A DNA stretch of 64,000 nucleotides from Deltaproteobacteria bacterium (lineage in GTDB: Bacteria; Myxococcota; Myxococcia; Myxococcales; SZAS-1). Of the stretch, positions 1 to 64,000 are shown piece by piece; the first letter of the stretch is position 1, and each line of letters opens with the position of its first letter. The stretch lies in NCBI GenBank assembly GCA_018266075.1, contig JAFEBB010000028.1, positions 1-64,000 of the forward strand, in the 5' to 3' direction. Below the pieces are notes generated by a model that worked only from the letters and a program-made list of their open reading frames with translations, ran no database searches and had not been told where the DNA came from. Position numbers and translations under genes: made by a program.

Positions 1-108
1 GGCGTGCTCGCTCCACGCCCGGGCGTACTCGATGAACGCCTCGGCGTGCTCGATGAACGCCTCGGCATGATCCGAAGGGTCCAATTTGGACCCTCCCCAA
101 GCCCTTGA
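1..108 (+). CDS. possible 3' end of a gene cut by the window edge
   Basis: The first frame is open from base 1 to a TGA at 106-108. It would encode the tail of a protein containing two copies of the heptapeptide GVLDERL, from a 21-bp direct repeat at about 24-65. The last palindrome-derived codons spell VQFGP. Neither start nor domain is visible. It may be only a repeat that happens to be open, so this call is weak. Confidence 0.2.
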   Translation, partial: GVLAPRPGVLDERLGVLDERLGMIRRVQFGPSPSP

Positions 109-161
109 TTCCACGGGCACGGGTTCAAATTGGACCCTGGCCGAGGGTCCAATTTGAACCC
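76..161. promoter_or_regulatory. three palindromic operator-like sites
   Basis: Three near-identical 17-bp palindromes of the form GGGTYCAAWTTGRACCC lie at 77-93, 121-137 and 145-161. The last two are themselves mirror images around a 5-nt spacer (139-143), so 121-161 can also form one long hairpin. They sit 120-200 bp before the gene starting at 283. Symmetric, multi-copy sites upstream of a gene usually mean binding by a dimeric regulator. A terminator or mobile palindrome is the alternative. I cannot name the regulator. Confidence 0.45.
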
Positions 162-282
162 TCCCTCCTCGCACCATCTGCAAATTCGCCAGGTTCGCTG
201 CTGGCACCAACACTGCTCAAGGGCTGCTCACGTTCGCACTTCGCGAACGCCCCGCGCAGCGGGGACAAAAAGGAGCAGTGCC

Positions 283-981
283 ATGTCTGGAAGCAACAAG
301 CTGGTGTTCGGCAACCTCACGTTGGGCGAGTTCTTCGATGCGGCCTACAAGGCGGCGTCGGCGAACCTCCCGGCCGGGGCGAAGTTGAAGATCCTCGGCA
401 AGCAGCTCAGCAAGCCCCAGGTGCTCGCGGAGCTCGAGAAGCGGAAGAAGCGGTACGAGGACGCGGACAAGGCGCGCACCCAGCTGCAGGAGCTGGTGGC
501 GACGCGGGAAGCGGCCGAGCCCGAGGCACAGTCGTTCGCCGACGGCTACGCGGCGGCCATCAAGGCCGAGTTCGGGACCAGCCCCACCATCGACGCGACG
601 TACGGGGTCCCGCGCAAGCAGCCGCGTCGGCAGCGCTCGGCGCAGGAGAAGGTGCAGGCCAGCGCCAAGGCGATCGCCACCCGCGGGCTGCGGCACACGA
701 TGGGGCCGCGGGCGAAGGAGGCGATCAAGGCGACCGGCGACTTCTCGGTCACCGTGGGCAGCGCGTCGTCGACGGGGGATGCGGGCAGCTCGAGCGCGTC
801 CACCGCGACGCCCACGCTCCCGCCGATCGCCGCCGCGCCCGCGCCGGTGGTCAGCGCCGCCCCCGCGCCCAGCACCACGCCGACCAGCAGTTCGGGTGAT
901 TCGGCGGCGGTGCCGAGCGGGAGCAACGGGGTGAGCGACGGCAGCGTGGCGCCGATGCTCATGAACGGCGCGGGTCACTGA
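283..981 (+). CDS. hypothetical basic protein with low-complexity tail
   Basis: The protein has 232 residues and I recognise no family. The ATG at 283 is chosen because AGGAG (271-275) stands 7 nt upstream and the longer open frame runs back through the palindromes. Residues 1-75 or so are a mixed helical region with a charged stretch (LEKRKKRYEDADKARTQLQ) that could be a short coiled coil. The middle is Arg/Lys rich (PRKQPRRQRS). From about residue 155 on it is an Ala/Ser/Pro/Thr linker with no predicted structure. There is no signal peptide or membrane segment. A DNA-associated or scaffold role would fit the basic centre but is only a guess. It stands alone, with a terminator behind it. Confidence 0.6.
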   Translation: MSGSNKLVFGNLTLGEFFDAAYKAASANLPAGAKLKILGKQLSKPQVLAELEKRKKRYEDADKARTQLQELVATREAAEPEAQSFADGYAAAIKAEFGTSPTIDATYGVPRKQPRRQRSAQEKVQASAKAIATRGLRHTMGPRAKEAIKATGDFSVTVGSASSTGDAGSSSASTATPTLPPIAAAPAPVVSAAPAPSTTPTSSSGDSAAVPSGSNGVSDGSVAPMLMNGAGH

Positions 982-1003
982 GTCCGTGATGATGCGACGA
1001 AAG

Positions 1004-1043
1004 CGAGGGCGCCCCGCTTGGACCGGGGGCGCCCTTCGTGTTT
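1004..1043 (+). terminator. hairpin terminator after the 283-981 gene
   Basis: CGAGGGCGCCCCG pairs with CGGGGGCGCCCTTCG across a short loop and is followed by TGTTTCC. It starts about 20 nt after the stop codon. This is the expected place and form for an intrinsic terminator, although the T run is short. Confidence 0.6.
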
Positions 1044-1147
1044 CCTCTTCGCGAGCGCAGATGCGGCGAATGGAGCACTCACGTGGGCCCGAATCCGCTC
1101 GAGCGAGCGGCCCTCAGCGTCTGGATGGCCTTCGTGATGGCGCGCAA

Positions 1148-1175
1148 TTCCACGGGCCGGGATCGGCCCGTGGAA
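1148..1175 (-). terminator. perfect hairpin downstream of the LysM gene
   Basis: Perfect 12-bp arms (TTCCACGGGCCG and its complement) enclose a GGAT loop. It lies about 30 nt past the stop of the minus-strand LysM/transglycosylase gene. There is no real T run, so it may be a Rho-assisted or mRNA-stabilising hairpin. Confidence 0.35.
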
Positions 1176-1205
1176 CCAGCGAGGCGCCATCAGGCGAGCC
1201 GTGGG

Positions 1206-1820
1206 TTAGTACCCCACGTAGCTCAGGCCGCGATTTACCCGCACCACGCCGGGCACATCGGAGATCGAGCCGTACCGCGCGATGGCGTAGCGCACGCCCG
1301 CGATGATGTTGTCCACCGGGTTCCGGATGTCGTTGTGGCCGGGCAGCTTGTAGTGGTCGAACGTCGGCCCGATGGTCTGCATCAGCCCGATCGACGGGTG
1401 GCCGGCCTTCCAGTTGCTGTCCCACTTGTTCTCGGCGTTGGGGTTCCCGCCCGACTCATGCTGGATGATGGTCGCGATGTCCCGCGCGTTCATCTTGCTG
1501 GCTGGGATGCCCGACTGCTCGAGGATGGTCTGCGCCTGAGCGATCCAGCTTCCCACCTGGCCGCCGACGGTGTTCGACACCGGCCCCGCGCTTCCGCTCT
1601 GGCTGGTGCCGCCGGTCTTGCCGGTGCTGGGGGTGTTGCCCTTGGGCTTGGGCGCGGGCTGGAAGGAGTCGGTCTGGCCGGGGATGTTGAGCGGCTCGCC
1701 TGAGTAGATGCGGTTGGGGTTGGGGATCTGCGGGTTCGCCTTCTCCAGCTCGGCCAGCGACACACCGAACTGCTTCGCGATGCCCGACAACGTGTCGCCT
1801 GACTTGACCTTGTAGCTCAC
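1206..1820 (-). CDS. LysM domain plus SLT lytic transglycosylase
   Basis: The 204-residue protein should bind and cleave peptidoglycan glycan strands. Residues 3-47 are a LysM domain (SGDTLSGIAKQFGVSLAELEKANP, here split across the motif). A Pro/Gly/Ser linker runs to about 80. Residues 90-204 form a goose-type SLT transglycosylase: the catalytic glutamate is expected at E122 in QHESGGNP, followed by GLMQTIGPTF and the PGHNDIRNPVDNIIAG region. That C-terminal pattern closely resembles SLT domains at the ends of phage tape-measure proteins. The frame is open far upstream with no ATG, so I take the GTG at 1820, 6 nt after GGGAG. There is no signal peptide, which is odd for a wall hydrolase and suggests release by lysis or export through a contractile machine. 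Confidence 0.75.
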   Translation of the reverse strand: MSYKVKSGDTLSGIAKQFGVSLAELEKANPQIPNPNRIYSGEPLNIPGQTDSFQPAPKPKGNTPSTGKTGGTSQSGSAGPVSNTVGGQVGSWIAQAQTILEQSGIPASKMNARDIATIIQHESGGNPNAENKWDSNWKAGHPSIGLMQTIGPTFDHYKLPGHNDIRNPVDNIIAGVRYAIARYGSISDVPGVVRVNRGLSYVGY

Positions 1821-2056
1821 GCGCAACTCCCAGGTTGGGGATGTGCGTGGATTCTCGCCTCCCTCTGACGCGCGGTTGCGGAATCCATCGGTTCCCTCGC
1901 ACGGCTCGAAGAATGTTGTGGATATCTCGTCGAACAATGGCCCGAACGGGTCTATCGACGTGCCGCTTCTTCGCTGCCCACCCCCGTCCGTCCTTCGGAC
2001 CCGAGTGGCGCCGCCATCATCCGCGGGCCGCCCGAGGATGCCGGGAGCACGCGGGT

Positions 2057-4103
2057 TCACCCCGCCGGCGAAGGCTCGGCCAGCGGCAAGGCCAATCGGA
2101 AGGTCGCTCCCCGGCCCGCCTCCGAGCTCACCTCGATCCGTCCGCCGTGCCAGCTGACGATGCGCTGGACCAGGGCAAGCCCCAGGCCGGTCCCCTTGGC
2201 CTTGGTGGTGAAGAACGGCTCGAAGATGCGCGCCTGCGCCTCGGGCGTGATCCCCGTGCCGGTGTCGGCCAGCTCCAGGTGGACCTCGCCCTCCCGCTTC
2301 CGGGCACGGATGGTGAGCGTTCCGCCCTGGGGCATGGCCTGCACCGCGTTGACGCCGAGGTTGACCAGCACCTGGCGGATGAGCCGTTCGTCCAGGGGAA
2401 CCAGGGGGAGGTCGGGGGCCAGGTCCAGATCCAGCTGGATCGCCCCGCTGGCCGCGGCCTGGGTGGCGGGCAGGGCCTCCATCACCAGCCGCTGCAGCGG
2501 GGTGGGCACCAGGTTGGGGGACATGGGCCGCGCGAAGTCCAAGAGGTCGTCCACCATCCGGTTGAGCCGCTCCGCCTCCTCCTCCACGATGCCCAGGAGA
2601 CCGGAGACCTCCGCAGGCTCGGGGAGCATCCGGCGGATGGTGGCCAGCGAGTTGTAGATGACCCCCAGCGGATTTCGCACCTCGTGGGCCACCACCGCGC
2701 TGAGCTCGCCCAGCGCGGCCAGCCGCTCCCGCTGGACCAGCTGGGCCTGGGCTCGGGCCAGGGCGTCGTAGCTCTGGCGGAGGTCCTCGTAGAGCCGGGC
2801 GTTCTCCGCCGCCGCGGCCAGCTGGTTGGTGATCGCGGTGATGCGCTCCAGCTCGGCGGAGCTGAAGCGGCGGGGACCGCGCTTCTCGCCCAGCATCACC
2901 ACGCCGAAGGTGCGGCCGCGCACGGTGAGCGGGAGGGCCACGTAGGCCGTGCACCAGCTCCGGCTGCGCAGGGACTGGTTCACCCGCGGGTCGTGGACAG
3001 CGTCCTCCACCACCACCGGCTCCTCGGCGTGGAAGCAGCGCGAATAGAGCGAGTGTTCCACGGGCTCGAGCGGCACCAGCGCGCCCCGGAAGTACGCCCC
3101 CTCCCCGGCCGCGGCCTCGACCCTCAGGTGTTCTCCCCCTGGGCCCATCAGGGCGATGCAGGCATGGGGGACGTCGACGATGCGCCGGAGGTTCTCCGCC
3201 CCCGCCTGCAGGACCTCTCCCAGCTCCAGGGTGGCCACCAGGCTCCGGCCCACCTCGTGGATGAGGGTGAGCTCGGCGGTCCTCTGCTGGCTCTCGCGCA
3301 AGAGCTGAGCGCTCTGCACCGCGATGGCCAGCTGGGCCCCGATGCTCTCCAGGAGGGCCAGCTCGCCCGAGGTGAACGCGCGGTCCTCGCTTCGAGCCAG
3401 GAGCAGGGCCCCGAAGACCTTTCCCTGGTCGTGCAGGGGCACGGTGGCCAGATGCTCCAGCCCCTGGCTCGCCAAGAAGAGCAGGTTCCCCGGAGCGCCG
3501 GGCTCGGCGCGGCTGACCGCGGAGGGCGAGCGTTGGAGCAGCTCCGGACGGGCGAGCCGCTCCGCCGCCGGGAAACGCTCGGTCCGCTGGAGCAACGCCT
3601 CGGAGAAGCCCACCTGTGCCACCCGCACCATCTCTTCGCCGTCTCGGAGATAGGCGCTTCCGCCGCTGCAGCCCATCACCGGGATCACCCGCTCCAGGGC
3701 CCGCTGGAATTGCCCGTGGGTTCGGGGAGAGCCGGGTGGCCACGTCGTTGAGCACGTGGAGACCGTCGATGAGGTCGCGGCGGGCCCGACGGCCGGCACC
3801 GTCCTGGATCAGGACCTGCTCCTCGCCATCGACCTCGGTGATGCTCACCAGCACCGGCTGCTGGCCGCCCCGGGGAGAATGGAAGATGGCCTCCACCGGG
3901 TCGGTCTGCTCCCGTCCGGCGACGGAAGCCCGGTCCAGCTCGAAGAGCGTCTCCAGCGATCTTCCCAGCAGGTCGCTCGCCTCGCAGCCCAACCGCTTCA
4001 GGAAGGCGGCGTTGACCGCGGTGATCCGGCCCTCGCGCACGGTGCACAGAGACCAGGGCGAGTGGTCGATGTCCGAACGCAGAGGCGCCATGGGGTGAGA
4101 CAT
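2057..4103 (-). CDS. sensor histidine kinase (PAS-GAF-GAF-HisKA-HATPase), frameshifted
   Basis: An ATP-dependent autophosphorylating sensor without transmembrane segments, so probably cytoplasmic. The ATG at 4103 opens a PAS-like domain (VNAAFLKRLGCEASDLLGRS). The reading frame then shifts near 3715-3727, in CTCTCCCCGAACCCACGGGC on the coding strand. The remainder, from GQFQRALERVIP on, continues in another frame down to 2057. It holds two GAF domains, an H-box (VAHEVRNPLG), an N-box (NLGVNAVQAM), G1 (DTGTGI), an F-box (FEPFFTTK) and G2 (KGTGLGLALV), all intact. One inserted or lost base would restore a protein of about 680 residues. I cannot tell true decay from a sequencing error. No response regulator is adjacent. 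Confidence 0.75.
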
Positions 4104-4206
4104 TCTAGAGCATCCGCCCCAGCGGAAGGCCCGGCCGCTCTTCGGAACCCGGCTCCGTCGGCGCTTCGCCCCGGGGAGATCGATTCCGCGCTCGGCTTGC
4201 ACGCCA

Positions 4207-5826
4207 TCACGGATGCCGAACGCACAGCACCCGAGAGTGGTACGAGTACCCGGCAGGCCCCGTTCCCGGGAAACCGGTGTCGAATCCGTAACCACGGCCC
4301 TTGCCGGGACCATCCGACTCCGCGCTCCAGTACCAGTGGCTGGTCAGTGAAAAGCCCTTGGGGACGCCGCAGAGATACGTCCCGCAGGGAGCCGCTTTCG
4401 TGCCGACCGCGTCAAGGTAGAGATTCTGGAGCTCATCGAGGCTGGGCATTCGCCACTTGCCGCCCGCGAGCAGCAACGCTTCACAGTACTTCTTTGCATC
4501 GTTCCAGCCGATGTCGCGACCGTTGTCGGTTTGCGTCCACTGCAGGCCCGAGCTGACCTGTTCGAGCACGCCCCCTCCGCGATCGATCTCCTTCACCTCG
4601 ACAGCAGGCTCGCGGTGCGCCGCGTCCTCGGCCGCCTTGGCGCGCGCCTGAGGGGGGTCGACTTCCTCGGCACGCGGCACGCGCACGCACAGCGCGCGAC
4701 TTCCGGCGGAGGCACCGGCTGGATACAAATACGGATAGCCGTAGCCCTGCTTGAAAATATAAGTCCAGGCGAGTACCGAATCGCGCTTCTCACCTATCCA
4801 GAACCACCAACTGGTCAGCGCCAGCCTGGACTTGTTGCAGTACCCATCTCCGCAGGGTGACGGCCCTGCGAGCCGGATCTCGTCGAAGACATCCTGGAAC
4901 TCCTGGCTGCTGGGTAATCGCCAACCGCCGCCCGATGTCGACAGGGTCTCGCAGTACCTGCGAGCCGCGTCCCAGGTGACGTCGGCGCCGTTGTCGCGCT
5001 GGGTCCACAGCAGGCCCGAGCTCACCTGCTCGAGGACACCATCGCCGCGGTCGATCATCGTGTCGCCGGCCGAAGCGGCCTTCACCGGAGCCTGCGGCGT
5101 CGCCTTCTCGAGCGCCTGGAGCGCAAACGCCACCGCCACGCGCTGGTCCGCTTCGACCTTCTTCGCTGCCGAAGCCTTGACGGAGCTCACCTGGGAGCTG
5201 CTGCAGGTGACGCGGTGCTCGCCCGGCGCGACGTTCACCTTCGTGAGCACGGCGGGTTCGACGGTTCCCTCCAGAGCGCCGTCGACGCGCAGGATGCAGA
5301 AGGCGTCGGTCGTGACCTCCAGCGAGCCGCGTGGCGGCGTCGGGCTCGCCGCGGCGAGGGGAGCGCCGCGCGTCTCCTTCCGGACCAGCGTTGGCGCCTC
5401 GGTGAACTCCGACTCGAGGGCCTCATGGAAACCGACGATGTTGTCGCCGTGCTGTACCCGCCGGAATCGATACTTGAAGGTGATGGTCCCTTCGCAGAGG
5501 CCGGAGATGGGCCGCTTCGTCAGTCGGCTGACCCCGACACCGACGAGGTGCACGGTCGCCGCGCCCTCGGACGGAAGGAGCGGTAGCGCCGACTGAAGCG
5601 TCGCTCGGGGTGCGCTGTCGTTCGGAGCCGCGCCGAGCATGTCGACCGGGAGTCCGCACATCTCGGAGGCGAGCGCGTTGATGCCTCCCTCGCCCGGATT
5701 GCTCGTCGCCGAGAGAGCGAGCTGCTCGACATCGCCCCGCGTCACCACGCCGGCGCCGGCCGCGCCAGCCAAGAGGGTCGCGGCGACGAACGCGACCGAC
5801 CGGGCGCAGAGAATCTTGAGGTGCAT
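4207..5826 (-). CDS. secreted protein with tandem DUF1566 domains
   Basis: The 539-residue protein begins with a good signal peptide (MHLKILCARSVAFVAATLLAG, cleavage near AGAAGAG), which is why the internal ATG at 5826 is preferred. The N-terminal 250 residues are not recognised. They include a stretch with one Cys pair and a PEGA-like segment (APGEHRVTC). Two DUF1566 (Lcl/FimH-like C-type-lectin-fold) domains follow. Each begins with an almost identical block, GVLEQVSSGLLWTQRDNG then GVLEQVSSGLQWTQTDNG, and each carries the CG...C pair, LTSxWxW and CVR signatures. DUF1566 proteins are surface or periplasmic and often adhesive. The near identity of the block starts suggests a fairly recent internal duplication. 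Confidence 0.75.
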   Translation of the reverse strand: MHLKILCARSVAFVAATLLAGAAGAGVVTRGDVEQLALSATSNPGEGGINALASEMCGLPVDMLGAAPNDSAPRATLQSALPLLPSEGAATVHLVGVGVSRLTKRPISGLCEGTITFKYRFRRVQHGDNIVGFHEALESEFTEAPTLVRKETRGAPLAAASPTPPRGSLEVTTDAFCILRVDGALEGTVEPAVLTKVNVAPGEHRVTCSSSQVSSVKASAAKKVEADQRVAVAFALQALEKATPQAPVKAASAGDTMIDRGDGVLEQVSSGLLWTQRDNGADVTWDAARRYCETLSTSGGGWRLPSSQEFQDVFDEIRLAGPSPCGDGYCNKSRLALTSWWFWIGEKRDSVLAWTYIFKQGYGYPYLYPAGASAGSRALCVRVPRAEEVDPPQARAKAAEDAAHREPAVEVKEIDRGGGVLEQVSSGLQWTQTDNGRDIGWNDAKKYCEALLLAGGKWRMPSLDELQNLYLDAVGTKAAPCGTYLCGVPKGFSLTSHWYWSAESDGPGKGRGYGFDTGFPGTGPAGYSYHSRVLCVRHP

Positions 5827-5862
5827 CCGCCGAGCATGCCCAGCGGGAGTCGCTGGCTGCAA

Positions 5863-6245
5863 TCACTCGACCTCGGCCGCGGTGTCGTCCACGGCGCGGC
5901 CTTCGAAGTGCAGCCCCTGGGTTTGGTAGAGCCCTGCCAGCTCCAGACCTCGCCGGGCTGGTCCAGCCGGAAGCGAACCACGAGATCGTGGAACGCGTCG
6001 GTGGTGACGTCGAGGTCCACGGTCAGCCCGGAGAACATCTGCGGCTCGAACGGCGAGGTGAGGCGAATCGAGCCCTCGACGAACCGAAAGCGCTGTGAAC
6101 ACGTACTCGTGGTGCTCATCACGCGTGGTGAGCGTGGGCTTACCGCCCGACTCGCCCGCGACGAACTCGAACCCGGCGTGTTGCCGTCGCTGTCCGCCCC
6201 GGGGGAACAGCCGAGGACCTCAGGCACGCACATGATCTGCATCAC
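5863..6245 (-). pseudogene. small protein gene with several frameshifts
   Basis: No single frame gives a convincing protein, but pieces of natural-looking sequence occur in alternating frames. The first is an N-terminal MCVPEVLGCSPGADSDGNTP. The next, in another frame, is GESGGKPTLTTRDEHHEYVF. Then RFRFVEGSIRLTSPFEPQMF with GLTVDLDVTTDAFHDLVVRF follows in a second frame, and finally ELAGLYQTQGLHFEGRAVDD back in the first. Joined, they would make a protein of about 125 residues ending at the TGA at 5863. Together with the broken kinase 2 kb away this means either gene decay or uncorrected indels in the assembly. The function is unknown. Confidence 0.45.
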
Positions 6246-6256
6246 CCGCGCGCAGC

Positions 6257-7219
6257 ATGTACGCTCCTCGCATGGTCGACGTCTCGAACGCTGACCGGCT
6301 GGTCTTCCCGGAGATCGGTCGCACCAAGGGCGACGTGGTCGCGTACTACGAGCGCATCGCGCCGCGGCTCTTGCCCCACGTTGCGGGGCGGCCGCTGTCG
6401 ATCAAGCGCTTCCCCAAGGGCCTCGCGGCGCCCGGCTTCTTCCAGAAGAACGTGCCGCCGCACTACCCCGCATCCATCGAGCGTTTCGCGGTGCCGCGCA
6501 GCCCCGAGGCGTCGAAGAAGCACCGCGGCAAGGGCGGCAACGAGGCCGACGTGACGCTCTACCCCGTGATTCGCGAGGCCGAGCACCTGGCCTACGTCGC
6601 GAACCAGGGCGCGCTCGAGCTCCACGTGCCGACCGCGCTCGCCGCCGACCTCGAGCATCCCGACCGGCTGATCATCGACCTCGATCCGCCACCGGGACGC
6701 GTGGACCTGGCTCGGCGCGCCGCCCACGTGGTGCATGACGCGCTCGCGGAGCGCGGCCTGGCGAGTGCGCCGGTCGCGACGGGCTCGAAGGGCTACCACG
6801 TGGTCGCGCCGCTCACGCGCTCAGTAAATTTCGAGAACCTCTTCGTGACCCTCCAGAAGTTCGCCACCCTGCTCGCGACGAAGCACCCGGACGTGCTCAC
6901 GGTCGCGTTCCGGATCGCCCAGCGCGGCGAGCGGGTGTTCCTCGATTGGTTGCGCAACAGCCCGATCTCGACCGTGGTCGCGCCCTACTCGCTCCGCGCG
7001 CGGCCGCTGGCGCCGGTGGCCACGCCGCTCGACTGGAGCGAGCTCGACACCACCGCGCCCGACGCGTTCACCATAGGCGATCTGGAGCGGCTCCTGGAGC
7101 GGCCCGACTCCCTCCGCGCGCTCGCGCCGAGCGACCCCGCGCGGTTCATCTCCAGCGTGGACGCAGACTTCGACGCAGCGGGTCTCGAGCTCGTGCCGTT
7201 CGATCGCTTCCGGTCCTGA
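6257..7219 (+). CDS. LigD-type polymerase/primase domain protein
   Basis: The 320-residue protein matches the archaeo-eukaryotic primase-type polymerase domain of bacterial LigD, which fills and extends ends in Ku-dependent non-homologous end joining. Visible family signatures are VSNADRLVFPEIG and TKGDVVAYYERIAP at the N terminus, SIKRFPKG, FFQKN, the metal-binding IDLDPP, GSKGYHV, the AFRIAQRGERVFLDWLRN stretch and APYSLRARP. No ligase or phosphoesterase domain is attached and no ku gene lies in the window, so this is a stand-alone version. ATGs at 6257 and 6272 are both possible and neither has a clear ribosome site. It converges on the methyltransferase gene, 14 bp away. Confidence 0.85.
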   Translation: MYAPRMVDVSNADRLVFPEIGRTKGDVVAYYERIAPRLLPHVAGRPLSIKRFPKGLAAPGFFQKNVPPHYPASIERFAVPRSPEASKKHRGKGGNEADVTLYPVIREAEHLAYVANQGALELHVPTALAADLEHPDRLIIDLDPPPGRVDLARRAAHVVHDALAERGLASAPVATGSKGYHVVAPLTRSVNFENLFVTLQKFATLLATKHPDVLTVAFRIAQRGERVFLDWLRNSPISTVVAPYSLRARPLAPVATPLDWSELDTTAPDAFTIGDLERLLERPDSLRALAPSDPARFISSVDADFDAAGLELVPFDRFRS

Positions 7220-7233
7220 GACCGCGACCCGGC

Positions 7234-8055
7234 TCAGCGCTCGCGCTCCAGCAGCACGTACCCCATGCTCTTGCGGAATCCCTCGCTCTGCGCGACCTGG
7301 GGCGGGAGCAGCGGCGGGCGATTGCACTCCGCCGCCTCCTCTGCGAGGTACCGGATCTCGCGCTGTCGCCAGCCGTGCGCGGCGAAGAAGGCGTGCCAAT
7401 CGGGAGGCTCGAAGAGGAACGGCGCGTTCGCGGCATCGATCTTCGCGGTGCGCCGGTAGCGCACGATCTCGGGCGCCACGTAATCCACAATCCAGCCGAC
7501 GGCCGCGTGCAGGTTGCAGAGATCGTCGGCGAGCGCGCCTGCGTCTTCGACCGAGAGATACGGCACGACCCCTTCGGTGAGCACCAGAACGCGCTTCGCT
7601 TCGACGTTGATGCGCGCGAAGAGCGCACGTCGCGCGGCGGGATCGGTGAGATCGAGCGACACCCGCTCGACGCGACACCGCGGGGTCTCCCCCGCGAGCT
7701 GCGTGCTCTTGAATTGCTGCACGTGCGGGTAGTCGACCTCGATCCAGCGGAGCGTTGCGGGAACGTCGAGCCGGTACGGACGCGTGTCGAGACCTGCGCC
7801 GAGGTTCAGGAACGCGTCCACGCCATCAGCAATCGCTCGTCGCAGGAGACGATCGATCACCCGCGTGCGCATCGCGATCTGCCATGCGCTCATCGGATTG
7901 GGCGCGGACTCGGCGATGCGACGTCCGTGCTCGCCCGCGAGACGCGCAGCGAGCGGATCCGAAAACAGGGCATCCGGTCGCGCGGACTCCACGGCCCGCA
8001 GGTGCGCGGCGAGGTACGCGGTATCGGAGACTTGTTCGATCGCAGAATCCGACAT
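7234..8055 (-). CDS. class I SAM-dependent methyltransferase (LCM/TIGR00027 type)
   Basis: The protein of about 273 residues resembles the leucine-carboxyl-methyltransferase-like family found in many copies in mycobacteria and myxobacteria. Diagnostic pieces are SARPDALFSDPLAARLAG near the N terminus, the SAM-binding LNLGAGLDTRPYRL, the acidic IEVDYPHVQQFK and LTEGVVPYLS. The substrate is unknown; polyketide, lipid or small-molecule O-methylation is usual for the family. I start at the ATG at 8055 (MSDSAIEQV) because the family begins just before the SARPDALF segment. The upstream gap carries an inverted repeat at 8102-8122. Confidence 0.8.
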   Translation of the reverse strand: MSDSAIEQVSDTAYLAAHLRAVESARPDALFSDPLAARLAGEHGRRIAESAPNPMSAWQIAMRTRVIDRLLRRAIADGVDAFLNLGAGLDTRPYRLDVPATLRWIEVDYPHVQQFKSTQLAGETPRCRVERVSLDLTDPAARRALFARINVEAKRVLVLTEGVVPYLSVEDAGALADDLCNLHAAVGWIVDYVAPEIVRYRRTAKIDAANAPFLFEPPDWHAFFAAHGWRQREIRYLAEEAAECNRPPLLPPQVAQSEGFRKSMGYVLLERER

Positions 8056-8101
8056 GTCTGTGCCAGGTGGTTGGACCAAAGCAGTTTCTTATCGATGATC
8101 G

Positions 8102-8122
8102 GATTCAACTTACATTTGAATC
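8102..8122. promoter_or_regulatory. inverted repeat between divergent genes
   Basis: GATTCAA and TTGAATC are separated by 7 nt, giving a perfect 7-7-7 palindrome in a locally AT-rich patch. It lies 47 bp before the methyltransferase start and 126 bp before the lipoprotein start. It could be an operator for either gene. Confidence 0.35.
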
Positions 8123-8247
8123 GGCGCCCAATCGCGAGGGCGCTCCTTCGCTTCGGAGCTGCTGCGCGAGCGAAGCTCCCGCAGCCTCTGCCGAAACAGA
8201 TGATGCTAGACAATCGCCGAGCCGACACCAGACCCGAGGACACCATC

Positions 8248-8598
8248 GTGAAGATCATCGCCTTCCGCAGCTTGATCGTGGGCGCCGTCGTCGCGGCGTC
8301 GTTGACGCTCGCCAGTTGCAGCAGCGGCTTCTCCTGCTCCGACAAGAACAAGTGCACCGGCGTCGCGCCCTCCCAAGATCAAATCGACTCGTGCAACAAG
8401 GAGGTCAACGACTCGGCCTGCGGGGGAAAGCTCAAGGACTGGCTGACCTGCATCGACAACGCGGAGGTCTGCTTCCCCGATGGGGGCAACAACGCGCTCG
8501 ACATCCTCACGGGCAACACCTGCACCACCCAGTCTGACGCGCTCACCTCGTGCTGCGAGCAGAGCGGCAATGCCAACGCGCCGTCCTGCGCGTTGTAG
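8248..8598 (+). CDS. small Cys-rich lipoprotein
   Basis: The 116-residue protein has a lipoprotein signal peptide ending in a lipobox (SLTLASC), so it should be anchored to a membrane through that Cys. The mature part has about ten further cysteines (for example CSDKNKCTG, CNKEVNDSACGG, LTCIDNAEVCF, CCEQSGN), which suggests several disulfides in the periplasm or on the surface. The start is GTG at 8248, 7 nt after GAGGA; no ATG fits the signal peptide. It resembles the many small Cys-rich lipoproteins of myxobacteria. No enzymatic motif is seen. Confidence 0.7.
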   Translation: MKIIAFRSLIVGAVVAASLTLASCSSGFSCSDKNKCTGVAPSQDQIDSCNKEVNDSACGGKLKDWLTCIDNAEVCFPDGGNNALDILTGNTCTTQSDALTSCCEQSGNANAPSCAL

Positions 8599-8614
8599 TC
8601 GCTCACAAACGACC

Positions 8615-8646
8615 GCGCCGGCCACCGCGGGTCGCGGGGCCGGCGC
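8615..8646. terminator. hairpin between convergent genes
   Basis: Perfect 9-bp arms GCGCCGGCC and GGCCGGCGC enclose a GC-rich loop in the 69-bp gap between the convergent genes ending at 8598 and 8668. It could serve both strands. No T run follows. Confidence 0.4.
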
Positions 8647-8667
8647 AATCTGCACGCGTCGACCGAG

Positions 8668-9447
8668 CTACTTCGACGCCACGACCTTGGCGGCCTTGAT
8701 CGCCTGGCAGGCGTCGAGGGCGCGGTTCAGCTCGTTCTGCGACGACAGCCCGGCGATGAGGCAGTTCAGCTTCTGCTTGCCCACGCTCACCCGGCTCCAC
8801 TGGCCGTACTCGGTGCCGCCGCGGGATCCGTCGTTGTAGTAGATGGGATCGCTGTACAGGAACGACCAGCCGCCCTTGCCCTCTTTCATGCTGAGCACGT
8901 CGATGCCGAACCGGAACTCGGTCTGCTCGGCGCGGATGCGCTCGTGGAGGCCGAAGCGGTCCTTGCTGGCGTCGGTGACGATGAGGCTGAAGTTCGAGGC
9001 GTCACCCGTGAGCATGTAGCCCGGCGAGCCGTAGTCGTCGGAGTCGTGGCGCTCCACCTTCACGTCGCCAGGGACCTGCAGCTCCACGCCGAGCTCTTCG
9101 AGGCGCACCACCTGGGTGGTCTTGGCCTTCGCGGCCAGCTCGTCGGCCTTCACCTTGGCGGCGGCGGCGTCCTTCTTGCGCTGCTCCTCGCGCGCGGCCG
9201 CTTCCTGCTTGCGCTTGTCCTCGTCCTGCTTGCGCTGCGCCTCGCGCGCCTGGGCGTCCTGCTTGGCCTTGGCGTCGCGGGTCTCCTGGTCACGCTTCTC
9301 CTGCTGCTGGGCGATGCGCTGGTTGCGATCGTCGTCCTGCTTCTTCGAGTCGGCGATGGGGTTGAAGTTGTAGGCGTGGCCGTTGATGTTGGCGGCGCAG
9401 CCGGACAGGGACGCGACGAGAGCGGCGAGCAGCAGCTTGCGGTTCAT
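8668..9447 (-). CDS. lipoprotein with charged coiled coil
   Basis: The 259-residue protein starts at the ATG at 9447, behind GGAGAG. The longer frame lacks a ribosome site. A lipobox (VASLSGC) gives a lipidated Cys at about residue 17. Residues 35-115 are a highly charged Lys/Glu/Gln/Ala helix (repeats such as EAQRKQDEDKRKQEAAAREE), surely a long coiled coil. The C-terminal 140 residues form a globular domain (VVRLEELGVELQVPGDV ... GGWSFLYSDPIYY) with one Cys pair. The function is not recognised. A periplasmic spacer or stress sensor would suit the build. Confidence 0.7.
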   Translation of the reverse strand: MNRKLLLAALVASLSGCAANINGHAYNFNPIADSKKQDDDRNQRIAQQQEKRDQETRDAKAKQDAQAREAQRKQDEDKRKQEAAAREEQRKKDAAAAKVKADELAAKAKTTQVVRLEELGVELQVPGDVKVERHDSDDYGSPGYMLTGDASNFSLIVTDASKDRFGLHERIRAEQTEFRFGIDVLSMKEGKGGWSFLYSDPIYYNDGSRGGTEYGQWSRVSVGKQKLNCLIAGLSSQNELNRALDACQAIKAAKVVASK

Positions 9448-9634
9448 GGTTCTCTCCGGGTTTGTCGCCCTAACGTGACGGCCTCCAGAGTTGTGCAAAG
9501 GTTTCTTTTGGACCCGCGGGCCCGGGCCGATCGATCGCGAGTTGCCGATTGGCAGCCCAGGTCGAGAGCCCGCGATTGGCGCACGGCGCTGGCAAGGTGC
9601 GATCTCTCGTTCGAAGCGGTGATACGGTTTTCAG

Positions 9635-11173
9635 ATGGACCGCATCCGCTCTTCCTCGCCGAACGTCCCCGCCGCCGCGCCCGCGACGCCCGCCAAGACC
9701 AGCGCGCCCGCCGCGACGAATCCTGTCGCGCCTTCGAAGTCGCTCACGCCCGCGCCATCCACGTTCGGCAGCTCGTCCGATCGCCGCATCCTCGGCGACT
9801 CGAGCTCCGCCGGCGCCACGCTCACGCTCGACCCGAACACGCCGCAGAGCTCGACCAGCCTCTTCTCGCTCGTGCCCGGTCGCTACCCGGACGCGGTCGG
9901 CCTGGACACGCTGCTCTCGCAAGCCAGCGCCACGCCCGAGGGTCGCGCCGCGATCGACCAGCTCCTCTCGGGCTTCGAGCAGAAGACGGGCGTCGTCATT
10001 CCGCAGGATGTCCGCGATCAGGTGCTCAGCGGCGCGCGCAAGCTCACCGACGTCCTGGCCATCACGCCGGAGCAGCTCAGCCAGGGCGTCTCGACGCTGA
10101 ACGTCGCGAGCAAGCTCAAGAAGACCGCGACGCCCACGCCGCCGAAGGACCTCCTGCCCCAGCACTTCGACACTTCGCAGCTGGATCAGGTCGCGTACAG
10201 GCGCACGCCGCCCGCGATGAAGCAGCTCGTGCCCGGGCTGTATCAAGGCGATCTGCCGAGCACGGCCAGCGACGCGCAGCTCAAGCGCAACACGGTCACC
10301 GCCGAGATGTTCGACCGCCTCGCCGCCAACGCGAACCTGCCCGCCAGCCAGCAGTTCAGCGTGAGCTACCTCGGCAAGAGCTACACGCGCATGGACGACT
10401 TCCTCGCCGCGCTTCGCGCCGACGGCTACCAGGTCTCGGTCACGTTCCAGCAGCGCATCGCGAACTTCAGCGACCTGAAGACGCCCGTGCCGAACTCCAA
10501 TCCGCCGAAGTACCTCGACGTCCCCGCGCCGTTGATGGTGCGCACCGGCGTGAAGGACGCGTCGGGGAACGAAGCGGTGGTGCCGGCGTGCCACTCGGAG
10601 ATGCACATCCAGCTCACGAGCGGGCCGAACACCCAGGGCCCCAAGCTCGACAGCGAAGTGCGCTTCTTCCAGGGCACCGACGGCACCGGCTTCTTCCCCG
10701 CCGACGCGTTCGCGGATCCGAGCTGGTGCGGCAGCATCAAGAGCGCGCCCGTGACCGGCGACGCCGCCGTCCACGCCGCGCAGCTCGCGGGCCTGCTCAC
10801 CAACGTGGTGAACGGCAGCGCGCAGCGCAATCACCTCTGGGCCGGCGGCTACGGCGTGACCGGCGTGTGCAACGACTCCGTCGCGGTGGTGGAGAACGCC
10901 ATCACCGGCAAGGTCACCGAGTATCCGCTCTTGATGCGCGACGCGTACGTGCTCGGCGAGATCAATCGCGAGCTGCCCAACGCGAACGCGAAGGATGCAC
11001 AGGGGCTTCGCGAGCTGGCGTCGAGCGTCCAGGCCGTGCCGAACGACCTCACGCCGAACGCGACGCAGGCCGCGCGCGCGCTCGCGTCGCTGCCGTGGGC
11101 CTCGGGGCAGGAGCCGCTGCAGAGCGCGGTGCAGGCGCGGCAGATTCTTCAGGGCGTGGTCGCCGGAAGCTGA
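9635..11173 (+). CDS. hypothetical 512-residue protein
   Basis: I do not recognise a family. The first 75 residues are a Pro/Ala/Ser/Thr-rich disordered leader with no signal peptide. The rest looks globular. It contains helical segments (IDQLLSGFEQKTGVVIPQDV, ITPEQLSQGVSTL) and then a beta-rich domain with a few Cys and His (VVPACHSEMHIQL, PSWCGSIKSAP, NHLWAGGYGVTGVCNDSVAV). The last part has a Cys/His/Asp spread like a papain-fold or transglutaminase-like core (C, GGYGVTGVCND, H), but I cannot assign it. It stands between divergent and convergent neighbours with no operon. It may be secreted by a non-Sec route. Confidence 0.65.
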   Translation: MDRIRSSSPNVPAAAPATPAKTSAPAATNPVAPSKSLTPAPSTFGSSSDRRILGDSSSAGATLTLDPNTPQSSTSLFSLVPGRYPDAVGLDTLLSQASATPEGRAAIDQLLSGFEQKTGVVIPQDVRDQVLSGARKLTDVLAITPEQLSQGVSTLNVASKLKKTATPTPPKDLLPQHFDTSQLDQVAYRRTPPAMKQLVPGLYQGDLPSTASDAQLKRNTVTAEMFDRLAANANLPASQQFSVSYLGKSYTRMDDFLAALRADGYQVSVTFQQRIANFSDLKTPVPNSNPPKYLDVPAPLMVRTGVKDASGNEAVVPACHSEMHIQLTSGPNTQGPKLDSEVRFFQGTDGTGFFPADAFADPSWCGSIKSAPVTGDAAVHAAQLAGLLTNVVNGSAQRNHLWAGGYGVTGVCNDSVAVVENAITGKVTEYPLLMRDAYVLGEINRELPNANAKDAQGLRELASSVQAVPNDLTPNATQAARALASLPWASGQEPLQSAVQARQILQGVVAGS

Positions 11174-11176
11174 CGC

Positions 11177-12097
11177 TCAGTTCACGAGCACGATCTTCCC
11201 GCGCGTCTGCCGCTTCTCGAGCTCGCGGTACGCATCGCGCACGCGCTCCAGCGGATAGCGCGCGTCGATGTTGATCTGCACCTTCCCGCTGGCCACGAGC
11301 TGCGCGAGCTTCTCGAGGTTGGCCGCGCTCGACGCCTCAGCCGTGCCCTCCGTCTTCGCCGAGAGCTCGCTCGCCGCCTGGAAGTCGATGGTGGTGTTGA
11401 TGCGCTCGGGCTTCACGCCCAGCGCGACCGCCATCTTCACGTAGCCGTGTCCAAACACGTCGACCCACGCGTCGATGCCGTCCGGCGCGGCGATGCGCAG
11501 GTGCTCCTCGAGCTTCTCGTCGTGGACGACCGCGATGGCCCCGAAGTTCTGCAGCCAGTCCGCGTTCCGCCTCGAGACGATGCCGATGACGCGCGCGCCG
11601 CGCAGCAACAGGAGCTGCACCGCGATCGAGCCCACGCCGCCCGACGCGCCGGAGACCACCACCACCTCGCCCGGCTCGGGCTTCACCGCCTCCACCGACG
11701 CCCACGCCGCCATGCCCGCGACGTAGAGCGAGCCGGCCACCTCCCACGAGAGCCCAGCGGGCTTGGGGGCGAGCTGGCTGGCGGGCACGGAGACGTGGGT
11801 CGCGTGGCTCGAGCGCTCATCGGACCAGCCGATCACCTCCTGGCCTGGCTTGAAGCCGGCCACATTCGCGCCGACCTCGCGCACCACGCCGGCGAAGTCG
11901 CTGCCCTCGCCCGAGGGAAAGGTGGCGGGGAAGATCTCTTTCATGGCGCCGCTGCGGATGCCCATCTCGCCTGGGTTGATTCCCGCCGCGCGCACCTCCA
12001 CGACCACGCGACCGGGCCCTGCGGTGGGCGTGGGGACGTCGATGACGTGCAGCACATCCACGTCGCCGTACTTTTCGAATCGAACTGCCTTGCTCAT
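11177..12097 (-). CDS. zinc-less MDR quinone oxidoreductase
   Basis: The 306-residue protein is a medium-chain dehydrogenase/reductase of the quinone oxidoreductase (zeta-crystallin-like) branch: NADPH-dependent reduction of quinones or enones. It shows the N-terminal GroES-like domain (VVEVRAAGINPGEMGIRSG, FPSGEGSDFAGVV, GFKPGQEVIGW) and the Rossmann part with VVVSGASGGVGSIAVQL and ARVIGIVSRRN. The structural- and catalytic-zinc cysteines are absent, as usual in this branch. The ATG at 12097 is the natural start, since upstream residues are not conserved-looking. It is transcribed away from the SDR gene at 12192, so the two may share a control region of 94 bp. Confidence 0.85.
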   Translation of the reverse strand: MSKAVRFEKYGDVDVLHVIDVPTPTAGPGRVVVEVRAAGINPGEMGIRSGAMKEIFPATFPSGEGSDFAGVVREVGANVAGFKPGQEVIGWSDERSSHATHVSVPASQLAPKPAGLSWEVAGSLYVAGMAAWASVEAVKPEPGEVVVVSGASGGVGSIAVQLLLLRGARVIGIVSRRNADWLQNFGAIAVVHDEKLEEHLRIAAPDGIDAWVDVFGHGYVKMAVALGVKPERINTTIDFQAASELSAKTEGTAEASSAANLEKLAQLVASGKVQINIDARYPLERVRDAYRELEKRQTRGKIVLVN

Positions 12098-12191
12098 GGC
12101 CACAAGGTGCGCATGGCGAAGCGCCTCACACTCAGCGAGCGGCCTCTCGAGCGATGCGTTAGACCTCTGGCCCCTGCCATCGGAGATCGAC

Positions 12192-12920
12192 ATGCAAATC
12201 AAGGATCGCGTCTTCATCGTCACCGGCGCCTCGATGGGAATCGGGCTGTCCACTGCGAAGGCGCTCGCCGAGCGCGGCGCCAAGGTCGCGCTGCTCGCGC
12301 GCAGCACCGATGCGCTTCAAAAGTTGGCAAAGGAGCTCCCAGGCAGCCTGGCCGTCACGGCCGACATGACGAAGTTCGATCGCGTGCGTGAAGCGATCCG
12401 CGAGGTGCACGAGCACTACGGTCGCGTCGACGGCCTCATCAACAATGCCGGTCGCAGCTACGCGGCGGCCGTCGAGGAGATCGATCCCGCGCTCTTCGAC
12501 GAGATCTTCCATCTCAACGTGCTCGGGCCGATCGTCGCCATGCAGGCCGTGATTCCGCTGATGCGCGCCCAGGGCGGCGGCTGCATCGTGAACATCAACT
12601 CCGGAACCGCGTTCATGGTGCTTCCGCAGTACAGCGTCTACTCCGCTTCGAAGCGCGCGCTCCTGGGCTTCAGCCTCACCGCGCGCGGCGAGCTGGAGAA
12701 GGACAAGATCGTCGTCAGTGAGATCTATCCGTTCATCACCGACACCAACTTCGGCAAGAACCGGATGGGCAACCCCGCGGGCGGCGGTCCCGCGTCGAAC
12801 TACGCGCAAGGCGACAAGCCCGAGCACGTGGCCGGGCTCGTGGTGCAAGCCATCGAGGAAGGGAAGGCGCAGTACTTCGCAAATGAACGCCTTCGCCAGA
12901 TGGCCGGCGTCAGCGCCTAG
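12192..12920 (+). CDS. short-chain dehydrogenase/reductase (SDR)
   Basis: The 242-residue NAD(P)-dependent oxidoreductase has a classical SDR layout: cofactor motif TGASMGIG (TGxxxGxG) near residue 12, LINNAGRSY (NNAG), the catalytic Ser in NINSGTA, YSVYSASKRA (YxxxK), and a PFITDTNF segment after the active site. The ATG at 12192 follows TCGGAGA. The substrate is unknown. It overlaps the stop of ddl, transcribed from the opposite direction, by 4 bp, so the two genes meet tail to tail. The neighbour upstream is another oxidoreductase read divergently. Confidence 0.85.
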   Translation: MQIKDRVFIVTGASMGIGLSTAKALAERGAKVALLARSTDALQKLAKELPGSLAVTADMTKFDRVREAIREVHEHYGRVDGLINNAGRSYAAAVEEIDPALFDEIFHLNVLGPIVAMQAVIPLMRAQGGGCIVNINSGTAFMVLPQYSVYSASKRALLGFSLTARGELEKDKIVVSEIYPFITDTNFGKNRMGNPAGGGPASNYAQGDKPEHVAGLVVQAIEEGKAQYFANERLRQMAGVSA

Positions 12921-13858
12921 GCCTTCAGCGACGCGCCCTTCAAGATCCGCTCGCACAGCTCCGCAAAGTCCCAACCCTTGCCTGCGGCGATCTTGGGCAG
13001 CAGCGACTTCTCGGTCATGCCCGGGAGCGTGTTCACCTCGAGCACGATGGGCTCGCCGCCGGCCTCGGGGAGGATCAAGTCGGTGCGCGTGGCGCCGGCG
13101 CAGCCGAGCGCGCGGTGCGCCGAGAGCGCCACCTCCATGCAGCGGTGGTACGCGGCCTCGGGGATCGGCGCGGGGAAGAGGTACTGCGTGGTGTTGGCCA
13201 CGTACTTGGCGTTGTAGTCGTAGAACTCGCCCGCGGGCTTCACCTCGATGCAGCCGAGCGCCTCGTTGTCGAGCACGCCCACCTGGATCTCGCGGCCCTT
13301 CACGTAGCGCTCGATCAAGATCGAGCCCTTGAAGCCCGCGGCGGCGCGCGCGGCCTCGCGGAGCTCTTCGCCGCTCTTGGCGATCTTCACGCCCACGCTC
13401 GAGCCCTCGCCGCTCGGCTTCACCACCACCGGAAAGTGGAAGGGCAAGTCGTAGCCGTGGATGTCGGCGGCCTTGGCGTCCTCGAAGGCGCGGTACTCGG
13501 CGGTGGAGATGCCGCGGCTCACGAAGACCTGCTTGGCGTACACCTTCTCCATGGCCAGCGCGCTCGAGAGCACGCCCGAGCCCGTGTACGGAATGAAGAG
13601 CGCCTCGAGCAGGCCTTGCAGACAGCCGTCCTCGCCGTAGCGGCCGTGCACGGTGACGAACGCGACGTCGACCTTGGCCTCGCGGAGCTTCTGGTCCACG
13701 TCCTTGCCCACGTCGACGCGCGCGACCTTGTAGCCCTTGCTCTCCAGCGCGCGGGCCACGGCGTCGCCGCTCTTGAGCGAGACCTCGCGCTCGGCGGAGA
13801 GGCCGCCGTAGAGCACGCCGATGGTCTTCTTCTTCAGCTCGTCAACCGTGAAGGACAC
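12917..13858 (-). CDS. ddl: D-alanine--D-alanine ligase
   Basis: A 313-residue ATP-grasp enzyme that joins two D-Ala for the UDP-MurNAc-pentapeptide. The signatures GVLYGGLSAEREVSLKSG at the start, HGRYGEDGCLQGLLEALFIP, YTGSGVLSSALAMEK, PVVVKPSGEGSSVGV and LEVNTLPGMT are all family hallmarks. The open frame runs 63 residues further upstream, but GTG at 13858 sits 6 nt after GGAG and gives the usual length. In most dcw clusters ddl is followed by ftsQ, ftsA and ftsZ. Here it is followed tail to tail by an SDR, so the cluster ends at this gene. It is separated from murB by an FG-GAP lipoprotein. Confidence 0.93.
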   Translation of the reverse strand: MSFTVDELKKKTIGVLYGGLSAEREVSLKSGDAVARALESKGYKVARVDVGKDVDQKLREAKVDVAFVTVHGRYGEDGCLQGLLEALFIPYTGSGVLSSALAMEKVYAKQVFVSRGISTAEYRAFEDAKAADIHGYDLPFHFPVVVKPSGEGSSVGVKIAKSGEELREAARAAAGFKGSILIERYVKGREIQVGVLDNEALGCIEVKPAGEFYDYNAKYVANTTQYLFPAPIPEAAYHRCMEVALSAHRALGCAGATRTDLILPEAGGEPIVLEVNTLPGMTEKSLLPKIAAGKGWDFAELCERILKGASLKA

Positions 13859-13952
13859 GACACGCTCCGCCGAAAAAATGGAGGTCTTACATACGCCAGC
13901 GTGCCGGTCGCGAAAAGGCGTTCGCGCCGGCGCCCAAGCGAACGGTCGAGCG

Positions 13953-16703
13953 CTACTCCAGGTGGAAGTTACCGTCGAAGTCCCCCCGCGAGAGGAACAC
14001 GGTGAGCGTGCCCTCGTCGGCGTCGTAGAGGACCACGTCGGCGGCACCGTCGCCGTTGACGTCCGCAGCGCGGAACTGAATCACCTGGCTGGCCGCTACC
14101 GGGATCGCGAGGGAGGTGGTGACGAAGCCCGCGTCCGTTCCATGCGCGAACACGAGGTAGCCGTCGCGGGCGTCGAGGGCCACCACGTCGTTGAGGCCGT
14201 CGCGGTCGAAGTCGCCCACGCTGAAGCGCGTGTACGGCTCGCCCAGGGTGTTGTTGGTCGCGAGCTTGCTCACCGCGCCGCTGCCCACTGAGTAGGCGTA
14301 GAGGTTGGCGGTGTGGGTCACGAGCACGACCGTGTCCCGCGGGCCATTGGGTCGGCTGGCCAGGGTGCCCACCAGGTACGCGTCCACGCCGGGCTCGCCC
14401 ACGGTCGAGCCGTCGAGCTGCGTCGTAGGTTGGCTGGACCAGCTGGGCGGGTGCGCCCCGGTCGCCGCGAAGATCTGGATGGGCGCCGCGGATCCGTTCC
14501 CCGGTGCGGCCTGGTAGGCGAGGTCGTCCACGTCGTCGCGGGCGCCGTGCAGCGGGTAGGCGACGCCGGTGAGGAACTGGGGGAGGAGGTCGAGCTGGAA
14601 GCCGGCGCCGCCGTCGAGGTCCTCCAGGACCACGTTGGCCGGCGTGTCGTTGCCGAGGTGCACCAACACGTCGCCGCCGGGCACCGCGCCGCCGGCGGAG
14701 ATGGGGGTCACGGCGTCGGGCACCGCGGGGACGTCCAGCGGCTGCTCCACCTCGGACCAGCCCGCATCACCGGAGGCCGAGAGGTAGACCAGGCGCGTGG
14801 ATCCGTCGCGTCGCTCCGAGGCATAGAGCGCGCCGCCAGGAAGCACTGCGCTCGCCAGCATTCGCTCGCCCGTCGCGAAGCGGCCGTCGAGCGAGAGTCG
14901 GCCCTCGGCGGTTCCTGCCAGGAAGGAGAGCCCGTCGTCGGAGAAGAGGAGGTCCGCGCGGCCGTCGCCGTTGAGGTCGCCCACCGCGAGGTACTCACCG
15001 CCCACGCCGGCCACGCTCTGGGCCAGCCCGTAGTAGGTGCGCCCGGTGCGGTAGTTTCCGAGCGCGTCCGCGAGGAAGAGGATCAGCGAGCCGTCCGGGT
15101 TGCGCTGGATGACGTCGAGCTGGCCGTCGCCGTTGAAGTCGCCGCCGAAGACCGCATCACCGCCGTCGGGGATGCCCAGCGGCGACACCACCGCGGACAA
15201 CGCCAGGGCCAGCACCTGGAAGCCGCCGCTGCCGTCCTGCCCGATGAGCTTCGCCGGGAGGCCGAGCCTCACGTGCGGCACCTCGCTCGCGAAGTACACA
15301 TTCGAGGCCAGGACCTGCACGTTCCCGAAGCCGCCGTCGAAGAGCCCCGGGGCCATCACCAGCGAGCTCTCCAGCGCTCCGTTGAGCTGCGCCAGGCCCC
15401 AGCGATCGGCGCGGCCATCGCCGTCGACGTCGAGCAGCGCACCCTCCGCCGGGAAGGTATCGAACGTGGTCGACGGGCCCTGCGCCGCGAGCCCCGGAAC
15501 CAGCCCGCCGTCCACGGTGTAGAAGTTGCGCAGCAGGACGGCCGGCGCGTACGGCGGGTTGGCCACCATCACCGCGGAGCTGCCCGCCAGCACCGAGGGC
15601 AGGAAGGGCGGCAGCGCGCTCGCCTCCTCGAAGGCGTAGATCTCGGAGAAGGGCATGCGCCCCAGCTCGGTGTCGGCGAGCGCTCCGCCGTCGTTGAGAT
15701 CGAAGAGCGAGAAGCGGAAGCCGAAGACGCCGCTGGGCAGCGAGCCGGAGTTCACCACGCCGAGCAGCGTGCGCGGCCAGGTCGGCTTGAGATCCACCGG
15801 GACCAGATCCGGCGCGCCCCCCAGCAGCGAGCCTGCGGGAAAGCTGACGTTGAAGGTCGGCCCCGGCTCCAGGTTGCCGAAGGGCGTGCCGCGCAGGAGC
15901 TGGTTGGCGCCCGTGCCCGTGGAGAAGAGCACGTCATCGCAGCCGTCGCCGTCGAAGTCGCCCACGGAGACCTGGGTGGCGTACGCGCGCAGCACCTGGG
16001 TGACGACCGGCCCGCCGCGGCCGCCCACGGCCAGCTTCACCACCCCGCCGAGTGGGTCGTTGATGAGGAAGTCATCGACGCCGTCGCCGTTGAAGTCGCC
16101 GCGCACCACCTGCACCCCGGTGCGCTCGCGGTCGAAGACCGCGGTGCCCACCGCCACCGAGGCGCTCACCTGATAGCCGTTGGCGTCCACCACCTGGACC
16201 ACGTCGTGCTGCTCGGGGTTCGAGCCCGCGGTGTAGACGCCCGAACCCTGAATGCCGCCCCAGCTGGTGTTGCCGCCCGCCGCGAGCGAGAAGGTGTACG
16301 GCGGCTGACCGCCCGAGGCCACGAAGGCCAGCTGGCCGCCCACGGGGACGCTGGTGTCCTCGGGGGCGATGCGCAGCGTGGGGCTGATGTTGATGGAGAT
16401 GATGACCTGGCCCTGGTCATCGTCGGTGACCTGCACCTGGTCAACCTTGTTCCCGCCGAGCGAGCCTGCGCGGTAGAGGCCGGCGGCGCTCACCGAGGCG
16501 TCGGGGCCGCTCTGCTGCGCGATGAGCGTGAAGTGGTAGCTGCCCTTGCCGCCGCGGGCGTCGATGCGGGTGGTACCCCAGGGCGCGACGGTGCTCGCCT
16601 CGGCCACCGCCGCGAGCGGGTCGTGGGTCACCGCCTTCGGAGCCGTGAAGCTTCGCTGACAGCCGAAAAGCAGCGCCAACACCAACCAACCGCCACGCGG
16701 CAT
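13953..16703 (-). CDS. large FG-GAP/VCBS repeat lipoprotein
   Basis: The protein has 916 residues. The ATG at 16703 follows GAGGAAAACG, and residues 1-16 form a lipoprotein signal (LALLFGC). Residues about 30-200 look like two Ig-like beta domains (SGGQPPYTFSL style). The rest carries at least seven FG-GAP/VCBS calcium-binding blades with DxNxDGxxD loops: DFNGDGVDDFL, DFDGDGCDDVL, DVDGDGRADRW, DFNGDGQLDVI, DLNGDGRADLL, DFDRDGLNDVV and DVNGDGAADVV. Such repeats build a beta-propeller like that of integrin alpha. It should sit on the outer membrane or surface and bind calcium. It is read in the same direction between murB and ddl (gaps 48 and 94 bp). No link to wall synthesis is known. Confidence 0.85.
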   Translation of the reverse strand: MPRGGWLVLALLFGCQRSFTAPKAVTHDPLAAVAEASTVAPWGTTRIDARGGKGSYHFTLIAQQSGPDASVSAAGLYRAGSLGGNKVDQVQVTDDDQGQVIISINISPTLRIAPEDTSVPVGGQLAFVASGGQPPYTFSLAAGGNTSWGGIQGSGVYTAGSNPEQHDVVQVVDANGYQVSASVAVGTAVFDRERTGVQVVRGDFNGDGVDDFLINDPLGGVVKLAVGGRGGPVVTQVLRAYATQVSVGDFDGDGCDDVLFSTGTGANQLLRGTPFGNLEPGPTFNVSFPAGSLLGGAPDLVPVDLKPTWPRTLLGVVNSGSLPSGVFGFRFSLFDLNDGGALADTELGRMPFSEIYAFEEASALPPFLPSVLAGSSAVMVANPPYAPAVLLRNFYTVDGGLVPGLAAQGPSTTFDTFPAEGALLDVDGDGRADRWGLAQLNGALESSLVMAPGLFDGGFGNVQVLASNVYFASEVPHVRLGLPAKLIGQDGSGGFQVLALALSAVVSPLGIPDGGDAVFGGDFNGDGQLDVIQRNPDGSLILFLADALGNYRTGRTYYGLAQSVAGVGGEYLAVGDLNGDGRADLLFSDDGLSFLAGTAEGRLSLDGRFATGERMLASAVLPGGALYASERRDGSTRLVYLSASGDAGWSEVEQPLDVPAVPDAVTPISAGGAVPGGDVLVHLGNDTPANVVLEDLDGGAGFQLDLLPQFLTGVAYPLHGARDDVDDLAYQAAPGNGSAAPIQIFAATGAHPPSWSSQPTTQLDGSTVGEPGVDAYLVGTLASRPNGPRDTVVLVTHTANLYAYSVGSGAVSKLATNNTLGEPYTRFSVGDFDRDGLNDVVALDARDGYLVFAHGTDAGFVTTSLAIPVAASQVIQFRAADVNGDGAADVVLYDADEGTLTVFLSRGDFDGNFHLE

Positions 16704-16751
16704 CGTTTTCCTCGCGCCCCCAGGCGCAGAACTTAGCACTCCGACGCGGAA

Positions 16752-17666
16752 TCAGAACTCGCCGACGAACTTCACCTCGGGGTGCAGCTCGATGCCCGTC
16801 GCTTCGCGGACGCGGTTGCGCGCGAGGTCGAGCAGCGCGCGGGCCTCGGACGCCTTCGCGCCGCCGAGGTTCACGATGAAGTTGGCGTGCATCTCCGAGA
16901 TCTGCGCGTTGCCGATGCGGTGGCCCTTGAGGCCGACCGACTCGATGAGCCGCCCTGCCCCGTTTCCCTCGGGGTTCACGAAGCAGCTCCCGAAGTTCGG
17001 CTGGTGCAGCGGCTGCGTGGCCCGGCGATAGGCGATGTCCTTGGCCATCGTCGCTTCCGACGCCTCGACGTCGCCGCGCGGCAGCCGACACGTCGCCGCG
17101 ACCACCACGCTGCCTTCGGGAAGGTGCGTGCGGCGGTACTCGAAGGTGAGCGCGTTGCTCTCCAGGCGCTGCGTGCCGCGCGCGCTCACCACGTCGACGC
17201 TCTGGATCACCCGCTGCATCCAGCCGTCGCGCGTGCCGGCGTTCATGGTCACCGCGCCGCCGATGGTGCCGGGCACGCTGGCGAGGAACTCCGCGCCGGT
17301 CACCTTCTGCTTGCGCATCACCTGGATGATCTTGGTGATCGGCGAGCCGGCCGCGAGCGTGACCGTCACCGCGTCCGCGCTCGCTTCGATGACTTCGGGC
17401 AAGTTGGGCAAGCGCAGCACCGCGCCGCGAAAACCGCCGTCGCCCACGAGCGTGTTCGCGCCGCCGCCGAGCACGTGCCAGGCGATGCCGTCGTCGGCGA
17501 GGATCTCCAGCGTGCGCGCGAGGTCGTCGACGCTCTTCGGCTGAACGAAGAGGTCGGCCGTGCCGCCCACGCGGACGCTGGTGCGGTTCGCGAGCGGCTC
17601 GTCGCGCGAGATCTCGCCCTGCACGTGCGCGCGCAGGCGCTCATGGCTCGCCGCGGGCGTCGCCAT
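16752..17666 (-). CDS. murB: UDP-N-acetylenolpyruvoylglucosamine reductase
   Basis: A 304-residue FAD enzyme that reduces UDP-GlcNAc-enolpyruvate to UDP-MurNAc with NADPH. Visible are NRTSVRVGGTADLFVQP, the FAD-binding LGGGANTLVGDGGFRG, SVPGTIGGAVTMNAGT, YRRATQPLHQPNFGSCF (catalytic Ser/Cys region of the short type II enzymes), NPEGNGAGRLIE and AQISEMHANFIVN. Length and the missing middle insertion mark it as type II. It starts 3 bp after the murC stop, so the two are cotranscribed. The next gene is the FG-GAP lipoprotein. Confidence 0.93.
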   Translation of the reverse strand: MATPAASHERLRAHVQGEISRDEPLANRTSVRVGGTADLFVQPKSVDDLARTLEILADDGIAWHVLGGGANTLVGDGGFRGAVLRLPNLPEVIEASADAVTVTLAAGSPITKIIQVMRKQKVTGAEFLASVPGTIGGAVTMNAGTRDGWMQRVIQSVDVVSARGTQRLESNALTFEYRRTHLPEGSVVVAATCRLPRGDVEASEATMAKDIAYRRATQPLHQPNFGSCFVNPEGNGAGRLIESVGLKGHRIGNAQISEMHANFIVNLGGAKASEARALLDLARNRVREATGIELHPEVKFVGEF

Positions 17667-17669
17667 TCG

Positions 17670-19064
17670 TTAACCTTTTTGTTGCAAGAGCTGGAGCAGC
17701 TCGGGGCCGACCTGGTTGATGTCGCCGGCGCCAAGGGTGATGACGAGATCGCCCGGCTTCACCCGCGCGCGCAGGTGCTTGGCCACGTCGGCGCGGGCGG
17801 GCACATGGGTCACGTCGTGGTGACCGCAGGCCTGGATGAGCTCCACCAGCTTCGCCGACGTCGCGCCGGCAATGGGCTCTTCGCCCGCGGAGTAGACGTC
17901 GCTGAGCACGAGCACGTCGGCGTCGTTGAAGGCGCGCGAGAAGTCCTCGAGCAGATCGCGGGTGCGCGTATACCGGTGCGGCTGGAACGCGACCACCACG
18001 CGCCGCCCGAACGCATTGCGCGCGCCCTTGAGCGTGGCCATCACCTCGGCCGGGTGGTGCCCGTAGTCGTCCACCACGGTGATGCCATCCACCTCGCCGC
18101 GCACCGTGAAGCGCCGCTGCACGCCGCCGAACTCCGCGAGCGCCGAGCGCACGGTGTCGATGGGGATGCGCATCTCCTCGGCCACGGCGATGGCCGCGAG
18201 CGCGTTCTGCGCGTTGTGCTGCCCCACCATGCGCAGCGTGAACTTGCCCAGTGCTTCGCCGCGGCGGAAGGCATCGAACGTGGTGGTGAAGCCCTCGAGC
18301 TTCACGTTCTCCGCGCGGTACTCGGCCTGGTGCGAGAAGCCGTAGGTCACCACGCGTTTGCCGATCTCCGGCAGCACCGCCTGCACCACGGGATGATCCA
18401 GGCACATCACCGCGAGCCCGTAGAACGGCACGCGGTTCGCGAACTCCACGAACGCGGCCTTGAGCGCCTCGACGTTGCCGTAGTGATCGAGGTGCTCGGG
18501 GTCGATGTTCGTGACCACGCAGATCGACGGCGAGAGCTTCAAGAAGCTGCCGTCGCTCTCGTCGGCCTCGACGACCATCACCTCGCCGCGTCCCAGCTTC
18601 GCGTTCGAGCCCAGGCTGTTGAGCTTGCCGCCCACGACCGCCGTCGGATCCAACCCGGCCGACGCGAGCACCGTGGCCACCATGCTGGTGGTCGTGGTCT
18701 TGCCGTGCGAGCCGGCGATGGCCACGCCGTACTTGAGCCGCATCAGCTCGGCGAGCATCTCCGCGCGCGGGATGACAGGGATCTTCTTCGCGCGCGCCGC
18801 GAGCACCTCGGGGTTGTCGCGCTTCACCGCCGAGCTGATGACGACCACGTCGCAGTCGACGAGGTTCTCCGCCTTGTGGCCGCCGGTCACGATGCGCGCG
18901 CCCTGGCCGGCGAGCCGGCGCGTGAGATCGCTCTCTTTCAGATCCGAGCCCGAGACCTTGTTGCCCAGGTTGAGCAGCACCTCGGCGATGCCGCTCATGC
19001 CGATGCCGCCGATCCCCACGAAGTGCACGTGCGCCGTGCGGTCGATGTAGCGGTTGGCCATCAT
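17670..19064 (-). CDS. murC: UDP-N-acetylmuramate--L-alanine ligase
   Basis: A 464-residue Mur ligase that adds L-Ala to UDP-MurNAc using ATP. It shows the N-terminal Rossmann motif [15 protein letters not shown], the P-loop [34 protein letters not shown] and the C-terminal [10 protein letters not shown] and [10 protein letters not shown] blocks. Two ATGs stand together (19064 and 19061); the longer frame upstream is not Mur-like. It is the first gene of the second dcw block, so its promoter should lie in the 314-bp gap shared with carF. In standard clusters murC follows murG directly; here they are 8 kb apart. Confidence 0.95.
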
Positions 19065-19378
19065 GGGCGGCTCTCGTTGCACGGGGCGTGCGCGCGCTGT
19101 GGCGCTGCGCATCCCTCGGAATTGGCGGTGGGTTCTACACTGCCTCCGGCGCTCGGGCGAGCGGGGGCGCGGCCTGGAAGCGACAGGCGCGGCAAGCGGT
19201 CCGCGGCTCGGGTCTTCCCCCAAATCCGTCGTTCGTGACATGGATCAATGCGCGCGGCAGAGAAAGTGCGCGAAGCTCGGCCGGTTGGGGCTCGGTCGGT
19301 GGGCAAGAGAAAACAGGAGCCGGTCGCGCTACAATGGGCGCCGGGGACGGCCACGCTGCCGCCCGCTTTGGAGGCCTT
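19065..19378. other. divergent intergenic region murC/carF
   Basis: This 314-bp gene-free stretch must hold the promoters of murC (leftward) and carF (rightward). A TACAAT at 19330-19335 is a good -10 hexamer for carF, but no matching -35 stands 17 nt before it. GGAGG at 19370-19374 is the carF ribosome site. I see no repeat, RNA gene or small ORF with a ribosome site here. Confidence 0.4.
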
Positions 19379-20176
19379 GTGTCTGGCGTGACCATCCGAC
19401 AGCAGAGCGCGGAGGAGCTCAAGAAGGGCTACTCGCGCTGGTTCCGCCAGGTGGAGATCTGGAGCATCGTCTTCTTCTGGGCGGGGCTCTTCTTCCTGTG
19501 GTTTCAGGGCCGGCACGCCATCGCCGAGCACCCGTGGGTGGCGTTCGGCGGCACCTTCGCGGCCTACGTGGGCGCCGACTTCATCTCCGGCTTCGTGCAC
19601 TGGCTCGCCGACACCTGGGGCAGCGTGGAGATGCCCGTCATCGGCAACGCGCTCTTGCGGCCCTTCCGCCTGCACCACGTGGACGAGAAGGAGATCACCC
19701 GGCACGACTACATCGAGACCAACGGCGCGAACTGCATGATCTCGCTGCCGGGCATCGCTCTCTCGCTGTGGTGCAACTGGGACAGCAAGCTGGGGCTGTT
19801 CTTCGGCATGTTCTGGGCGGGCGTCATGCTGTTCATCATGATGACCAACCAGTTCCACAAGTGGGCGCACCTCGACGCCGAGAAGCGCACGCCCACCATC
19901 GCCTTCTTGCAGAGCGTCCGGCTGATCCTCTCGCCGAAGCACCACCAGATTCACCACACCGCGCCGTTCGCGAAGTACTACGGCATCACCCACGGCTGGC
20001 TGAACTGGCCGCTCACCAAGATCGGCTTCTTCCGCGGGCTGGAGTGGATGGTCACCGCCACCACCGGCATCATCCCGCGCCGCGACGACATCGGTCTGCC
20101 CGCTGCGCTCGCGGTGGCGCCGATGTCCGAGCCCGAGCCTCAGGCCGTGATGCCGGGCTCGAATCCGCCGCTGTAG
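19379..20176 (+). CDS. carF: plasmanylethanolamine desaturase (CarF/TMEM189 family)
   Basis: A 265-residue membrane enzyme of the Kua/TMEM189 family. In Myxococcus xanthus CarF is the desaturase that makes the vinyl-ether bond of plasmalogens, lipids needed for singlet-oxygen signalling to carotenoid genes. The histidine signature is complete: GFVHWLAD (H74), LHHVDEKEITRHDYIE (H99, H100, H109), FHKWAH (H160, H164), HHQIHH (H188-H193) and GITHGW (H205), the expected di-iron ligands. Hydrophobic segments lie at about 27-47, 53-70 and 120-157. I choose GTG 19379, after GGAGG. The ATG at 19334 overlaps a TACAAT -10 box and is less likely. A Crp/Fnr gene and a Mpo1-like gene follow. Confidence 0.88.
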   Translation: MSGVTIRQQSAEELKKGYSRWFRQVEIWSIVFFWAGLFFLWFQGRHAIAEHPWVAFGGTFAAYVGADFISGFVHWLADTWGSVEMPVIGNALLRPFRLHHVDEKEITRHDYIETNGANCMISLPGIALSLWCNWDSKLGLFFGMFWAGVMLFIMMTNQFHKWAHLDAEKRTPTIAFLQSVRLILSPKHHQIHHTAPFAKYYGITHGWLNWPLTKIGFFRGLEWMVTATTGIIPRRDDIGLPAALAVAPMSEPEPQAVMPGSNPPL

Positions 20177-20182
20177 CTCACG

Positions 20183-20887
20183 CTACCGTGGCGCGCGCGC
20201 CGCCTGGCGCAGCCGATCCAGATCCAGGATCTCGATCTCGCCGTACGAGAGCCGCACGATGTCTTGTGCCTCGAGCTCCTTGAGCAGCGAGTTCGCCGTC
20301 TGCCGCGACATCGAGAGCATCAACGCCAGCTGCTCCTGCCGCAGCTTCACCGCTCGCGTGGTGCGGTCCACCCACTCGCCGTAGGCCTCGGCAAGCATCA
20401 GCAGTCGACGCGCGAGCCGAGTGGCATTGGGCAAGAGCGCGTCGTCCTCCATGGCCACGAACGCGAGCCGCAGCTTGCTGGCGATGAGCAGCCCCAGCTC
20501 TCGCCAGTGCTCCGGGTGCTTGGCGAGGTGCGCGTCGAGCGCCGGCTGCGGCACGTGCAGCACGAGCGACTCGGCGGCCGCGACGGCGTCGTGCGTGCGC
20601 GGCTGGCCATCGAAGACGGCGATCTCGCCGATCCACGTCGGCGGACCGGTGAACGCGAGCAGCGCCTCGCGCCCGCCCTCGCCCGAGCCGCTGATGCGCA
20701 GGCCGCCGTCGAGGACCGCATAGAGGCCATCCGGCGGGTCGCCGCGAGCGAACAAGCGCTCGCCCGTCGACAGCTTCTTGAGCACGCCCGCAGCCAGGAG
20801 CGCGTCCTGAAGCTCGGGCGACAGGCCGCCGAACCAGCGCCCGGCACGCAGCAACTCCGCGTAATCCCGTGCGCTTTTCTGGGTCAC
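20183..20887 (-). CDS. Crp/Fnr-family transcription regulator
   Basis: The 234-residue protein has an N-terminal cyclic-nucleotide-type beta-barrel (LFARGDPPDGLYAVLDGGLRI, GPPTWIGEIAVFDGQPRTHD) and a C-terminal winged helix with recognition helix LSMSRQTANSLLKELE. There are no FNR-type iron-sulfur cysteines, so the ligand is a small molecule or nothing known. GTG at 20887 is taken as start (GAGGG 9 nt upstream). The recognition helix has RQT where CRP has RET. It is read divergently from the Mpo1-like gene, and the 93-bp gap between them holds a TGTCG-N6-CGACA palindrome at 20916-20931. It faces carF tail to tail with only 6 bp between. Confidence 0.85.
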   Translation of the reverse strand: MTQKSARDYAELLRAGRWFGGLSPELQDALLAAGVLKKLSTGERLFARGDPPDGLYAVLDGGLRISGSGEGGREALLAFTGPPTWIGEIAVFDGQPRTHDAVAAAESLVLHVPQPALDAHLAKHPEHWRELGLLIASKLRLAFVAMEDDALLPNATRLARRLLMLAEAYGEWVDRTTRAVKLRQEQLALMLSMSRQTANSLLKELEAQDIVRLSYGEIEILDLDRLRQAARAPR

Positions 20888-20915
20888 GGATGGCCCTCGG
20901 GAAATGTTGTGACCC

Positions 20916-20931
20916 TGTCGCGGCCGCGACA
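20916..20931. promoter_or_regulatory. candidate Crp/Fnr operator TGTCG-N6-CGACA
   Basis: A perfect 16-bp palindrome (TGTCGCGGCCGCGACA) has the 5-6-5 geometry of Crp/Fnr sites. It lies 28 bp from the start of the Crp/Fnr gene and 49 bp from the Mpo1-like gene. It is best read as the autoregulatory and shared operator of that pair. TGTCR half-sites are those bound by CooA-like members, as I recall. Binding is inferred only. Confidence 0.5.
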
Positions 20932-20980
20932 AACTTCTCCCCGCGAGGCCGCGAGAATGTCGTTCAAACGCGAGGCTCCC

Positions 20981-21511
20981 ATGAAGACCATCTCCCAGCA
21001 GCTGACCCAGTATGCGTCGTACCACCGCGACCGGCGCAACATCGCCACGCACTTCGTAGGCATCCCGCTCATCGTGGTGGCCGTGGCCTCGTTCCTGAGC
21101 CGGCCGGCCTTCGTGGTCGCGGGCGTGGCGCTCTCGCCGGCGGTGCTGGCGATCCTGGGCTCGGTGATCTTCTACCTGCGCATGGAGCTCCGGTTCGCGC
21201 TGGTGATGGCGGCGCTGATGGGCCTGGCGGGCTTTGCTGCGGCGCACCTGGCGGCGATGGCCACCAGCACCTGGCTGGCGACGTCGATCGCGATGTTCGT
21301 GGTGGGCTGGGCCTTCCAGTTCGTGGGCCACTTCTTCGAGGGCAAGAAGCCGGCGTTCGTGGATGACATCGCCGGCTTCCTGGTGGGGCCGCTCTTCGTG
21401 GTCGCCGAGGCCGGGTTCGCGCTGGGGCTGCGCAAGGAGCTGCACGACGAGATCGTCCGCGGCGCCGGCCCGACCCGCGCGCGGACCGAGCGGACGCCGG
21501 CGGCGGCGTAG
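20981..21511 (+). CDS. Mpo1-like (DUF962) membrane protein
   Basis: The 176-residue protein has four hydrophobic segments and the DUF962/YGL010w signatures: YASYHRDRRNIATHFVGIP near the N terminus and GWAFQFVGHFFEGKKPAF toward the C terminus, including the conserved histidines. Yeast Mpo1 of this family is an iron-dependent dioxygenase that oxidises 2-hydroxy fatty acids in alpha-oxidation. A like role in lipid trimming is inferred. ATG 20981 follows GAGG at a good distance; ATG 20957 is the alternative. Together with carF two genes away it forms a small lipid-oxidation neighbourhood around the Crp/Fnr regulator. Confidence 0.75.
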   Translation: MKTISQQLTQYASYHRDRRNIATHFVGIPLIVVAVASFLSRPAFVVAGVALSPAVLAILGSVIFYLRMELRFALVMAALMGLAGFAAAHLAAMATSTWLATSIAMFVVGWAFQFVGHFFEGKKPAFVDDIAGFLVGPLFVVAEAGFALGLRKELHDEIVRGAGPTRARTERTPAAA

Positions 21512-21518
21512 GGAGAAA

Positions 21519-21605
21519 CAGCTTCACCCACGCGAAGCCCCATCCCCCGACCCCTTCTCCCCAAGGGGACGCTTCGCAGCCCGTGTCACCCGGGGAAGGG
21601 GAGTC
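21519..21605 (+). repeat. dispersed hairpin repeat, copy A
   Basis: Its first 38 bases (21519-21556) are identical to 25973-26010. The family core reads CCCCATCCCCCGACCCCTT, then a loop, then GGGGAAGGGGAGTC. This copy has a longer loop and a weaker inner stem than the others. It begins right after the Mpo1-like stop and lies on the left flank of the transposase gene. Confidence 0.7.
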
Positions 21606-21666
21606 AAGTGGGTAAACATGATTGGTGACTCCTCCCCGGGGCAAGCCCCGGGGCCTCCACGGTCCT

Positions 21667-22146
21667 TCACTTCTCTGTTTCGCGCTGCCGCCGCTTCTTC
21701 GCGGCGGCGGGCGCGAACAGCTCCGTTTGGACGGAATGGAGTTCTTCCCTCGCGTCGTGCCGCTCGATGTATTGGCGCACCGTCTCCGCAGTCACGCCGT
21801 CTCCCACGCTTCTCACGAAGTAGCTCGGGCTCCACATCGCATCGCTGTAGAATCTTCGACGCAGGTACGGAAGCTTCCGGAGCATGTGGCGCGCGCTCAG
21901 GCTCTTGAACAGCCGCACTGCTTGGCCCACCGACAGCTGCGGCGAGATCTCTGCGTACAAGTGCACGTGATCGACATCCACTTCGAGCGCCAGCACATCC
22001 ATCTCGTATTTCTCACCGACCCGCCGCAGCAGTCTCTCGCAGTACTCCCGCTCCTCCTCCTGCGTCAGCGCGCGCCTCCTCCGTTTCGTCGCCCAGACCA
22101 AGTGGTAGCGACAATCGAAGACGGCGTGACTGCTCCTCCGAAACAT
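21667..22146 (-). CDS. Y1 transposase, IS200/REP-associated type
   Basis: The 159-residue single-domain HUH endonuclease cuts and joins single-stranded DNA at hairpins. The HUH motif is VDHVHLYAEI, and the catalytic tyrosine is expected in VRQYIERHD. Other family marks are YHLVWATKRRRRAL at the start, LFKSLSARHML and WSPSYFVRSVGDG. All key residues are present, so it could be active. It lacks TnpB or any accessory gene, as in IS200 and in chromosomal RAYTs. Flanking palindromes and dispersed GC-rich hairpins in the neighbourhood are the likely substrates. The ATG at 22146 gives the usual family length. Confidence 0.85.
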   Translation of the reverse strand: MFRRSSHAVFDCRYHLVWATKRRRRALTQEEEREYCERLLRRVGEKYEMDVLALEVDVDHVHLYAEISPQLSVGQAVRLFKSLSARHMLRKLPYLRRRFYSDAMWSPSYFVRSVGDGVTAETVRQYIERHDAREELHSVQTELFAPAAAKKRRQRETEK

Positions 22147-22234
22147 TCGACGAGCTTACGCCTTCGAGTCGGGTCGATCTCGATTCACAAGGATGAGGGG
22201 GCCCTGCGAGCCCCCTCATAACCCCCTGCCAAGG

Positions 22235-22276
22235 GTGGCTTATATCCCCGGGGCAAGCCCCGGGGATATAAGCCAC
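22235..22276. repeat. 20-nt perfect hairpin at right end of the transposase unit
   Basis: GTGGCTTATATCCCCGGGGC is followed by AA and its exact reverse complement. The inner part repeats the palindrome found left of the transposase at 21634-21653. A mixed AT/GC stem this perfect is typical of a transposase recognition hairpin. Confidence 0.65.
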
Positions 22277-22302
22277 GGCGTTAACCGTTTGATTACAAAT
22301 CG

Positions 22303-22350
22303 GACTCCCCTTCCCCCGGTAGGAGGGGGAAGGGGTCGGGGGATGGGGTT
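22303..22350 (-). repeat. dispersed hairpin repeat, copy B (inverted)
   Basis: Read on the minus strand it gives CCCCATCCCCCGACCCCTT, then CCCC, a 7-nt loop and GGGGGAAGGGGAGTC. The stem is CCCCTTCCCCC with GGGGGAAGGGG, a perfect 11 bp. Copy C has G-C in place of C-G at the loop end of the stem, so pairing is kept through a compensatory change. Confidence 0.7.
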
Positions 22351-22377
22351 TCAAGACACGGAGTCTCGTTCCCGCCG

Positions 22378-24591
22378 TCATGCGCCGGGCGATAGCCCAA
22401 GCTCATGCCACAGGAACGAGACGTCGATCGGCGGCAAGGAGCGCCGGGCGCCGGACTCGATCTCCTTCAGCAGTTGCAGCACCTCTCGCCGCATGGCCGG
22501 ATCCCGCGCTGCCTCGCGGGGCGTCATTCCCTTGAAGGCCGGGAGCGGCACGTCGGGCCAGCTCCGGTAGTGCTGCTCGATGAAGGCGCGAGCGGCCTCG
22601 AGGGCCTCGGGGGGTGGCACGGCGTACGGCTTCGGCCTGGCCCCCCTGGAGTCCTCAAGCATCTCGCCGACATCCTCCACCTCGCGGGAGACGAAGCGGA
22701 TCTTCTTGCCCAGCTTGCGCACCACCTTCTGCCGCAGCGCCGTGGCCCGCTTGCGCGAGTTCGCCTCGAGCTCCAGCGAATCGTCCTTCAAGAGCGCCCG
22801 CCCGACGATGGTGTTCTCCCAGTCCGGGTGCATGCGATTTCCTGAGCGCAGAAAGGTGTAGATGGCCTGCCCCCGACTCTGCTCCGGCGATTCGGCGAGC
22901 GCCTCCAGCCCCGCGGCGATGGCCTCGCGCTCCGAGCGATCGAATTCGAAGATGAGCTTCACCGGCTCGAGCAGCTCTCCGTCGGTGTTCTGAAATTGCG
23001 GGAGCGGCCGGTTGTCCACCTCGGAGACGGCTTCTTCCCAGGCCAGGATGAGGGCCTCCGCCTTGCCCGGCTGATGCAGCCACTCCCGGGTGGTCCGCTC
23101 CCCGGGCTTCAGGCCCAGGACCTCGCACGCGCGCCGCTCGGCAAACGCCAGGCCCTCGGGATTCATGGGGCGGGGGTGCATGCCGTAGAGCCGGGTCACT
23201 CCACCGAACGAGACCGGCCGCGCCAGGATGCCCATCCAGCGCTCGGCGCTCCGTGAACCCATCCTCTCCAGCACCTCGAAGCGCTCGCCGGTGAGGACAT
23301 CGCGCAGGGAGAACCCCTCCCCCTGGCGCACCGCCTCGATCTCCAGGATCGAGAACGGCGATTCGTGCTGGGCCTCCAGGAACTCCCGCTCGCGGCTGGA
23401 CAGCCGAGAACCTTCGCTCGCCAGGAAGCGCTCCAGCTCCGTCCTCCCATCGAACCGGAACAAATAGATCGACCAGGGCCCGAAGAGCTGCAGGTCGTAA
23501 GCCTGGAGGTCCTGGCGGGAGATGGGGTACGCGTCGTGGGCGCGCTCCCGACGCAAGCCGCTGAGCTGCCGAATCAACCGGCGCTCCAGTGCGTCGGTCT
23601 CGTGGGGCTGTAGCGGCCCGAGGGGCTTCGCGGTGGACTCGAGCCCGTGGCACTTCTTGTACTTCTTGCCGCTCCCGCACGGGCAGGGCGCGTTGCGCGG
23701 CACCTCGGGGGCGCTGGGCTCGGGCGGCGGGGCTTCGGGCACGGTCGGCGCGGCGCGCGCGAGGTCGAAGACGGAGTCCAGGTCCTCGTCCGGCGCGCTC
23801 GCCGGCGGGATCTGCACCCGGGCGCGAACGCGAATCCCCTGCACCGCCAGCTCCCGGTCCACCTCGTCCTCCCCGGACGCCTCGGCGATCACCGCGAGCA
23901 CAGCCACCAGGGCCACCAGCTCTTTCGCGCTGGGGATGAGGGTCCGGCCTTGCTCCCGGCGCACAGCCATGGGCACCTGGGTCAACCCGAAGGCCTCGCG
24001 CAGGGGCGCCAGGGCGAACCTGGGGCCGTCTTCGAAGAGCAGCGTGGTGGAGCGGGTGCGCAGCTCCTCGGCGTTGACGTCCCGGGCGCTGGCCAGGCGC
24101 GCCACCGTGCCGGGGGTGTCGTACATGGCCAGCCCGAAGGTATCCCCCAGGCCGCCCATCACCACCGCCTCTCGCGTGCCGCGCACGGCACCCGAGAGCC
24201 CCACCCGGAAGAGCTCCTCGCCGGTCCACGCCTCCCAGGGCCGGACCTTCTCGAAGGCGGCGGAGGCCTCGGCCAGGGCCAGCAGCAGCGGGGGGTCGAG
24301 CCGGAGCTCTGGGCCCATGGCCATGCCCAGCGCCACCACGCCTCGGAGGCGAACGACGTCTTCCGGAAGCGGCTCCACCGACAGGCCCAGCCTCCGGGCC
24401 GCGGTGGCCAGCGCCGGTTCGCAGGTGAAAGAGGCGCCGTGAAGCTGCTTTTGCAATTCCCGGAGCCCCTCGGCGTCGCGGATGGCGTCCGCCATGCCCA
24501 CCGGGCCCTTGTCGGGCGCGACGGCGACGTAGAGGTTGCTGCTGGGGGCGTCCTCGAACTCGAGGGGGCCGAGCTTGAAGGCGAAGAGCAC
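22378..24591 (-). CDS. large SEC-C motif protein
   Basis: The 737-residue soluble protein starts at GTG 24591, 8 nt after GGAG. A zinc-binding SEC-C motif, NAPCPCGSGKKYKKCHG, sits at residues 300-316, in mid-protein rather than at the C terminus as in SecA. Residues 1-250 or so are an all-alpha/beta region of unknown type. The part after the zinc motif is long and unassigned (AYDLQLFGPWSIYLFRFDGR ... LGLKPGERTTREWLHQPGKA). The last 60 residues end in LPAFKGMTPREAARDPAMRR, which resembles the toxin-binding tail of Xre/MbcA-type antitoxins. Similar large SEC-C proteins exist in myxobacteria without known function. A frame of over 700 codons with a good start argues it is real. Confidence 0.7.
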   Translation of the reverse strand: MLFAFKLGPLEFEDAPSSNLYVAVAPDKGPVGMADAIRDAEGLRELQKQLHGASFTCEPALATAARRLGLSVEPLPEDVVRLRGVVALGMAMGPELRLDPPLLLALAEASAAFEKVRPWEAWTGEELFRVGLSGAVRGTREAVVMGGLGDTFGLAMYDTPGTVARLASARDVNAEELRTRSTTLLFEDGPRFALAPLREAFGLTQVPMAVRREQGRTLIPSAKELVALVAVLAVIAEASGEDEVDRELAVQGIRVRARVQIPPASAPDEDLDSVFDLARAAPTVPEAPPPEPSAPEVPRNAPCPCGSGKKYKKCHGLESTAKPLGPLQPHETDALERRLIRQLSGLRRERAHDAYPISRQDLQAYDLQLFGPWSIYLFRFDGRTELERFLASEGSRLSSREREFLEAQHESPFSILEIEAVRQGEGFSLRDVLTGERFEVLERMGSRSAERWMGILARPVSFGGVTRLYGMHPRPMNPEGLAFAERRACEVLGLKPGERTTREWLHQPGKAEALILAWEEAVSEVDNRPLPQFQNTDGELLEPVKLIFEFDRSEREAIAAGLEALAESPEQSRGQAIYTFLRSGNRMHPDWENTIVGRALLKDDSLELEANSRKRATALRQKVVRKLGKKIRFVSREVEDVGEMLEDSRGARPKPYAVPPPEALEAARAFIEQHYRSWPDVPLPAFKGMTPREAARDPAMRREVLQLLKEIESGARRSLPPIDVSFLWHELGLSPGA

Positions 24592-24776
24592 GGGCGACTC
24601 CGGTCCAGGCGACCGGAGCTACCACACCGGCCAGACACCAGGGCGCACGACCTGCAAACCTGCGCCGCGTCACCAGAGCGCCCCTCCAGGAGCCATCACG
24701 CGTGACTGGAGATCGGCGCGCTGACTGTGGAGCCCGCGTGGCAGCTAGAATGTCAGCCGCGTGAGAAGGGGGAGCG

Positions 24777-25955
24777 ATGAGCGATGAATCCGAGCCGCCA
24801 CGGCGAATCACCCTTCGCCTACCCGACGACCACTACGTCAACCTGCCCATGCAGGTCTCGGTGGAGGGTGTGACGTCTGCGCCTGTCCCGATCGGTACCG
24901 GGATCACCGTCGGATCTGCGCCCCAGGACACGATCTCGCTGCCCTCGTCGGAGCTCCGCCCCGGCCACCTCGAGATCAAGCCAGCCAAGTGGGGCGTGCG
25001 GTTGACCAACCTCGCTCCGGAGGTGGCCGAGACGGTGATGTTCCTCGGCGGACACCCGGTCTCCGGAACATTCGGCGACTTCCACGGCTCGGTCGTCATC
25101 GTCGTCGGCGGAGTGAAGCTGTCCTTCAGCTGCATCCACCCGGCGCCGACCGTGCACCCCGCGTTCGAGGGCTTCGTGGGTCGCAGCAGCGTGATGCGAC
25201 AGTTCTATTCGCGCCTGGAGGCGCTGGCGAAGCTCGACCAACCGATCTTTCTCGAGTCCTCGTCGTTCGAGCTGCGGGAGCTGGCCGCCAAGGCCATTCA
25301 TGCCCGCTCCCGGTTCGCCCGGGGCGGCTTTTGCTACCTCGAGGGCGCCGAGATCCTCGATGCCGCGGAAAGACTGAGCGCTGTACCCGTGAGTGCCAAC
25401 GCAGCGGAGAGTGCGGTGAGGCCGCCCGAGGACCCGCCGCGCGAACCAGGCGGCACCCTCTTCTTCCAGGCGCTCGACTTCTGCGACGAGCAGGCGTGCC
25501 GACACCTGATCAGGTTGCTGGATGAGGGATGGGTTGCCAACAAGAAGGGTTCGATGCCCGAGAGGCTCAACGTACGGCTGCTCGGGAGCTTCTCTGTGCG
25601 GTCCGGCTTCAACCTCCGATTGACCGAAGCGCAAAAGGCAGTTGTCGAGAGGTTCCAGCGCCATATCCTGCGAATTCCCAACCTCCGCGAGCGGCTCGAA
25701 GACCTCGGCGACGTGGTGACCCACCTCACGGAGAATTCTCCCGATGGTCTGGGCGTGCGCTGGAGCGTCGAAGCGATCGCTGAGCTGAGGCAAAACGTCT
25801 TCGGGGACGATTTCGACGGACTCAAGAAGACGGTCATCTTGGCCCTGCGCGAGCTCGATGGGCGTGCGGTGGTCACGGCGGAGGACGTCCAGCGAGCCGT
25901 CGCGCGTCGCAGCGGGCGTCGTCCGATGGAGCTGGACCCAAAGCTCGTTCACTGA
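24777..25955 (+). CDS. FHA-like protein with degenerate sigma-54 AAA+ domain
   Basis: The 392-residue protein has the outline of a bacterial enhancer-binding protein but a ruined ATPase. Residues about 30-115 resemble an FHA domain (VGSAPQDTISLPSSELRPGH, with weak pSer/Thr-binding residues). From about 135 come VGRSSVMRQFYSRLEALAK, then LESSSFELRELAAKAIH where the Walker A GESGTGKE should be. GGTLFFQALDFCDEQACRH follows in place of the Walker B region, and then RIPNLRERLEDLGDVV, the typical sensor II-side LRxRxEDI block. The GAFTGA loop that touches sigma-54 is absent. So it probably binds phosphoproteins and partner AAA+ subunits but neither hydrolyses ATP nor activates sigma-54. GGGGAGCG precedes the ATG. 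Confidence 0.75.
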   Translation: MSDESEPPRRITLRLPDDHYVNLPMQVSVEGVTSAPVPIGTGITVGSAPQDTISLPSSELRPGHLEIKPAKWGVRLTNLAPEVAETVMFLGGHPVSGTFGDFHGSVVIVVGGVKLSFSCIHPAPTVHPAFEGFVGRSSVMRQFYSRLEALAKLDQPIFLESSSFELRELAAKAIHARSRFARGGFCYLEGAEILDAAERLSAVPVSANAAESAVRPPEDPPREPGGTLFFQALDFCDEQACRHLIRLLDEGWVANKKGSMPERLNVRLLGSFSVRSGFNLRLTEAQKAVVERFQRHILRIPNLRERLEDLGDVVTHLTENSPDGLGVRWSVEAIAELRQNVFGDDFDGLKKTVILALRELDGRAVVTAEDVQRAVARRSGRRPMELDPKLVH

Positions 25956-25972
25956 ATTCGAAGTCACAGAAT

Positions 25973-26037
25973 CAGCTTCACCCACGCGAAGCCCCATCCC
26001 CCGACCCCTTCCCCGTCTCACGCGGGGAAGGGGAGTC
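25973..26037 (+). repeat. dispersed hairpin repeat, copy C
   Basis: It shares 38 identical bases with copy A and has a perfect 11-bp stem, CCCCTTCCCCG with CGGGGAAGGGG, around a 7-nt loop, then AGTC. It fills the gap between the convergent FHA-like and TPR-like genes, where it could also serve as a terminator. A T6 run follows at 26041-26046. Confidence 0.75.
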
Positions 26038-26049
26038 CTGTTTTTTGGG

Positions 26050-27387
26050 CTACAGAAACGCCGCGCTCTGAACAGGCGAGCCTGCGCGCTGACGCAAGCG
26101 CGGACCTGACTCGCGGAACAGCCCCGGACGCTGCTCGGACGGCAGCTTCGACGTCGCCTGCACGAGTTGACTGATCGCTGCGAGATCATCGGGCGAGTCG
26201 TCGGGCGGCTTGGCGTCGACGATCTTCTTCGCGAGCTCGCCAAGTGGCGTCTCGTCCGCTTCCGACTGCTTCACCTGCTTCGTCTCGGGATCCACCTGCA
26301 GCCGCCCAGCGCCCCAGGGCGAGGCGTTGGTCTGGTACAGGAACGTCGTGAAGTCGGGCGCGAACGGATACGGGTTCGTCCAGCACGAGGCGTGCGCGAA
26401 GAGCATCTGCCCCGGCGCATGGGAGCGCAGCACCTCGGCGTGCGCGACGTCGCCCATGCGATCGAGATCGTAGGCAACGATCAGGCACGGCCCCTCCACG
26501 CGCTTCTCCCAGGGCACGACCGGAATCCCCAGAATTTGCGATGCGGCCGTCGCGACGATCTCGTGATCACGTCCGGGAATCGCGGCAATCGACTTCGGCC
26601 GACGCTCCGCCGCCGCGAGCACCGCGCCCAGCCGATCGATTCCCTCGCGGATCAGCGCGAAGCTGTCGGACACATACGCGTAGCGGCCATGCATCGGCTC
26701 ATCGAGCCCGTGCGGCGATCGATGCAAGAGCACCGAGCCGTTGATCACCAGGTGCCAGCCGATGAGATCGCGATTGTCGAGCGTGGAGGCCTTGGCCTTC
26801 AGCGCCGCACCCGCGCGCGCGAGCATGCCGTCGAGCAGCGAGACCATCGTCGCGAGCTGCGCATCGCCGACATTTCGCAAGCTCCCGAGGACCTCGCGCG
26901 CGTCCTCGAGGTCACCGGACATGATCGCGTTGAACGCGAGCAGATACCGCGCGAAAGGATCCGCCTCGAGCACCTGCGGCGCCGCGCGCAGCACGCGGCA
27001 CGCCTCGACGTTGAAACGCATCGCCTCGAGGTTGCCGGCGAGCTCCGTGATGATGCCTGCGCGCCCGGGCGCCAGCGTGTTCGCGCGCGCGAGCAAGGTC
27101 GCCGCAGGGCCGTGGAGCTGCTGCTCGTAGAGCTCGAAAGCGGCGTCGTAAAGCGCGTCGGGCTCCGCGGGCTTCTGCGCGACGGCGCGACAGCGCTCCT
27201 CGAGCTTCTCCGCACCGAAGCCGTTCGAGATCTGCGTGAGCAGCTCGAGCGCGCGCTTCCAATCCGCCTCGTCGCTGAGCTGCCCGGGATACTCGAGCAG
27301 CGGACGAAGCGCCGACCAGGCCGCGCCGGTGTCGCCCATCTCCAGCTGCTGACGCGTGGTCTCGAAGGCTTCGGCGATGGTGGGCAT
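26050..27387 (-). CDS. TPR-like helical-repeat protein of the murG operon
   Basis: The 445-residue protein has no signal peptide. Residues 1-210 or so are alpha-helical repeat units (DALYDAAFELYEQQLHGPAA, DPFARYLLAFNAIMSGDLED) of the tetratricopeptide kind. The C-terminal half is an alpha/beta domain with SIAAIPGRDHEIVATAASQI, GIPVVPWEKRVEGP and CLIVAYDLDRMGDVA. This could be a nucleotide- or phosphoribosyl-binding fold, but I cannot name it. It begins 21 bp after murG and is almost certainly the last gene of the first dcw transcript. The dispersed repeat copy C directly abuts its stop codon. The function is unknown; TPR proteins near wall genes often act as scaffolds. Confidence 0.7.
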   Translation of the reverse strand: MPTIAEAFETTRQQLEMGDTGAAWSALRPLLEYPGQLSDEADWKRALELLTQISNGFGAEKLEERCRAVAQKPAEPDALYDAAFELYEQQLHGPAATLLARANTLAPGRAGIITELAGNLEAMRFNVEACRVLRAAPQVLEADPFARYLLAFNAIMSGDLEDAREVLGSLRNVGDAQLATMVSLLDGMLARAGAALKAKASTLDNRDLIGWHLVINGSVLLHRSPHGLDEPMHGRYAYVSDSFALIREGIDRLGAVLAAAERRPKSIAAIPGRDHEIVATAASQILGIPVVPWEKRVEGPCLIVAYDLDRMGDVAHAEVLRSHAPGQMLFAHASCWTNPYPFAPDFTTFLYQTNASPWGAGRLQVDPETKQVKQSEADETPLGELAKKIVDAKPPDDSPDDLAAISQLVQATSKLPSEQRPGLFRESGPRLRQRAGSPVQSAAFL

Positions 27388-27408
27388 GCGCCGATTCTGA
27401 CACGCCCG

Positions 27409-28530
27409 CTACTTGGCCTGCGCCGCCGCGCGGCCCTTCAAGCTGCCCCAGCGGCGCTCGACGAGCTCCACGCACACGTCGGCGATCTCCTTCGCCGCCT
27501 CGGGCCGACCGAGGAGACCCGCGGCCTTCTCCATGCGCGCGAGCTTCTCGCGATCGGTGAAGAGCTCGCGAATGACGCCGGCCAGCTTCTCCGCGGTGAG
27601 CTCGGCCTCGAGGAGCATCACCGCCGCGCCGGCATCCGCCAGCGAGCGCGCGTTCAGCTCCTGGTGGTTGTCGGTGGCGAACGGGAACGGAATCAGAATC
27701 GCCGGCTTCTTGCACACCGTGAGCTCGGCGAGCGTGGTGGCGCCCGCGCGGCACACGACGAGGTCGCAGTCCAGATACGCCTTGGACATGTCGCTGATGA
27801 ACTCCAGCACCTCGACCTGGAAGCCCGAGCCCTCGTAGCCCTTCTTCACCTCTTCGACGTCGCGCTTTCCCGTCTGGTGGGTGATGGCGAGCTTCTCTTT
27901 CAGGTCGGCCAGCAGCGGCGCGGTCTTGAGCAGCGTGGTGTTGATGGCGTGCGCGCCTTGCGATCCGCCGAACACGAGCAGCTTGAAGCGATCGTGCTGG
28001 GCCTTGGCGCGGAGGAAGTTGTCCATCAGCTCGCGGCGGATGGGATTGCCGAGGAGCCGCGTCTTCTCGCGCGGGAACTGATCGACAGCCTCGCGGAAGG
28101 CGACGAACACCGCCTCCACGAACTTCCCCAGGAGCTTGTTGGTGAAGCCCGCGCGCGCGTTCTGCTCCTGCACCGCCGTGGGGATGCCCATGAGCTTGGC
28201 CATGAGCACCACCGGCCCTGACGCATAGCCGCCCACGCCCATCACCACGTCGGGCCGATAGGTCTTCAAAATGCGTCGGCTCTGCCAGAGCGCCTTCGGA
28301 ATCCGCAGCAACCCGCGCAGCAGCCCAAAGATGCCCATTCGCTTCAGGCCGGCGACCTCGATGAGCTCGAGCTTGAAGCCGGCCTGGGGCACCACGGTGG
28401 CCTCGAGGCCGCGCGCGGTGCCCACGAAGAGCACGTCGTTGTCGGGGTGGCGGGTGGTGACCTCCTGGGCGAGCGCGACGCCCGGAAACAGGTGACCTCC
28501 CGTCCCTCCGCCGGCGATCAGCATCTTCAC
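27409..28530 (-). CDS. murG: undecaprenyl-PP-MurNAc-pentapeptide GlcNAc transferase
   Basis: A 373-residue GT28 glycosyltransferase that turns lipid I into lipid II at the inner face of the membrane. Visible: MLIAGGGTGGHLFPGVALAQ with the conserved GGTGGHxxP loop, VVMGVGGYASGPVVLMAKL, QEQNARAGFTNKLLGKF, LVFGGSQGAHAIN, QTGKRDVE and the donor-binding DLVVCRAGATTLAEL block. It is full length. Its ATG overlaps the ftsW stop by 4 bp, so translation is coupled. The TPR-like gene follows; murC, the usual next gene, is 8 kb away. Confidence 0.96.
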   Translation of the reverse strand: MKMLIAGGGTGGHLFPGVALAQEVTTRHPDNDVLFVGTARGLEATVVPQAGFKLELIEVAGLKRMGIFGLLRGLLRIPKALWQSRRILKTYRPDVVMGVGGYASGPVVLMAKLMGIPTAVQEQNARAGFTNKLLGKFVEAVFVAFREAVDQFPREKTRLLGNPIRRELMDNFLRAKAQHDRFKLLVFGGSQGAHAINTTLLKTAPLLADLKEKLAITHQTGKRDVEEVKKGYEGSGFQVEVLEFISDMSKAYLDCDLVVCRAGATTLAELTVCKKPAILIPFPFATDNHQELNARSLADAGAAVMLLEAELTAEKLAGVIRELFTDREKLARMEKAAGLLGRPEAAKEIADVCVELVERRWGSLKGRAAAQAK

Positions 28531-29723
28531 CGGCTCGAGCCTCCTTGCGGACGAAGGAACCCACCCGTCGATCCCGAGATCGAGAGCAGGATTCCCGCAG
28601 CAGCACAGCAGACCACGAGGCTACACCCTCCGTAGCTGATGAAGGGGAGGGTCAGGCCCTTCGTCGGCAGCACGCCCAGGGTCACGCCGATGTTCACCAG
28701 CGCCTGGAAGCCGAAGAGCACGGTGATGCCCAGCGCCAGGTAGGCGCCGAAGGGATCGCTGGCGTTGAGCGTGGCGCGCATGCCGCGCCAGATGAGGATG
28801 CCGAACAGGCCCAGCACCGCCAGCACGCCGATGAGTCCGAGCTCTTCACCCACGATGGAGAAGATGAAGTCGGTGTGCGCCTCGGGCAGGAAGAACAGCT
28901 TCTGCTTGCTCTCGCCCAGGCCCGCGCCCCAGAGCCCGCCCGAGCCCACGCTCATCAGGCTCTCGGCCACCTGGTAGCCGACGTCGTGGCGGTGGGCCCA
29001 CGGGTCCATGAAGGCGATCATGCGGTTCATGCGATAGGGCGAGCTCGCGATCTGGTGGTAGCCGATGGGAATCGCCAACAGGATCGAACCGACCAGGTAC
29101 GAGATCTTCGCCCCGGCGGCGAAGAGCATGGCAAAGAGAATCACCACCAGCGCGACGCTGGTGCCGAAGTCCTTCTCTTTCAGACAAAGCAGCACCATCA
29201 ACCCGGTGACAGCGCAGTGGGGCAAGAAGCCGATGGAGAAGCTCTTCACCTTGTCGCGCTTCTTCGCGAGCGAGTAGGCGAGGTAGAGCACGAGCGCCAG
29301 CTTGGCGATCTCGGCCGGCTGAATCGAAATGCCGGGGAAGCGGATCCACCGCTGGGCGCCGCCGGCGGCATAGCCCACGTGCGGGATGAGCACCGCGACC
29401 AGCAGCACGAACGTCCCGAAGAGCCCGACGTAGGTGAGCGGCGCGAGGCGCTTGTAGCCCAGCTTCATGAAGAGGATGAGCGTGCCCAGCCCCACGCCCG
29501 CGGCCATGAGCTGGCGCTTCAGGTAGTAGAAGCCGTCGCCGAGCTTGGACGTCGCGGCCACGGCGCTGGCTGAGTAGACCATCACCAGGCCCAGGGCCAT
29601 CAGCCCGAGCACGGCGAAGAGGATCCACGCGTCGAACCGCAGGGGCTTGCTCGCGGTGGCTTTGCGAGCCACCACCGCCGCCGGCTGCTGCATCGCCAAC
29701 GACGACATCACCGCTTCACTCAT
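28527..29723 (-). CDS. ftsW: SEDS peptidoglycan polymerase FtsW
   Basis: A polytopic membrane protein of 398 residues that polymerises septal peptidoglycan from lipid II with its partner FtsI. About ten transmembrane segments can be traced. Family marks include LMALGLVMVYSASAVAA, GAQRWIRFPGISIQPAEIAKL, FLPEAHTDFIFSIVGEELGLIG and FISYGGCSLVVCCAAAGILL. ATG 29723 is used; the open frame extends 8 codons to a TTG. It lies 31 bp after murD and overlaps murG. In the dcw context this is FtsW rather than RodA. Confidence 0.94.
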   Translation of the reverse strand: MSEAVMSSLAMQQPAAVVARKATASKPLRFDAWILFAVLGLMALGLVMVYSASAVAATSKLGDGFYYLKRQLMAAGVGLGTLILFMKLGYKRLAPLTYVGLFGTFVLLVAVLIPHVGYAAGGAQRWIRFPGISIQPAEIAKLALVLYLAYSLAKKRDKVKSFSIGFLPHCAVTGLMVLLCLKEKDFGTSVALVVILFAMLFAAGAKISYLVGSILLAIPIGYHQIASSPYRMNRMIAFMDPWAHRHDVGYQVAESLMSVGSGGLWGAGLGESKQKLFFLPEAHTDFIFSIVGEELGLIGVLAVLGLFGILIWRGMRATLNASDPFGAYLALGITVLFGFQALVNIGVTLGVLPTKGLTLPFISYGGCSLVVCCAAAGILLSISGSTGGFLRPQGGSSR

Positions 29724-29754
29724 CCGACCAGACCGCCTTCGGCGCAACAGGCCT

Positions 29755-31101
29755 CTACAGCGCCGCCACCATCATCTTGAACCGTTCTCCGCGGTCCTCG
29801 AAGTTTTTGAACTGGTCGTAGGAGGCACAGGCCGGCGAGAGCAGCACCGTATCCCCCTTCCGGGCGAGGGCAGTGGCACGTTCCACGGCCACCTGGAGCT
29901 CCCGGCAGGCCACCACCGGCACCACGCCCTCGAAGGCGCGCTGGATGTTGGCGGCGTCCTCGCCGACGGTCAGCACCGCCTTGATTCGCCCCTTGGCGAG
30001 CGCCACCAACGGGTCGTAGGGCGCGCCCTTGCCGCGGCCACCGGCGATGAGGATCACGCCCTCGTCGAAGCTGCGGAGCGCGACGAGCGTGGAGTCGACG
30101 TTGGTGGCCTTGGAGTCGTTCACCCACTCCACGCCGTTGAGCTCGCGCACCAGCTCCATGCGGTGCGGCAGGCCCGGATAGCTGTCGAGGCCGGCTTGAA
30201 TCTTGTCCTTCGGAACGCCTCCGAGCCGCGCGAGCAGCACCGCGGCCATGGCGTTCTCGCGGTTGTGAATCCCGCGGAGCGACTTGGCGGTAACGGTGTA
30301 GCTCTCGTCGGGCATGTCATCGGCGAGGCGCAGCGTGAGCTTGCCGCCGAGATCACGGATGCCGCGCGCGACCGGCGAGCCGTGCCCGAACGTGTAGCGC
30401 AGGCTGCGGATGTTCTCCGAGAGCGCCATCGCGTCCGGGCTGTGCGCGTTGATGACGGCGAAGTCGCGGTCGGTCTGGTTGCCGAAGATGCGCGCCTTGG
30501 CCGCGCCGTAGGCCTGGTGGCTCGGGTAGCGGTCGAGGTGATCGGGCGTGAGGTTCAAGAACGCCGCACCGCGCGGATGGAAGCTGTCGATCGACTCGAG
30601 CTGGAAGCTGCTCAGCTCGACGACGACCACGTCGCCGCGCTCGCCCATCGCGCGCTCGGACAAAGGCCGCCCGAGGTTACCGCCGGTGAAGGTCTTGAGG
30701 CCCGCGTGCGTGCAGAGGTGGCCGGTGAGCGCCGTGGTCGTGCTCTTGCCGTTGGTGCCGGTGATGGCGAGCACGGGCTCGTCGATGAAGCCGGACGCGA
30801 GCTCGATCTCGCCGATGACGGGCACGCCCTTCTCGCGCGCGGCCCCGAACGCGGCCGACGAGAGCGGCACGCCAGGGCTCGTCACCACGAGGTCCATCGA
30901 CGCGAACAGCTTCGGGTCCAGCGAGCCGAGGTGCAGCGCCGCGCCGAGCTTCTTGAGCTCATCGCCGCTAGCGCCGATGTCTTCCTTCTCGTCGGCGACG
31001 GCGAGCTGGGCGCCCTCACGCGCGAGCAGGCGCGCGGCCGCGAGCCCGCTCTTGCCGAGCCCGACGACGAGGACCTTCTTGCCCTTGAGCTCGCGCGCCA
31101 T
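29755..31101 (-). CDS. murD: UDP-MurNAc-L-alanine--D-glutamate ligase
   Basis: A 448-residue Mur ligase adding D-Glu. The N-terminal Rossmann domain reads VLVVGLGKSGLAAARLLA, followed by SPGVPL, the P-loop ITGTNGKSTTTALTG, NLGRPLSE, ELSSFQLE, NLTPDHLDRY, HNRENAMAAVLLA, WVNDSKATNVDSTLVAL and the late ILIAGGRGKGA and LLSPACASYDQF signatures. Full length. It begins 3 bp after mraY and lies between mraY and ftsW as in the standard dcw order. Confidence 0.96.
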   Translation of the reverse strand: MARELKGKKVLVVGLGKSGLAAARLLAREGAQLAVADEKEDIGASGDELKKLGAALHLGSLDPKLFASMDLVVTSPGVPLSSAAFGAAREKGVPVIGEIELASGFIDEPVLAITGTNGKSTTTALTGHLCTHAGLKTFTGGNLGRPLSERAMGERGDVVVVELSSFQLESIDSFHPRGAAFLNLTPDHLDRYPSHQAYGAAKARIFGNQTDRDFAVINAHSPDAMALSENIRSLRYTFGHGSPVARGIRDLGGKLTLRLADDMPDESYTVTAKSLRGIHNRENAMAAVLLARLGGVPKDKIQAGLDSYPGLPHRMELVRELNGVEWVNDSKATNVDSTLVALRSFDEGVILIAGGRGKGAPYDPLVALAKGRIKAVLTVGEDAANIQRAFEGVVPVVACRELQVAVERATALARKGDTVLLSPACASYDQFKNFEDRGERFKMMVAAL

Positions 31102-31104
31102 CGG

Positions 31105-32265
31105 TCAGCGAAGCTTCAGCGAGAGGAGCGCCACCAGGCCGCTCAAGATTCCGGCGATCCAGAAGCGCACGATGATCTTCGGCTCGGCCCAGCCGTTGAG
31201 CTCGAAGTGGTGGTGGATGGGCGCCATGCGGAAGATGCGCTTTCCGGTCAGCTTGAAGCTCGCCACCTGGAGCATCACCGAGAGGATCTCCACCAGGAAC
31301 ACGGCGTTGATGATGGCGCTGACGACTTCACTCTTCGTCAGGATCGCCAGGCTCCCCAACGCGCCGCCGAGCGCGAGCGAGCCCACATCGCCCATGAACA
31401 CCGAAGCCGGGTACGTGTTGTACCAGAGGAACGCCAGCCCCGCGCCCGCGATGGCCGCGCAGAACACCGCGAGCTCTTCCACGCCGTCCACGTGCTCGAT
31501 GTAGAGGTACTGCGCCAGGTTCACGTGCTGGCCGTGCAGCTCCACGCCGAGCGTGGTGCCGGTCACGTAGGCGAGCACCAGGAAGATGAGCGAGCTGGTG
31601 ATGGTCGGGCCGATGGCGAGGCCGTCGAGGCCATCGGTGAGGTTCACGGCGTTGCTCGTGCCGACGACCACCACCCACGCGAACGGCAAATACAGCCAGC
31701 CCATGTCCCAGTGGAACAGGTGCGTCGCGACGAACGGCAGCGTGAGCGTGGTGTCGAGCCGGAAGTCGGCGAACACGTACGGGAAGTGATCGCCGATGCG
31801 CCAGTTGCCCGCGTTCAGCCAGCCGTAGATCGCGATCAAGAAGAAGAGCGTCTGCAGCACCATCTTGTACCGGCCCGCGAGCCCCTTGGAGTTGCGCTTG
31901 GAGAGCTTGAGCCAGTCGTCGAGGAAGCCGGTGAACGCGTAGCCGCAAGTGATCGTGAGCGCGGCGAGCACGTAGCGATTGGTGAGATCCGCGAACAGCA
32001 CGGTGCCCAGTCCCATCGCCGCGAGAATCAGCAATCCGCCGAGGGTGGGCGTGCCCTTCTTCTTCTGGTGCGACTCGGGCGTGTCCTCGCGCACGTTGGA
32101 TTGGCCGTGCTGGCGGAAGCGCAGCTCGCGAATCAGCCACGGCCCGAGCAGCATGCCGCTCACGAGCGCGAACAAGCCCGCGGCCACCGTGCGGAAGCTC
32201 GGGTACCGCAGCACGTTGAGCACGGGGTAGCGCGACGCGAGCGGATAGAGCCAGAGGTAGAGCAT
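31105..32265 (-). CDS. mraY: phospho-MurNAc-pentapeptide transferase
   Basis: A 386-residue integral membrane enzyme with about ten helices. It moves phospho-MurNAc-pentapeptide from UDP to undecaprenyl phosphate, giving lipid I. Motifs: KKGTPTLGGLLIL, GFLDDWLKLSKRNSKGL (Mg-binding DDxxK-type Asp pair), NAVNLTDGLDGLA, FLWYNTYPASVFMGDVGSLA and APIHHHFELNGWAEPKI (the HHH triad). All catalytic Asp and His are intact. It is 1 bp from murF and 3 bp from murD, so one polycistron. Confidence 0.96.
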   Translation of the reverse strand: MLYLWLYPLASRYPVLNVLRYPSFRTVAAGLFALVSGMLLGPWLIRELRFRQHGQSNVREDTPESHQKKKGTPTLGGLLILAAMGLGTVLFADLTNRYVLAALTITCGYAFTGFLDDWLKLSKRNSKGLAGRYKMVLQTLFFLIAIYGWLNAGNWRIGDHFPYVFADFRLDTTLTLPFVATHLFHWDMGWLYLPFAWVVVVGTSNAVNLTDGLDGLAIGPTITSSLIFLVLAYVTGTTLGVELHGQHVNLAQYLYIEHVDGVEELAVFCAAIAGAGLAFLWYNTYPASVFMGDVGSLALGGALGSLAILTKSEVVSAIINAVFLVEILSVMLQVASFKLTGKRIFRMAPIHHHFELNGWAEPKIIVRFWIAGILSGLVALLSLKLR

Positions 32266-32266
32266 C

Positions 32267-33664
32267 TCAGTGTCCGCCCGCCGCTTCGCCCGTGAGCCCC
32301 GCGACGATGCGCTCCATGCGCATCCCGCGGCTGCCCTTCACAAGCACCACATCGCCGGACGCGAGCTTCGACTTCAGAAGCGCGACGGCGTCGTCGGGAT
32401 TCTCGGTGTGCACCACTTCACGCGCGCCCGACTTCTTCGCGGCCTCGGCGCCGAGCTTGGATCGCGGCCCGAAGAAGACAAGAAGCGGGAGCTTGGCAGC
32501 CTTCTCGCCCAGCTCGCGATGCGCGTCGCTCTCCTCGGCGCCGAGCTCGAGCATGTCGCCGAGGACGGCCACCGCGCGGCCCGTGCGCGCCAGCGACGCG
32601 ACCGTGTCCAGCGCCGCAGCCATCGAGCCCGGGTTCGCGTTGTAGCAGTCGTCGAGCAGCGTGGCGCCCACGGGCAGCTTCTTCACATTCAGCCGCCGAT
32701 TCGCCGGCGCGCTCTGCGCCAGCCCGCGCAGACACTCATCCGGCGTGTAGCCGAGCGCGGTCGCCAGCGCGAAGGCGCCGCACGCGTTCTTCGCGTTGTG
32801 CTCGCCCACGTGCGGAATGGCGGCGTTGAGCGTCTTGCCCTGGAAGCCGATGCGGAAAGCGATGCCGCTCGCGTCGTGCTTGTCGATGCCGAGCATGCGC
32901 ACGTCGGCCTTCGCGTCGACGCCAAAGGTGATCAGCTTGCGACCGGAGTTCTTGGCTTCGGCGTGCGCGAGCGCGTCGTCCAGATTCGCGACCGCGATGC
33001 CGTCCTTCGGCAGGCCGCGATAGAGCTCGCCTTCCGCGTGCGCGACGCCCTCGAGCGAACCCAGTCCCTCGAGATGCTCGGGCTGCACCACCGTCACCAC
33101 ACCCGCCTGCGGCCGCGCGATGTCGGTCAGCCGCTCGACCTCACCCGGATGGTTCATCCCCAGCTCGATCACCGCGGCCACGTGCGTCGGCTCGAGCCGG
33201 AACAGCGTCAGCGGCACGCCGATCTCGTTGTTGAAATTGCCCTGCGTCGAGAGCGCCGGCCCGCGCGTGGACAAGATCGCCGCGACCATCTCCTTGGTGG
33301 TCGTCTTGCCGTTGCTGCCGCCCACCGCGCACACCGGAATCGAGAAGCGCTGCCGATGAAAGCGGCCGAGCCCGCCGAGCGCACGGAGCGTGTCGGGGAC
33401 TTCAAAGATCGCAACTTCGGGCGGCAACTCGCTGCGGGGATGGCCTGCCTCTACAACGACACCCGTCACGCCAATGTCTGACGCTTGTTTCAGAAACGCA
33501 TGTCCGTCGAAGCGCTCTCCGCGGAGGGCAACGAACAGATTCGCAAACTTCACGGACCGCGAGTCCGTGGTCACGCCAATGAAGACTTTCTGCGGATGCG
33601 TCGGATTGACGCAAACCGCGCCGGTTGCGGCGAGCACTTCCTCGGGCGTGAACAACGTGCTCAT
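32267..33664 (-). CDS. murF: UDP-MurNAc-tripeptide--D-Ala-D-Ala ligase
   Basis: A 465-residue Mur ligase that adds the D-Ala-D-Ala made by Ddl. Recognised by VTTDSRSVKFANLFVALRGE, the P-loop VGGSNGKTTTKEMVAAIL, NFNNEIGVPLTL, ELGMNHPGEVERL, NAKNACGAFALATALG, DDCYNANPGSM and AVLGDMLELG. The ATG at 33664 has only GAGA 10 nt upstream. That 27-bp gap to murE also holds a TATCTCGATA palindrome-like motif seen again near metK and phhA. Confidence 0.96.
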   Translation of the reverse strand: MSTLFTPEEVLAATGAVCVNPTHPQKVFIGVTTDSRSVKFANLFVALRGERFDGHAFLKQASDIGVTGVVVEAGHPRSELPPEVAIFEVPDTLRALGGLGRFHRQRFSIPVCAVGGSNGKTTTKEMVAAILSTRGPALSTQGNFNNEIGVPLTLFRLEPTHVAAVIELGMNHPGEVERLTDIARPQAGVVTVVQPEHLEGLGSLEGVAHAEGELYRGLPKDGIAVANLDDALAHAEAKNSGRKLITFGVDAKADVRMLGIDKHDASGIAFRIGFQGKTLNAAIPHVGEHNAKNACGAFALATALGYTPDECLRGLAQSAPANRRLNVKKLPVGATLLDDCYNANPGSMAAALDTVASLARTGRAVAVLGDMLELGAEESDAHRELGEKAAKLPLLVFFGPRSKLGAEAAKKSGAREVVHTENPDDAVALLKSKLASGDVVLVKGSRGMRMERIVAGLTGEAAGGH

Positions 33665-33691
33665 CGCGACATATCTCGATACATCACGGAA

Positions 33692-35191
33692 CTACTTGCC
33701 CAGGACGCGCTTGGCCTCCTCGACGTCGTCGAAGTGGCGCTTCTCGGTCCCGATGATCTGGTAGCTCTCGTGGCCCTTGCCGGCGAGCAGCACCACGTCG
33801 CCTTCCTTGGCCAGGCCGATGGCGATCTCGATGGCCAGCTTGCGGTCGAGCTCCACCTCGTAGCCGCGGGCGCCCGAGGCCATCTCCTTCAGGCCGGCGC
33901 GCTTCATGCCGCCCTTCTCCAGGCCCTGCATGATCTGCTGGGTGATGGCCTGCGGGCTCTCGGTGCGGGGGTTGTCGTTGGTGACGATCACCTGGTCGGC
34001 GGCCTTGCCCACCGCCTCGCCCATCAGCACGCGCTTGCCCTGGTCGCGGTCGCCGCCGCAGCCGAACATCACCACCAAGCGGCCCTTGCCCAGCGTGCGC
34101 AGCGTGGACATCACGCGGCGAAGCGCGTCGTCGGTGTGCGCGTAGTCGATGAAGACGTTGACGCCCTTGCCCACCACGCGCTCCAGGCGCCCGGGCACGC
34201 GGTTCACCATCGAGACGCCGATGCCGATCGCCTGGCGCGGCATGCCCGACGCCACGGCCAAGCCGGTCGCCGCGAGCATGTTCTCGATGTTGTGCTGGCC
34301 CACCAGGGCGCTCTTGAGCTTCACCGGGCCGAGCGGGGTCTTCACGTTGAGCTCGATGCCGTCGAGCGTGACCTTGGCGTCCGAGCCGAGGATCTCCGCC
34401 TGCGGGTTCTTCGTGGAGAACCGCCAGGCGGTCTTCTTCATGCCCTTGAGCTCGGCGGCGAGGCGCTGGCCCCACTCGTCGTCGCCGTTGACCACCGCCA
34501 CGCCGTCCGGCGCGAGGTACTGGGTGAAGAGCTTCGACTTGGCGTCGAAGTACTCGTCCATGTCGCGGTGGTAGTCGAGGTGATCGCGCGTCAGGTTCGT
34601 GAACGCCGCCGCGGAGAACGTCAGACCGGCCACGCGCTCCTGGTCGAGGGCGTGCGAGCTGACCTCCATGATCACGAAGTCGGTGCTCGCGTCCTTCATC
34701 TGCTTGAGCACGCGCTGCAGCTCCACCGGGCCCGGCGTGGTGTGGCTCGCGGGCACCGTCTCGCGCGCGAAGCGGTAGTTCACCGTGCCGAAGACGCCCG
34801 GCGACGCGCCCGCCGCCTTGGCGATGGCCTCGAGCAGGTAGGTGGTGGTCGTCTTGCCGTTGGTGCCGGTGACGCCGACCATCTTCATCTCGGCGGCCGG
34901 GTTGCCGAAGAAGTTCGAGGCCAGGAGCCCAGCGGTGCGACGCACGCGCTTGCTCACCAGCACCGGGACCTTCTTGTTGGGGATGTCGACGCCGTGCTCG
35001 GCGAGCGCGGCCACCGCGCCCTTCTCCACCGCGCTCGGCACGAAGGTCGCGCCATCCACCTGCTTGCCGGGCAGAGCGAGGAACAGGTCGCCCGGCTTGA
35101 CGTTGCGCGAATCGTCGGTGACGCCCTTGATCTCGACGTCTTCCCCGTTCAGCTCCACGCCCGTGTTCGCAACGAGTTGGCTCAGCTTCAT
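33692..35191 (-). CDS. murE: UDP-MurNAc-tripeptide synthetase (meso-DAP adding)
   Basis: A 499-residue Mur ligase. Motifs: GVTDDSRNVKPGDLFLALPG, the P-loop VTGTNGKTTTTYLLEAI, HTTPGPVELQRVL, EVSSHALDQERVAG, NLTRDHLDYHRDM, VFIDYAHTDDALRRVM, MFGCGGDRDQGKR and VIVTNDNPRTESP. DNPR is the known specificity motif for meso-diaminopimelate, so the organism most likely has DAP-type peptidoglycan. A gap of 243 bp separates it from ftsI, the largest within this block, in which I see no gene. Confidence 0.96.
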   Translation of the reverse strand: MKLSQLVANTGVELNGEDVEIKGVTDDSRNVKPGDLFLALPGKQVDGATFVPSAVEKGAVAALAEHGVDIPNKKVPVLVSKRVRRTAGLLASNFFGNPAAEMKMVGVTGTNGKTTTTYLLEAIAKAAGASPGVFGTVNYRFARETVPASHTTPGPVELQRVLKQMKDASTDFVIMEVSSHALDQERVAGLTFSAAAFTNLTRDHLDYHRDMDEYFDAKSKLFTQYLAPDGVAVVNGDDEWGQRLAAELKGMKKTAWRFSTKNPQAEILGSDAKVTLDGIELNVKTPLGPVKLKSALVGQHNIENMLAATGLAVASGMPRQAIGIGVSMVNRVPGRLERVVGKGVNVFIDYAHTDDALRRVMSTLRTLGKGRLVVMFGCGGDRDQGKRVLMGEAVGKAADQVIVTNDNPRTESPQAITQQIMQGLEKGGMKRAGLKEMASGARGYEVELDRKLAIEIAIGLAKEGDVVLLAGKGHESYQIIGTEKRHFDDVEEAKRVLGK

Positions 35192-35434
35192 TCGCCGCCC
35201 TCTTCACCCGCTTCGAGCGCCGGGGAACCCGGTGTCGCCGGCCGGCCGCCGACGCTGCTCGAAGCTCATGTGCCCCGCCATGCTGGATGGGGGGCCTGCC
35301 GGAGTTTCCTCAATGCGCGCCGACCGATGCAGGCCTTCGGTTCCCCCGAACCCAGCGGCCTGCAGAAGCGAGCGCGCGCCTCTGTACGCCGTGGCCCGCC
35401 CATTCTGGGCTGGGTGGACCTGGCGCGGGCGGCG

Positions 35435-37432
35435 TTATAGCCGGGATTCGAGTCGGACCGATACCTTTGTTCCGCGTGGCACCACCGCGCCGGCTGCCGG
35501 AACCTGGCCAATCGTTCGTCCGCTTCCTTGCAGAGCGGGCTCCAGCTCGGCTTCCACGAGGGCCTTGGCGGCGTCGCGCGCGCCCAAGCCCGCGAGATTC
35601 GGGACGATGGACTGGTTGGCGCCGGCGGCGAGGACCTCTTCGGGTTCGTCGTCTTCAGCGGCTTCGGCAGGTGGCGGCGTCTTGGGGGTTGGTTCAGCCG
35701 CGGCCACCGGCATGGGATCGCGGTGCCTCGGCGGCACCCCAAGCTGGGGCAGGGCCTGCTCGGCGATCTCCTTGAAGGCGGGGGCGGCCACCTTGCCGCC
35801 GTACTTGTCGCCCTGCGGCTCGTCGATGATCACCGCGATGACCAGCTTCGGCGCCTCGGCGGGCACGAAGCCGATGAAGCTCGCGGTGCGACGGTCGGCC
35901 GAGTAGCCGCCGGTCTCCGGGTCCGCCTTCTGCGCGGTGCCGGTCTTGCCGGCCACCTGGTAGTCGCTCATGTTCGCGAGCTCGGCGGTGCCGCCCTTCT
36001 CGACCACCGTCTCCATCATCGCGGTCATGGTCTGCGCGGTCTGCGCGGAGACGACCTGGCGCACCGGCTCGGGCCCGTGGCTCTCGAGCACGGTCCCTTC
36101 CGGATCGACGACCTTGCGCACCAGGAACGGCCGCATCAGCTGCCCGTGGTTGGCGAGCGCCGCGTAGCCGGCGGTGAGCTGAATCGCGTTCGCCGTCAGG
36201 CCCTGGCCGAAGCTCTCGGTGGCGAGCTGGATGTCGGCCTTGGGGAACGGGATCGTGCCGCGCACCTCGCCGGGCATGCCCAGGCCGGTCTTCTCGTCGA
36301 AGCCGAACGCCTTGTAGTAGCTGATGAGCTTCTCGCGCCCGAGCTTCTCCGCGATCTTGGCCGCGCCGATGTTCGACGACTTCTGGATCACCTGGGTGAC
36401 CGTGAGGCTGCCGAGCGGCTCATGGTCGTGGATGGCCTTGTTGCCGATGGGGTAGCGGCCGTTCTCGCAGAAGATGGTGTCCGTGGGCTTCACCACCTTC
36501 TCTTCGATGGCCGCGGCGACGCTGAACGCCTTGAACGTCGAGCCGGGCTCGAACGCGTCGACCACCGGCCGGTTGCGCATGGCGCTGCGCTCGCTCTTGC
36601 CCGGGTCGTTGGGGTTGAAGCTGGGCGCGCTCGCGAGCGCGAGGATCTCGCCCGTGGACGGATCCATCACCACCGCCATCGCACCCGTGGGCTTGCTCTT
36701 CTGCACCACGTGCGCGAGCGCGGTCTCGGCGATGTGCTGGATGCCGCGATCGATCGTCAGCTCCACTTTCGCGCCCGAGAGCCCGTCGGTGTCGACCACG
36801 CCCTCGGCGAAGACCGAGCGCCGCTGCGCGTCCTTGATGATGTCGATGCTCTCCGCGTGGCCCTTGAGGACGTCGTTGTAGGCGAGCTCGACACCCTCGA
36901 GGCCCTCGCCGTCGACGCCCGCGAAGCCGAGCACGTTCGCGGCCAGCTCGCGCTGCGGGTAGAAGCGCCGCGGCTCCTTCACGAACGTCAGCCCCGTGAA
37001 CTGCAGGGCCTTGGCCGCGGTCACCTCGGAAGGCGTGGCGCCGCGCTTCAGCCAAACGAAGTGCTTGGGCGCCTTGGCGATCTTCTTGTCCAGCTCTTTA
37101 ACCGGAAGGTTAAGCACCTTCGCCAGCGTCGGAACCGCGTTCGCGGGCAGCGCGCTGGGATCACAGGAGATCGAGTCGACGTCCACGCTCGCGGCGAGCG
37201 GTGTGCCGTTGCGGTCGTAGATCACGCCGCGGCGGGGCGCGATGGTGTCCTCTTGCACGTACTGCTCCTGGGCCATCTGCCGCATGCGCGGGCCGTCGAC
37301 GAGCTGCAGCCGCGCGGCCTTCCAGGCCATCACCAGGAAGAGCGGCACGAACGCGATCGCGAGCAACCCCACGCGCACGCGCACCCACTTGATCTGCTTC
37401 TGATCCAGTCCGACGGCGCCGCCAGTGCGCAT
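35435..37432 (-). CDS. ftsI: septal transpeptidase FtsI with PASTA domain
   Basis: A 665-residue class B penicillin-binding protein that cross-links septal peptidoglycan. One membrane anchor lies at about 17-37, followed by the pedestal domain (RRGVIYDRNGTPLA). The transpeptidase domain has all three motifs: S298-T-F-K301, S352-S-N354 and K496-T-G498. A Pro/Glu-rich linker follows. A single C-terminal PASTA domain (IVPNLAGLGARDAAKALVEA ... VPAAGAVVPRGTKVSV) takes the last 65 residues. PASTA on FtsI is common in Gram-positives and rarer in Gram-negatives. ATG 37432 sits behind GAGG, 7 bp after ftsL; the longer frame overlaps ftsL. Confidence 0.94.
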   Translation of the reverse strand: MRTGGAVGLDQKQIKWVRVRVGLLAIAFVPLFLVMAWKAARLQLVDGPRMRQMAQEQYVQEDTIAPRRGVIYDRNGTPLAASVDVDSISCDPSALPANAVPTLAKVLNLPVKELDKKIAKAPKHFVWLKRGATPSEVTAAKALQFTGLTFVKEPRRFYPQRELAANVLGFAGVDGEGLEGVELAYNDVLKGHAESIDIIKDAQRRSVFAEGVVDTDGLSGAKVELTIDRGIQHIAETALAHVVQKSKPTGAMAVVMDPSTGEILALASAPSFNPNDPGKSERSAMRNRPVVDAFEPGSTFKAFSVAAAIEEKVVKPTDTIFCENGRYPIGNKAIHDHEPLGSLTVTQVIQKSSNIGAAKIAEKLGREKLISYYKAFGFDEKTGLGMPGEVRGTIPFPKADIQLATESFGQGLTANAIQLTAGYAALANHGQLMRPFLVRKVVDPEGTVLESHGPEPVRQVVSAQTAQTMTAMMETVVEKGGTAELANMSDYQVAGKTGTAQKADPETGGYSADRRTASFIGFVPAEAPKLVIAVIIDEPQGDKYGGKVAAPAFKEIAEQALPQLGVPPRHRDPMPVAAAEPTPKTPPPAEAAEDDEPEEVLAAGANQSIVPNLAGLGARDAAKALVEAELEPALQGSGRTIGQVPAAGAVVPRGTKVSVRLESRL

Positions 37433-37439
37433 GCGAACC

Positions 37440-37880
37440 TCAGCGAGGAGCGAGGAGAGCCACGGGAGTTCCACTCGGACCGACGACGCCCGCATGCGGC
37501 TTCGACGCGCGCAGCGGCTTGTGCGACGCAGGCTTGCTGGTCGCAGGGGTCGGCGCGGCAGCCGTCGCGAGCGGGCCGCCCACCGGGAAGACCATCTGCG
37601 GCGCGGGCGCGGTCATGCCCAGCTGCGTGCGCGCGGTGGTCTCGATGTGCGCTGCGGAGCGCAACGTGGCGAGCTGTAGCTTGAGCGACGCGTTCTCGCG
37701 CTCGAGCTGCCGGTGCGTATCCTCGAGTTGGCCGAGCTCGTAGCCCGCCTCGACCGCGCTGACCTTGGCGAACACGTGCGCGATGCCCGCGCCACAGAGC
37801 ATGGCCGCCATCGCGACCGCGGCCAGGATCTGGCGCGTGGCGCCGCTCGATCCGCCTGCTGGAAGGGCTGCAGCTCTCAT
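37440..37880 (-). CDS. ftsL: FtsL-like division protein
   Basis: The 146-residue bitopic membrane protein has a short cytoplasmic part, one hydrophobic segment at about 17-39 (ILAAVAMAAMLCGAGIAHVF) and then a periplasmic coiled coil with a leucine-zipper look (YELGQLEDTHRQLERENASL). An Ala/Pro-rich C-terminal tail follows. It sits in the fixed FtsL position between rsmH and ftsI, and its ATG overlaps the rsmH stop as ATGA. FtsL is poorly conserved, so the name rests on place and build more than on sequence. The tail is longer than usual. Confidence 0.8.
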   Translation of the reverse strand: MRAAALPAGGSSGATRQILAAVAMAAMLCGAGIAHVFAKVSAVEAGYELGQLEDTHRQLERENASLKLQLATLRSAAHIETTARTQLGMTAPAPQMVFPVGGPLATAAAPTPATSKPASHKPLRASKPHAGVVGPSGTPVALLAPR

Positions 37881-38791
37881 CGGAAACGCTCCACCGCGCG
37901 CAGCTTGGCGCTTCGGCTTCTGGGGTTCGCTTCGATCTCCGCGTCGGTGGCGGTGACCGGCTTCTTGCTGAGGTTGTGGAAATCGCCGGGCGTGCCGCAG
38001 GTGCACACCGGCAAGCCAGGCGGGCAGATGCAGTGCGGCTCGAGCGCGCGGAACGCCTCTTTCACAGCGCGATCCTCGAGCGAGTGGAACGAGATGATCG
38101 CCGCGCGGCCGCCGACCTTCACCAGCTTCGGGATGTCCGCCAGCAGCGCGTCGAGCGCCTCGAGCTCGCGGTTCACGGCGATGCGCAGCGCCTGGAAGGT
38201 CTTCGTGGCGGGGTGGATGTGCCGCGGCCACTGCGCACGCGGGATGGCGTGGCCGATGGCGTCCGCGAGCTCGCCCGTGTTCGCGAAGGTGCCGGCCTTG
38301 ATGGCCTTGGCGATGCGCTTGGCGTGGTGCTCCTCGCCGTAGTCGCGGATCACGTTGGCGAGCTCGTGCTCGCTCACGCGCGCGAGGAAATCCGAGAGCG
38401 GCTCGGCGTCCGGGCCCATGCGCATGTCGAGCGGGCCGGGCTTGCCGAAGGAAAATCCGCGCTCGGCCTCGTCGAGCTGCGGCGAAGAGACGCCGAGATC
38501 GGCGAGGACGCCGTCGACCATGCCGACCTTCGCGCCATCGAGCAGCGCGCGCGCATGCTGGAAGTTGCCCTGGAGCGGATGAAACATTTTTGTAAACTTC
38601 GCGAGCCGCTTCGACGCGGCCTCGAGCGCGCGCGGATCACGATCGATCGCGTAGACCTCGGCGCCCTTCGCGAGGAGGGCCTCCGTGTGTCCACCGCCGC
38701 CGAGCGTGCAATCCAGCACCACCGCGCCCTCCTTCGGGGCGAGCGCCGCCACCGCCTCGTTCAAGAGGACCGTGGCGTGCGCGAAGCTCAA
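37877..38791 (-). CDS. rsmH: 16S rRNA (cytosine(1402)-N(4))-methyltransferase
   Basis: The 304-residue SAM enzyme (formerly mraW) methylates N4 of C1402 in 16S rRNA. Motifs: HATVLLNEAVAAL, DCTLGGGGHTEALL (SAM loop), YAIDRDPRALE, DGVLADLGVSSPQLDEAERG, FSFGKPGPLDMRM, ALRIAVNRELEAL and IISFHSLEDRAVK. The frame has no ATG near the family start. TTG at 38791 overlaps the STAS stop (TTGA) and gives the correct N terminus, so coupled translation is likely. Confidence 0.94.
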   Translation of the reverse strand: MSFAHATVLLNEAVAALAPKEGAVVLDCTLGGGGHTEALLAKGAEVYAIDRDPRALEAASKRLAKFTKMFHPLQGNFQHARALLDGAKVGMVDGVLADLGVSSPQLDEAERGFSFGKPGPLDMRMGPDAEPLSDFLARVSEHELANVIRDYGEEHHAKRIAKAIKAGTFANTGELADAIGHAIPRAQWPRHIHPATKTFQALRIAVNRELEALDALLADIPKLVKVGGRAAIISFHSLEDRAVKEAFRALEPHCICPPGLPVCTCGTPGDFHNLSKKPVTATDAEIEANPRSRSAKLRAVERFR

Positions 38792-39174
38792 AACCCGTTC
38801 CCGACGAAGAACCGCGCCCTCGCTGCCTCGACCGTCGCGCAGAGCTCCAGCTTTCCGTGCGCGCCCGCGGCTCGGAGAATCGCCGCGAGGTACGGGCTCG
38901 CGCCGGCCAGGATCAGATCGCCGCCCGCGCGCTTGAGCAGCTGGCGGGCCGCGGTGAGCATGCCCACGCCGCGAAAGTCGAGGTGATCGACGTAGGTCAG
39001 GTCGAGCACCATGCGCAGCGAGCCCTCCTGAGCGGAGCGGAAGCAGTGCTGGGCGAGCGCGCGGAGCTCCGTCGTCCCCAGCTCGCCGTCGGGGCGGAGC
39101 ACCGCGGGCTCGAGCTCCTCGAGCTCTTCCGGGAGCTCGTTGTGCGCCAGGCTGTTCATCGTCTGCTTGTCCAT
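38788..39174 (-). CDS. STAS-domain protein lacking the phospho-serine
   Basis: The 128-residue protein looks like an anti-sigma-factor antagonist (SpoIIAA/RsbV type). The STAS core runs from about 23 to 120: LRPDGELGTTELRAL, MVLDLTYVDHLDFRGVGMLT and RAGGDLILAGAS. In active antagonists the loop reads D-S-S-G with the first Ser phosphorylated by the anti-sigma kinase. Here it is D66-F67-R68-G69, so it cannot be switched that way. It is the second gene of the dcw cluster, between mraZ (27-bp gap) and rsmH (4-bp overlap), an uncommon insertion. It may be a constitutive partner or lipid/protein-binding STAS module tied to division. Confidence 0.8.
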   Translation of the reverse strand: MDKQTMNSLAHNELPEELEELEPAVLRPDGELGTTELRALAQHCFRSAQEGSLRMVLDLTYVDHLDFRGVGMLTAARQLLKRAGGDLILAGASPYLAAILRAAGAHGKLELCATVEAARARFFVGNGF

Positions 39175-39201
39175 GCCCCACCCTCCCGAATTCGAAATCG
39201 A

Positions 39202-39651
39202 TCAGCCGCGCAGCTCGGCGAGCACCTTGGCGATGTCGGCGCCGTTGGCCTCGGCCATGGCGGTCTCGCGGGCCTTCTTCCAGCCGTCGGCGCTCCAGAG
39301 CTCGATGACCTTCACCATCCCGGCCCAGACCACTTCCTTCTCCAGGCCCGCGTGCGCGCGGAGGCTGGGCGGAACGAGGATTCGGCCGAGCTTGTCGAGC
39401 GCGCACTCCTGGGCGCCGGCGACGTAGAGCCGCATGAGCTGCTTGATGCCCGGCTCGAGCACCGAGCGGGTGGCGAGCGCGGCTTCCAGCGCTTCCCACT
39501 CGCGCACCGGGTACGCGTGCAAACAGGGATCGAGACCCGTCGTGACGATGAGGCGCTCGTCGTAGTTCGCGGCGAGCACTTCGCGGATCTTGGCCGGGAG
39601 GCTCGTGCGCCCCTTGGAGTCGATCGCGTGTTCGAAGACGCCACGGAACAC
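39202..39651 (-). CDS. mraZ: transcription regulator MraZ
   Basis: The 149-residue DNA-binding protein has two AbrB-like/SpoVT swapped-hairpin domains. It starts [20 protein letters not shown], typical of the family, and carries the second DxxGRxxxP copy as [20 protein letters not shown]. MraZ represses its own dcw operon by binding tandem GTGGG boxes. Two such boxes lie just upstream (39678-39692), right behind a plausible promoter. It is the first gene of the first dcw block, as in most bacteria. Confidence 0.95.
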
Positions 39652-39677
39652 CGCTGCACCGCCCTGATCCGCGCCTT

Positions 39678-39692
39678 GCCACTTCTTCCCAC
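39678..39692 (-). promoter_or_regulatory. MraZ box (GTGGG-N5-GTGGC)
   Basis: On the coding strand GTGGG and GTGGC stand 10 bp apart centre to centre, the spacing known for MraZ operators. The site is 26 bp upstream of the mraZ ATG and begins 4 bp after the -10 box, so bound MraZ would block transcription start. The second box departs from GTGGG by one base. A third box is not visible. Confidence 0.55.
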
Positions 39693-39695
39693 TCC

Positions 39696-39724
39696 TTTGT
39701 CGCGTGCGGGCGCGAAGGCGTCAA
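39696..39724 (-). promoter_or_regulatory. candidate dcw promoter
   Basis: TTGACG (39724-39719) and GACAAA (39701-39696) are 17 bp apart on the minus strand, in sigma-70-like spacing, directly upstream of the MraZ box. The -35 is good and the -10 is weak. Two small palindromes lie further upstream, ATGGAT-TGT-ATCCAT at 39756-39770 and CCACTA-CAGA-TAGTGG at 39782-39797. Confidence 0.45.
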
Positions 39725-39817
39725 GGAAACGGCCGTCCAAGTGCTCATGAACACTATGGATTGTATCCATCGGTCAACACACCACTACAGATAGTGGGTG
39801 GATCGAAGTGGCATGAT

Positions 39818-39918
39818 CCAGGTTCCTGGTGGCTGGTTGCTGGTTCCTGGCGGATTGCAGATCGGGCGGCCGATCAGGCGTTCACAACCAGGAACGAGGA
39901 ACCAGGAACCAGGAACGG
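39818..39918. repeat. inverted repeat built from GGTTCCT units
   Basis: The left arm (39818-39850) is made of GGTTCCTGGT-like units and the right arm (39886-39918) of their complement (AACCAGGAAC), around a 35-nt centre containing GGCCGAT. The arms match well but not perfectly. With the two palindromes above, it fills the gene-free 320-bp stretch 39652-39971 between mraZ and the lipoprotein gene. Confidence 0.65.
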
Positions 39919-39971
39919 AACGGGTCACGAGCTTGCGAGCGAGAAGATCCGATGCGAGATTGCGCAGCCGA

Positions 39972-40973
39972 ATGCGCCGATTGATCCTCGCCGCTGCGCT
40001 CCTGGGCGTGGCCTGTCAGAACCCGGTCGACAAGGCCGCCAAGGCGCGCATCTTCTCGCCCGAGGATCCGCCCAAGTTCGTCACCCGCGCCGCCGACGAC
40101 TTGGGCCCGAGCCACTTGAACGACTCGGCCGAGCACATCAAGCGCGTCTTCACCATGAGCGCCCTCGAGGCGGCCGAGCGCCTCGGGCCGCACCAGGTGA
40201 AGAGCGCGCTCGAGTTCCGCTGGTCGGGCGCGGGCAGCAAGTCCGAGCTCGACGAGGTGCACACCCTCACCATCGGCAGCCACGGCGACTTCGCCGCGCG
40301 CCTCGATGCCGGCGATCGCCTCGGCGACAGCAAGCAGGGCATGGAGATGATCCGCGCCCAGGGCCGCGTGTTCGCCCGCAGCCGCTTCCAGAAGTTCCGC
40401 GAGCGCACGCGCGATCGCGGCGCCGCCGATCGCTACGAGCAGGAGGTCTACGACGTGCTGGGCACGCTCTACGAGCTCGTCGACGGCCGCGTCGCCCTCT
40501 CGCCCGAGGGCGAAGACACCGTCGCGGGCCGCAAGGTCTACAAGTACCGCGTGGTCCTCGCGGAGAAGACGCCCGCCCTCGACGACGGCCCCAAGCTCCC
40601 GCCCCTGGCCACGCCCAAGGGCGGCTACGACGCCCATCTCAAAGCCGAGCAGCTCCTCTCGCAGAAGCGCGAGCCACGCACGCTCTCGGGCACGCTCTCC
40701 GTCGACGCCCAGACCGCCGTTCCGCTGGCCGCGCGCCTCGAGGGCACGGTCGACGCGCCGGGCGAGGGCAACGATCACGCGAGCCTGCACCTGCTCGTGG
40801 ACACCAGCGTCCCGAAGGTGGGCGCGGACCTCGTCGTGGCGGCGCCGAAAGACGTCGCCGTGGACGCCGACCGACCCCAGTCGATCGCCGCCGCCTTGGA
40901 GCGCTTCGATCTGCCCCGCGCCGCCACCCGCGCGGACGGCGGTGCGGACGCCGAGGACGACGAAGACAAGTAG
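39972..40973 (+). CDS. hypothetical lipoprotein
   Basis: The 333-residue protein has a short lipoprotein signal (MRRLILAAALLGVAC), which fixes the start at the ATG at 39972. The longer frame runs back through the GGTTCCT repeat. The mature protein is an alpha/beta domain of unknown family with segments such as VKSALEFRWSGAGSKSELDE, YDVLGTLYELVDGRVALS and TLSVDAQTAVPLAARLEGTV. The last region, where beta strands alternate with charged turns, has the feel of LolA/LppX-like lipoprotein folds, but that is a guess. It ends in an acidic tail. The neighbour upstream is mraZ, read divergently. Confidence 0.7.
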   Translation: MRRLILAAALLGVACQNPVDKAAKARIFSPEDPPKFVTRAADDLGPSHLNDSAEHIKRVFTMSALEAAERLGPHQVKSALEFRWSGAGSKSELDEVHTLTIGSHGDFAARLDAGDRLGDSKQGMEMIRAQGRVFARSRFQKFRERTRDRGAADRYEQEVYDVLGTLYELVDGRVALSPEGEDTVAGRKVYKYRVVLAEKTPALDDGPKLPPLATPKGGYDAHLKAEQLLSQKREPRTLSGTLSVDAQTAVPLAARLEGTVDAPGEGNDHASLHLLVDTSVPKVGADLVVAAPKDVAVDADRPQSIAAALERFDLPRAATRADGGADAEDDEDK

Positions 40974-41124
40974 CTGAATTCAGGCTTCTTTGTCGCGCCG
41001 CGCCGTGGACGGGCGTTCAGGTGCCAAAAATCGACGTCAGAGTCGGGCAGAAAAATTGACGGAACCCGCCCCGGCGGTAGTGTGGCTCGAACCCGGAGTC
41101 ATGCGCCGTAAGGAGTTCAAGGTC

Positions 41125-41448
41125 ATGGCAGCCAAGAGCACCACCACCACCCTGACGACCAAGCAGGTCGCGACCGCCCTCGACAAGGGCGTCGTCACCG
41201 CCGAAGAAGAGCGCGCGCTGCGGATGCGGCACGGCGCCAAGGTCTCGCCCACCGCGCCCCTGCCGCAGAAGGCCGCCGCGGGCAGCGAGGCCGCCGACGA
41301 GCTGCTGCTGATGGAGATGCAGCTTCTGAAGGCGTATCGCGCGCACCTCGCCAGCCAGGGCCGCGGCCCGTCGGCGGTGAAGGCCACGCCGACCACGCAG
41401 AACCGCGCCAAGGACAAGATCGTCCGCGCGCTGCGCAAGAAGCGCTAG
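41125..41448 (+). CDS. small basic hypothetical protein
   Basis: The 107-residue protein starts at the ATG at 41125 (GGAG 9 nt upstream); an ATG 8 codons earlier is possible. It opens with MAAKSTTTTLTTKQV, has a helical middle (VVTAEEERALRMRHG, then ADELLLMEMQLLKAYRAHLA) and ends with a Lys/Arg-rich tail (KDKIVRALRKKR). I see no known domain. Size, charge and helicity would suit a nucleoid or ribosome-associated factor, but nothing proves it. A terminator hairpin follows, so it is monocistronic. Confidence 0.65.
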   Translation: MAAKSTTTTLTTKQVATALDKGVVTAEEERALRMRHGAKVSPTAPLPQKAAAGSEAADELLLMEMQLLKAYRAHLASQGRGPSAVKATPTTQNRAKDKIVRALRKKR

Positions 41449-41470
41449 GAAACGCGCACAGCGCGATCTC

Positions 41471-41508
41471 CGGCGGCATTCGGGCTCGACCCGGGTGCCG
41501 CCGTTCTC
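41471..41508 (+). terminator. terminator hairpin after the 41125-41448 gene
   Basis: CGGCGGCA and TGCCGCCG form the outer stem, with CGGG/CCCG continuing inside. TTCTCGTTCC follows. It stands 23 bp past the stop and just before the structured 158-nt element. Confidence 0.55.
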
Positions 41509-41530
41509 GTTCCAGAGGAAATTTCGCCTG

Positions 41531-41688
41531 CCCCAGAGATTGGTTGGGGCGACCTCGGATCGCGCCGGGATTTTCGACGAGGTCGAGGAGCGAGGAGGAG
41601 CGTGCCCGAATGCACGTGACGACGCAGCGACGATGAGATCGGCGAAAAGACCCAGCGAGGCGAGGAGCGACTCAACCGATTTCTGGGG
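41531..41688 (+). ncRNA. candidate structured RNA element with closing helix
   Basis: The two ends pair completely. CCCCAGAGATTGGTTG (41531-41546) and CAACCGATTTCTGGGG (41673-41688) form 16 bp, 14 Watson-Crick and two G-U, if the plus strand is transcribed. Inside are further stems, GACCTCG with CGAGGTC (41551-41557/41578-41584) and CGTGC with GCACG (41601-41605/41612-41616), and a purine-rich linker of GAGGAGCG units. It fills most of the gap between a terminator and the convergent gene ending at 41689. The short ORF across it has no ribosome site. Wobble pairs fit RNA rather than DNA pairing on this strand. The family is not recognised; a mobile repeat is the alternative. Confidence 0.45.
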
Positions 41689-43113
41689 TTAGTTCGCAGC
41701 GCGCGCGATGAAGCCCGAGAGCAGCTTCGCGAGCTCCGGCGCGCTCCCCACGATCGAATCGCGGTTCAACGACGTCTCGCTCGCGTGCGCGCGCAGCAGC
41801 TCCGACGCGTGCGGATTGCGCCACCAATCTTCATCCGCGTGCTCGATGAGCGCTCGGTGCAGCCGCTCGCTGAGCAGCAGCGCGCGCAGCTCGCTCGCGC
41901 AATCGATCACGTCGAGCGCGAAGCAACCCGTGGCCGGCCCGTCGACGCCCGTCGCCGAGTTGATTCGCGAACGCGCGTGATCTTTCGCAGACTCGGTCGG
42001 ACCTTGATTCGCGAGCTCGCGCGCAACCAGAAAGCGCGCCGCCGCGAGCCGAAGCGCGAAGAGCGAACGCAGCGCGAACGCCTGGGCCAGCTCGTGCGCA
42101 GGGCGCGAGGGATTTCGCAGCACGCGTCGATGCCATGCGGGCTCCACGAGCGGCCGCGCGAGAATCCAACCCGTCGATTTCGCGAGCGACGGATCAATGA
42201 GCACCGCATCGTCGCCGTCGAGAAGCGCCAGGTGAATCGCCTCTCCGACTCCACGTGCGAGCGTCTCTCCATCGGCCGGAGTGCCCAGCGGCGCCGCGAC
42301 CACCGCGAGCTCGTTCGCTCCAAATCGCGCGACCACGAGCCCCGGAACGCGCCCCGGCCGCGCTTCCGCATCGACTGCGATTCCACGAGGATCCAGCCCC
42401 ACGCCACGCGCAAGCTCCCGGGCCAGCTCCAGCGAACGGTGCGGCGAGAGGTGCTCGCGGAGATCCAGCAGCTGCAGCGCGAGCTCGAAGTCGTGGCCCG
42501 CCCCGCCCCGCCCCGCGTCGACGCCCGCGCGCCGGAAGCGGAACTCGAGCAGATCGTGCGCGGCATCGTTCGTCTCGCGAAGGATCCGTTCCGCATCGGC
42601 CGCGAGCGCACCCAGCTCGAAGCCCAGCAGCGGATTCAGCGCGTTCTCGCTCGAGAGCTCCAGCCGCGTGCGCGATTCGAGGCGCCGCTCCAACGCTTCG
42701 GCCTGGTGGTGCTCGATGGCACGAAGGGCGTCGTCGACGGCCTTGGCCAGGAGCGCGCGCCGCCGCCGATCGACGCAAATGGGCAGCTCGCGAAGCGCCT
42801 CGGGCAGCGCGAGCAGCTCCAGCTCCACGCTCACCTGCCCGCCCGCCAGCGCCTCGAGCGCCCTCGACTCCGCGCGCGCGGCCGCGACGTCACCCAGCTC
42901 GCGAGCGAGCGCCAGCGCGAGGGGAAGCGCGTTCGCGTCGCGAGCCGCCAGGAACGGCTCGGGCGTGCCCAGCGCCGGCGCGCGTGAAGCCAGACCCGGC
43001 AGATCAACCGACTTGCGGATGCCCGCCTGCCAGCCCGCGAGGGCGCGCGCCCGACGCTCGCGCTGGACGCGGAGGGCTTCCAGCCAGGCGTGGTTGGGCT
43101 GCGCGAGCGACAT
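41689..43113 (-). CDS. hypothetical alpha-helical protein
   Basis: The 474-residue protein is almost entirely helical, rich in Ala, Leu, Arg and Glu, with no signal peptide. No family is recognised. Towards the C terminus there is a block, [20 protein letters not shown] then [15 protein letters not shown], that resembles the end of M3-type zinc peptidase folds, but no HExxH motif is present anywhere. It may be a peptidase-fold relative without metal or an independent family. Its stop directly abuts the structured element at 41531-41688. It is divergent from metK, with the metK promoter in the 124-bp gap. Confidence 0.65.
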
Positions 43114-43156
43114 GGGCCGAGCAAGATTAGCGAATGAAGTCCGGGGCGGCGCTTCC

Positions 43157-43186
43157 TTGACACCCTGCGTTGGCAGGAACTACGGT
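43157..43186 (+). promoter_or_regulatory. metK promoter
   Basis: A perfect -35 TTGACA (43157-43162) and a TACGGT -10 (43181-43186) are 18 bp apart. The start of metK is about 50 bp downstream. Too little leader remains for a typical SAM riboswitch. Confidence 0.6.
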
Positions 43187-43237
43187 GCCCGGCTCTCAAA
43201 GGGCGCAGGTCCGCCCCAAATCCGAGGTCGCAGCACC

Positions 43238-44422
43238 ATGCACGAGAACTTCCTCTTTACGTCCGAGTCGGTCACCGAGGGTCACCCCGACAAGATCTGC
43301 GACCAGATCTCCGACGGCATCCTCGACGCGCTCATCGCCAAGGATCCCGAGGCCCGCGTGGCCGTGGAGACGCTGGTCAAGACCGGCCTGGCCATCGTGG
43401 CCGGCGAGGTGACCACCAACGCCTGGGTGGACATCCCCAAGATCATCCGCGGCACCATCACCAAGATTGGCTACACCGACTCGGCGATGGGCTACGACGG
43501 CAACACCTGCGGCGTCATGGTGGCCATCGAGGGCCAGAGCCAGGACATCGCCCGGGGCGTCGACTCGTCGGCCAAGAAGGAGCAGGGCGCCGGCGACCAG
43601 GGAATGATGTTCGGCTACGCGTGCAACGAGACCGACACGCTCATGCCCGCGCCCATCTACTACGCGCAGCAGCTGACCAAGAAGCTGGCCGAGGTCCGCA
43701 AGGCGAAGAAGCTCCCCTTCCTGCGCCCCGACGGCAAGAGCCAGGTGACGGTGCAGTACGAGGGCGGCAAGCCGGTGCGCATCGACACCGTGGTGGTCTC
43801 CACCCAGCACGCCGAGGAGGCCAGCAACAAGGCCATCCACGCGGGCGTGATGGACGAGGTGATCCTCAAGGCGCTGCCCAAGAAGCTCATCGACAAGAAG
43901 ACCAAGTTCTTCATCAACCCCACCGGCCGCTTCGTCATCGGTGGCCCCATGGGTGACTCGGGCGTGACCGGCCGCAAGATCATCGTCGACACCTACGGCG
44001 GCATGGGCCGTCACGGCGGCGGCGCGTTCAGCGGCAAGGATCCGAGCAAGGTGGACCGCTCGGCGGCGTACATGTGCCGCTACATCGCCAAGAACGTGGT
44101 GGCGGCGGGCCTGGCCAAGCGCTGCGAGGTGCAGGTGGCCTACGCCATCGGCGTGGCGGATCCGGTGAGCGTGCTCGTGGACACCTTCGGCACGGGCGTG
44201 GTGAGCGAGGAGAAGATCGCGCGCGCGGTGCGCCAGACGTTCGGCCTCAAGCCGCGCGAGATCACCGAGCAGCTCGACCTGCTCAAGCCCATCTACCAGA
44301 AGACCGCGGCCTACGGTCACTTCGGCCGGAACGAGAAGGAGTTCACCTGGGAGCGCGCGGACCGCAAGGACGCCCTCCGCGACGCCGCCGGCGCGAGGAA
44401 CCTTCACGTGGTGAACGGCTAA
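43238..44422 (+). CDS. metK: S-adenosylmethionine synthetase
   Basis: The 394-residue cytoplasmic enzyme makes SAM from methionine and ATP. The family marks are all present: [20 protein letters not shown] at the start, [45 protein letters not shown], the P-loop-like [39 protein letters not shown] and [20 protein letters not shown] precedes the ATG. It is a single-gene unit with its own promoter and a strong terminator. SAM made here would feed RsmH and the other methyltransferases of the window. Confidence 0.97.
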
Positions 44423-44445
44423 GAGCTACAGATATATCGAGATAG

Positions 44446-44485
44446 TGCGAAGGGCTCCCGGAGTGGTCGGGGGCCCTTTCGCTTT
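44446..44485 (+). terminator. metK terminator
   Basis: GCGAAGGGCTCCCGG pairs with CGGGGGCCCTTTCGC across a 6-nt loop (with one bulge), followed by TTTGG. It starts 24 bp after the metK stop. A TATCGAGATA motif (44435-44444) stands just before it. Confidence 0.65.
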
Positions 44486-44493
44486 GGTCGCCA

Positions 44494-44635
44494 GGCTTCC
44501 CCCGGCACGCTCCGTGACGAGGTGCCTGGGGAACCGTGACGGTGACGGGTGAATGGGAAACGGGCCGTTCACCGTTTACCAGTCACTGTGACCGTTCCCA
44601 AAGTACGCGCGGGCCCGGACATCCCAGGGAAAGCC
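44494..44635. repeat. long palindromic element, copy 1
   Basis: Inner arms of about 36 nt (built of GGGAACCGTGACGGTGAC and its near-complement GTCACTGTGACCGTTCCC) meet at GGGCCG. An outer pair (GGCTTCCCCC and CAGGGAAAGCC) lies 25-30 nt further out. The same architecture recurs at 54671-54818 with different inner bases. It fills the gap between the convergent genes metK and phhA. Confidence 0.65.
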
Positions 44636-44654
44636 GTGCACCCTCGGGGCCGCG

Positions 44655-45512
44655 TCAACCGGCCTTCAGCGAGTCCAGGTAGTCCACCGCGCGCTTCGCG
44701 AACTGCGCGAACGGCTCGTTCACCACGTACAGCACGTCCTGGTAGCGGGTGGGATCGTACGCGCGACCGCCCATGTCGTCCCAGTCGATGGGCCGCAGCT
44801 CGGCGTCGCGCACGTAGCGGCCCAGCTCGCCAAAGCTCGAGAGCAGCCCCGCGCCGTACGCCTGCGGCTCGCCGCCCTCCATCACCACGCCGAACTCCAT
44901 GGTGTACCAGTACATCCGACCGACCTTCTCGAGGTCCGCGTCGCTCACCCGCGCCGCCGCCCGCCCGAAGGCCTGGTTCAGCGACGCGAAGATCGGGTGC
45001 CCGAGGGTCGCGGCGTGGCCCACCAGCTCGTGCACCACGTCGGGCTCGGGCGTGTAGAGGGGCACGCTGGGGTGCCGCATGTACTGCGTGGACAAGAACA
45101 CGCTCTTGCCCATGAAGCCCAGGAACGTGCGGTGCGACACCAGCCCGGCCACCGGCAGCATGGCGAAGCCGCTCGCGCGCTGGAGCAGGGTGTTCACATC
45201 GCGGAGCTGGGGCACGCTCTGGCGGTCCACCGGCACCGACTCCAGCGCCTCGTGGTACGCCCTCGCCGCCCGCTTCTGGTGCAGCGGCGCCAGCTCGCGC
45301 CACACCGTGCGCCACACCTCCTGCTCGGCGGGCAGGTACTCCACCAGAGGCGCGGGCGTGCCCTCCACGTAGTTCAGCGCGAGCTTGGCGATGGCGTTGC
45401 GGCGCGCGCGGTAGGCGGCGTCGCGGAACCCCGGGTGATCCGGATCCAGCTGGACGATGTCGTCCTGGCTGGTCATCGCCTCGCGCGAGGGCGTGGGGTT
45501 CAGCTGGACCAA
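44655..45512 (-). CDS. phhA: phenylalanine 4-hydroxylase
   Basis: The 285-residue iron- and pterin-dependent aromatic amino acid hydroxylase converts Phe to Tyr. The metal-binding core is clear: VVHELVGHAATLGHPIF (two His of the 2-His-1-Glu triad) and YWYTMEFGVV (the Glu). DVNTLLQRASGFAMLPVAG and SHRTFLGFMG belong to the family as well. I prefer a TTG start at 45512, placed 6 nt after a perfect AGGAG. The first ATG (45476) has a ribosome site too close to it. It lies in its own unit between metK and a response regulator gene. No pterin dehydratase (phhB) is nearby. Confidence 0.9.
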   Translation of the reverse strand: MVQLNPTPSREAMTSQDDIVQLDPDHPGFRDAAYRARRNAIAKLALNYVEGTPAPLVEYLPAEQEVWRTVWRELAPLHQKRAARAYHEALESVPVDRQSVPQLRDVNTLLQRASGFAMLPVAGLVSHRTFLGFMGKSVFLSTQYMRHPSVPLYTPEPDVVHELVGHAATLGHPIFASLNQAFGRAAARVSDADLEKVGRMYWYTMEFGVVMEGGEPQAYGAGLLSSFGELGRYVRDAELRPIDWDDMGGRAYDPTRYQDVLYVVNEPFAQFAKRAVDYLDSLKAG

Positions 45513-45646
45513 GGCGCACTCCTGAAAAACAGCAGGGCGAACGTATAGACGCTCCCGCCTACAAAAGTAACCCCTGAGCTCCTTCGAATCGATGACGCGC
45601 AACGCCAATTCCGACCGGCCGCGTCAGCGAAGCCGCTCCTAGAAAA

Positions 45647-45664
45647 GACATATCTAGATATGTC
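45647..45664. promoter_or_regulatory. 18-bp AT-rich palindrome upstream of phhA
   Basis: GACATATCTAGATATGTC is a perfect palindrome, AT-rich against a very GC-rich background. It lies 135 bp before the phhA start and overlaps the last two bases of the response regulator gene. It may be an operator for phhA. A related TATCTCGATA core occurs before murF and after metK. Confidence 0.4.
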
Positions 45665-47321
45665 ACTCGTGAAGGCGGATCACCTGGCGGCGAACCATGT
45701 CCCGCAGGGTCTCGATGACCTCGATGGGGTTCAGGGTGCTCTCCGCGAGGATGAGCTTGGGGGTCTTGCCCTGGCGGATGAAGTGCGCCACCTCGCGGCC
45801 GAAGGGCGGGCAGAAGCGCTCGTAGAGGGTGAACGCGGCGCCGTCCACCTCCACCGCGGCGGCCCTCACCAGGAGCGTCTCCATGGCGTTGGCGTCCTCG
45901 AGGCTGGCGGTGATGGCGATCTTGTCCAGCAGCGGCACCAGCGGCTCGGGCAAGAGGTTCTTCGACTGCGGCAGCTGGTTGGGCAGGAACTGCGCGTCCC
46001 CGTCGCGCAGGCGGACCAGCAGCGGCAGGGCCTGCTCACCGGAGAAGCGCTTGCCGGCCTGCTGCGCCGCCACGAAGGTGGCCATCCCGCGCTGGAGGCC
46101 CACGTTGTAGACGCCCATGCCGTCGGCGAGGGCCACGGTGCCCGTGCGCCCGGCCGTCGCGAGCTGGCCCATCAGCCAGCGCACCCCGAGCTGCTCGATG
46201 CGGCCGTGCACGCCCTGCCCCGCGGAGATGGCGGCCTTGGTCTGGTCGCGGGGCTCGAGGGCCACGCGCACCCGGCGGGCGAGCACGTCCATCTTGCTGG
46301 CCTTGGCGAGGTAGTCCTGGGCGCCGGCGCCCACCGCGCGCAAGCTCTCGCGGTAGTCGTCCTGCGCGGAGAGGAACACCACCGGCGTCTCCGCCACGCG
46401 CACGTCGGTGCGGATCTTGCGGAGCAGCCCCCAGCCGTCGAGGTGGGGCATGTTCAGGTCGGCGACCACGATGTCCGGCCGGCCGGCGACGCAGGCGTCG
46501 AAGCCCTGGAGCCCGTCGCTCGCGGTGGCCACCTGGAACCCGGCGCGGGTGAGGAAGGCGCTGAAGAGCTTCAGGAGATCCGGCTCGTCGTCGACGAGGA
46601 GGCACTTGAGCGGCGCGCCGGTCGGTGCGGCGGGCGCCACCGGCTCGTCCGCGACCTCGATCTCCATGTCCACTTCGAGCTCCAGGGTCTCGGGCCGGGC
46701 CTCGTTGGGGCCGGTGATGGCACTTTGGGGCGGACGGAACGTCGCCTCGGGCGTGCCGACGAGCGCCTCGAGCGCGGCCTCGCCGGAGAGCGCGTCGCAG
46801 CGGGCGGAGACGAGCTTGCCTTTGTCGAAACGGGCGACGGCGGTGGGCTCACCGGTGGTCAGCTCGGTGGTGAGCCCCAGCCGAGCCATCACCGCCACCA
46901 GGCGCTCGGCCGCGGGCGGGGCAAACGGCGCGCCCGGCGAGGCGCGGAGGCTTCCCAGCGCCAGCACCGCCTTGAGCTCCACCTCCGGACGCAGCGGGCG
47001 GTTCACGTAGTCGGCAGCGCCGGCGCGCAGGGCCTCGAGCAGCTCCTCGCCCTTTGGTGCCGAGGTCATGAGCACCACCGGCAGGTGCAGGGTGCGTGGA
47101 TCGCGGGCGAGCGCGCGCACGACCTCCAGGCCGCTCTTGTCCCCGAGGCTGCTGGACACCAGCACCACGTTGGGCGTGAAGCGCACCACGCCGGCCGCAG
47201 CTCCCGTCGGATCGGCCACCGCGCCCACGGCGACCCCGTAGGCCTGCAGCTGCGCCGCCAACATGCGCACCGCCTCGCGATCGGTGTCGACGATGAGCAG
47301 GCGGATCTGGGTGGTGAGCAT
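45663..47321 (-). CDS. double-receiver response regulator with DUF4388/PATAN-like domain
   Basis: The 552-residue cytoplasmic protein starts at the ATG at 47321 (MLTTQIRLLIVDTD). The N-terminal receiver (about 7-125) has Ser where the phospho-Asp should be (VVLVSSSLG) and Arg for the conserved Lys region (YVNRPL), so it is a pseudo-receiver. A Pro/Ala linker and a part of unknown fold follow. The second receiver (about 215-335) is canonical: CLLVDDEPDLLKLF, VVADLNMPHLDGW, VVFLSAQ and YLAKASK. The last 200 residues look like the DUF4388/PATAN regions of myxobacterial regulators (GTVALADGMGVYNVGLQRG). There is no DNA-binding domain, so output is by protein contact. No kinase is adjacent. Confidence 0.8.
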   Translation of the reverse strand: MLTTQIRLLIVDTDREAVRMLAAQLQAYGVAVGAVADPTGAAAGVVRFTPNVVLVSSSLGDKSGLEVVRALARDPRTLHLPVVLMTSAPKGEELLEALRAGAADYVNRPLRPEVELKAVLALGSLRASPGAPFAPPAAERLVAVMARLGLTTELTTGEPTAVARFDKGKLVSARCDALSGEAALEALVGTPEATFRPPQSAITGPNEARPETLELEVDMEIEVADEPVAPAAPTGAPLKCLLVDDEPDLLKLFSAFLTRAGFQVATASDGLQGFDACVAGRPDIVVADLNMPHLDGWGLLRKIRTDVRVAETPVVFLSAQDDYRESLRAVGAGAQDYLAKASKMDVLARRVRVALEPRDQTKAAISAGQGVHGRIEQLGVRWLMGQLATAGRTGTVALADGMGVYNVGLQRGMATFVAAQQAGKRFSGEQALPLLVRLRDGDAQFLPNQLPQSKNLLPEPLVPLLDKIAITASLEDANAMETLLVRAAAVEVDGAAFTLYERFCPPFGREVAHFIRQGKTPKLILAESTLNPIEVIETLRDMVRRQVIRLHE

Positions 47322-47464
47322 GGTGGCCACAAGAATAGACCGACGCGCGCCCGGCGTCCGCGCTATCGGGCCCACCCGGCGAGGGGTTTTGACACCCCTC
47401 AAAAGCCGCTTCTAGATTGCCACCCGCCCAGGCAAGCTGCCTGACAGGTTCACCGGGAGAGAAC

Positions 47465-48331
47465 GTGCTCGCCAAGTGCTCGCGCTGCAGCCAGACCTTC
47501 CAGACCGACCGCTATGGCGAGCAGTTCTGCCCCTTCTGCGGCGCGCAGGTGATGATCGCCGCCCCCGCCGGGGCCGCTGCCGTTCCGGGTGCGCCCGGTG
47601 CGCCGGCCGCGACGGGCGCGCTCCCGCCGCCGGGTGCAGCAGGCGCTGCGCCGGGCGAGCCGCACGAGGCGCCCGTCGACAACCCCAACGCCAACGGCGG
47701 CTGGTTCAACGCCGCGATGGCCACCTGGAAGCAGAGCGTCTTCGACCCGAACAAGTTCTTCCAGGGCCTCAAGCCCGGCCCCGACGCCGGCGGAGCGGTG
47801 GGCTACGCCTGCGCCGTGCTCGCGGTGGGCGGGCTCCTCGCGGGCATCATGGGCGTGCTCCAGAGCTTGGCCCAGCGGGCGCAGATGGAGCAGCTCCACG
47901 AGCAGCTGAGCCAGATGCCTCCCGAGGCGCGCCAGTTCATGGACGCCTTCATGAAGCTCGCCGAGCCCGGCATCGGCACGGTGCTCCTCACGCCGGTGAT
48001 GAGCGTGATCGGCTTCTTCATCACTGCGGGCCTGCTGCACGTGGCCCTGATGATCGTGGGCGGCAACAAGCACGGCTTCACCGCCACCCTGCGCGCGGTG
48101 GGCTACGCCCAGGGCCCGGTGCTCTTCAACGTGGTGCCCTTCTGCGGCGGGATGGCGGCGTGGATCTGGGTGCTGGTGCTCACCGTGATGGCCATGGCCG
48201 GCGTGCACGGGATCAGCATCGGCCGCTCCATCGGCGCGTACGCGGTGATGTTCTTCGGGCTGTGCTGCCTCTGCATCCTGCCGGTGTCGGCGCTGGTGGG
48301 CGCGGGCATGGCCAGCGCGCTGAGCCACTAG
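47465..48331 (+). CDS. zinc-ribbon YIP1-family membrane protein
   Basis: The 288-residue protein starts at GTG 47465, behind GGGAGAG. It opens with a zinc ribbon, CSRCSQTF then CPFCGAQ. An Ala/Pro/Gly linker leads to a membrane domain of about five helices from residue 115 on (AVGYACAVLAVGGLLAGIMG, GTVLLTPVMSVIGFFITAG, AAWIWVLVLTVMAMAGVHGI). This fits the YIP1 family often found with N-terminal zinc ribbons in myxobacteria. It may bind proteins or sense stress at the inner membrane. It is followed 8 bp later by the DUF2752 gene, so the three genes to plsY form one operon. Confidence 0.8.
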   Translation: MLAKCSRCSQTFQTDRYGEQFCPFCGAQVMIAAPAGAAAVPGAPGAPAATGALPPPGAAGAAPGEPHEAPVDNPNANGGWFNAAMATWKQSVFDPNKFFQGLKPGPDAGGAVGYACAVLAVGGLLAGIMGVLQSLAQRAQMEQLHEQLSQMPPEARQFMDAFMKLAEPGIGTVLLTPVMSVIGFFITAGLLHVALMIVGGNKHGFTATLRAVGYAQGPVLFNVVPFCGGMAAWIWVLVLTVMAMAGVHGISIGRSIGAYAVMFFGLCCLCILPVSALVGAGMASALSH

Positions 48332-48339
48332 GGAGAATC

Positions 48340-48768
48340 GTGACGGCCCGGCTCACCTTCCAGCGGCCCGCAACGCGGTTCACGCTGCTCTCCATCTACG
48401 GGCTCATCGCGGCCTTCGGGCTGCTGGTGGCGCGCTTCATTCCCATCGCCAAGCTGATGCAGCCGTGGTGGGGCTGTCCCTTGCGGCGGACGACGGGCAT
48501 TCCCTGTCTGGCCTGCGGGCTCACCCGCGCCTTCGATTGGGAGGCGCACGGGCACTTCGCGCGCGCCTTCGCGCTCACGCCGCTGGGCGCGATGGCGCCA
48601 GTGGTCTCGGCGATCGTGGCCGCGTGGGGAATCGCGGTGCTCGCGGTGCGCGCGCCGCAGCCCGACGTGCACCTCGACGCGCGCGACTGGCGCATCATCC
48701 GCTGGGCCCTGCTCGTCTCCGTGGTGGGGAACTGGGTGTACATGGTGCTGACCCGGAAGCCGACGTGA
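48340..48768 (+). CDS. DUF2752 membrane protein
   Basis: The 142-residue protein has three hydrophobic segments and the DUF2752 signature CPLRRTTGIPCLACGLTRAF, whose three cysteines may bind a metal or heme. GTG at 48340 follows GGGAGA. The function of the family is unknown; its genes are scattered and often next to lipid or membrane genes. Here it overlaps the plsY start by 4 bp (GTGA), so translation of the two is coupled. Confidence 0.8.
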   Translation: MTARLTFQRPATRFTLLSIYGLIAAFGLLVARFIPIAKLMQPWWGCPLRRTTGIPCLACGLTRAFDWEAHGHFARAFALTPLGAMAPVVSAIVAAWGIAVLAVRAPQPDVHLDARDWRIIRWALLVSVVGNWVYMVLTRKPT

Positions 48769-49352
48769 GCGGCGTCGACGCGGCGCTGATTCTGGGCGCG
48801 TACCTCCTCGGCGCGATCCCCTTCGGGCTGGTGCTGGGCAAGGCGCTGGGTGGCGTCGACGTGCGCGCGGCGGGCTCGGGCAACATCGGCGCCACCAACG
48901 TCGCACGCACCGCGGGCAAGAAGATCGGCGCGCTGGTGCTGCTCCTCGACGCCCTCAAGGCCCTGCTGCCGGTGCTGCTCGCGAAGAAGCTCTTCCCCGA
49001 CGACGTCGTCTTGCACGCAGCGGTGGGCGCGGCCGCGGTGCTGGGCCACGTGTTTCCGATATATCTCAAATTCCGCGGCGGCAAGGGCGTGGCCAGCGCC
49101 ATGGGCGCGCTGCTCGGGCTGGCCCCGCTGGCGACGCTGGGCGCGCTCGTCTTGTTCGGGATCGTCTACGCGGCCACGCGGCTGGTGAGCCTCGGCTCGC
49201 TGCTCGGCGCGGCGCTGACGGTGGTGCTCACCTTCGCGCTCGGCTATCCGCGGCCGTACGCGTATTGCGCGCTGGGCATCGCGCTGCTCATCGTGGTGCG
49301 GCACCAGGGCAACATCGCGCGGATGCTGCGGGGCAACGAGAACAAGCTCTAG
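48765..49352 (+). CDS. plsY: glycerol-3-phosphate acyltransferase
   Basis: The 195-residue inner-membrane enzyme moves the acyl chain from acyl-phosphate to glycerol-3-phosphate, the first step of phospholipid synthesis. Signatures: LGAIPFGLVLGKALGGVDVR, GSGNIGATNVART, LLDALKALLPVLLAKK and LKFRGGKGVASAMG (the catalytic KFRGGKG loop). About six membrane segments. The start is GTG, overlapping the DUF2752 stop. It ends 4 bp inside the convergent rqcH gene. Confidence 0.94.
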   Translation: MSGVDAALILGAYLLGAIPFGLVLGKALGGVDVRAAGSGNIGATNVARTAGKKIGALVLLLDALKALLPVLLAKKLFPDDVVLHAAVGAAAVLGHVFPIYLKFRGGKGVASAMGALLGLAPLATLGALVLFGIVYAATRLVSLGSLLGAALTVVLTFALGYPRPYAYCALGIALLIVVRHQGNIARMLRGNENKL

Positions 49353-50779
49353 CTCTCCGCGGTCGCGAGCAGCCGCGCGATGCGCTCGGGCTCCACCACG
49401 TACACCAGCGTCTTCTCCTGGCTGTAGATGACCTGCCCGGGCGCGGCGTCGCGCGGCTTGCGCAGGTACTTGGCCGGCAGGTAGCTCACCTCGGCGCGCG
49501 GCTCGCCCTTGGCGTCGCTGAAGTGCAGCGCGAGCGCGCAGGCGTCGAGGAGCACCTCGGGCTTCACCTGCTCGCGCTTCTCCAGGGGCACGACCACGTG
49601 CGCGCCCTTGCGACCGCGCGCGTGCAGCCAGAGGTCGTGCGGCCGCGCGACCTTGAAGGTGAGGAAGTCGTTCTCCGCGGAGCCCTTGCCAACCAGGATG
49701 CGCGCGCCGCCTTCGGCGCGGAACTCGCGGAACGGCTTGCGCGCCTCGGGCTCGCCCTTGCGCGACGGCGCGAGCTTCTCCGGCACGCGCAGCGCGCGCT
49801 CGCGGAGCGCGTCGTCGTCCAGCGCGGCGAGCGAGGCCAGCTCCTGCTGGAGCTGCTCGACCTCGCGCTGGAGCTGCACCAGCCGCTCGCCCGCGCGCGC
49901 GGCGCCCTGCTGCAGCCTCCGGTACTGGCGGAAGTGCCAGGCGAGGTTGTCGGCCGGCGAGAGCTCGGGCTTGAGCGCGATGGTCACCTGCCGCGGCTCG
50001 CCGCTCGAGTAGTCCGTGAGCGCGACCTCTCTCGCGCCGCGCTTCACCTGGTGCAGCGAGCTCTTGAGCAGCTCGCCCGCCACCCGGTGCGCCTCCGCTG
50101 CCTCGCCGCGCGCGGCCTCGACGGCGACCTTCTTCACCGTGCGCTGCGTCCGCTCCAGCTTCGTGCGCAGCGGACGCTCGATGCGTGCGCGCAGCGCCGC
50201 GCGATCCAGCTCGCGATCTTTTTCCGCGTACGCGGCTTCGATTTGAGTCGAGAGCGCGAAGTCCGGCCCGGGCGCAAAGCGGCTGCGCGCGGTCTTCGCC
50301 GGCGGCTCCGACGCGGGCGGCACGTACGGCCTCCCCGGCGCCAGCGCGCGCACCTGCGAGAGGTTCGGCCCCGCGAGCGCGAGCAGGTTCCCATTCGCCG
50401 CGAGCAGGAAGAGATTCCCGTGACGCCCGGTGAGCTCGGCCACCACGCGCCGCTCGCCCTCGTCGTCGGCGAAGCGCAGGCTCACCACGCGATCGCCGGG
50501 CGCGAGCTCGAGCGCCGCGAGCTTCTTGCCCACCAGGTGCGCGCGAGCCTGCTGCTGGAACGCGAGCGGCTCCGCGGGCGACGGCGGACGCGCGCCGGCG
50601 AGGTGCATGCGGGTGCGGCCGGGCTCGGCGTCGAGTCGGAGCAGATGCGTGCGGCCCGGCACGCGCAGCTCGAGCAGCAGCACGCGCTCGCGCGGGGCGT
50701 ACGCCTGCTGCACCACCGCGCCCACGAGCGCAGCGAGCTCGTGGACGACGTCTGCCAATTCTTCGACGGACAGGCTCAT
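49349..50779 (-). CDS. rqcH: NFACT-family ribosome quality control protein RqcH
   Basis: The 476-residue Rqc2/RqcH homologue in bacteria adds C-terminal Ala tails to nascent chains stuck on 50S subunits. The N-terminal NFACT-N part (RVLLLELRVPGRTHLLRLD, PAEPLAFQQQARAHLVGKKL) is followed by HhH and coiled-coil regions (VQLQREVEQLQQELASLAAL). The C-terminal NFACT-R domain has ILVGKGSAENDFLTFKVARP, then HDLWLHARGRKGAHVVVP. The DLWLHARG block is the family hallmark. It is read toward plsY with a 4-bp overlap of the stops. The lysine-rich microprotein gene lies 72 bp upstream on the same strand. Confidence 0.9.
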   Translation of the reverse strand: MSLSVEELADVVHELAALVGAVVQQAYAPRERVLLLELRVPGRTHLLRLDAEPGRTRMHLAGARPPSPAEPLAFQQQARAHLVGKKLAALELAPGDRVVSLRFADDEGERRVVAELTGRHGNLFLLAANGNLLALAGPNLSQVRALAPGRPYVPPASEPPAKTARSRFAPGPDFALSTQIEAAYAEKDRELDRAALRARIERPLRTKLERTQRTVKKVAVEAARGEAAEAHRVAGELLKSSLHQVKRGAREVALTDYSSGEPRQVTIALKPELSPADNLAWHFRQYRRLQQGAARAGERLVQLQREVEQLQQELASLAALDDDALRERALRVPEKLAPSRKGEPEARKPFREFRAEGGARILVGKGSAENDFLTFKVARPHDLWLHARGRKGAHVVVPLEKREQVKPEVLLDACALALHFSDAKGEPRAEVSYLPAKYLRKPRDAAPGQVIYSQEKTLVYVVEPERIARLLATAES

Positions 50780-50851
50780 GGGCGCTCAGAAATGCAGCGG
50801 CCCGCCGCTCGGAGGAGCGCGGGCCGCGGCACTACAGCGGGACGACGCGAG

Positions 50852-50938
50852 CTACTTCTTCTTGCCCTTGCTCGCGCCCTTCTTGGCGGTCTTCTTGGCG
50901 GCGGTCTTCTTCTTCGTCGTCTTCCGCTTGGCGGCCAT
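50852..50938 (-). CDS. 28-residue lysine-rich microprotein
   Basis: MAAKRKTTKKKTAAKKTAKK followed by GASKGKKK: half the residues are Lys, with repeats of the AAKK/TAKK type found in histone H1-like tails. A textbook AAGGAGGG ribosome site stands 5 nt before the ATG, strong evidence that this tiny gene is translated. It should bind DNA or RNA, perhaps as a nucleoid or ribosome factor. It precedes rqcH in the same direction (72-bp gap) and could share its transcript. Confidence 0.65.
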   Translation of the reverse strand: MAAKRKTTKKKTAAKKTAKKGASKGKKK

Positions 50939-51026
50939 CGTTTCCCTCCTTGGGAAATTTTCGTGTTCAGCGACGCGGTGAGCTTATGGACTTCTTTTTT
51001 TGTTCGTCAAGAGAGTGGTTCGACGA

Positions 51027-52481
51027 TCACGGCGTTTCGCACGTCATCAGGCAGCTGCTGGCGAAGAGCTCGCACTGCGCGATGTCGCCGAAGTTGGTCG
51101 GGCTGTACGTCGTGGAGCCGTCGGTGCACACCAGGCCGGTGTTGCAACCGCAGCTCGCGCCGCACGGCTCGCCCACGCCACCGGACTGGCTGCTGCAGCC
51201 GCCGCCCGTGCCGCCGATGCCGCCGATGCTGCCGAAGCCGCCCGTGCCGAAGCCGCCCGTGCCGAAGCCGCCCGTGCCAAAGCCGCCCGTGCCAAAGCCG
51301 CCCGTGCCGAAGCCCGCGGTGGTTCCCGCGGTGGTGGAGCTGGTGGTGCCCTGGCCGACGCACTGGCAGTGGGTCTGGTCGCACTGCTGGTTGTTGTTGA
51401 AGCAGGTATTGCAGTCGAAGCTGGAGGTGCAGCTGCCGCTGGTGCCCGTGGTGCCGGTGGTGCTGGTGCCGTTGGTGGTCACGGTGGTGGCGGTGGTGCC
51501 CGTGCTGCCGCCGGCCTGGCAGGTGTGGCTGGTGGTGTTGCAGGTCTGGCCCGCGCTCACGTTGCAGCAGCCGGTCTGCGGCGTGCCGCAGAGGTTGTCG
51601 GCCACGCAGCCCAGCTTGCAGACCGGGGCGCCGCCGTCGGGAATCGACGCGCAGTACCACGCGGGCGAGTTCGAGTGCTGGCTCTGGCACTGGGTGTCGG
51701 AGGTGCAGCCCGCCGAGCCGCTCACGCACTTGCCGGTCGAGGGATCGCACACGTTCGGGCTCACGCAGTCCGTGGAGGCCGTGCAGGGGCTGCAGGTGCC
51801 GTTCACGCAGCCCAGGCCGTTGCAGCTGGAGGCGTCGGTGCAGTTGGCGCGCGCCACGCAGTGGCCGCTCGAGTCGCAGTTCTCGTTGGAGAGGCACTGG
51901 CTGTTGGCGGTGCAGGCGCCGCAGTGGCCGGGGTTGCCCGAGTAGCACACCGGCTGCTGCGTGCCGTGGCAGTCGTTGTTGTTCTGGCAGCCGTAGACGC
52001 ACTCGTGCGCCTGGCAGATGTACGCCTTCACGCACTGATCGTTGGAGGCGCAGCCGGCGTCGCCCGCAGGCGCGCCGCACTCGCCGCCCGCATCGGGAAG
52101 CTCGAGGCACGCCTGGGCGCCGGAGCAATCGCTGCGGTGGGTGCAGGGGCCGCCGCTGCCGGTGCTGCCCGTGGTTCCCCCGGTGCTGCCCGAGCCCGTG
52201 GTGGATCCGGTGACCACGGTGCACGCGCCGCTCGAGCCGCAGAACGTGCCCGCAGGACACTGCAGCGGGTGGGTGCCGTTGCACACGCCGCAGTGGCCGT
52301 TGATGCAGAAGGTGCCGGTGCCGCACTGGTTGTCGTCGGTGCAGATCCCGTTGCCGGTGGTGGTGCCGCTGCCGGCGCTGGTGGTTCCGCCGGCGTCGTT
52401 CGTGTGGGGCTTGCTCGACGTTCCACCACACGCAGCGACCATCGCCGCACACACAGCCACAGCCAGAACTCGCATCTGCAT
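51027..52481 (-). CDS. Cys-rich repeat lipoprotein
   Basis: The 484-residue protein has a lipoprotein signal (LAVAVCAAMVAAC) and over 50 cysteines arranged in short knots such as CTDDNQCGTGTFCINGHCG, CGACTANSQCLSNENC and CSPCTASTDCVSPNVC, like the Dickkopf/EGF-like modules of myxobacterial surface proteins. Ser/Thr/Gly linkers separate them. Near the C terminus a GFGTG pentapeptide is repeated five times, encoded by a 15-bp tandem repeat (51231-51305). It should be surface exposed and disulfide rich; adhesion or cell-contact roles are usual guesses. It is divergent from the exbB-exbD-tonB operon, with a 201-bp gap. ATGs at 52481 and 52475 are both possible. Confidence 0.8.
   Translation of the reverse strand: MQMRVLAVAVCAAMVAACGGTSSKPHTNDAGGTTSAGSGTTTGNGICTDDNQCGTGTFCINGHCGVCNGTHPLQCPAGTFCGSSGACTVVTGSTTGSGSTGGTTGSTGSGGPCTHRSDCSGAQACLELPDAGGECGAPAGDAGCASNDQCVKAYICQAHECVYGCQNNNDCHGTQQPVCYSGNPGHCGACTANSQCLSNENCDSSGHCVARANCTDASSCNGLGCVNGTCSPCTASTDCVSPNVCDPSTGKCVSGSAGCTSDTQCQSQHSNSPAWYCASIPDGGAPVCKLGCVADNLCGTPQTGCCNVSAGQTCNTTSHTCQAGGSTGTTATTVTTNGTSTTGTTGTSGSCTSSFDCNTCFNNNQQCDQTHCQCVGQGTTSSTTAGTTAGFGTGGFGTGGFGTGGFGTGGFGTGGFGSIGGIGGTGGGCSSQSGGVGEPCGASCGCNTGLVCTDGSTTYSPTNFGDIAQCELFASSCLMTCETP
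51231..51305. repeat. 15-bp tandem repeat inside the Cys-rich gene
   Basis: Five units of GCCGAAGCCGCCCGT (the last two with A for G at position 4) keep the reading frame and encode GFGTG repeats. The copy number can change by slippage without breaking the gene. Confidence 0.85.
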
Positions 52482-52682
52482 CGGAGACCTCGGGGCGTCT
52501 TAAAAAGAGCGGGAGCGCCGGACCTGACACCCGCTGAAAAAGGCGTGCAAACTACCAGTCCGCCGCTTGCTTGCAAAGCCACCGCCCTTCTCGTAGAAGA
52601 ACGCGCGTTCATTTTCCGGGAACACGCGCGGCCGCGGCGCGTTGGTCCAGCGCCGGAAGCTGCGCAACCTGCCGAGATTCCC

Positions 52683-53339
52683 ATGCTCACAGCCAAGCTA
52701 TTGTCCTTCACCCTCCTCGGGGCCGAGTGGATCCTCTGGCTCCTGGTGGTGCTCTCGGTGGTGTCGGTGGCGATGATGATCGAGCGGCTGGTCTTCTTCT
52801 TCGGCCACCGGCTCGGCAACTCCAACGACCTGGCGCTGCGCATCCTCAAGGGCGATGTCGAGGGCGCGCAGAAGGCCGTGGGCGATCAGCCGGGGCTCGA
52901 GGCCGCGGTGGTCCGCGAGGGCCTGGCCAACGTGAAGCTGGGGCCAGGCGCCGTGGAAGAGATCATCGCAGCGACCGTCGCGCGCGAGCGCAAGCGCTAC
53001 GAGCGCGGGCTGGCTTTCTTGGGCACGCTGGGCAACAACGCGCCGTTCATCGGCCTCTTCGGCACGGTGCTGGGCATCATCCGCGCGTTCCACGATCTCG
53101 CGGCGACGAACGCCATGGCCGGCAAGGCGCAGGCGGCGGGCGCGGCCACGGTGATGAGCGGCATCTCCGAGGCGCTGGTGGCCACGGCGGTGGGCCTCTT
53201 CGTGGCGCTGCCGGCGGTGGTGGCCTTCAACAGCTTCAACCGCTGGCTCAAGAGCATCACCGGCTCGGCGAACGAGCTCGGTCACGCCATCGTCGGTCAC
53301 CTGCGCGCTGAGAGCGGCAACGAGCGCAAGGCGGCTTGA
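52683..53339 (+). CDS. exbB: ExbB/TolQ-type proton channel subunit
   Basis: The 218-residue membrane protein has three transmembrane segments: about 13-34 (WILWLLVVLSVVSVAMMIER), a second in GTLGNNAPFIGLFGTVLGII and a third in GISEALVATAVGLFVALPAV. The latter two carry the Gly/Ala and Thr residues that line the proton path in the MotA/TolQ/ExbB family. With ExbD it energises TonB. The next genes, exbD (30 bp on) and tonB, favour ExbB over TolQ. It is the first gene of the operon. Confidence 0.88.
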   Translation: MLTAKLLSFTLLGAEWILWLLVVLSVVSVAMMIERLVFFFGHRLGNSNDLALRILKGDVEGAQKAVGDQPGLEAAVVREGLANVKLGPGAVEEIIAATVARERKRYERGLAFLGTLGNNAPFIGLFGTVLGIIRAFHDLAATNAMAGKAQAAGAATVMSGISEALVATAVGLFVALPAVVAFNSFNRWLKSITGSANELGHAIVGHLRAESGNERKAA

Positions 53340-53369
53340 GGCTGATCCAAGCCTGATCCGAGGAACGCC

Positions 53370-53840
53370 ATGGCCGGCTCCGCCGAGGACAACGACGAGG
53401 AGATGATCAGCGGCATCAACGTCACGCCGCTGGTCGACATCACCCTCGTGCTGCTCATCATCTTCATGGTGACGGCCACGTACATCGTGAAGGCGAGCAT
53501 CGACGTGGATCTGCCTCGCGCGGCCCACGGCGGCGAGGACGTGGGCGAGATGCTCACCGTGATCATCAAGCAGAAGGACGGCCTCGCCGACAAGCGCGGC
53601 GCGCCCTGCGACGTCATGGCGGTGAACGGCCAGTTCACCGATGAGGCGGGCTTGAAGGCCCAGCTCACCGAAGCGGTGGCCAAGGACAAAGACGCGAAGG
53701 TGATGATCAGCGCCGACCAGGCCTGCACCCACGGCGAGTTCGTGCACGTGGTGGACCTGGTGAAGGGCCAGGGCATCACCAAGTTCGCCATCAACATCGA
53801 GAAGGACGCGAGCGCGCCGGCGCCGGCGCCCGCCCCCTAG
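53370..53840 (+). CDS. exbD: ExbD/TolR-type subunit
   Basis: The 156-residue protein has one membrane helix (VTPLVDITLVLLIIFMVTAT). The helix holds the essential Asp of the proton path in PLVDITLVLLIIFMV, and a periplasmic domain follows. The ATG follows GAGGA. Two cysteines in the periplasmic part (GAPCDVM and DQACTHG) might form a disulfide. An Ala/Pro tail ends the protein. It is 12 bp ahead of tonB and clearly cotranscribed. Confidence 0.88.
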   Translation: MAGSAEDNDEEMISGINVTPLVDITLVLLIIFMVTATYIVKASIDVDLPRAAHGGEDVGEMLTVIIKQKDGLADKRGAPCDVMAVNGQFTDEAGLKAQLTEAVAKDKDAKVMISADQACTHGEFVHVVDLVKGQGITKFAINIEKDASAPAPAPAP

Positions 53841-53852
53841 CCGAGGCCGACC

Positions 53853-54659
53853 GTGACCGTGGAGATCCTCACGCCCGGTCGCGATGATCCGCGCGATTCC
53901 GGCGCGGGGCTGGTGCTCGGCGTGTTCGTGTTCTCGCTGGGCGCGCACTTCGCGTTCTACCTGCTGCTGTCCAGCACCCAGCTGATCCGCATCGAGGCGC
54001 CGAAGCCGGTGGAAGTGGAGATCGTGGAGCGGACCAAGCCGCCGCCCCCGCCTCCGCCGCCGCCCGCGCCGCCCAAAGAGATCGAGAAGCCGAAGCCGCC
54101 GCCCAAGGTGCACCTGCCGCCGCCGCCCAAGGCGCCGCCGCCGCCGCCGCCCAAAGCCGAGCCGCCGCCGCCGAGCGCGCCGCCGCCGCCGAAGGCCGCG
54201 CCCACGCCGATCAACATCGGGCTCTCGCTGAGCTCCACGTCGCAGGGTGGTGCGTTCGCGGCGCCGGTGGGCAACACGCTCTACGGCAAGCCCACGGACA
54301 AGGCCGCGGATCCCAACGCCTCGAAGCCTTACGCGGCGGCGCCGCCGACGGCGAAGTTCGTGCCCAGCTACCAGCTCACCGAGCCGCCCGAGGTGATGAA
54401 CAACGACGAGGCGTTCTCGCGGGCGCTCTACCCCGAGGAGGCGCGCAAGGAGGGGCTCGAGGGCCGGGTGGTGATGCAGCTGACCATCGACGAGACCGGG
54501 CGGGTGTCGAAGGCGAAGGTGCTCCAGGGCGCGGGCCACGGCTTCGACGAGGCGGCGGTGAAGGGATCGCTGACGAAGCTGCGGTTCAAGCCGGGGAAGC
54601 AAGGCGGCCAGGCCGTGGCCACCGAGATTGTGTACACGGTGAACTTCCTCTTGGACTGA
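53853..54659 (+). CDS. tonB: TonB energy-transducing protein
   Basis: The 268-residue protein has one N-terminal anchor (LVLGVFVFSLGAHFAFYLLL), a long polyproline spacer at about 65-115 (KPPPPPPPPPAPPKEIEKPK and similar) that spans the periplasm, and a C-terminal TonB fold (YPEEARKEGLEGRVVMQLTI, GRVSKAKVLQGAGHGFDEAA, LRFKPG). The start is GTG. It should contact TonB-dependent outer-membrane receptors for iron or other nutrients; none is encoded in this window. The Cys-rich lipoprotein is the divergent neighbour of the operon. Confidence 0.92.
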   Translation: MTVEILTPGRDDPRDSGAGLVLGVFVFSLGAHFAFYLLLSSTQLIRIEAPKPVEVEIVERTKPPPPPPPPPAPPKEIEKPKPPPKVHLPPPPKAPPPPPPKAEPPPPSAPPPPKAAPTPINIGLSLSSTSQGGAFAAPVGNTLYGKPTDKAADPNASKPYAAAPPTAKFVPSYQLTEPPEVMNNDEAFSRALYPEEARKEGLEGRVVMQLTIDETGRVSKAKVLQGAGHGFDEAAVKGSLTKLRFKPGKQGGQAVATEIVYTVNFLLD

Positions 54660-54670
54660 GCGGCTGGGGC

Positions 54671-54818
54671 GCGAGGTTTCCCGCCTTCACTCAGGCGCGC
54701 GCGTACCTGGGAAACGGTAACGGTGATCGGTGTGCGGTGATCGGCCGATCACCGATCACCAGTCACCGTCACCGTTCCCCAAGCAAGATCGCGTGCGGGT
54801 GCAGCGGGGAAACCTCGT
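54671..54818. repeat. long palindromic element, copy 2
   Basis: Inner arms (54707-54744 and 54744-54780) are built from GGGAACGGTGACGGTGA-like units meeting at CGGCCG. An outer pair, GCGAGGTTTCCC and GGGGAAACCTCG, lies 22-30 nt further out. It has the same plan as copy 1 at 44494-44635, with the inner unit changed from ACGGGTGA to TCGGTGTG. It separates tonB from the GGDEF gene. Confidence 0.7.
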
Positions 54819-54913
54819 CCCCCGCCAGATCCCAGGTTGAACTGGATCGCTTGCGTCGAACTTCGACCACATGTTACCGAGCTGCGTTGTTGGCTTTTCG
54901 GGGGTCGTCCGGG

Positions 54914-55870
54914 GTGGACACGCAGGGCCGCATCTTGATCCTCGCCAGCTCGGCCACCGAGCGCAGCGCCTTGCGCGCGGCACTCGCCGACGCCGAGCTC
55001 GAGCTCGCCGAAGCCTCCACCGCCGCCGAAGCGTTCGCGCGCGTGGAGGCCGAGCCCTTCAACCTCTGCCTCTTCGCCGCCGACCTGCCCGACGCCGGAC
55101 CCGCAGCCGTGCTCCGCGGCCTCGAGGAGCGCACGCGCGAGTCGCCGCTCTCCACCATCGCCCTCGCCGCACCCAGCCACGTGGCGCGCCTGCTAAACCT
55201 CGGCGCCGACGACGTGGTGGCCCGGCTCGCGCCCGCCGAGGAGCTCCGCGCGCGCGTGCTCTCGCGGCTGCGCTGCCGGGCGCGGCTCGAGACCCTGCGC
55301 CGGGAGCGCGACGAGCTGGCGCGACTCGCGATCACCGATCCGCTCACCGGGCTCTACAACCCGCGGCACCTGCGCAAGCGGCTCGACGAGGAGTTCCGCC
55401 GCACGCTGCGCTACGGCCAGCCGCTGGCGCTGCTCATCATCGACCTCGATCGCTTCAAGCGCATCAACGACACCTTCGGCCACCCGGTGGGCGATGCGGT
55501 GCTGCGCCACGTCTCCGGCGTCCTGCAGAACGCGCTGCGCACCACGGATCTGCTCGCGCGCCAGGGCGGCGAGGAGTTCGCCGCGGTGCTGCCGCAGACG
55601 GCGCGCGCCGGTGCGGATCTGGTCGCTCGGCGGCTCGGGGCGGCGCTGGAGCAGAGCCCGTACCTGCTGCGCGGTCACCCGCCGCTGTCGATCACCGCGA
55701 GCATCGGCGTGAGCCACGCGCCGGCGGCAGGCGTGTCCAGCCCCGACGACCTGGTGGCGGCCGCCGACGAAGCGCTCTACCGCGCCAAGCGCGCCGGCCG
55801 GAACCAGGTGGCGCTGGCGAAGACGGCGCGGCCGCGCTCGCGCGGCGGCCGCCGCGTGGGCCCGAACTGA
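54914..55870 (+). CDS. diguanylate cyclase (degenerate receiver plus GGDEF)
   Basis: The 318-residue protein starts at GTG 54914. Residues 5-120 have a receiver-like fold with Ala where the phospho-Asp should be (LCLFAADLP), so it is not phosphorylated there. A short coiled linker leads to GGDEF: DPLTGLYNPRHL, LLIIDLDRFKRINDTFGHPV, GGEEF at 218-222 and the c-di-GMP inhibitory site RTTD at 209-212, exactly 5 residues ahead. Both active and inhibitory sites look intact, so it should make c-di-GMP with product feedback. A lipoprotein gene follows directly, its GTG touching the stop. Confidence 0.9.
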   Translation: MDTQGRILILASSATERSALRAALADAELELAEASTAAEAFARVEAEPFNLCLFAADLPDAGPAAVLRGLEERTRESPLSTIALAAPSHVARLLNLGADDVVARLAPAEELRARVLSRLRCRARLETLRRERDELARLAITDPLTGLYNPRHLRKRLDEEFRRTLRYGQPLALLIIDLDRFKRINDTFGHPVGDAVLRHVSGVLQNALRTTDLLARQGGEEFAAVLPQTARAGADLVARRLGAALEQSPYLLRGHPPLSITASIGVSHAPAAGVSSPDDLVAAADEALYRAKRAGRNQVALAKTARPRSRGGRRVGPN

Positions 55871-56317
55871 GTGCGGCGCCTGGCGTTCATCGCGCTCGCG
55901 ATCGTGACGTCGAGCTGCCACCGCCTCAATGACCTGAACGTGCCGCCGCTGCGCGCATACGCGGAGAAGCTCGTGGCAGCATCGAGCGGGAGCTTGAAGG
56001 TGGAGCGCTGCGCGATGCTCGGCCAGAGCCGCAGGGGCTACTGCCTCGGGTCGGGGACGCCGCCGGCGATGCAGACCTTCGCGGCCGGGCTCGGCCTCGC
56101 AACCCAGGCCCAGCCCGATCGCATCTTCGGCGACCTCTCGTGCCTCACGCTCGACGACTTCGGCGCGCGTGACGACACGGCGCACGTCCCCAAGCCCGGC
56201 GTGCTGCAGCTCAACCCGAGCAAGCCGCTGCCCCCGAACACGGACAACGTGCACCTCGTGCGCGTGTACGCGGGCCCGACCTCGGCGTGCGTCGAGCTCG
56301 AGTATCCATACGGCTAG
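55871..56317 (+). CDS. small Cys-containing lipoprotein
   Basis: The 148-residue protein has a lipobox (LAIVTSSC) at residues 9-16. The mature part has four more Cys and no known domain (VPPLRAYAEKLVAASSGSLK, RIFGDLSCLTLDDFGARD). It begins with GTG at the base after the diguanylate cyclase stop, so the two are translated from one message. A link to c-di-GMP signalling is possible by association only. It converges on the sensor kinase gene with a 4-bp overlap. Confidence 0.65.
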   Translation: MRRLAFIALAIVTSSCHRLNDLNVPPLRAYAEKLVAASSGSLKVERCAMLGQSRRGYCLGSGTPPAMQTFAAGLGLATQAQPDRIFGDLSCLTLDDFGARDDTAHVPKPGVLQLNPSKPLPPNTDNVHLVRVYAGPTSACVELEYPYG

Positions 56318-58863
56318 CCGAAGCGGCTCCGCGCGCGGACGCACGCCCGCGCGGGCTTTCCTGCAAGCGCCGCCAGCGCACCCACCAGCGCCCCGGGCTC
56401 GACGCGCTCGCGAATCGTGACCAACTGCGGACCTTCGCCGGCGACCAACTCCGGAAACCCGGCCTCGAGCTCCGGAAGCGCGCTCACCACCGCAGCCAGC
56501 GAGGTGCGAAGCAGCCCGCGCGCCTCGCGCTCCGACGCGGCCACGGCCACCTCCGCGCCTCGCCCCGCGAGGAGCTCCGCGAGGGCCCCGCGCTGATCCG
56601 CGTCCTCGTCGACCACGAGCACCGCGAGCCCATCGAGCCGCACCGCCGACGCGAGCGCGAGCGAAGCAACCGGCGGCGCAGGCGGCGGCTGAGCGGGAAG
56701 GAGCAACGTCACCCGGCCGGTGTCCTCGAGCTGGAGCCCGCCGCCGTGCAGCTCGGCGATGCGCTGCGCGAGCTGAAGTGAGAGGTCGAACCCGCGCGGG
56801 AGTCGCGCGTCGCTGGCCGGGAGCGTGTCCTCCACCGAGAGCAGCACCGCCCCGCAATCGGACCGGGCCTGCGCCACCAGCCTCGCGCCCGACGACGCGC
56901 CTCGCACCGCGCCCGAGAGCACGTTCCACAGCGCCTGCTGCAGCCGGACCGGATCGCCCTGCACCGCCAGCGCGGCGTCCGGCGGGCTGAAGGCGAGCTC
57001 CACGCCGCGCGCGAGCGCAGCCGGCCGCACCGCCGCCACCGCCGAAGCCAGCGCCGCCGCCGGATCCAGGAGCTCCGGCTCGAGGTGCAGCCGCCCCGAC
57101 GCCGCGCGCGAGGCGGCGATGAGCTCGTCGACGAGGGTGGCTTGGGCCTGGGCATTGCGCTCGATGATGGCCAGCCCGCGCTCGAGCGCGTCCGGGTCCT
57201 TGCCCTTGATGCGCAAGAGCCGCGACCACCCCAGGATTGCCGTGAGCGGCGTGCGCAGCTCGTGCGAGACACCGGCCAGGAGCTCGTCGCGCACGCGCGC
57301 CGCGGTCTGCGCCTCGCGGAGCAGCAGCGCGTGATCCAGCGCGAGCGCGGCGCGGCGTCCGAGCTCCTCGGCGGCGCGCAACACCTCGTCGCCGAACCGG
57401 CGGCGCGAGAAGTCCACCAACGTGAGCACCGCCAGGCAACGACCGCGCGCACAGAGCGGCACTGCCAGGGCCGACTGCGGGACGTCGCTGCCCAGCCCCG
57501 CGAACACCGGCGGCTCCGTGGCGCGCTGCGGCCGTCCGCTCGCGCGCGCCAGCCGCGCCAGCTCGCCTCCCGACGCGTCGCCCTCGAGGTGCTCGAGCAT
57601 CGCGCGCCCACCCCGCGAGGCGATCGCCCGCGCCGCCAGGAGCCGCGTGCCCTCCACGGCATCCACCAAAGCCGCCGACGCCAGGCCCGGCACGGCCGCG
57701 CGGGCGAGCGCGTCGAGCACCTCGCCGAGCTCGACGGCGCTCGCGAGATCGGTGCTGGCCCGCTCGAGCTGGAGCGCGCGTTCGTCGAGCGCGAGGCGCG
57801 CGGTCACGTCCAGCGCGGTGCCCAGCCAGCCGCGCATCGTGCCGTCGTCTCCGAGTTTCGGCCGGGCCTGAAGCGCGAGCACCACGAACGCGCCGTCGCT
57901 GCGGCGGAAGCGGGCCTGGTGCACGAAGGGAGCGCCCGCGCGAACGGCCAGGGCCCACGCGCGCTCGGTGGCGCGGCGATCTTCGGGGTGTACCGACGCG
58001 AGCCAGCCCTGCCCTTCCAGCCGCGCCGGCGCGAGCCCGGTGAACGCCTCCCAGCTCGGCGACGAGAGCAGCCCGCCGGCCTCGTCCGCCGTCCACACCA
58101 GCGCGCCGGCCTCGATGGCGCCCACACGCAGGAGGTCTTCGGTCCGCTCGAGCTCGGCGGCGAGGTGCTCCGCACGTCGCCGGCTGCGCACGCGCTCGGT
58201 GACGTCGAGAGCCACCATCCGAACCGCGTCCTGTCCTTCGAGCGGCTCGCAATCGAGCTCGAGCACGCCCTCCACCGGCTCGTCTCCATTGCGGTCGATG
58301 CGGAACGGAACCTCCAGCGCCTCCACCCGCTCGCGTCGGCGCCGCGCGCGCTCCACCGCCGTCCACAGGCCCTGACCGGCGAGGTGCAGGTGCGCCGTCC
58401 AGGCGCTGCGGCCGAGGAGCTCCGCGCGGCCGACCAGCGATATCCAGCGCGCATTGGCCGCGAGGTAGCGCAGCTCCGGCCCGCTGACCACCGCCGCCGC
58501 CGCGGGCACGTGCTCCACCAGCCGAGCCGGCGAAGGCTTCTCGTCGAGCTCGCTGGCCTCCAGCCAGAGCACCAGGCCACGGCCGCGCTGCAGCCAAGCC
58601 CGCGCGCGGTACGGCCCCGCCATGCCCGTGGTGGGGAGTCCCTCGATGAGCGCGCGGCGGAGCAGCGGCTCGAGCTCGGGCGCCAGGTGGGGCAAGAGCT
58701 GGGGCAGCGAGCGCCCCGAAGCGGAGCCGGATCCGGATCCGCTCAGCTCTCTCAGCGCACGGTTGGCGTGGAGACACGCCAGCGCGGCGTCGAAGACGCC
58801 CGCGGCCACCGGCGCGTCGTCCAGCGGCCCGAGCGCTGCATTCTGTGGATCCAGGGGCAACAT
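56314..58863 (-). CDS. hybrid sensor kinase with degenerate ATPase and receiver
   Basis: The 849-residue soluble protein has an N-terminal part of unknown type, two PAS domains (the second with VHPEDRRATERAWALAVRAG and the DITxR-like LDVTARL), a GAF-like domain and a classical H-box (GVSHELRTPLTAILGWSRLL). The ATPase part is damaged. The N-box has lost its second Asn (ALWNVLSGAV), the G1 DxGxG is absent (VEDTLPASD), and only a poor G2 (FDLSLQLAQRI) remains. The C-terminal receiver also lacks its phospho-Asp (AVVSALPELE). It may be phosphorylated by another kinase or act purely as a scaffold. ATG 58863 is chosen as the start of the natural-looking protein. Confidence 0.78.
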   Translation of the reverse strand: MLPLDPQNAALGPLDDAPVAAGVFDAALACLHANRALRELSGSGSGSASGRSLPQLLPHLAPELEPLLRRALIEGLPTTGMAGPYRARAWLQRGRGLVLWLEASELDEKPSPARLVEHVPAAAAVVSGPELRYLAANARWISLVGRAELLGRSAWTAHLHLAGQGLWTAVERARRRRERVEALEVPFRIDRNGDEPVEGVLELDCEPLEGQDAVRMVALDVTERVRSRRRAEHLAAELERTEDLLRVGAIEAGALVWTADEAGGLLSSPSWEAFTGLAPARLEGQGWLASVHPEDRRATERAWALAVRAGAPFVHQARFRRSDGAFVVLALQARPKLGDDGTMRGWLGTALDVTARLALDERALQLERASTDLASAVELGEVLDALARAAVPGLASAALVDAVEGTRLLAARAIASRGGRAMLEHLEGDASGGELARLARASGRPQRATEPPVFAGLGSDVPQSALAVPLCARGRCLAVLTLVDFSRRRFGDEVLRAAEELGRRAALALDHALLLREAQTAARVRDELLAGVSHELRTPLTAILGWSRLLRIKGKDPDALERGLAIIERNAQAQATLVDELIAASRAASGRLHLEPELLDPAAALASAVAAVRPAALARGVELAFSPPDAALAVQGDPVRLQQALWNVLSGAVRGASSGARLVAQARSDCGAVLLSVEDTLPASDARLPRGFDLSLQLAQRIAELHGGGLQLEDTGRVTLLLPAQPPPAPPVASLALASAVRLDGLAVLVVDEDADQRGALAELLAGRGAEVAVAASEREARGLLRTSLAAVVSALPELEAGFPELVAGEGPQLVTIRERVEPGALVGALAALAGKPARACVRARSRFG

Positions 58864-58937
58864 CGGGGCACAACGGTGGGGATGCCCACGCGCCGATGCA
58901 ACCTCTCGCCTTCGTCTCGATCCTGATGCTGCGCGCG

Positions 58938-59711
58938 TCAGCCTGCGAGCACCTGGAGCAGCTCGCGCGGCGTGTTGGTGATGATCCCGTCCACGCCCCA
59001 ACTTGCGAGCGTGCGCGCGCGCGCGGGCTCGTCCACGGTCCAGGTCCAGACGGCGAAGCCGGCAGCGTGCCAGGCACGGACCCGCATCTCATCGATGAGC
59101 ACGTGCTCCGGATGCACAGCCTGTGCGAGCGACAACGGCCCGATGAGTGCGCCCTGCGCCCAGACCGGCCCATCCTGCTCGTAGAGAAATCCCTGCGGCA
59201 GCGTCGGAGAGAAGAGTCGCGCGCGGACGAGCTCCAGCGGATTGAACGACGAGAGCACCACGCGATCTTCGGCGCGCAGGTCCTTCACGATGCGCGCGAC
59301 TTTTCGAGCCAGCCCGCCGTCCACCCAGCGGCTGTCCTTGAGCTCGATGTTCACCCGCAGTGAAGGCAGCGCCTCGAGCACTTCCTCCAGAATCGGGATC
59401 TGGGCGCGCGGCCTCCACGCGGGCATGTACGCGGCGACGTTGTGCGTGCGCAGCTCCGCGAGCGAAGCCTCCACCACGCACACGTGCGCGTTCGCGAGCC
59501 GATCGAGCCAGAGGTCGTGACAGACCACCACCTCGCCGGAGCCGCAGACCATCACGTCGAGCTCCACACCGTCGGCGCCTTCGGCCTGGGCGAGCTGGAA
59601 CGACTCGATGGTGTTCTCGGGTGCGCGCGCGCTCGCGCCACGATGTCCAAACACGAGCGGCCGGCCGGGCGCGCGCGGGTAGGTCCGCACCACGCGGTCG
59701 ACGCCGCGCAT
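58938..59711 (-). CDS. glycerophosphodiester phosphodiesterase
   Basis: The 257-residue TIM-barrel enzyme cleaves glycerophosphodiesters to glycerol-3-phosphate and an alcohol. Motifs: LVFGHRGASARAPENTIESF (catalytic HR and E/N), GADGVELDVMV (metal Glu and Asp), VVCHDLWLDR (second His) and the late WTVDEPARARTLASWGVDGI block. There is no signal peptide, so it is cytoplasmic (UgpQ-like). It begins at the base after the stop of a 51-residue TatA-like microprotein, with which it must be cotranscribed. Confidence 0.93.
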   Translation of the reverse strand: MRGVDRVVRTYPRAPGRPLVFGHRGASARAPENTIESFQLAQAEGADGVELDVMVCGSGEVVVCHDLWLDRLANAHVCVVEASLAELRTHNVAAYMPAWRPRAQIPILEEVLEALPSLRVNIELKDSRWVDGGLARKVARIVKDLRAEDRVVLSSFNPLELVRARLFSPTLPQGFLYEQDGPVWAQGALIGPLSLAQAVHPEHVLIDEMRVRAWHAAGFAVWTWTVDEPARARTLASWGVDGIITNTPRELLQVLAG

Positions 59712-59867
59712 TCAGACCTCCGGCGTCCGGCCGCGCACGCGATCCACCGTGCGCCCCACGAAGTTGGCCACGCTCGGCACCACGCTCGGCAGGAAGATCA
59801 GCACCGCCGTGACGCCCACGAGCAGCAGGTCGCCGGTCTGGAGGTTGAGCTGGCTCAGAAAGCCCAT
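59712..59867 (-). CDS. 51-residue TatA-like membrane microprotein
   Basis: MGFLSQLNLQTGDLLLVGVT continues AVLIFLPSVVPSVANFVGRT and then a basic tail (VDRVRGRTPEV). One hydrophobic helix, a Pro/Ser hinge and a short amphipathic basic helix follow the plan of TatA, including the spacing, but the hallmark Phe-Gly after the helix is Phe-Leu. The frame ends exactly one base before the GDPD start codon. No strong ribosome site is seen, only CCAGCCAC before the ATG. It could be a membrane anchor or a small TatA relative. Other tat genes are not in the window. Confidence 0.5.
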   Translation of the reverse strand: MGFLSQLNLQTGDLLLVGVTAVLIFLPSVVPSVANFVGRTVDRVRGRTPEV

Positions 59868-59885
59868 GTGGCTGGTTATAAGCCG

Positions 59886-60566
59886 TCAGCTGGCGACGCG
59901 CATGCGCCACCGCAAGACCGGGATTCCCTCGCGACGCGCGCGCCGCGAGAGCAGCCACTGCGGATTCACCGCGTGCGCGTGGCCCACCTCGCGGAGCATG
60001 GGCAGATCACTGCGCGAGTCGGAGTAGGCGTAGCTCTGCGAGAGGTCCACGTTGCGCTCGGCCGCGAAGGTGCGCACCCGACCGACCTTCGCCTCGCCGA
60101 AGCAGAGATCCTCGGGCGAGAAGTCGGCGGCGATGCGGCCGTCGCGAACGGGCGTGCGGGAGGCGAGCACGTGCTCGATGCCCAGGCGCTCCGCGAGCAG
60201 GCGCGCGGCGTACTCCGGGCCGCCGGTGACCACGGCCTGCACGTGGCCCTGCGACTTGTGCCAGCGGATCCGGTCGACGGCCTCCGCCCAGACGTTGCGC
60301 TGAACGTGCTCGTCCATCACCTGGGCCATCACCCGCTCGGCCTCGTCGACCTTCCAGCCCACGACGAGGTCGCTCGCCGCGCGGTGGATGCCCTCGGCGG
60401 TGAGCAGGTTCAGCTTGTAGAGCACGTTGTACGCGGCCATCACCGCGAGCCGACGCTTCTGCATCTGCCCGCGCGCGACGAGGTGGCGCACCAGATAGCC
60501 GGTGACCGCTCCGTCGATGAGCGTCCCGTCGAGATCCCAGAAAGCTGCGACTGCCGGCCCGGCCAT
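59886..60566 (-). CDS. HAD-superfamily subfamily IB phosphatase
   Basis: The 226-residue protein belongs to the SerB/HAD-IB hydrolases. The nucleophile loop is FWDLDGTLIDG (first Asp attacks phosphate). Motif II is VVTGGPEYAARLLAERLG, and motif III/IV lies in YAYSDSRSDLPMLREVGHAH with the metal-binding SD..SD. Members of this subgroup act on phosphoserine, lysophosphatidate or similar phospho-alcohols; the substrate here is open. The neighbours GDPD and PlsY-type lipid genes make a glycerolipid substrate plausible. It is 18 bp upstream of the microprotein gene on the same strand. Confidence 0.88.
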   Translation of the reverse strand: MAGPAVAAFWDLDGTLIDGAVTGYLVRHLVARGQMQKRRLAVMAAYNVLYKLNLLTAEGIHRAASDLVVGWKVDEAERVMAQVMDEHVQRNVWAEAVDRIRWHKSQGHVQAVVTGGPEYAARLLAERLGIEHVLASRTPVRDGRIAADFSPEDLCFGEAKVGRVRTFAAERNVDLSQSYAYSDSRSDLPMLREVGHAHAVNPQWLLSRRARREGIPVLRWRMRVAS

Positions 60567-60658
60567 GGCTCCATATCAACCAACACGGGCCCATTACGCA
60601 ACCGCCCCAGCCGGAGCCTCGGGTGATCCGCGCGGAAAGCCGCGCTACGCTTGGGTTC

Positions 60659-61474
60659 ATGTCGCCGGATGAACTGCACGGCAAGCTGGCGGAGCTCGCG
60701 CGCGAGGGTCGGCGCTTCGTGCTCGCGCTCGTGGTGGACACCTCGGGCTCGTCGCCGCAGAAGCCGGGCGCGCGGCTCGCGCTCGTCGACGACGGCCGGC
60801 TCCTGGGCACCATCGGCGGCGGCGCCATCGAGAAGCAGGTCGTCGACGCCGCCCAGGCCCTGCTCGACACGCCCTCTGCTCCGCCCACGCGCTTGCTGGA
60901 GACGCACCTCACGCACGATCTGGGCATGTGCTGCGGCGGCTCCATGACCGTGTTTCTCGAGCGGCACGAGCCGGCAGCGATGCTCTGGCTCTTCGGCGCC
61001 GGGCACGTGAACCGTGCGCTCGCGGCAGCTGCAGCCGACGTGGGCTTTCGCGTGTCGGTCGTCGACGAGCGCGAGGAGTGGCTCACGGCCGAGCGCTTCC
61101 CGCGCGCGAATCGGATCCACGAGGATCCGAAGCTGGCTGCGCGTCGACTCGATTTTCAAGCGCGCGATCTGGTGGCGGTGGCCACGCACGACCACGCGCT
61201 CGACGAAGACGTGCTGGTCGCGCTCGCGGGAAAGCCGCTCTCGTACCTGGGCTGCATCGGCAGCGCGCGAAAAGCGATCCGCTTTCGGGAGCGGCTCTCG
61301 GCGCGCGGGCTCTCGCCGGAGGACGTGGCGCGCATGCAGATGCCCATGGGCCTCGACATCGGCGCGCAGACGCCCGAAGAGATCGCCATCGCCATCGTGG
61401 CCGCGCTGATCCGTGCGCGAGCCGCGCAGGCAGCGCGCGCGAATGGGCCGCGCGTGGTCAAGGCGAGCGATTAA
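60659..61474 (+). CDS. xdhC: XdhC/CoxI-family molybdenum cofactor protein
   Basis: The 271-residue protein has the N-terminal XdhC/CoxI region (ALVVDTSGSSPQKPGARLAL, GTIGGGAIEKQVVDAAQALL, DLGMCCGGSMTVFLE) and the C-terminal Rossmann domain (LWLFGAGHVNRALAAAAADV, ATHDHALDEDVLVALAGK, YLGCIGSARKAIRFRERL). XdhC binds molybdenum cofactor, promotes its sulfuration and inserts it into xanthine dehydrogenase-type enzymes. No such enzyme is encoded here, so it serves a distant target. ATG 60659 is preferred, as the family begins near MSPDELHGKL. It converges on the HTH-citrate synthase gene. Confidence 0.9.
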   Translation: MSPDELHGKLAELAREGRRFVLALVVDTSGSSPQKPGARLALVDDGRLLGTIGGGAIEKQVVDAAQALLDTPSAPPTRLLETHLTHDLGMCCGGSMTVFLERHEPAAMLWLFGAGHVNRALAAAAADVGFRVSVVDEREEWLTAERFPRANRIHEDPKLAARRLDFQARDLVAVATHDHALDEDVLVALAGKPLSYLGCIGSARKAIRFRERLSARGLSPEDVARMQMPMGLDIGAQTPEEIAIAIVAALIRARAAQAARANGPRVVKASD

Positions 61475-61482
61475 CCCATCGG

Positions 61483-62826
61483 TTAAGGCCCGACGTAGCG
61501 CGCCCGCGGCCGCACCAGGAACTTCTGCGTGCGCTGCTCGAGGATGTGCGCCACCCAGCCCGCGCTTCGGCCAATGGCGAAGAGCGCCATCGACTGTCCG
61601 CGCGCGAGCCCGAGCGCTTTTCCGACGGCGACGGTCGCGAGATCCACGTTCGGGTGCTCGCCGCGCTCGCGACCCGCAGCGACCAGCGCGAGCACGGTGC
61701 GCACGCCGAGGTTGCGCGGCGCGTGATCGTGCGCGGCCTGGAGCAGAGGCACCGCGCGCGGATCGCCGTGGGGATAGAGCAGGTGCCCGAAGCCGTCGAC
61801 GACCTCGCCGCGCGCGAGCCGCGCGCGCACCACCTCGCGCACGCGCTCCGGCCGGCCGATCTCTTCGATGAGCGCCTCCACGCGATCCACGCTGCCTCCG
61901 TGCCGCGTGCCGGAGTGCGTGCCCAGCGCTGCGCCCACGCAGGCGTAGAGGTCCGCGCCCGCAGAGGCGGTGACGCGCGCGGTGAACGTCGAGGCGTTGA
62001 GCTCGTGGTCGGCCCAGAGCACCAGCGCGAGGTTCAGCAACTCGGTCGCCGCGCGCGTCGACGGCGCGCCCACGGCCGCGCCCAGCGACTCGGCGATGCT
62101 CTCCGCTTGCAGCGTCTTCTCCAACGCGTTCGGCTCACGCGCCATGGCCAGCGACGCGACCATTCGTCGAATCAGCGTTCGCGAGCGCGCGAGCTCCTGG
62201 AGCTGCGGCGCGCCGAACCGATCCGGATCGCGCACCGCGAGCGCCGCCACGATCGCCGAGAGCGCAGCCGATGGCGGCGTGCCTTTGGGAATCAACGCCG
62301 TCCAAAGCGTGCGCGGCAGCCCCGCGTCCACCTGAGGCCAGCGGACCTCTTCTTCGGGCAAGCGCAGCGTCCAGAGCAGCTCGGCCACGCGCTCGAAGGA
62401 GACGCCGCGCGCGGCGAGCGTCGTGGCGGCGTGACCGGCGTAGCGCGGACCGCCCGGGCCGATGTCGGAGATGGCCGACTCGAGCACCGGCTCGCCCCAG
62501 CGGAGCGCGGCCGCGGCGACCGGGCCGTGTCCCGAGCGCGCCTCCTGGCGAACCCGGAGTCGCTCCAGATCGCTCTTCACGTACTTCCGCGCGCGCCGAC
62601 CTTCGCCGGTCACGCTGCGGACCAGACCGCGGCTCACGTACGCGTAGAGCGTGGGCTTTTTGATGTTGAGGAAGCGCACCGCCTCCGCGGCAGTGAGCAG
62701 AACCTCGTCCGACCCCGTCCCCGAGACCGGTTGCCGAGCCCCGTCGCCTTCGGCGCCGACGCGACCGGCGGGTCTCGGGGACTTCTTAGGTTGATTGTCG
62801 AATCCACGTTGATCAACCTTGGCCAT
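61483..62826 (-). CDS. citrate synthase fused to N-terminal helix-turn-helix domain
   Basis: The 447-residue protein begins with a basic disordered leader (1-40). A MerR/excisionase-type DNA-binding domain at 41-97 follows (LLTAAEAVRFLNIKKPTLYA, VSRGLVRSVTGEGRRARKYV). A citrate synthase fold runs from about 105 to the end. Of the catalytic triad, the first His (TRHGGSVDRV), the second His (GFGHLLYPHGDPRA, but with Leu for the usual Arg after it) and an Asp (PNVDLATVAVG) can be placed. The C terminus (AGWVAHILEQ, VRPRARYVGP) matches actinobacterial CitA/GltA2-type synthases. It may be a metabolite-sensing repressor, an enzyme, or both. It is divergent from the second synthase, with only 38 bp between. 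Confidence 0.85.
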   Translation of the reverse strand: MAKVDQRGFDNQPKKSPRPAGRVGAEGDGARQPVSGTGSDEVLLTAAEAVRFLNIKKPTLYAYVSRGLVRSVTGEGRRARKYVKSDLERLRVRQEARSGHGPVAAAALRWGEPVLESAISDIGPGGPRYAGHAATTLAARGVSFERVAELLWTLRLPEEEVRWPQVDAGLPRTLWTALIPKGTPPSAALSAIVAALAVRDPDRFGAPQLQELARSRTLIRRMVASLAMAREPNALEKTLQAESIAESLGAAVGAPSTRAATELLNLALVLWADHELNASTFTARVTASAGADLYACVGAALGTHSGTRHGGSVDRVEALIEEIGRPERVREVVRARLARGEVVDGFGHLLYPHGDPRAVPLLQAAHDHAPRNLGVRTVLALVAAGRERGEHPNVDLATVAVGKALGLARGQSMALFAIGRSAGWVAHILEQRTQKFLVRPRARYVGP

Positions 62827-62864
62827 GCGTTAACCCTAGCCCTGACCCAACCCGGAGTCACCGC

Positions 62865-63974
62865 ATGGAAACGCGAAGCGCAAAGCCCAGCAGCAATGGA
62901 CTGGAGGGCGTGGTGGCCGCAGAGACGCGGCTCTCGGACGTCGACGGCGAGCGGGGCAAGCTCACCATCGCCGGCCACGACGTGGAACGGCTCGCCCTGG
63001 CGGCCACGTTCGAGGACGCCTGCGCGCTCCTCGCGGACGGCCACCTCCCCGACGCCGCCGGGCGTGCGCGCTGGAAGGCGCAGCTCGGGCAGGCGCGCGT
63101 GGAGGCGTTCGCGCAGCTCGAGAAGCTCGGCGACGCGCTCGATCAACCCGATGGCATGGACGCGCTTCGCTCGGCCGTGGCGCACCTGCGTCCGGGCGAT
63201 CGCGGGACGCTCAGCGAGGCCGCGCGGGTCATCGGCGCCACGTCGTACTTCGCGGCGGCGTGGGCCCGGAAGCAGGCGGGGCTGCCCGCGCTCGCACCGG
63301 ATCCGGATCGGTCCGCGGCCAGCGACTACCTGCGCCTGGTGCGCGGCGCCGAGCCTTCGCCCGCTGAAGTTCAGGGGCTCGACGCGTATCTGGTGACCGT
63401 CGTGGACCACGGCATGAACGCCTCGACGTTCACCGCGCGTGTGGTCGCGAGCACCGGCTCGGATCGCGTGAGCGCGATCGTGGCCGCGCTGGGCGCGCTC
63501 AAGGGACCGCTGCACGGCGGCGCGCCCGGGCCGGTCCTGGACATGCTCGACGCTGTCGGTTCTCCCGCGCGCGCCGAGGCGTGGCTCGAGGCGGAGCTGA
63601 AGGCCGGCCGGCGCATCATGGGCATGGGGCACCGCATCTATCGCGTACGCGATCCGCGCGCGGCGGTGCTGGAGCGGGCCATCGAACGGCTCGAAAAGAG
63701 CGGGACGTCCACCGGCCGGCTCGCGTTGGCGCGCGCGGTGGAGCAAGCGGCCGAGGGGGCATTGCGCGCGCGCCATCCGGATCGCCCGCTCGCGGCGAAC
63801 GTGGAGTTCTACACCGCGGTGCTGCTCGACACGCTCGGCCTGCCGCGCACGCTCTTCTCGCCCACGTTCGCGGTGGGGCGCGTGGCGGGTTGGAGCGCGC
63901 ACGTCGACGAGCAGCGCGCCGTGGGCAAGCTGATTCGGCCGCAGAGCAAGTACGTCGGTCCGTTGCCGAGCTAG
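62865..63974 (+). CDS. citrate synthase/methylcitrate synthase-like enzyme
   Basis: The 369-residue protein condenses oxaloacetate with acetyl- or propionyl-CoA. Catalytic His are in GPLHGGAPGPV and MGMGHRIYRVRDPRA. The position of the catalytic Asp is taken by Glu (NVEFYTAVLLDTLG), as in some actinobacterial CitA proteins I recall. The tail (VAGWSAHVDEQ, LIRPQSKYVGP) belongs to the same subfamily as its divergent neighbour. The N-terminal half is shorter than in hexameric synthases. A 38-bp gap separates it from the HTH fusion, which is then the natural candidate to regulate it. Confidence 0.88.
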   Translation: METRSAKPSSNGLEGVVAAETRLSDVDGERGKLTIAGHDVERLALAATFEDACALLADGHLPDAAGRARWKAQLGQARVEAFAQLEKLGDALDQPDGMDALRSAVAHLRPGDRGTLSEAARVIGATSYFAAAWARKQAGLPALAPDPDRSAASDYLRLVRGAEPSPAEVQGLDAYLVTVVDHGMNASTFTARVVASTGSDRVSAIVAALGALKGPLHGGAPGPVLDMLDAVGSPARAEAWLEAELKAGRRIMGMGHRIYRVRDPRAAVLERAIERLEKSGTSTGRLALARAVEQAAEGALRARHPDRPLAANVEFYTAVLLDTLGLPRTLFSPTFAVGRVAGWSAHVDEQRAVGKLIRPQSKYVGPLPS

Positions 63975-63985
63975 TTCACTCACCT

Positions 63986-64000
63986 GACTCCCCTTCCCCA
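63986..64000 (-). repeat. start of another dispersed hairpin repeat copy
   Basis: GACTCCCCTTCCCCA at the very end of the window equals the first bases of copy B (22303 onward), 12 bp after the citrate synthase stop. It is cut by the window edge, so its stem cannot be checked. Confidence 0.5.

Follow-up and report, generated by a model that had tools for sequence, protein, structure and literature searches.

Four systems described in bacteria stand closest to the locus reported here. RUP of Streptococcus pneumoniae is proposed to be moved by IS630-Spn1 (PMC2229807). The Correia/NEMIS repeats of Neisseria are dispersed and 107-155 bp long, the 107-bp form often being fused into genes (PMC2229807). 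REP/REPIN sequences with their RAYT are palindromic, extragenic and dispersed (PMC3733652), and IS1272, a member of the IS1182 family, replaces a hairpin without any duplication (PMC5678879).

The locus consists of positions 41531-41688 of the window, by which we mean the whole stretch of 64,000 nucleotides that was analysed. It shares with RUP that it is a short non-coding repeat with TA at its ends, that these ends are similar to those of a resident IS630 element and that a transcript would fold as a long stem-loop. In contrast to RUP it belongs to a family of its own in a GC-rich host, and has a conserved G.A core which is shared across the myxobacterial phylum and is also found with IS1182-like ends. 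Terminal inverted repeats, TA, dispersal and a long hairpin are held in common with Correia/NEMIS, from which the element is set apart, as judged by description, by its position at stop codons and by a core that is conserved far beyond one genus. Like REP/REPIN it is palindromic, extragenic and dispersed, but it has 158 bp, lacks the GTAG/CGTC tag and is not consistently accompanied by a Y1 transposase. The likeness to IS1272 concerns a relative of the window copy: in the genome G011 an IS1182-family element lands at hairpin elements, although it inserts at TCA, either where a gene ends in TGA or next to the B end of a copy, and duplicates this TCA. Among open-licence papers no myxobacterial description of the element family was found.

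The hairpin and its setting

The original prediction had described a candidate structured RNA whose ends pair in all 16 positions, two of them G-U. This pairing is present and is continued by two further pairs, and the end-to-end fold is one rod with 18 outer pairs. Its MFE is -83.6 kcal/mol compared to -54.4 +/- 4.1 kcal/mol for 200 dinucleotide shuffles (z -7.1), none of which was as good, in agreement with the small odds that had been given to a chance fold. The - strand folds worse (-64.0 kcal/mol), leaving the + strand better by about 20 kcal/mol. The original prediction had not recognised a known RNA class in the fold, and Rfam gave no match for the whole 64-kb window or, at a permissive threshold, for the hairpin region. 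For six relatives Rfam also gave no match, the gathering threshold being reached by no known RNA family.

The element sits between two convergent genes: the one on the + strand ends at 41448, and the ORF on the - strand ends right next to the element (Table 1). A terminator just ahead had been thought to separate it from the upstream gene; a hairpin does exist there, but its T tail is poor and about 1.8 terminator-like sites are expected in that region by chance. A strong hairpin between convergent genes could itself represent a bidirectional transcription terminator. We regard this as extremely improbable, because the U-tract is missing at both ends, a separate terminator-like hairpin is located upstream, and the sequence occurs in many copies that bear the marks of insertion. 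A scan for sigma-70 types revealed no promoter-like site near the element.

Table 1. Features of the hairpin element and its borders, in window coordinates.
Feature	Position	Strand	Remark
Terminator-like hairpin of upstream gene	41471..41503	+	poor T tail; outside the element
A-end junction CTG	41528..41530	+	other A ends read CTAA
A-end terminal inverted repeat CCCCAGAGATTGGTTGGG, 5' arm of terminal helix	41531..41548	+	pairs with 41671-41688
Conserved core hairpin with tandem G.A loops	41558..41662	+	covariance models R1 and R2; R2 89.6 bits
G.A-array region and apical stem-loop, approximate extent	41586..41628	+	drawn rod; tandem GA/GA loops
B-end terminal inverted repeat, CCCCAGAAATCGGTTGAG on the - strand	41671..41688	-	recurs in other copies
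TAA at B-end junction (TA target remnant and terminal A of the element)	41689..41691	-	stop codon of the 474-aa ORF

The A end of the window copy matches other A ends of its own genome, GCCCAGAGATCGGTTGGGGCGA. The TA expected at 41528-41530 is no longer visible, which indicates that the A end was altered since insertion. At the B end the frame of the ORF (41689..43113, - strand, 474 aa) is shared by the junction TAA and the flank, which is coding by GC3. No further copy in the window is convincing; the runner-up match to R2 has 18.7 bits (E 0.014). This weak match lies in an intergenic part (39797-39956) with repeated GGTTCC/CCAGG-type motifs and is probably unrelated.

Copies in the same genome and in SJ252

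The 221-bp neighbourhood of the hairpin matches nine other places in its own genome (G000). The copies on C97, the far end of C28, C21 and C47 are 81-96% identical to the window copy and all stop at contig ends, as would be expected of a short-read assembly that breaks on repeated sequence; for several copies only one half is known, at the end of a contig. Other matches are end fragments, and C70 and C109 represent a second subfamily. Near relatives of the window copy in this genome number at least four, mostly cut by contig ends.

Further copies come from a search of 60 relatives, which gave twelve matches in the Myxococcales MAG SJ252 (JADLDB01). In this assembly there are at least 12 copies; exact end sequences and core matches number 24 each. 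The internal copies that are intact measure 158 or 159 bp, except for one of 149 bp with a 9-bp deletion. They are bounded by CCCC...GGGG, and in nearly all of them YTAA precedes and TTAR follows the copy, placing TA on both sides. One must keep in mind that the TA pattern of the window subfamily is read from such flanks, and that empty sites demonstrate a duplication, that of TCA, for related elements only.

With 158 bp, no coding capacity, multiple copies and terminal inverted repeats, the locus has the properties of a MITE. As judged by its sequence it is a copy of a dispersed element of the MITE type, about 158 bp long, and not a single-copy RNA. The candidate structured RNA thus survives in part: the structure is real and selected, but its terminal helix is formed by the terminal inverted repeats of a mobile element and is not that of a stand-alone RNA gene.

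Probable transposase partners and stop codons

At C14:46098-47127 the genome G000 has a full-length element of the IS630 family, its only intact one, which measures 1030 bp and has TA at its flanks. Two overlapping frames encode its HTH_28 and DDE_3 domains, and at its 3' side it abuts a stop codon. The NCBIfam IS630 match of this transposase is 97.8 bits, just under the cut-off of 100 bits. DDE_3 reaches its cut-off once in G000, in this intact element, and once in SJ252, in a truncated copy. At locus L036 (1563-2518) the coding sequence of the IS630 transposase is split over two frames, which overlap and give 138 and 190 aa; this arrangement suggests a frameshift, programmed or degenerate.

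The ends of the insertion sequence and of the MITE are identical in 22/28 positions in G000 (B-end consensus versus the 5' end of the IS630 element on C14) and in 22/27 positions in SJ252, where the IS630 remnant ends with CCCCGGAGATCACTTGAGTAGGGC and the MITE with CCCCGGAGTTCACCTGGGTAGAGC. Equally good windows are few in a both-strand background of 1.2 Mb, about as many as there are MITE copies in the searched loci. From the shared ends and the resident IS630 element we infer that an IS630-family transposase would move the window-type element, as was proposed for RUP and IS630-Spn1. It cannot be the partner everywhere, since core-bearing genomes without IS630 exist; the family is absent from G011 (5.03 Mb) and from most other genomes searched.

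Such a transposase would recognise the ends of about 18 bp and insert the element at TA. On either strand the first base of the element is A and the last is T, and a TAA or TAG target would be restored in place as TAA, which would make copies at gene ends harmless. The convergent gene (474 aa) would by this route receive its stop codon from the window copy, and at this site the element probably ends a gene and does nothing harmful. The junction triplets are stop codons in 25 out of 31 cases of the SJ252 type, with TGA and TAG variants among them, and in 7 out of 10 in G000; 15 of the junction stop triplets share the reading frame of an ORF with 60 or more codons that is coding by GC3. Survival at harmless sites could account for the stop-codon positions of the TA-type copies without special targeting. 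Taken as a whole, the locus is very probably a non-autonomous MITE that an IS630-family transposase would have moved into TA and whose core fold is under selection.

The same core occurs with other ends in G011, a genome in one contig of 5,029,329 bp. It contains at least 77 exact end sequences and therefore more than 35 copies, nearly all of them 161 bp long. Two relatives, G031 and G034, provide an empty site that reads GTAGCGGTCAACCGTG, compared to GTAGCGGTCA, the element and TCACCCGTG in G011, and two more sites of this kind were found. This comparison reveals a duplication of TCA and proves that elements of the same kind as the one in the window have inserted in a related genome. In G011 TCA forms both the left and the right triplet, in just one orientation, and neighbouring copies in a tandem have a single TCA in common. 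At the B end, 23 coding flanks have a stop triplet as their end, and in all 23 the junction TGA is the in-frame stop; of the few copies that end in TGAA, most fit a stop one base further out. As a baseline, 21 out of 109 CTGA in neighbouring DNA are in-frame coding stops. Selection against gene damage will explain part of this excess. A 40-bp remnant in this genome (G011:C1:91830-91869) consists of the two end repeats, the whole core being lost.

G011 also carries an IS1182-family element (NCBIfam E 2e-110) whose ends agree with those of the copies in 14/20, 13/20 and 12/20 positions, and whose TCA target and orientation are those of the copies. Five copies of IS1182 were found, each next to the B end of a hairpin element, and the position of one coincides exactly with the stop codon of a gene. 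IS1182 is a plausible partner in G011, less firm than IS630 in G000. Locus L222 (1-1850; G011:C1:116200-118050) has the order hairpin element, TCA, IS1182, TCA and stop codon of the gene; IS1182 and the hairpin element use one stop codon here, in the same orientation.

The conserved core across the phylum

The covariance-model search which the original prediction had named as a check was carried out with two models, R1 built from the inner 106 nt of seven copies and R2 from 41 diverse matches. R1 matches 17 out of 145 genomes of the order; R2, at E <= 1e-4, matches 39 out of 195 genomes and 29 out of 90 genera of the phylum. In an alignment of 40 distinct sequences 89.7% of the cells are paired, and the compensatory changes looked for at the same time were found, with two-sided changes in 30 out of 33 pairs. 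The covariation score is 0.574 compared to 0.163 +/- 0.011 for shuffled and at most 0.09 for slid alignments. The 40-sequence alignment was fitted to the model, and its counts therefore lean towards the structure; considering the size of the effect, and that a first small MAFFT alignment already had two-sided changes in 9 out of 33 pairs, we take this bias to be minor. The fold is a real structure under selection.

Inverted repeats get corrected by template switching. The compensatory changes might thus be mutational, one arm of the quasi-palindrome being copied onto the other, a process to which a 158-bp palindrome would be subject even if it had no function. It would, however, erase mismatches, yet three consecutive 2x2 loops remain GA/GA in 30-36 of the 40 sequences, whereas the Watson-Crick pairs that separate them alternate between G-C and C-G; the total length, moreover, stays near 157-166 in distant genomes. 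We hold this explanation to be highly unlikely.

The tandem G.A loops are confined to one strand, and all 24 members that were folded (24/24) are better on that strand. Selection acts on the fold of one strand, and the mismatches prevent a perfect palindrome. Both points suggest that it is the single strand, once folded, which matters, be it in replication (ssDNA) or in transcription (RNA), and the conserved strand could act as either. In the reading preferred by us, the inner ~105 nt would form a rod-like hairpin with a tandem G.A run on one strand, kept by selection for pairing, which most likely acts when its strand is single and would aid the spread or the tolerance of the element.

According to the RNA alternative the locus is mainly a structured RNA with a function, as a stabiliser in the 3'-UTR or as a small RNA, which transposition has amplified and which is now kept at each site for this function. 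The strong compensatory evolution, the non-canonical loops conserved on one strand only and the position of the copies just past stop codons are in agreement with it. In G011, however, it is always the B end that faces the gene. The mRNA of the gene next to a copy would therefore contain the CT-rich strand, which folds less strongly, and this argues against a function of the strong fold in the 3'-UTR there. In SJ252 the copies are nearly identical and hence young, and their presence does not require selection over long periods at every site. We consider this alternative rather unlikely.

A site for single-strand transposition or recombination that reads the folded + strand (IS200/IS605, REP/RAYT, integron attC) would agree with the strand asymmetry of the fold and the fixed orientation at TCA in G011. 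The SJ252 ends, CTAAC...GTTAG, also resemble attC, but this is seen in SJ252 copies only: the own-genome ends CTAAGCCC fit neither the attC core (RYYYAAC/GTTRRRY) nor the REP tags GTAG/CGTC. REP/REPIN sequences are also shorter (20-40 bp), and the ends of our copies match those of DDE transposons. Y1_Tnp is equally common in genomes without the core, while G098 has the core and no Y1_Tnp, and we rejected Y1 transposase as a general partner. Altogether such a site appears very improbable. The window itself encodes a strong Y1_Tnp domain of the IS200/REP-associated type at 21760-22122 (- strand, 112.5 bits).

Returning to the MITE presumed to be moved by IS630, the window copy by itself would be ordinary; the family is not, being a variant of IS630-type MITEs with a core that is found across the phylum. 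Bacterial MITEs are usually viewed as two ends and a passive middle, whereas here the middle is conserved and the ends vary. We tentatively suggest, as a possibility, that a rod-hairpin G.A module borrows the ends of unrelated transposases (IS630 with TA, IS1182 with TCA), and that it directs, or allows, insertion in a fixed orientation exactly at stop codons. If true, this would represent a class of satellite transposons that need, besides their ends, the folded strand in order to spread. Regeneration of TAA, or the oriented duplication of TCA at TGA stops, would provide the means of harmless spread through gene-dense genomes. Both the conserved middle and the insertion habit can be tested together in one genome with more than 35 copies.

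For about half of 40 distant copies the hairpin-end finder ran into the flanks, and stop-codon counts for the genomes concerned are excluded here. Two genomes, G165 (L270, L271, L273) and G025 (L287, L293, L294), contain copies of ~160 nt whose terminal helices differ in sequence and yet remain paired, as though several subfamilies coexisted in a single genome.
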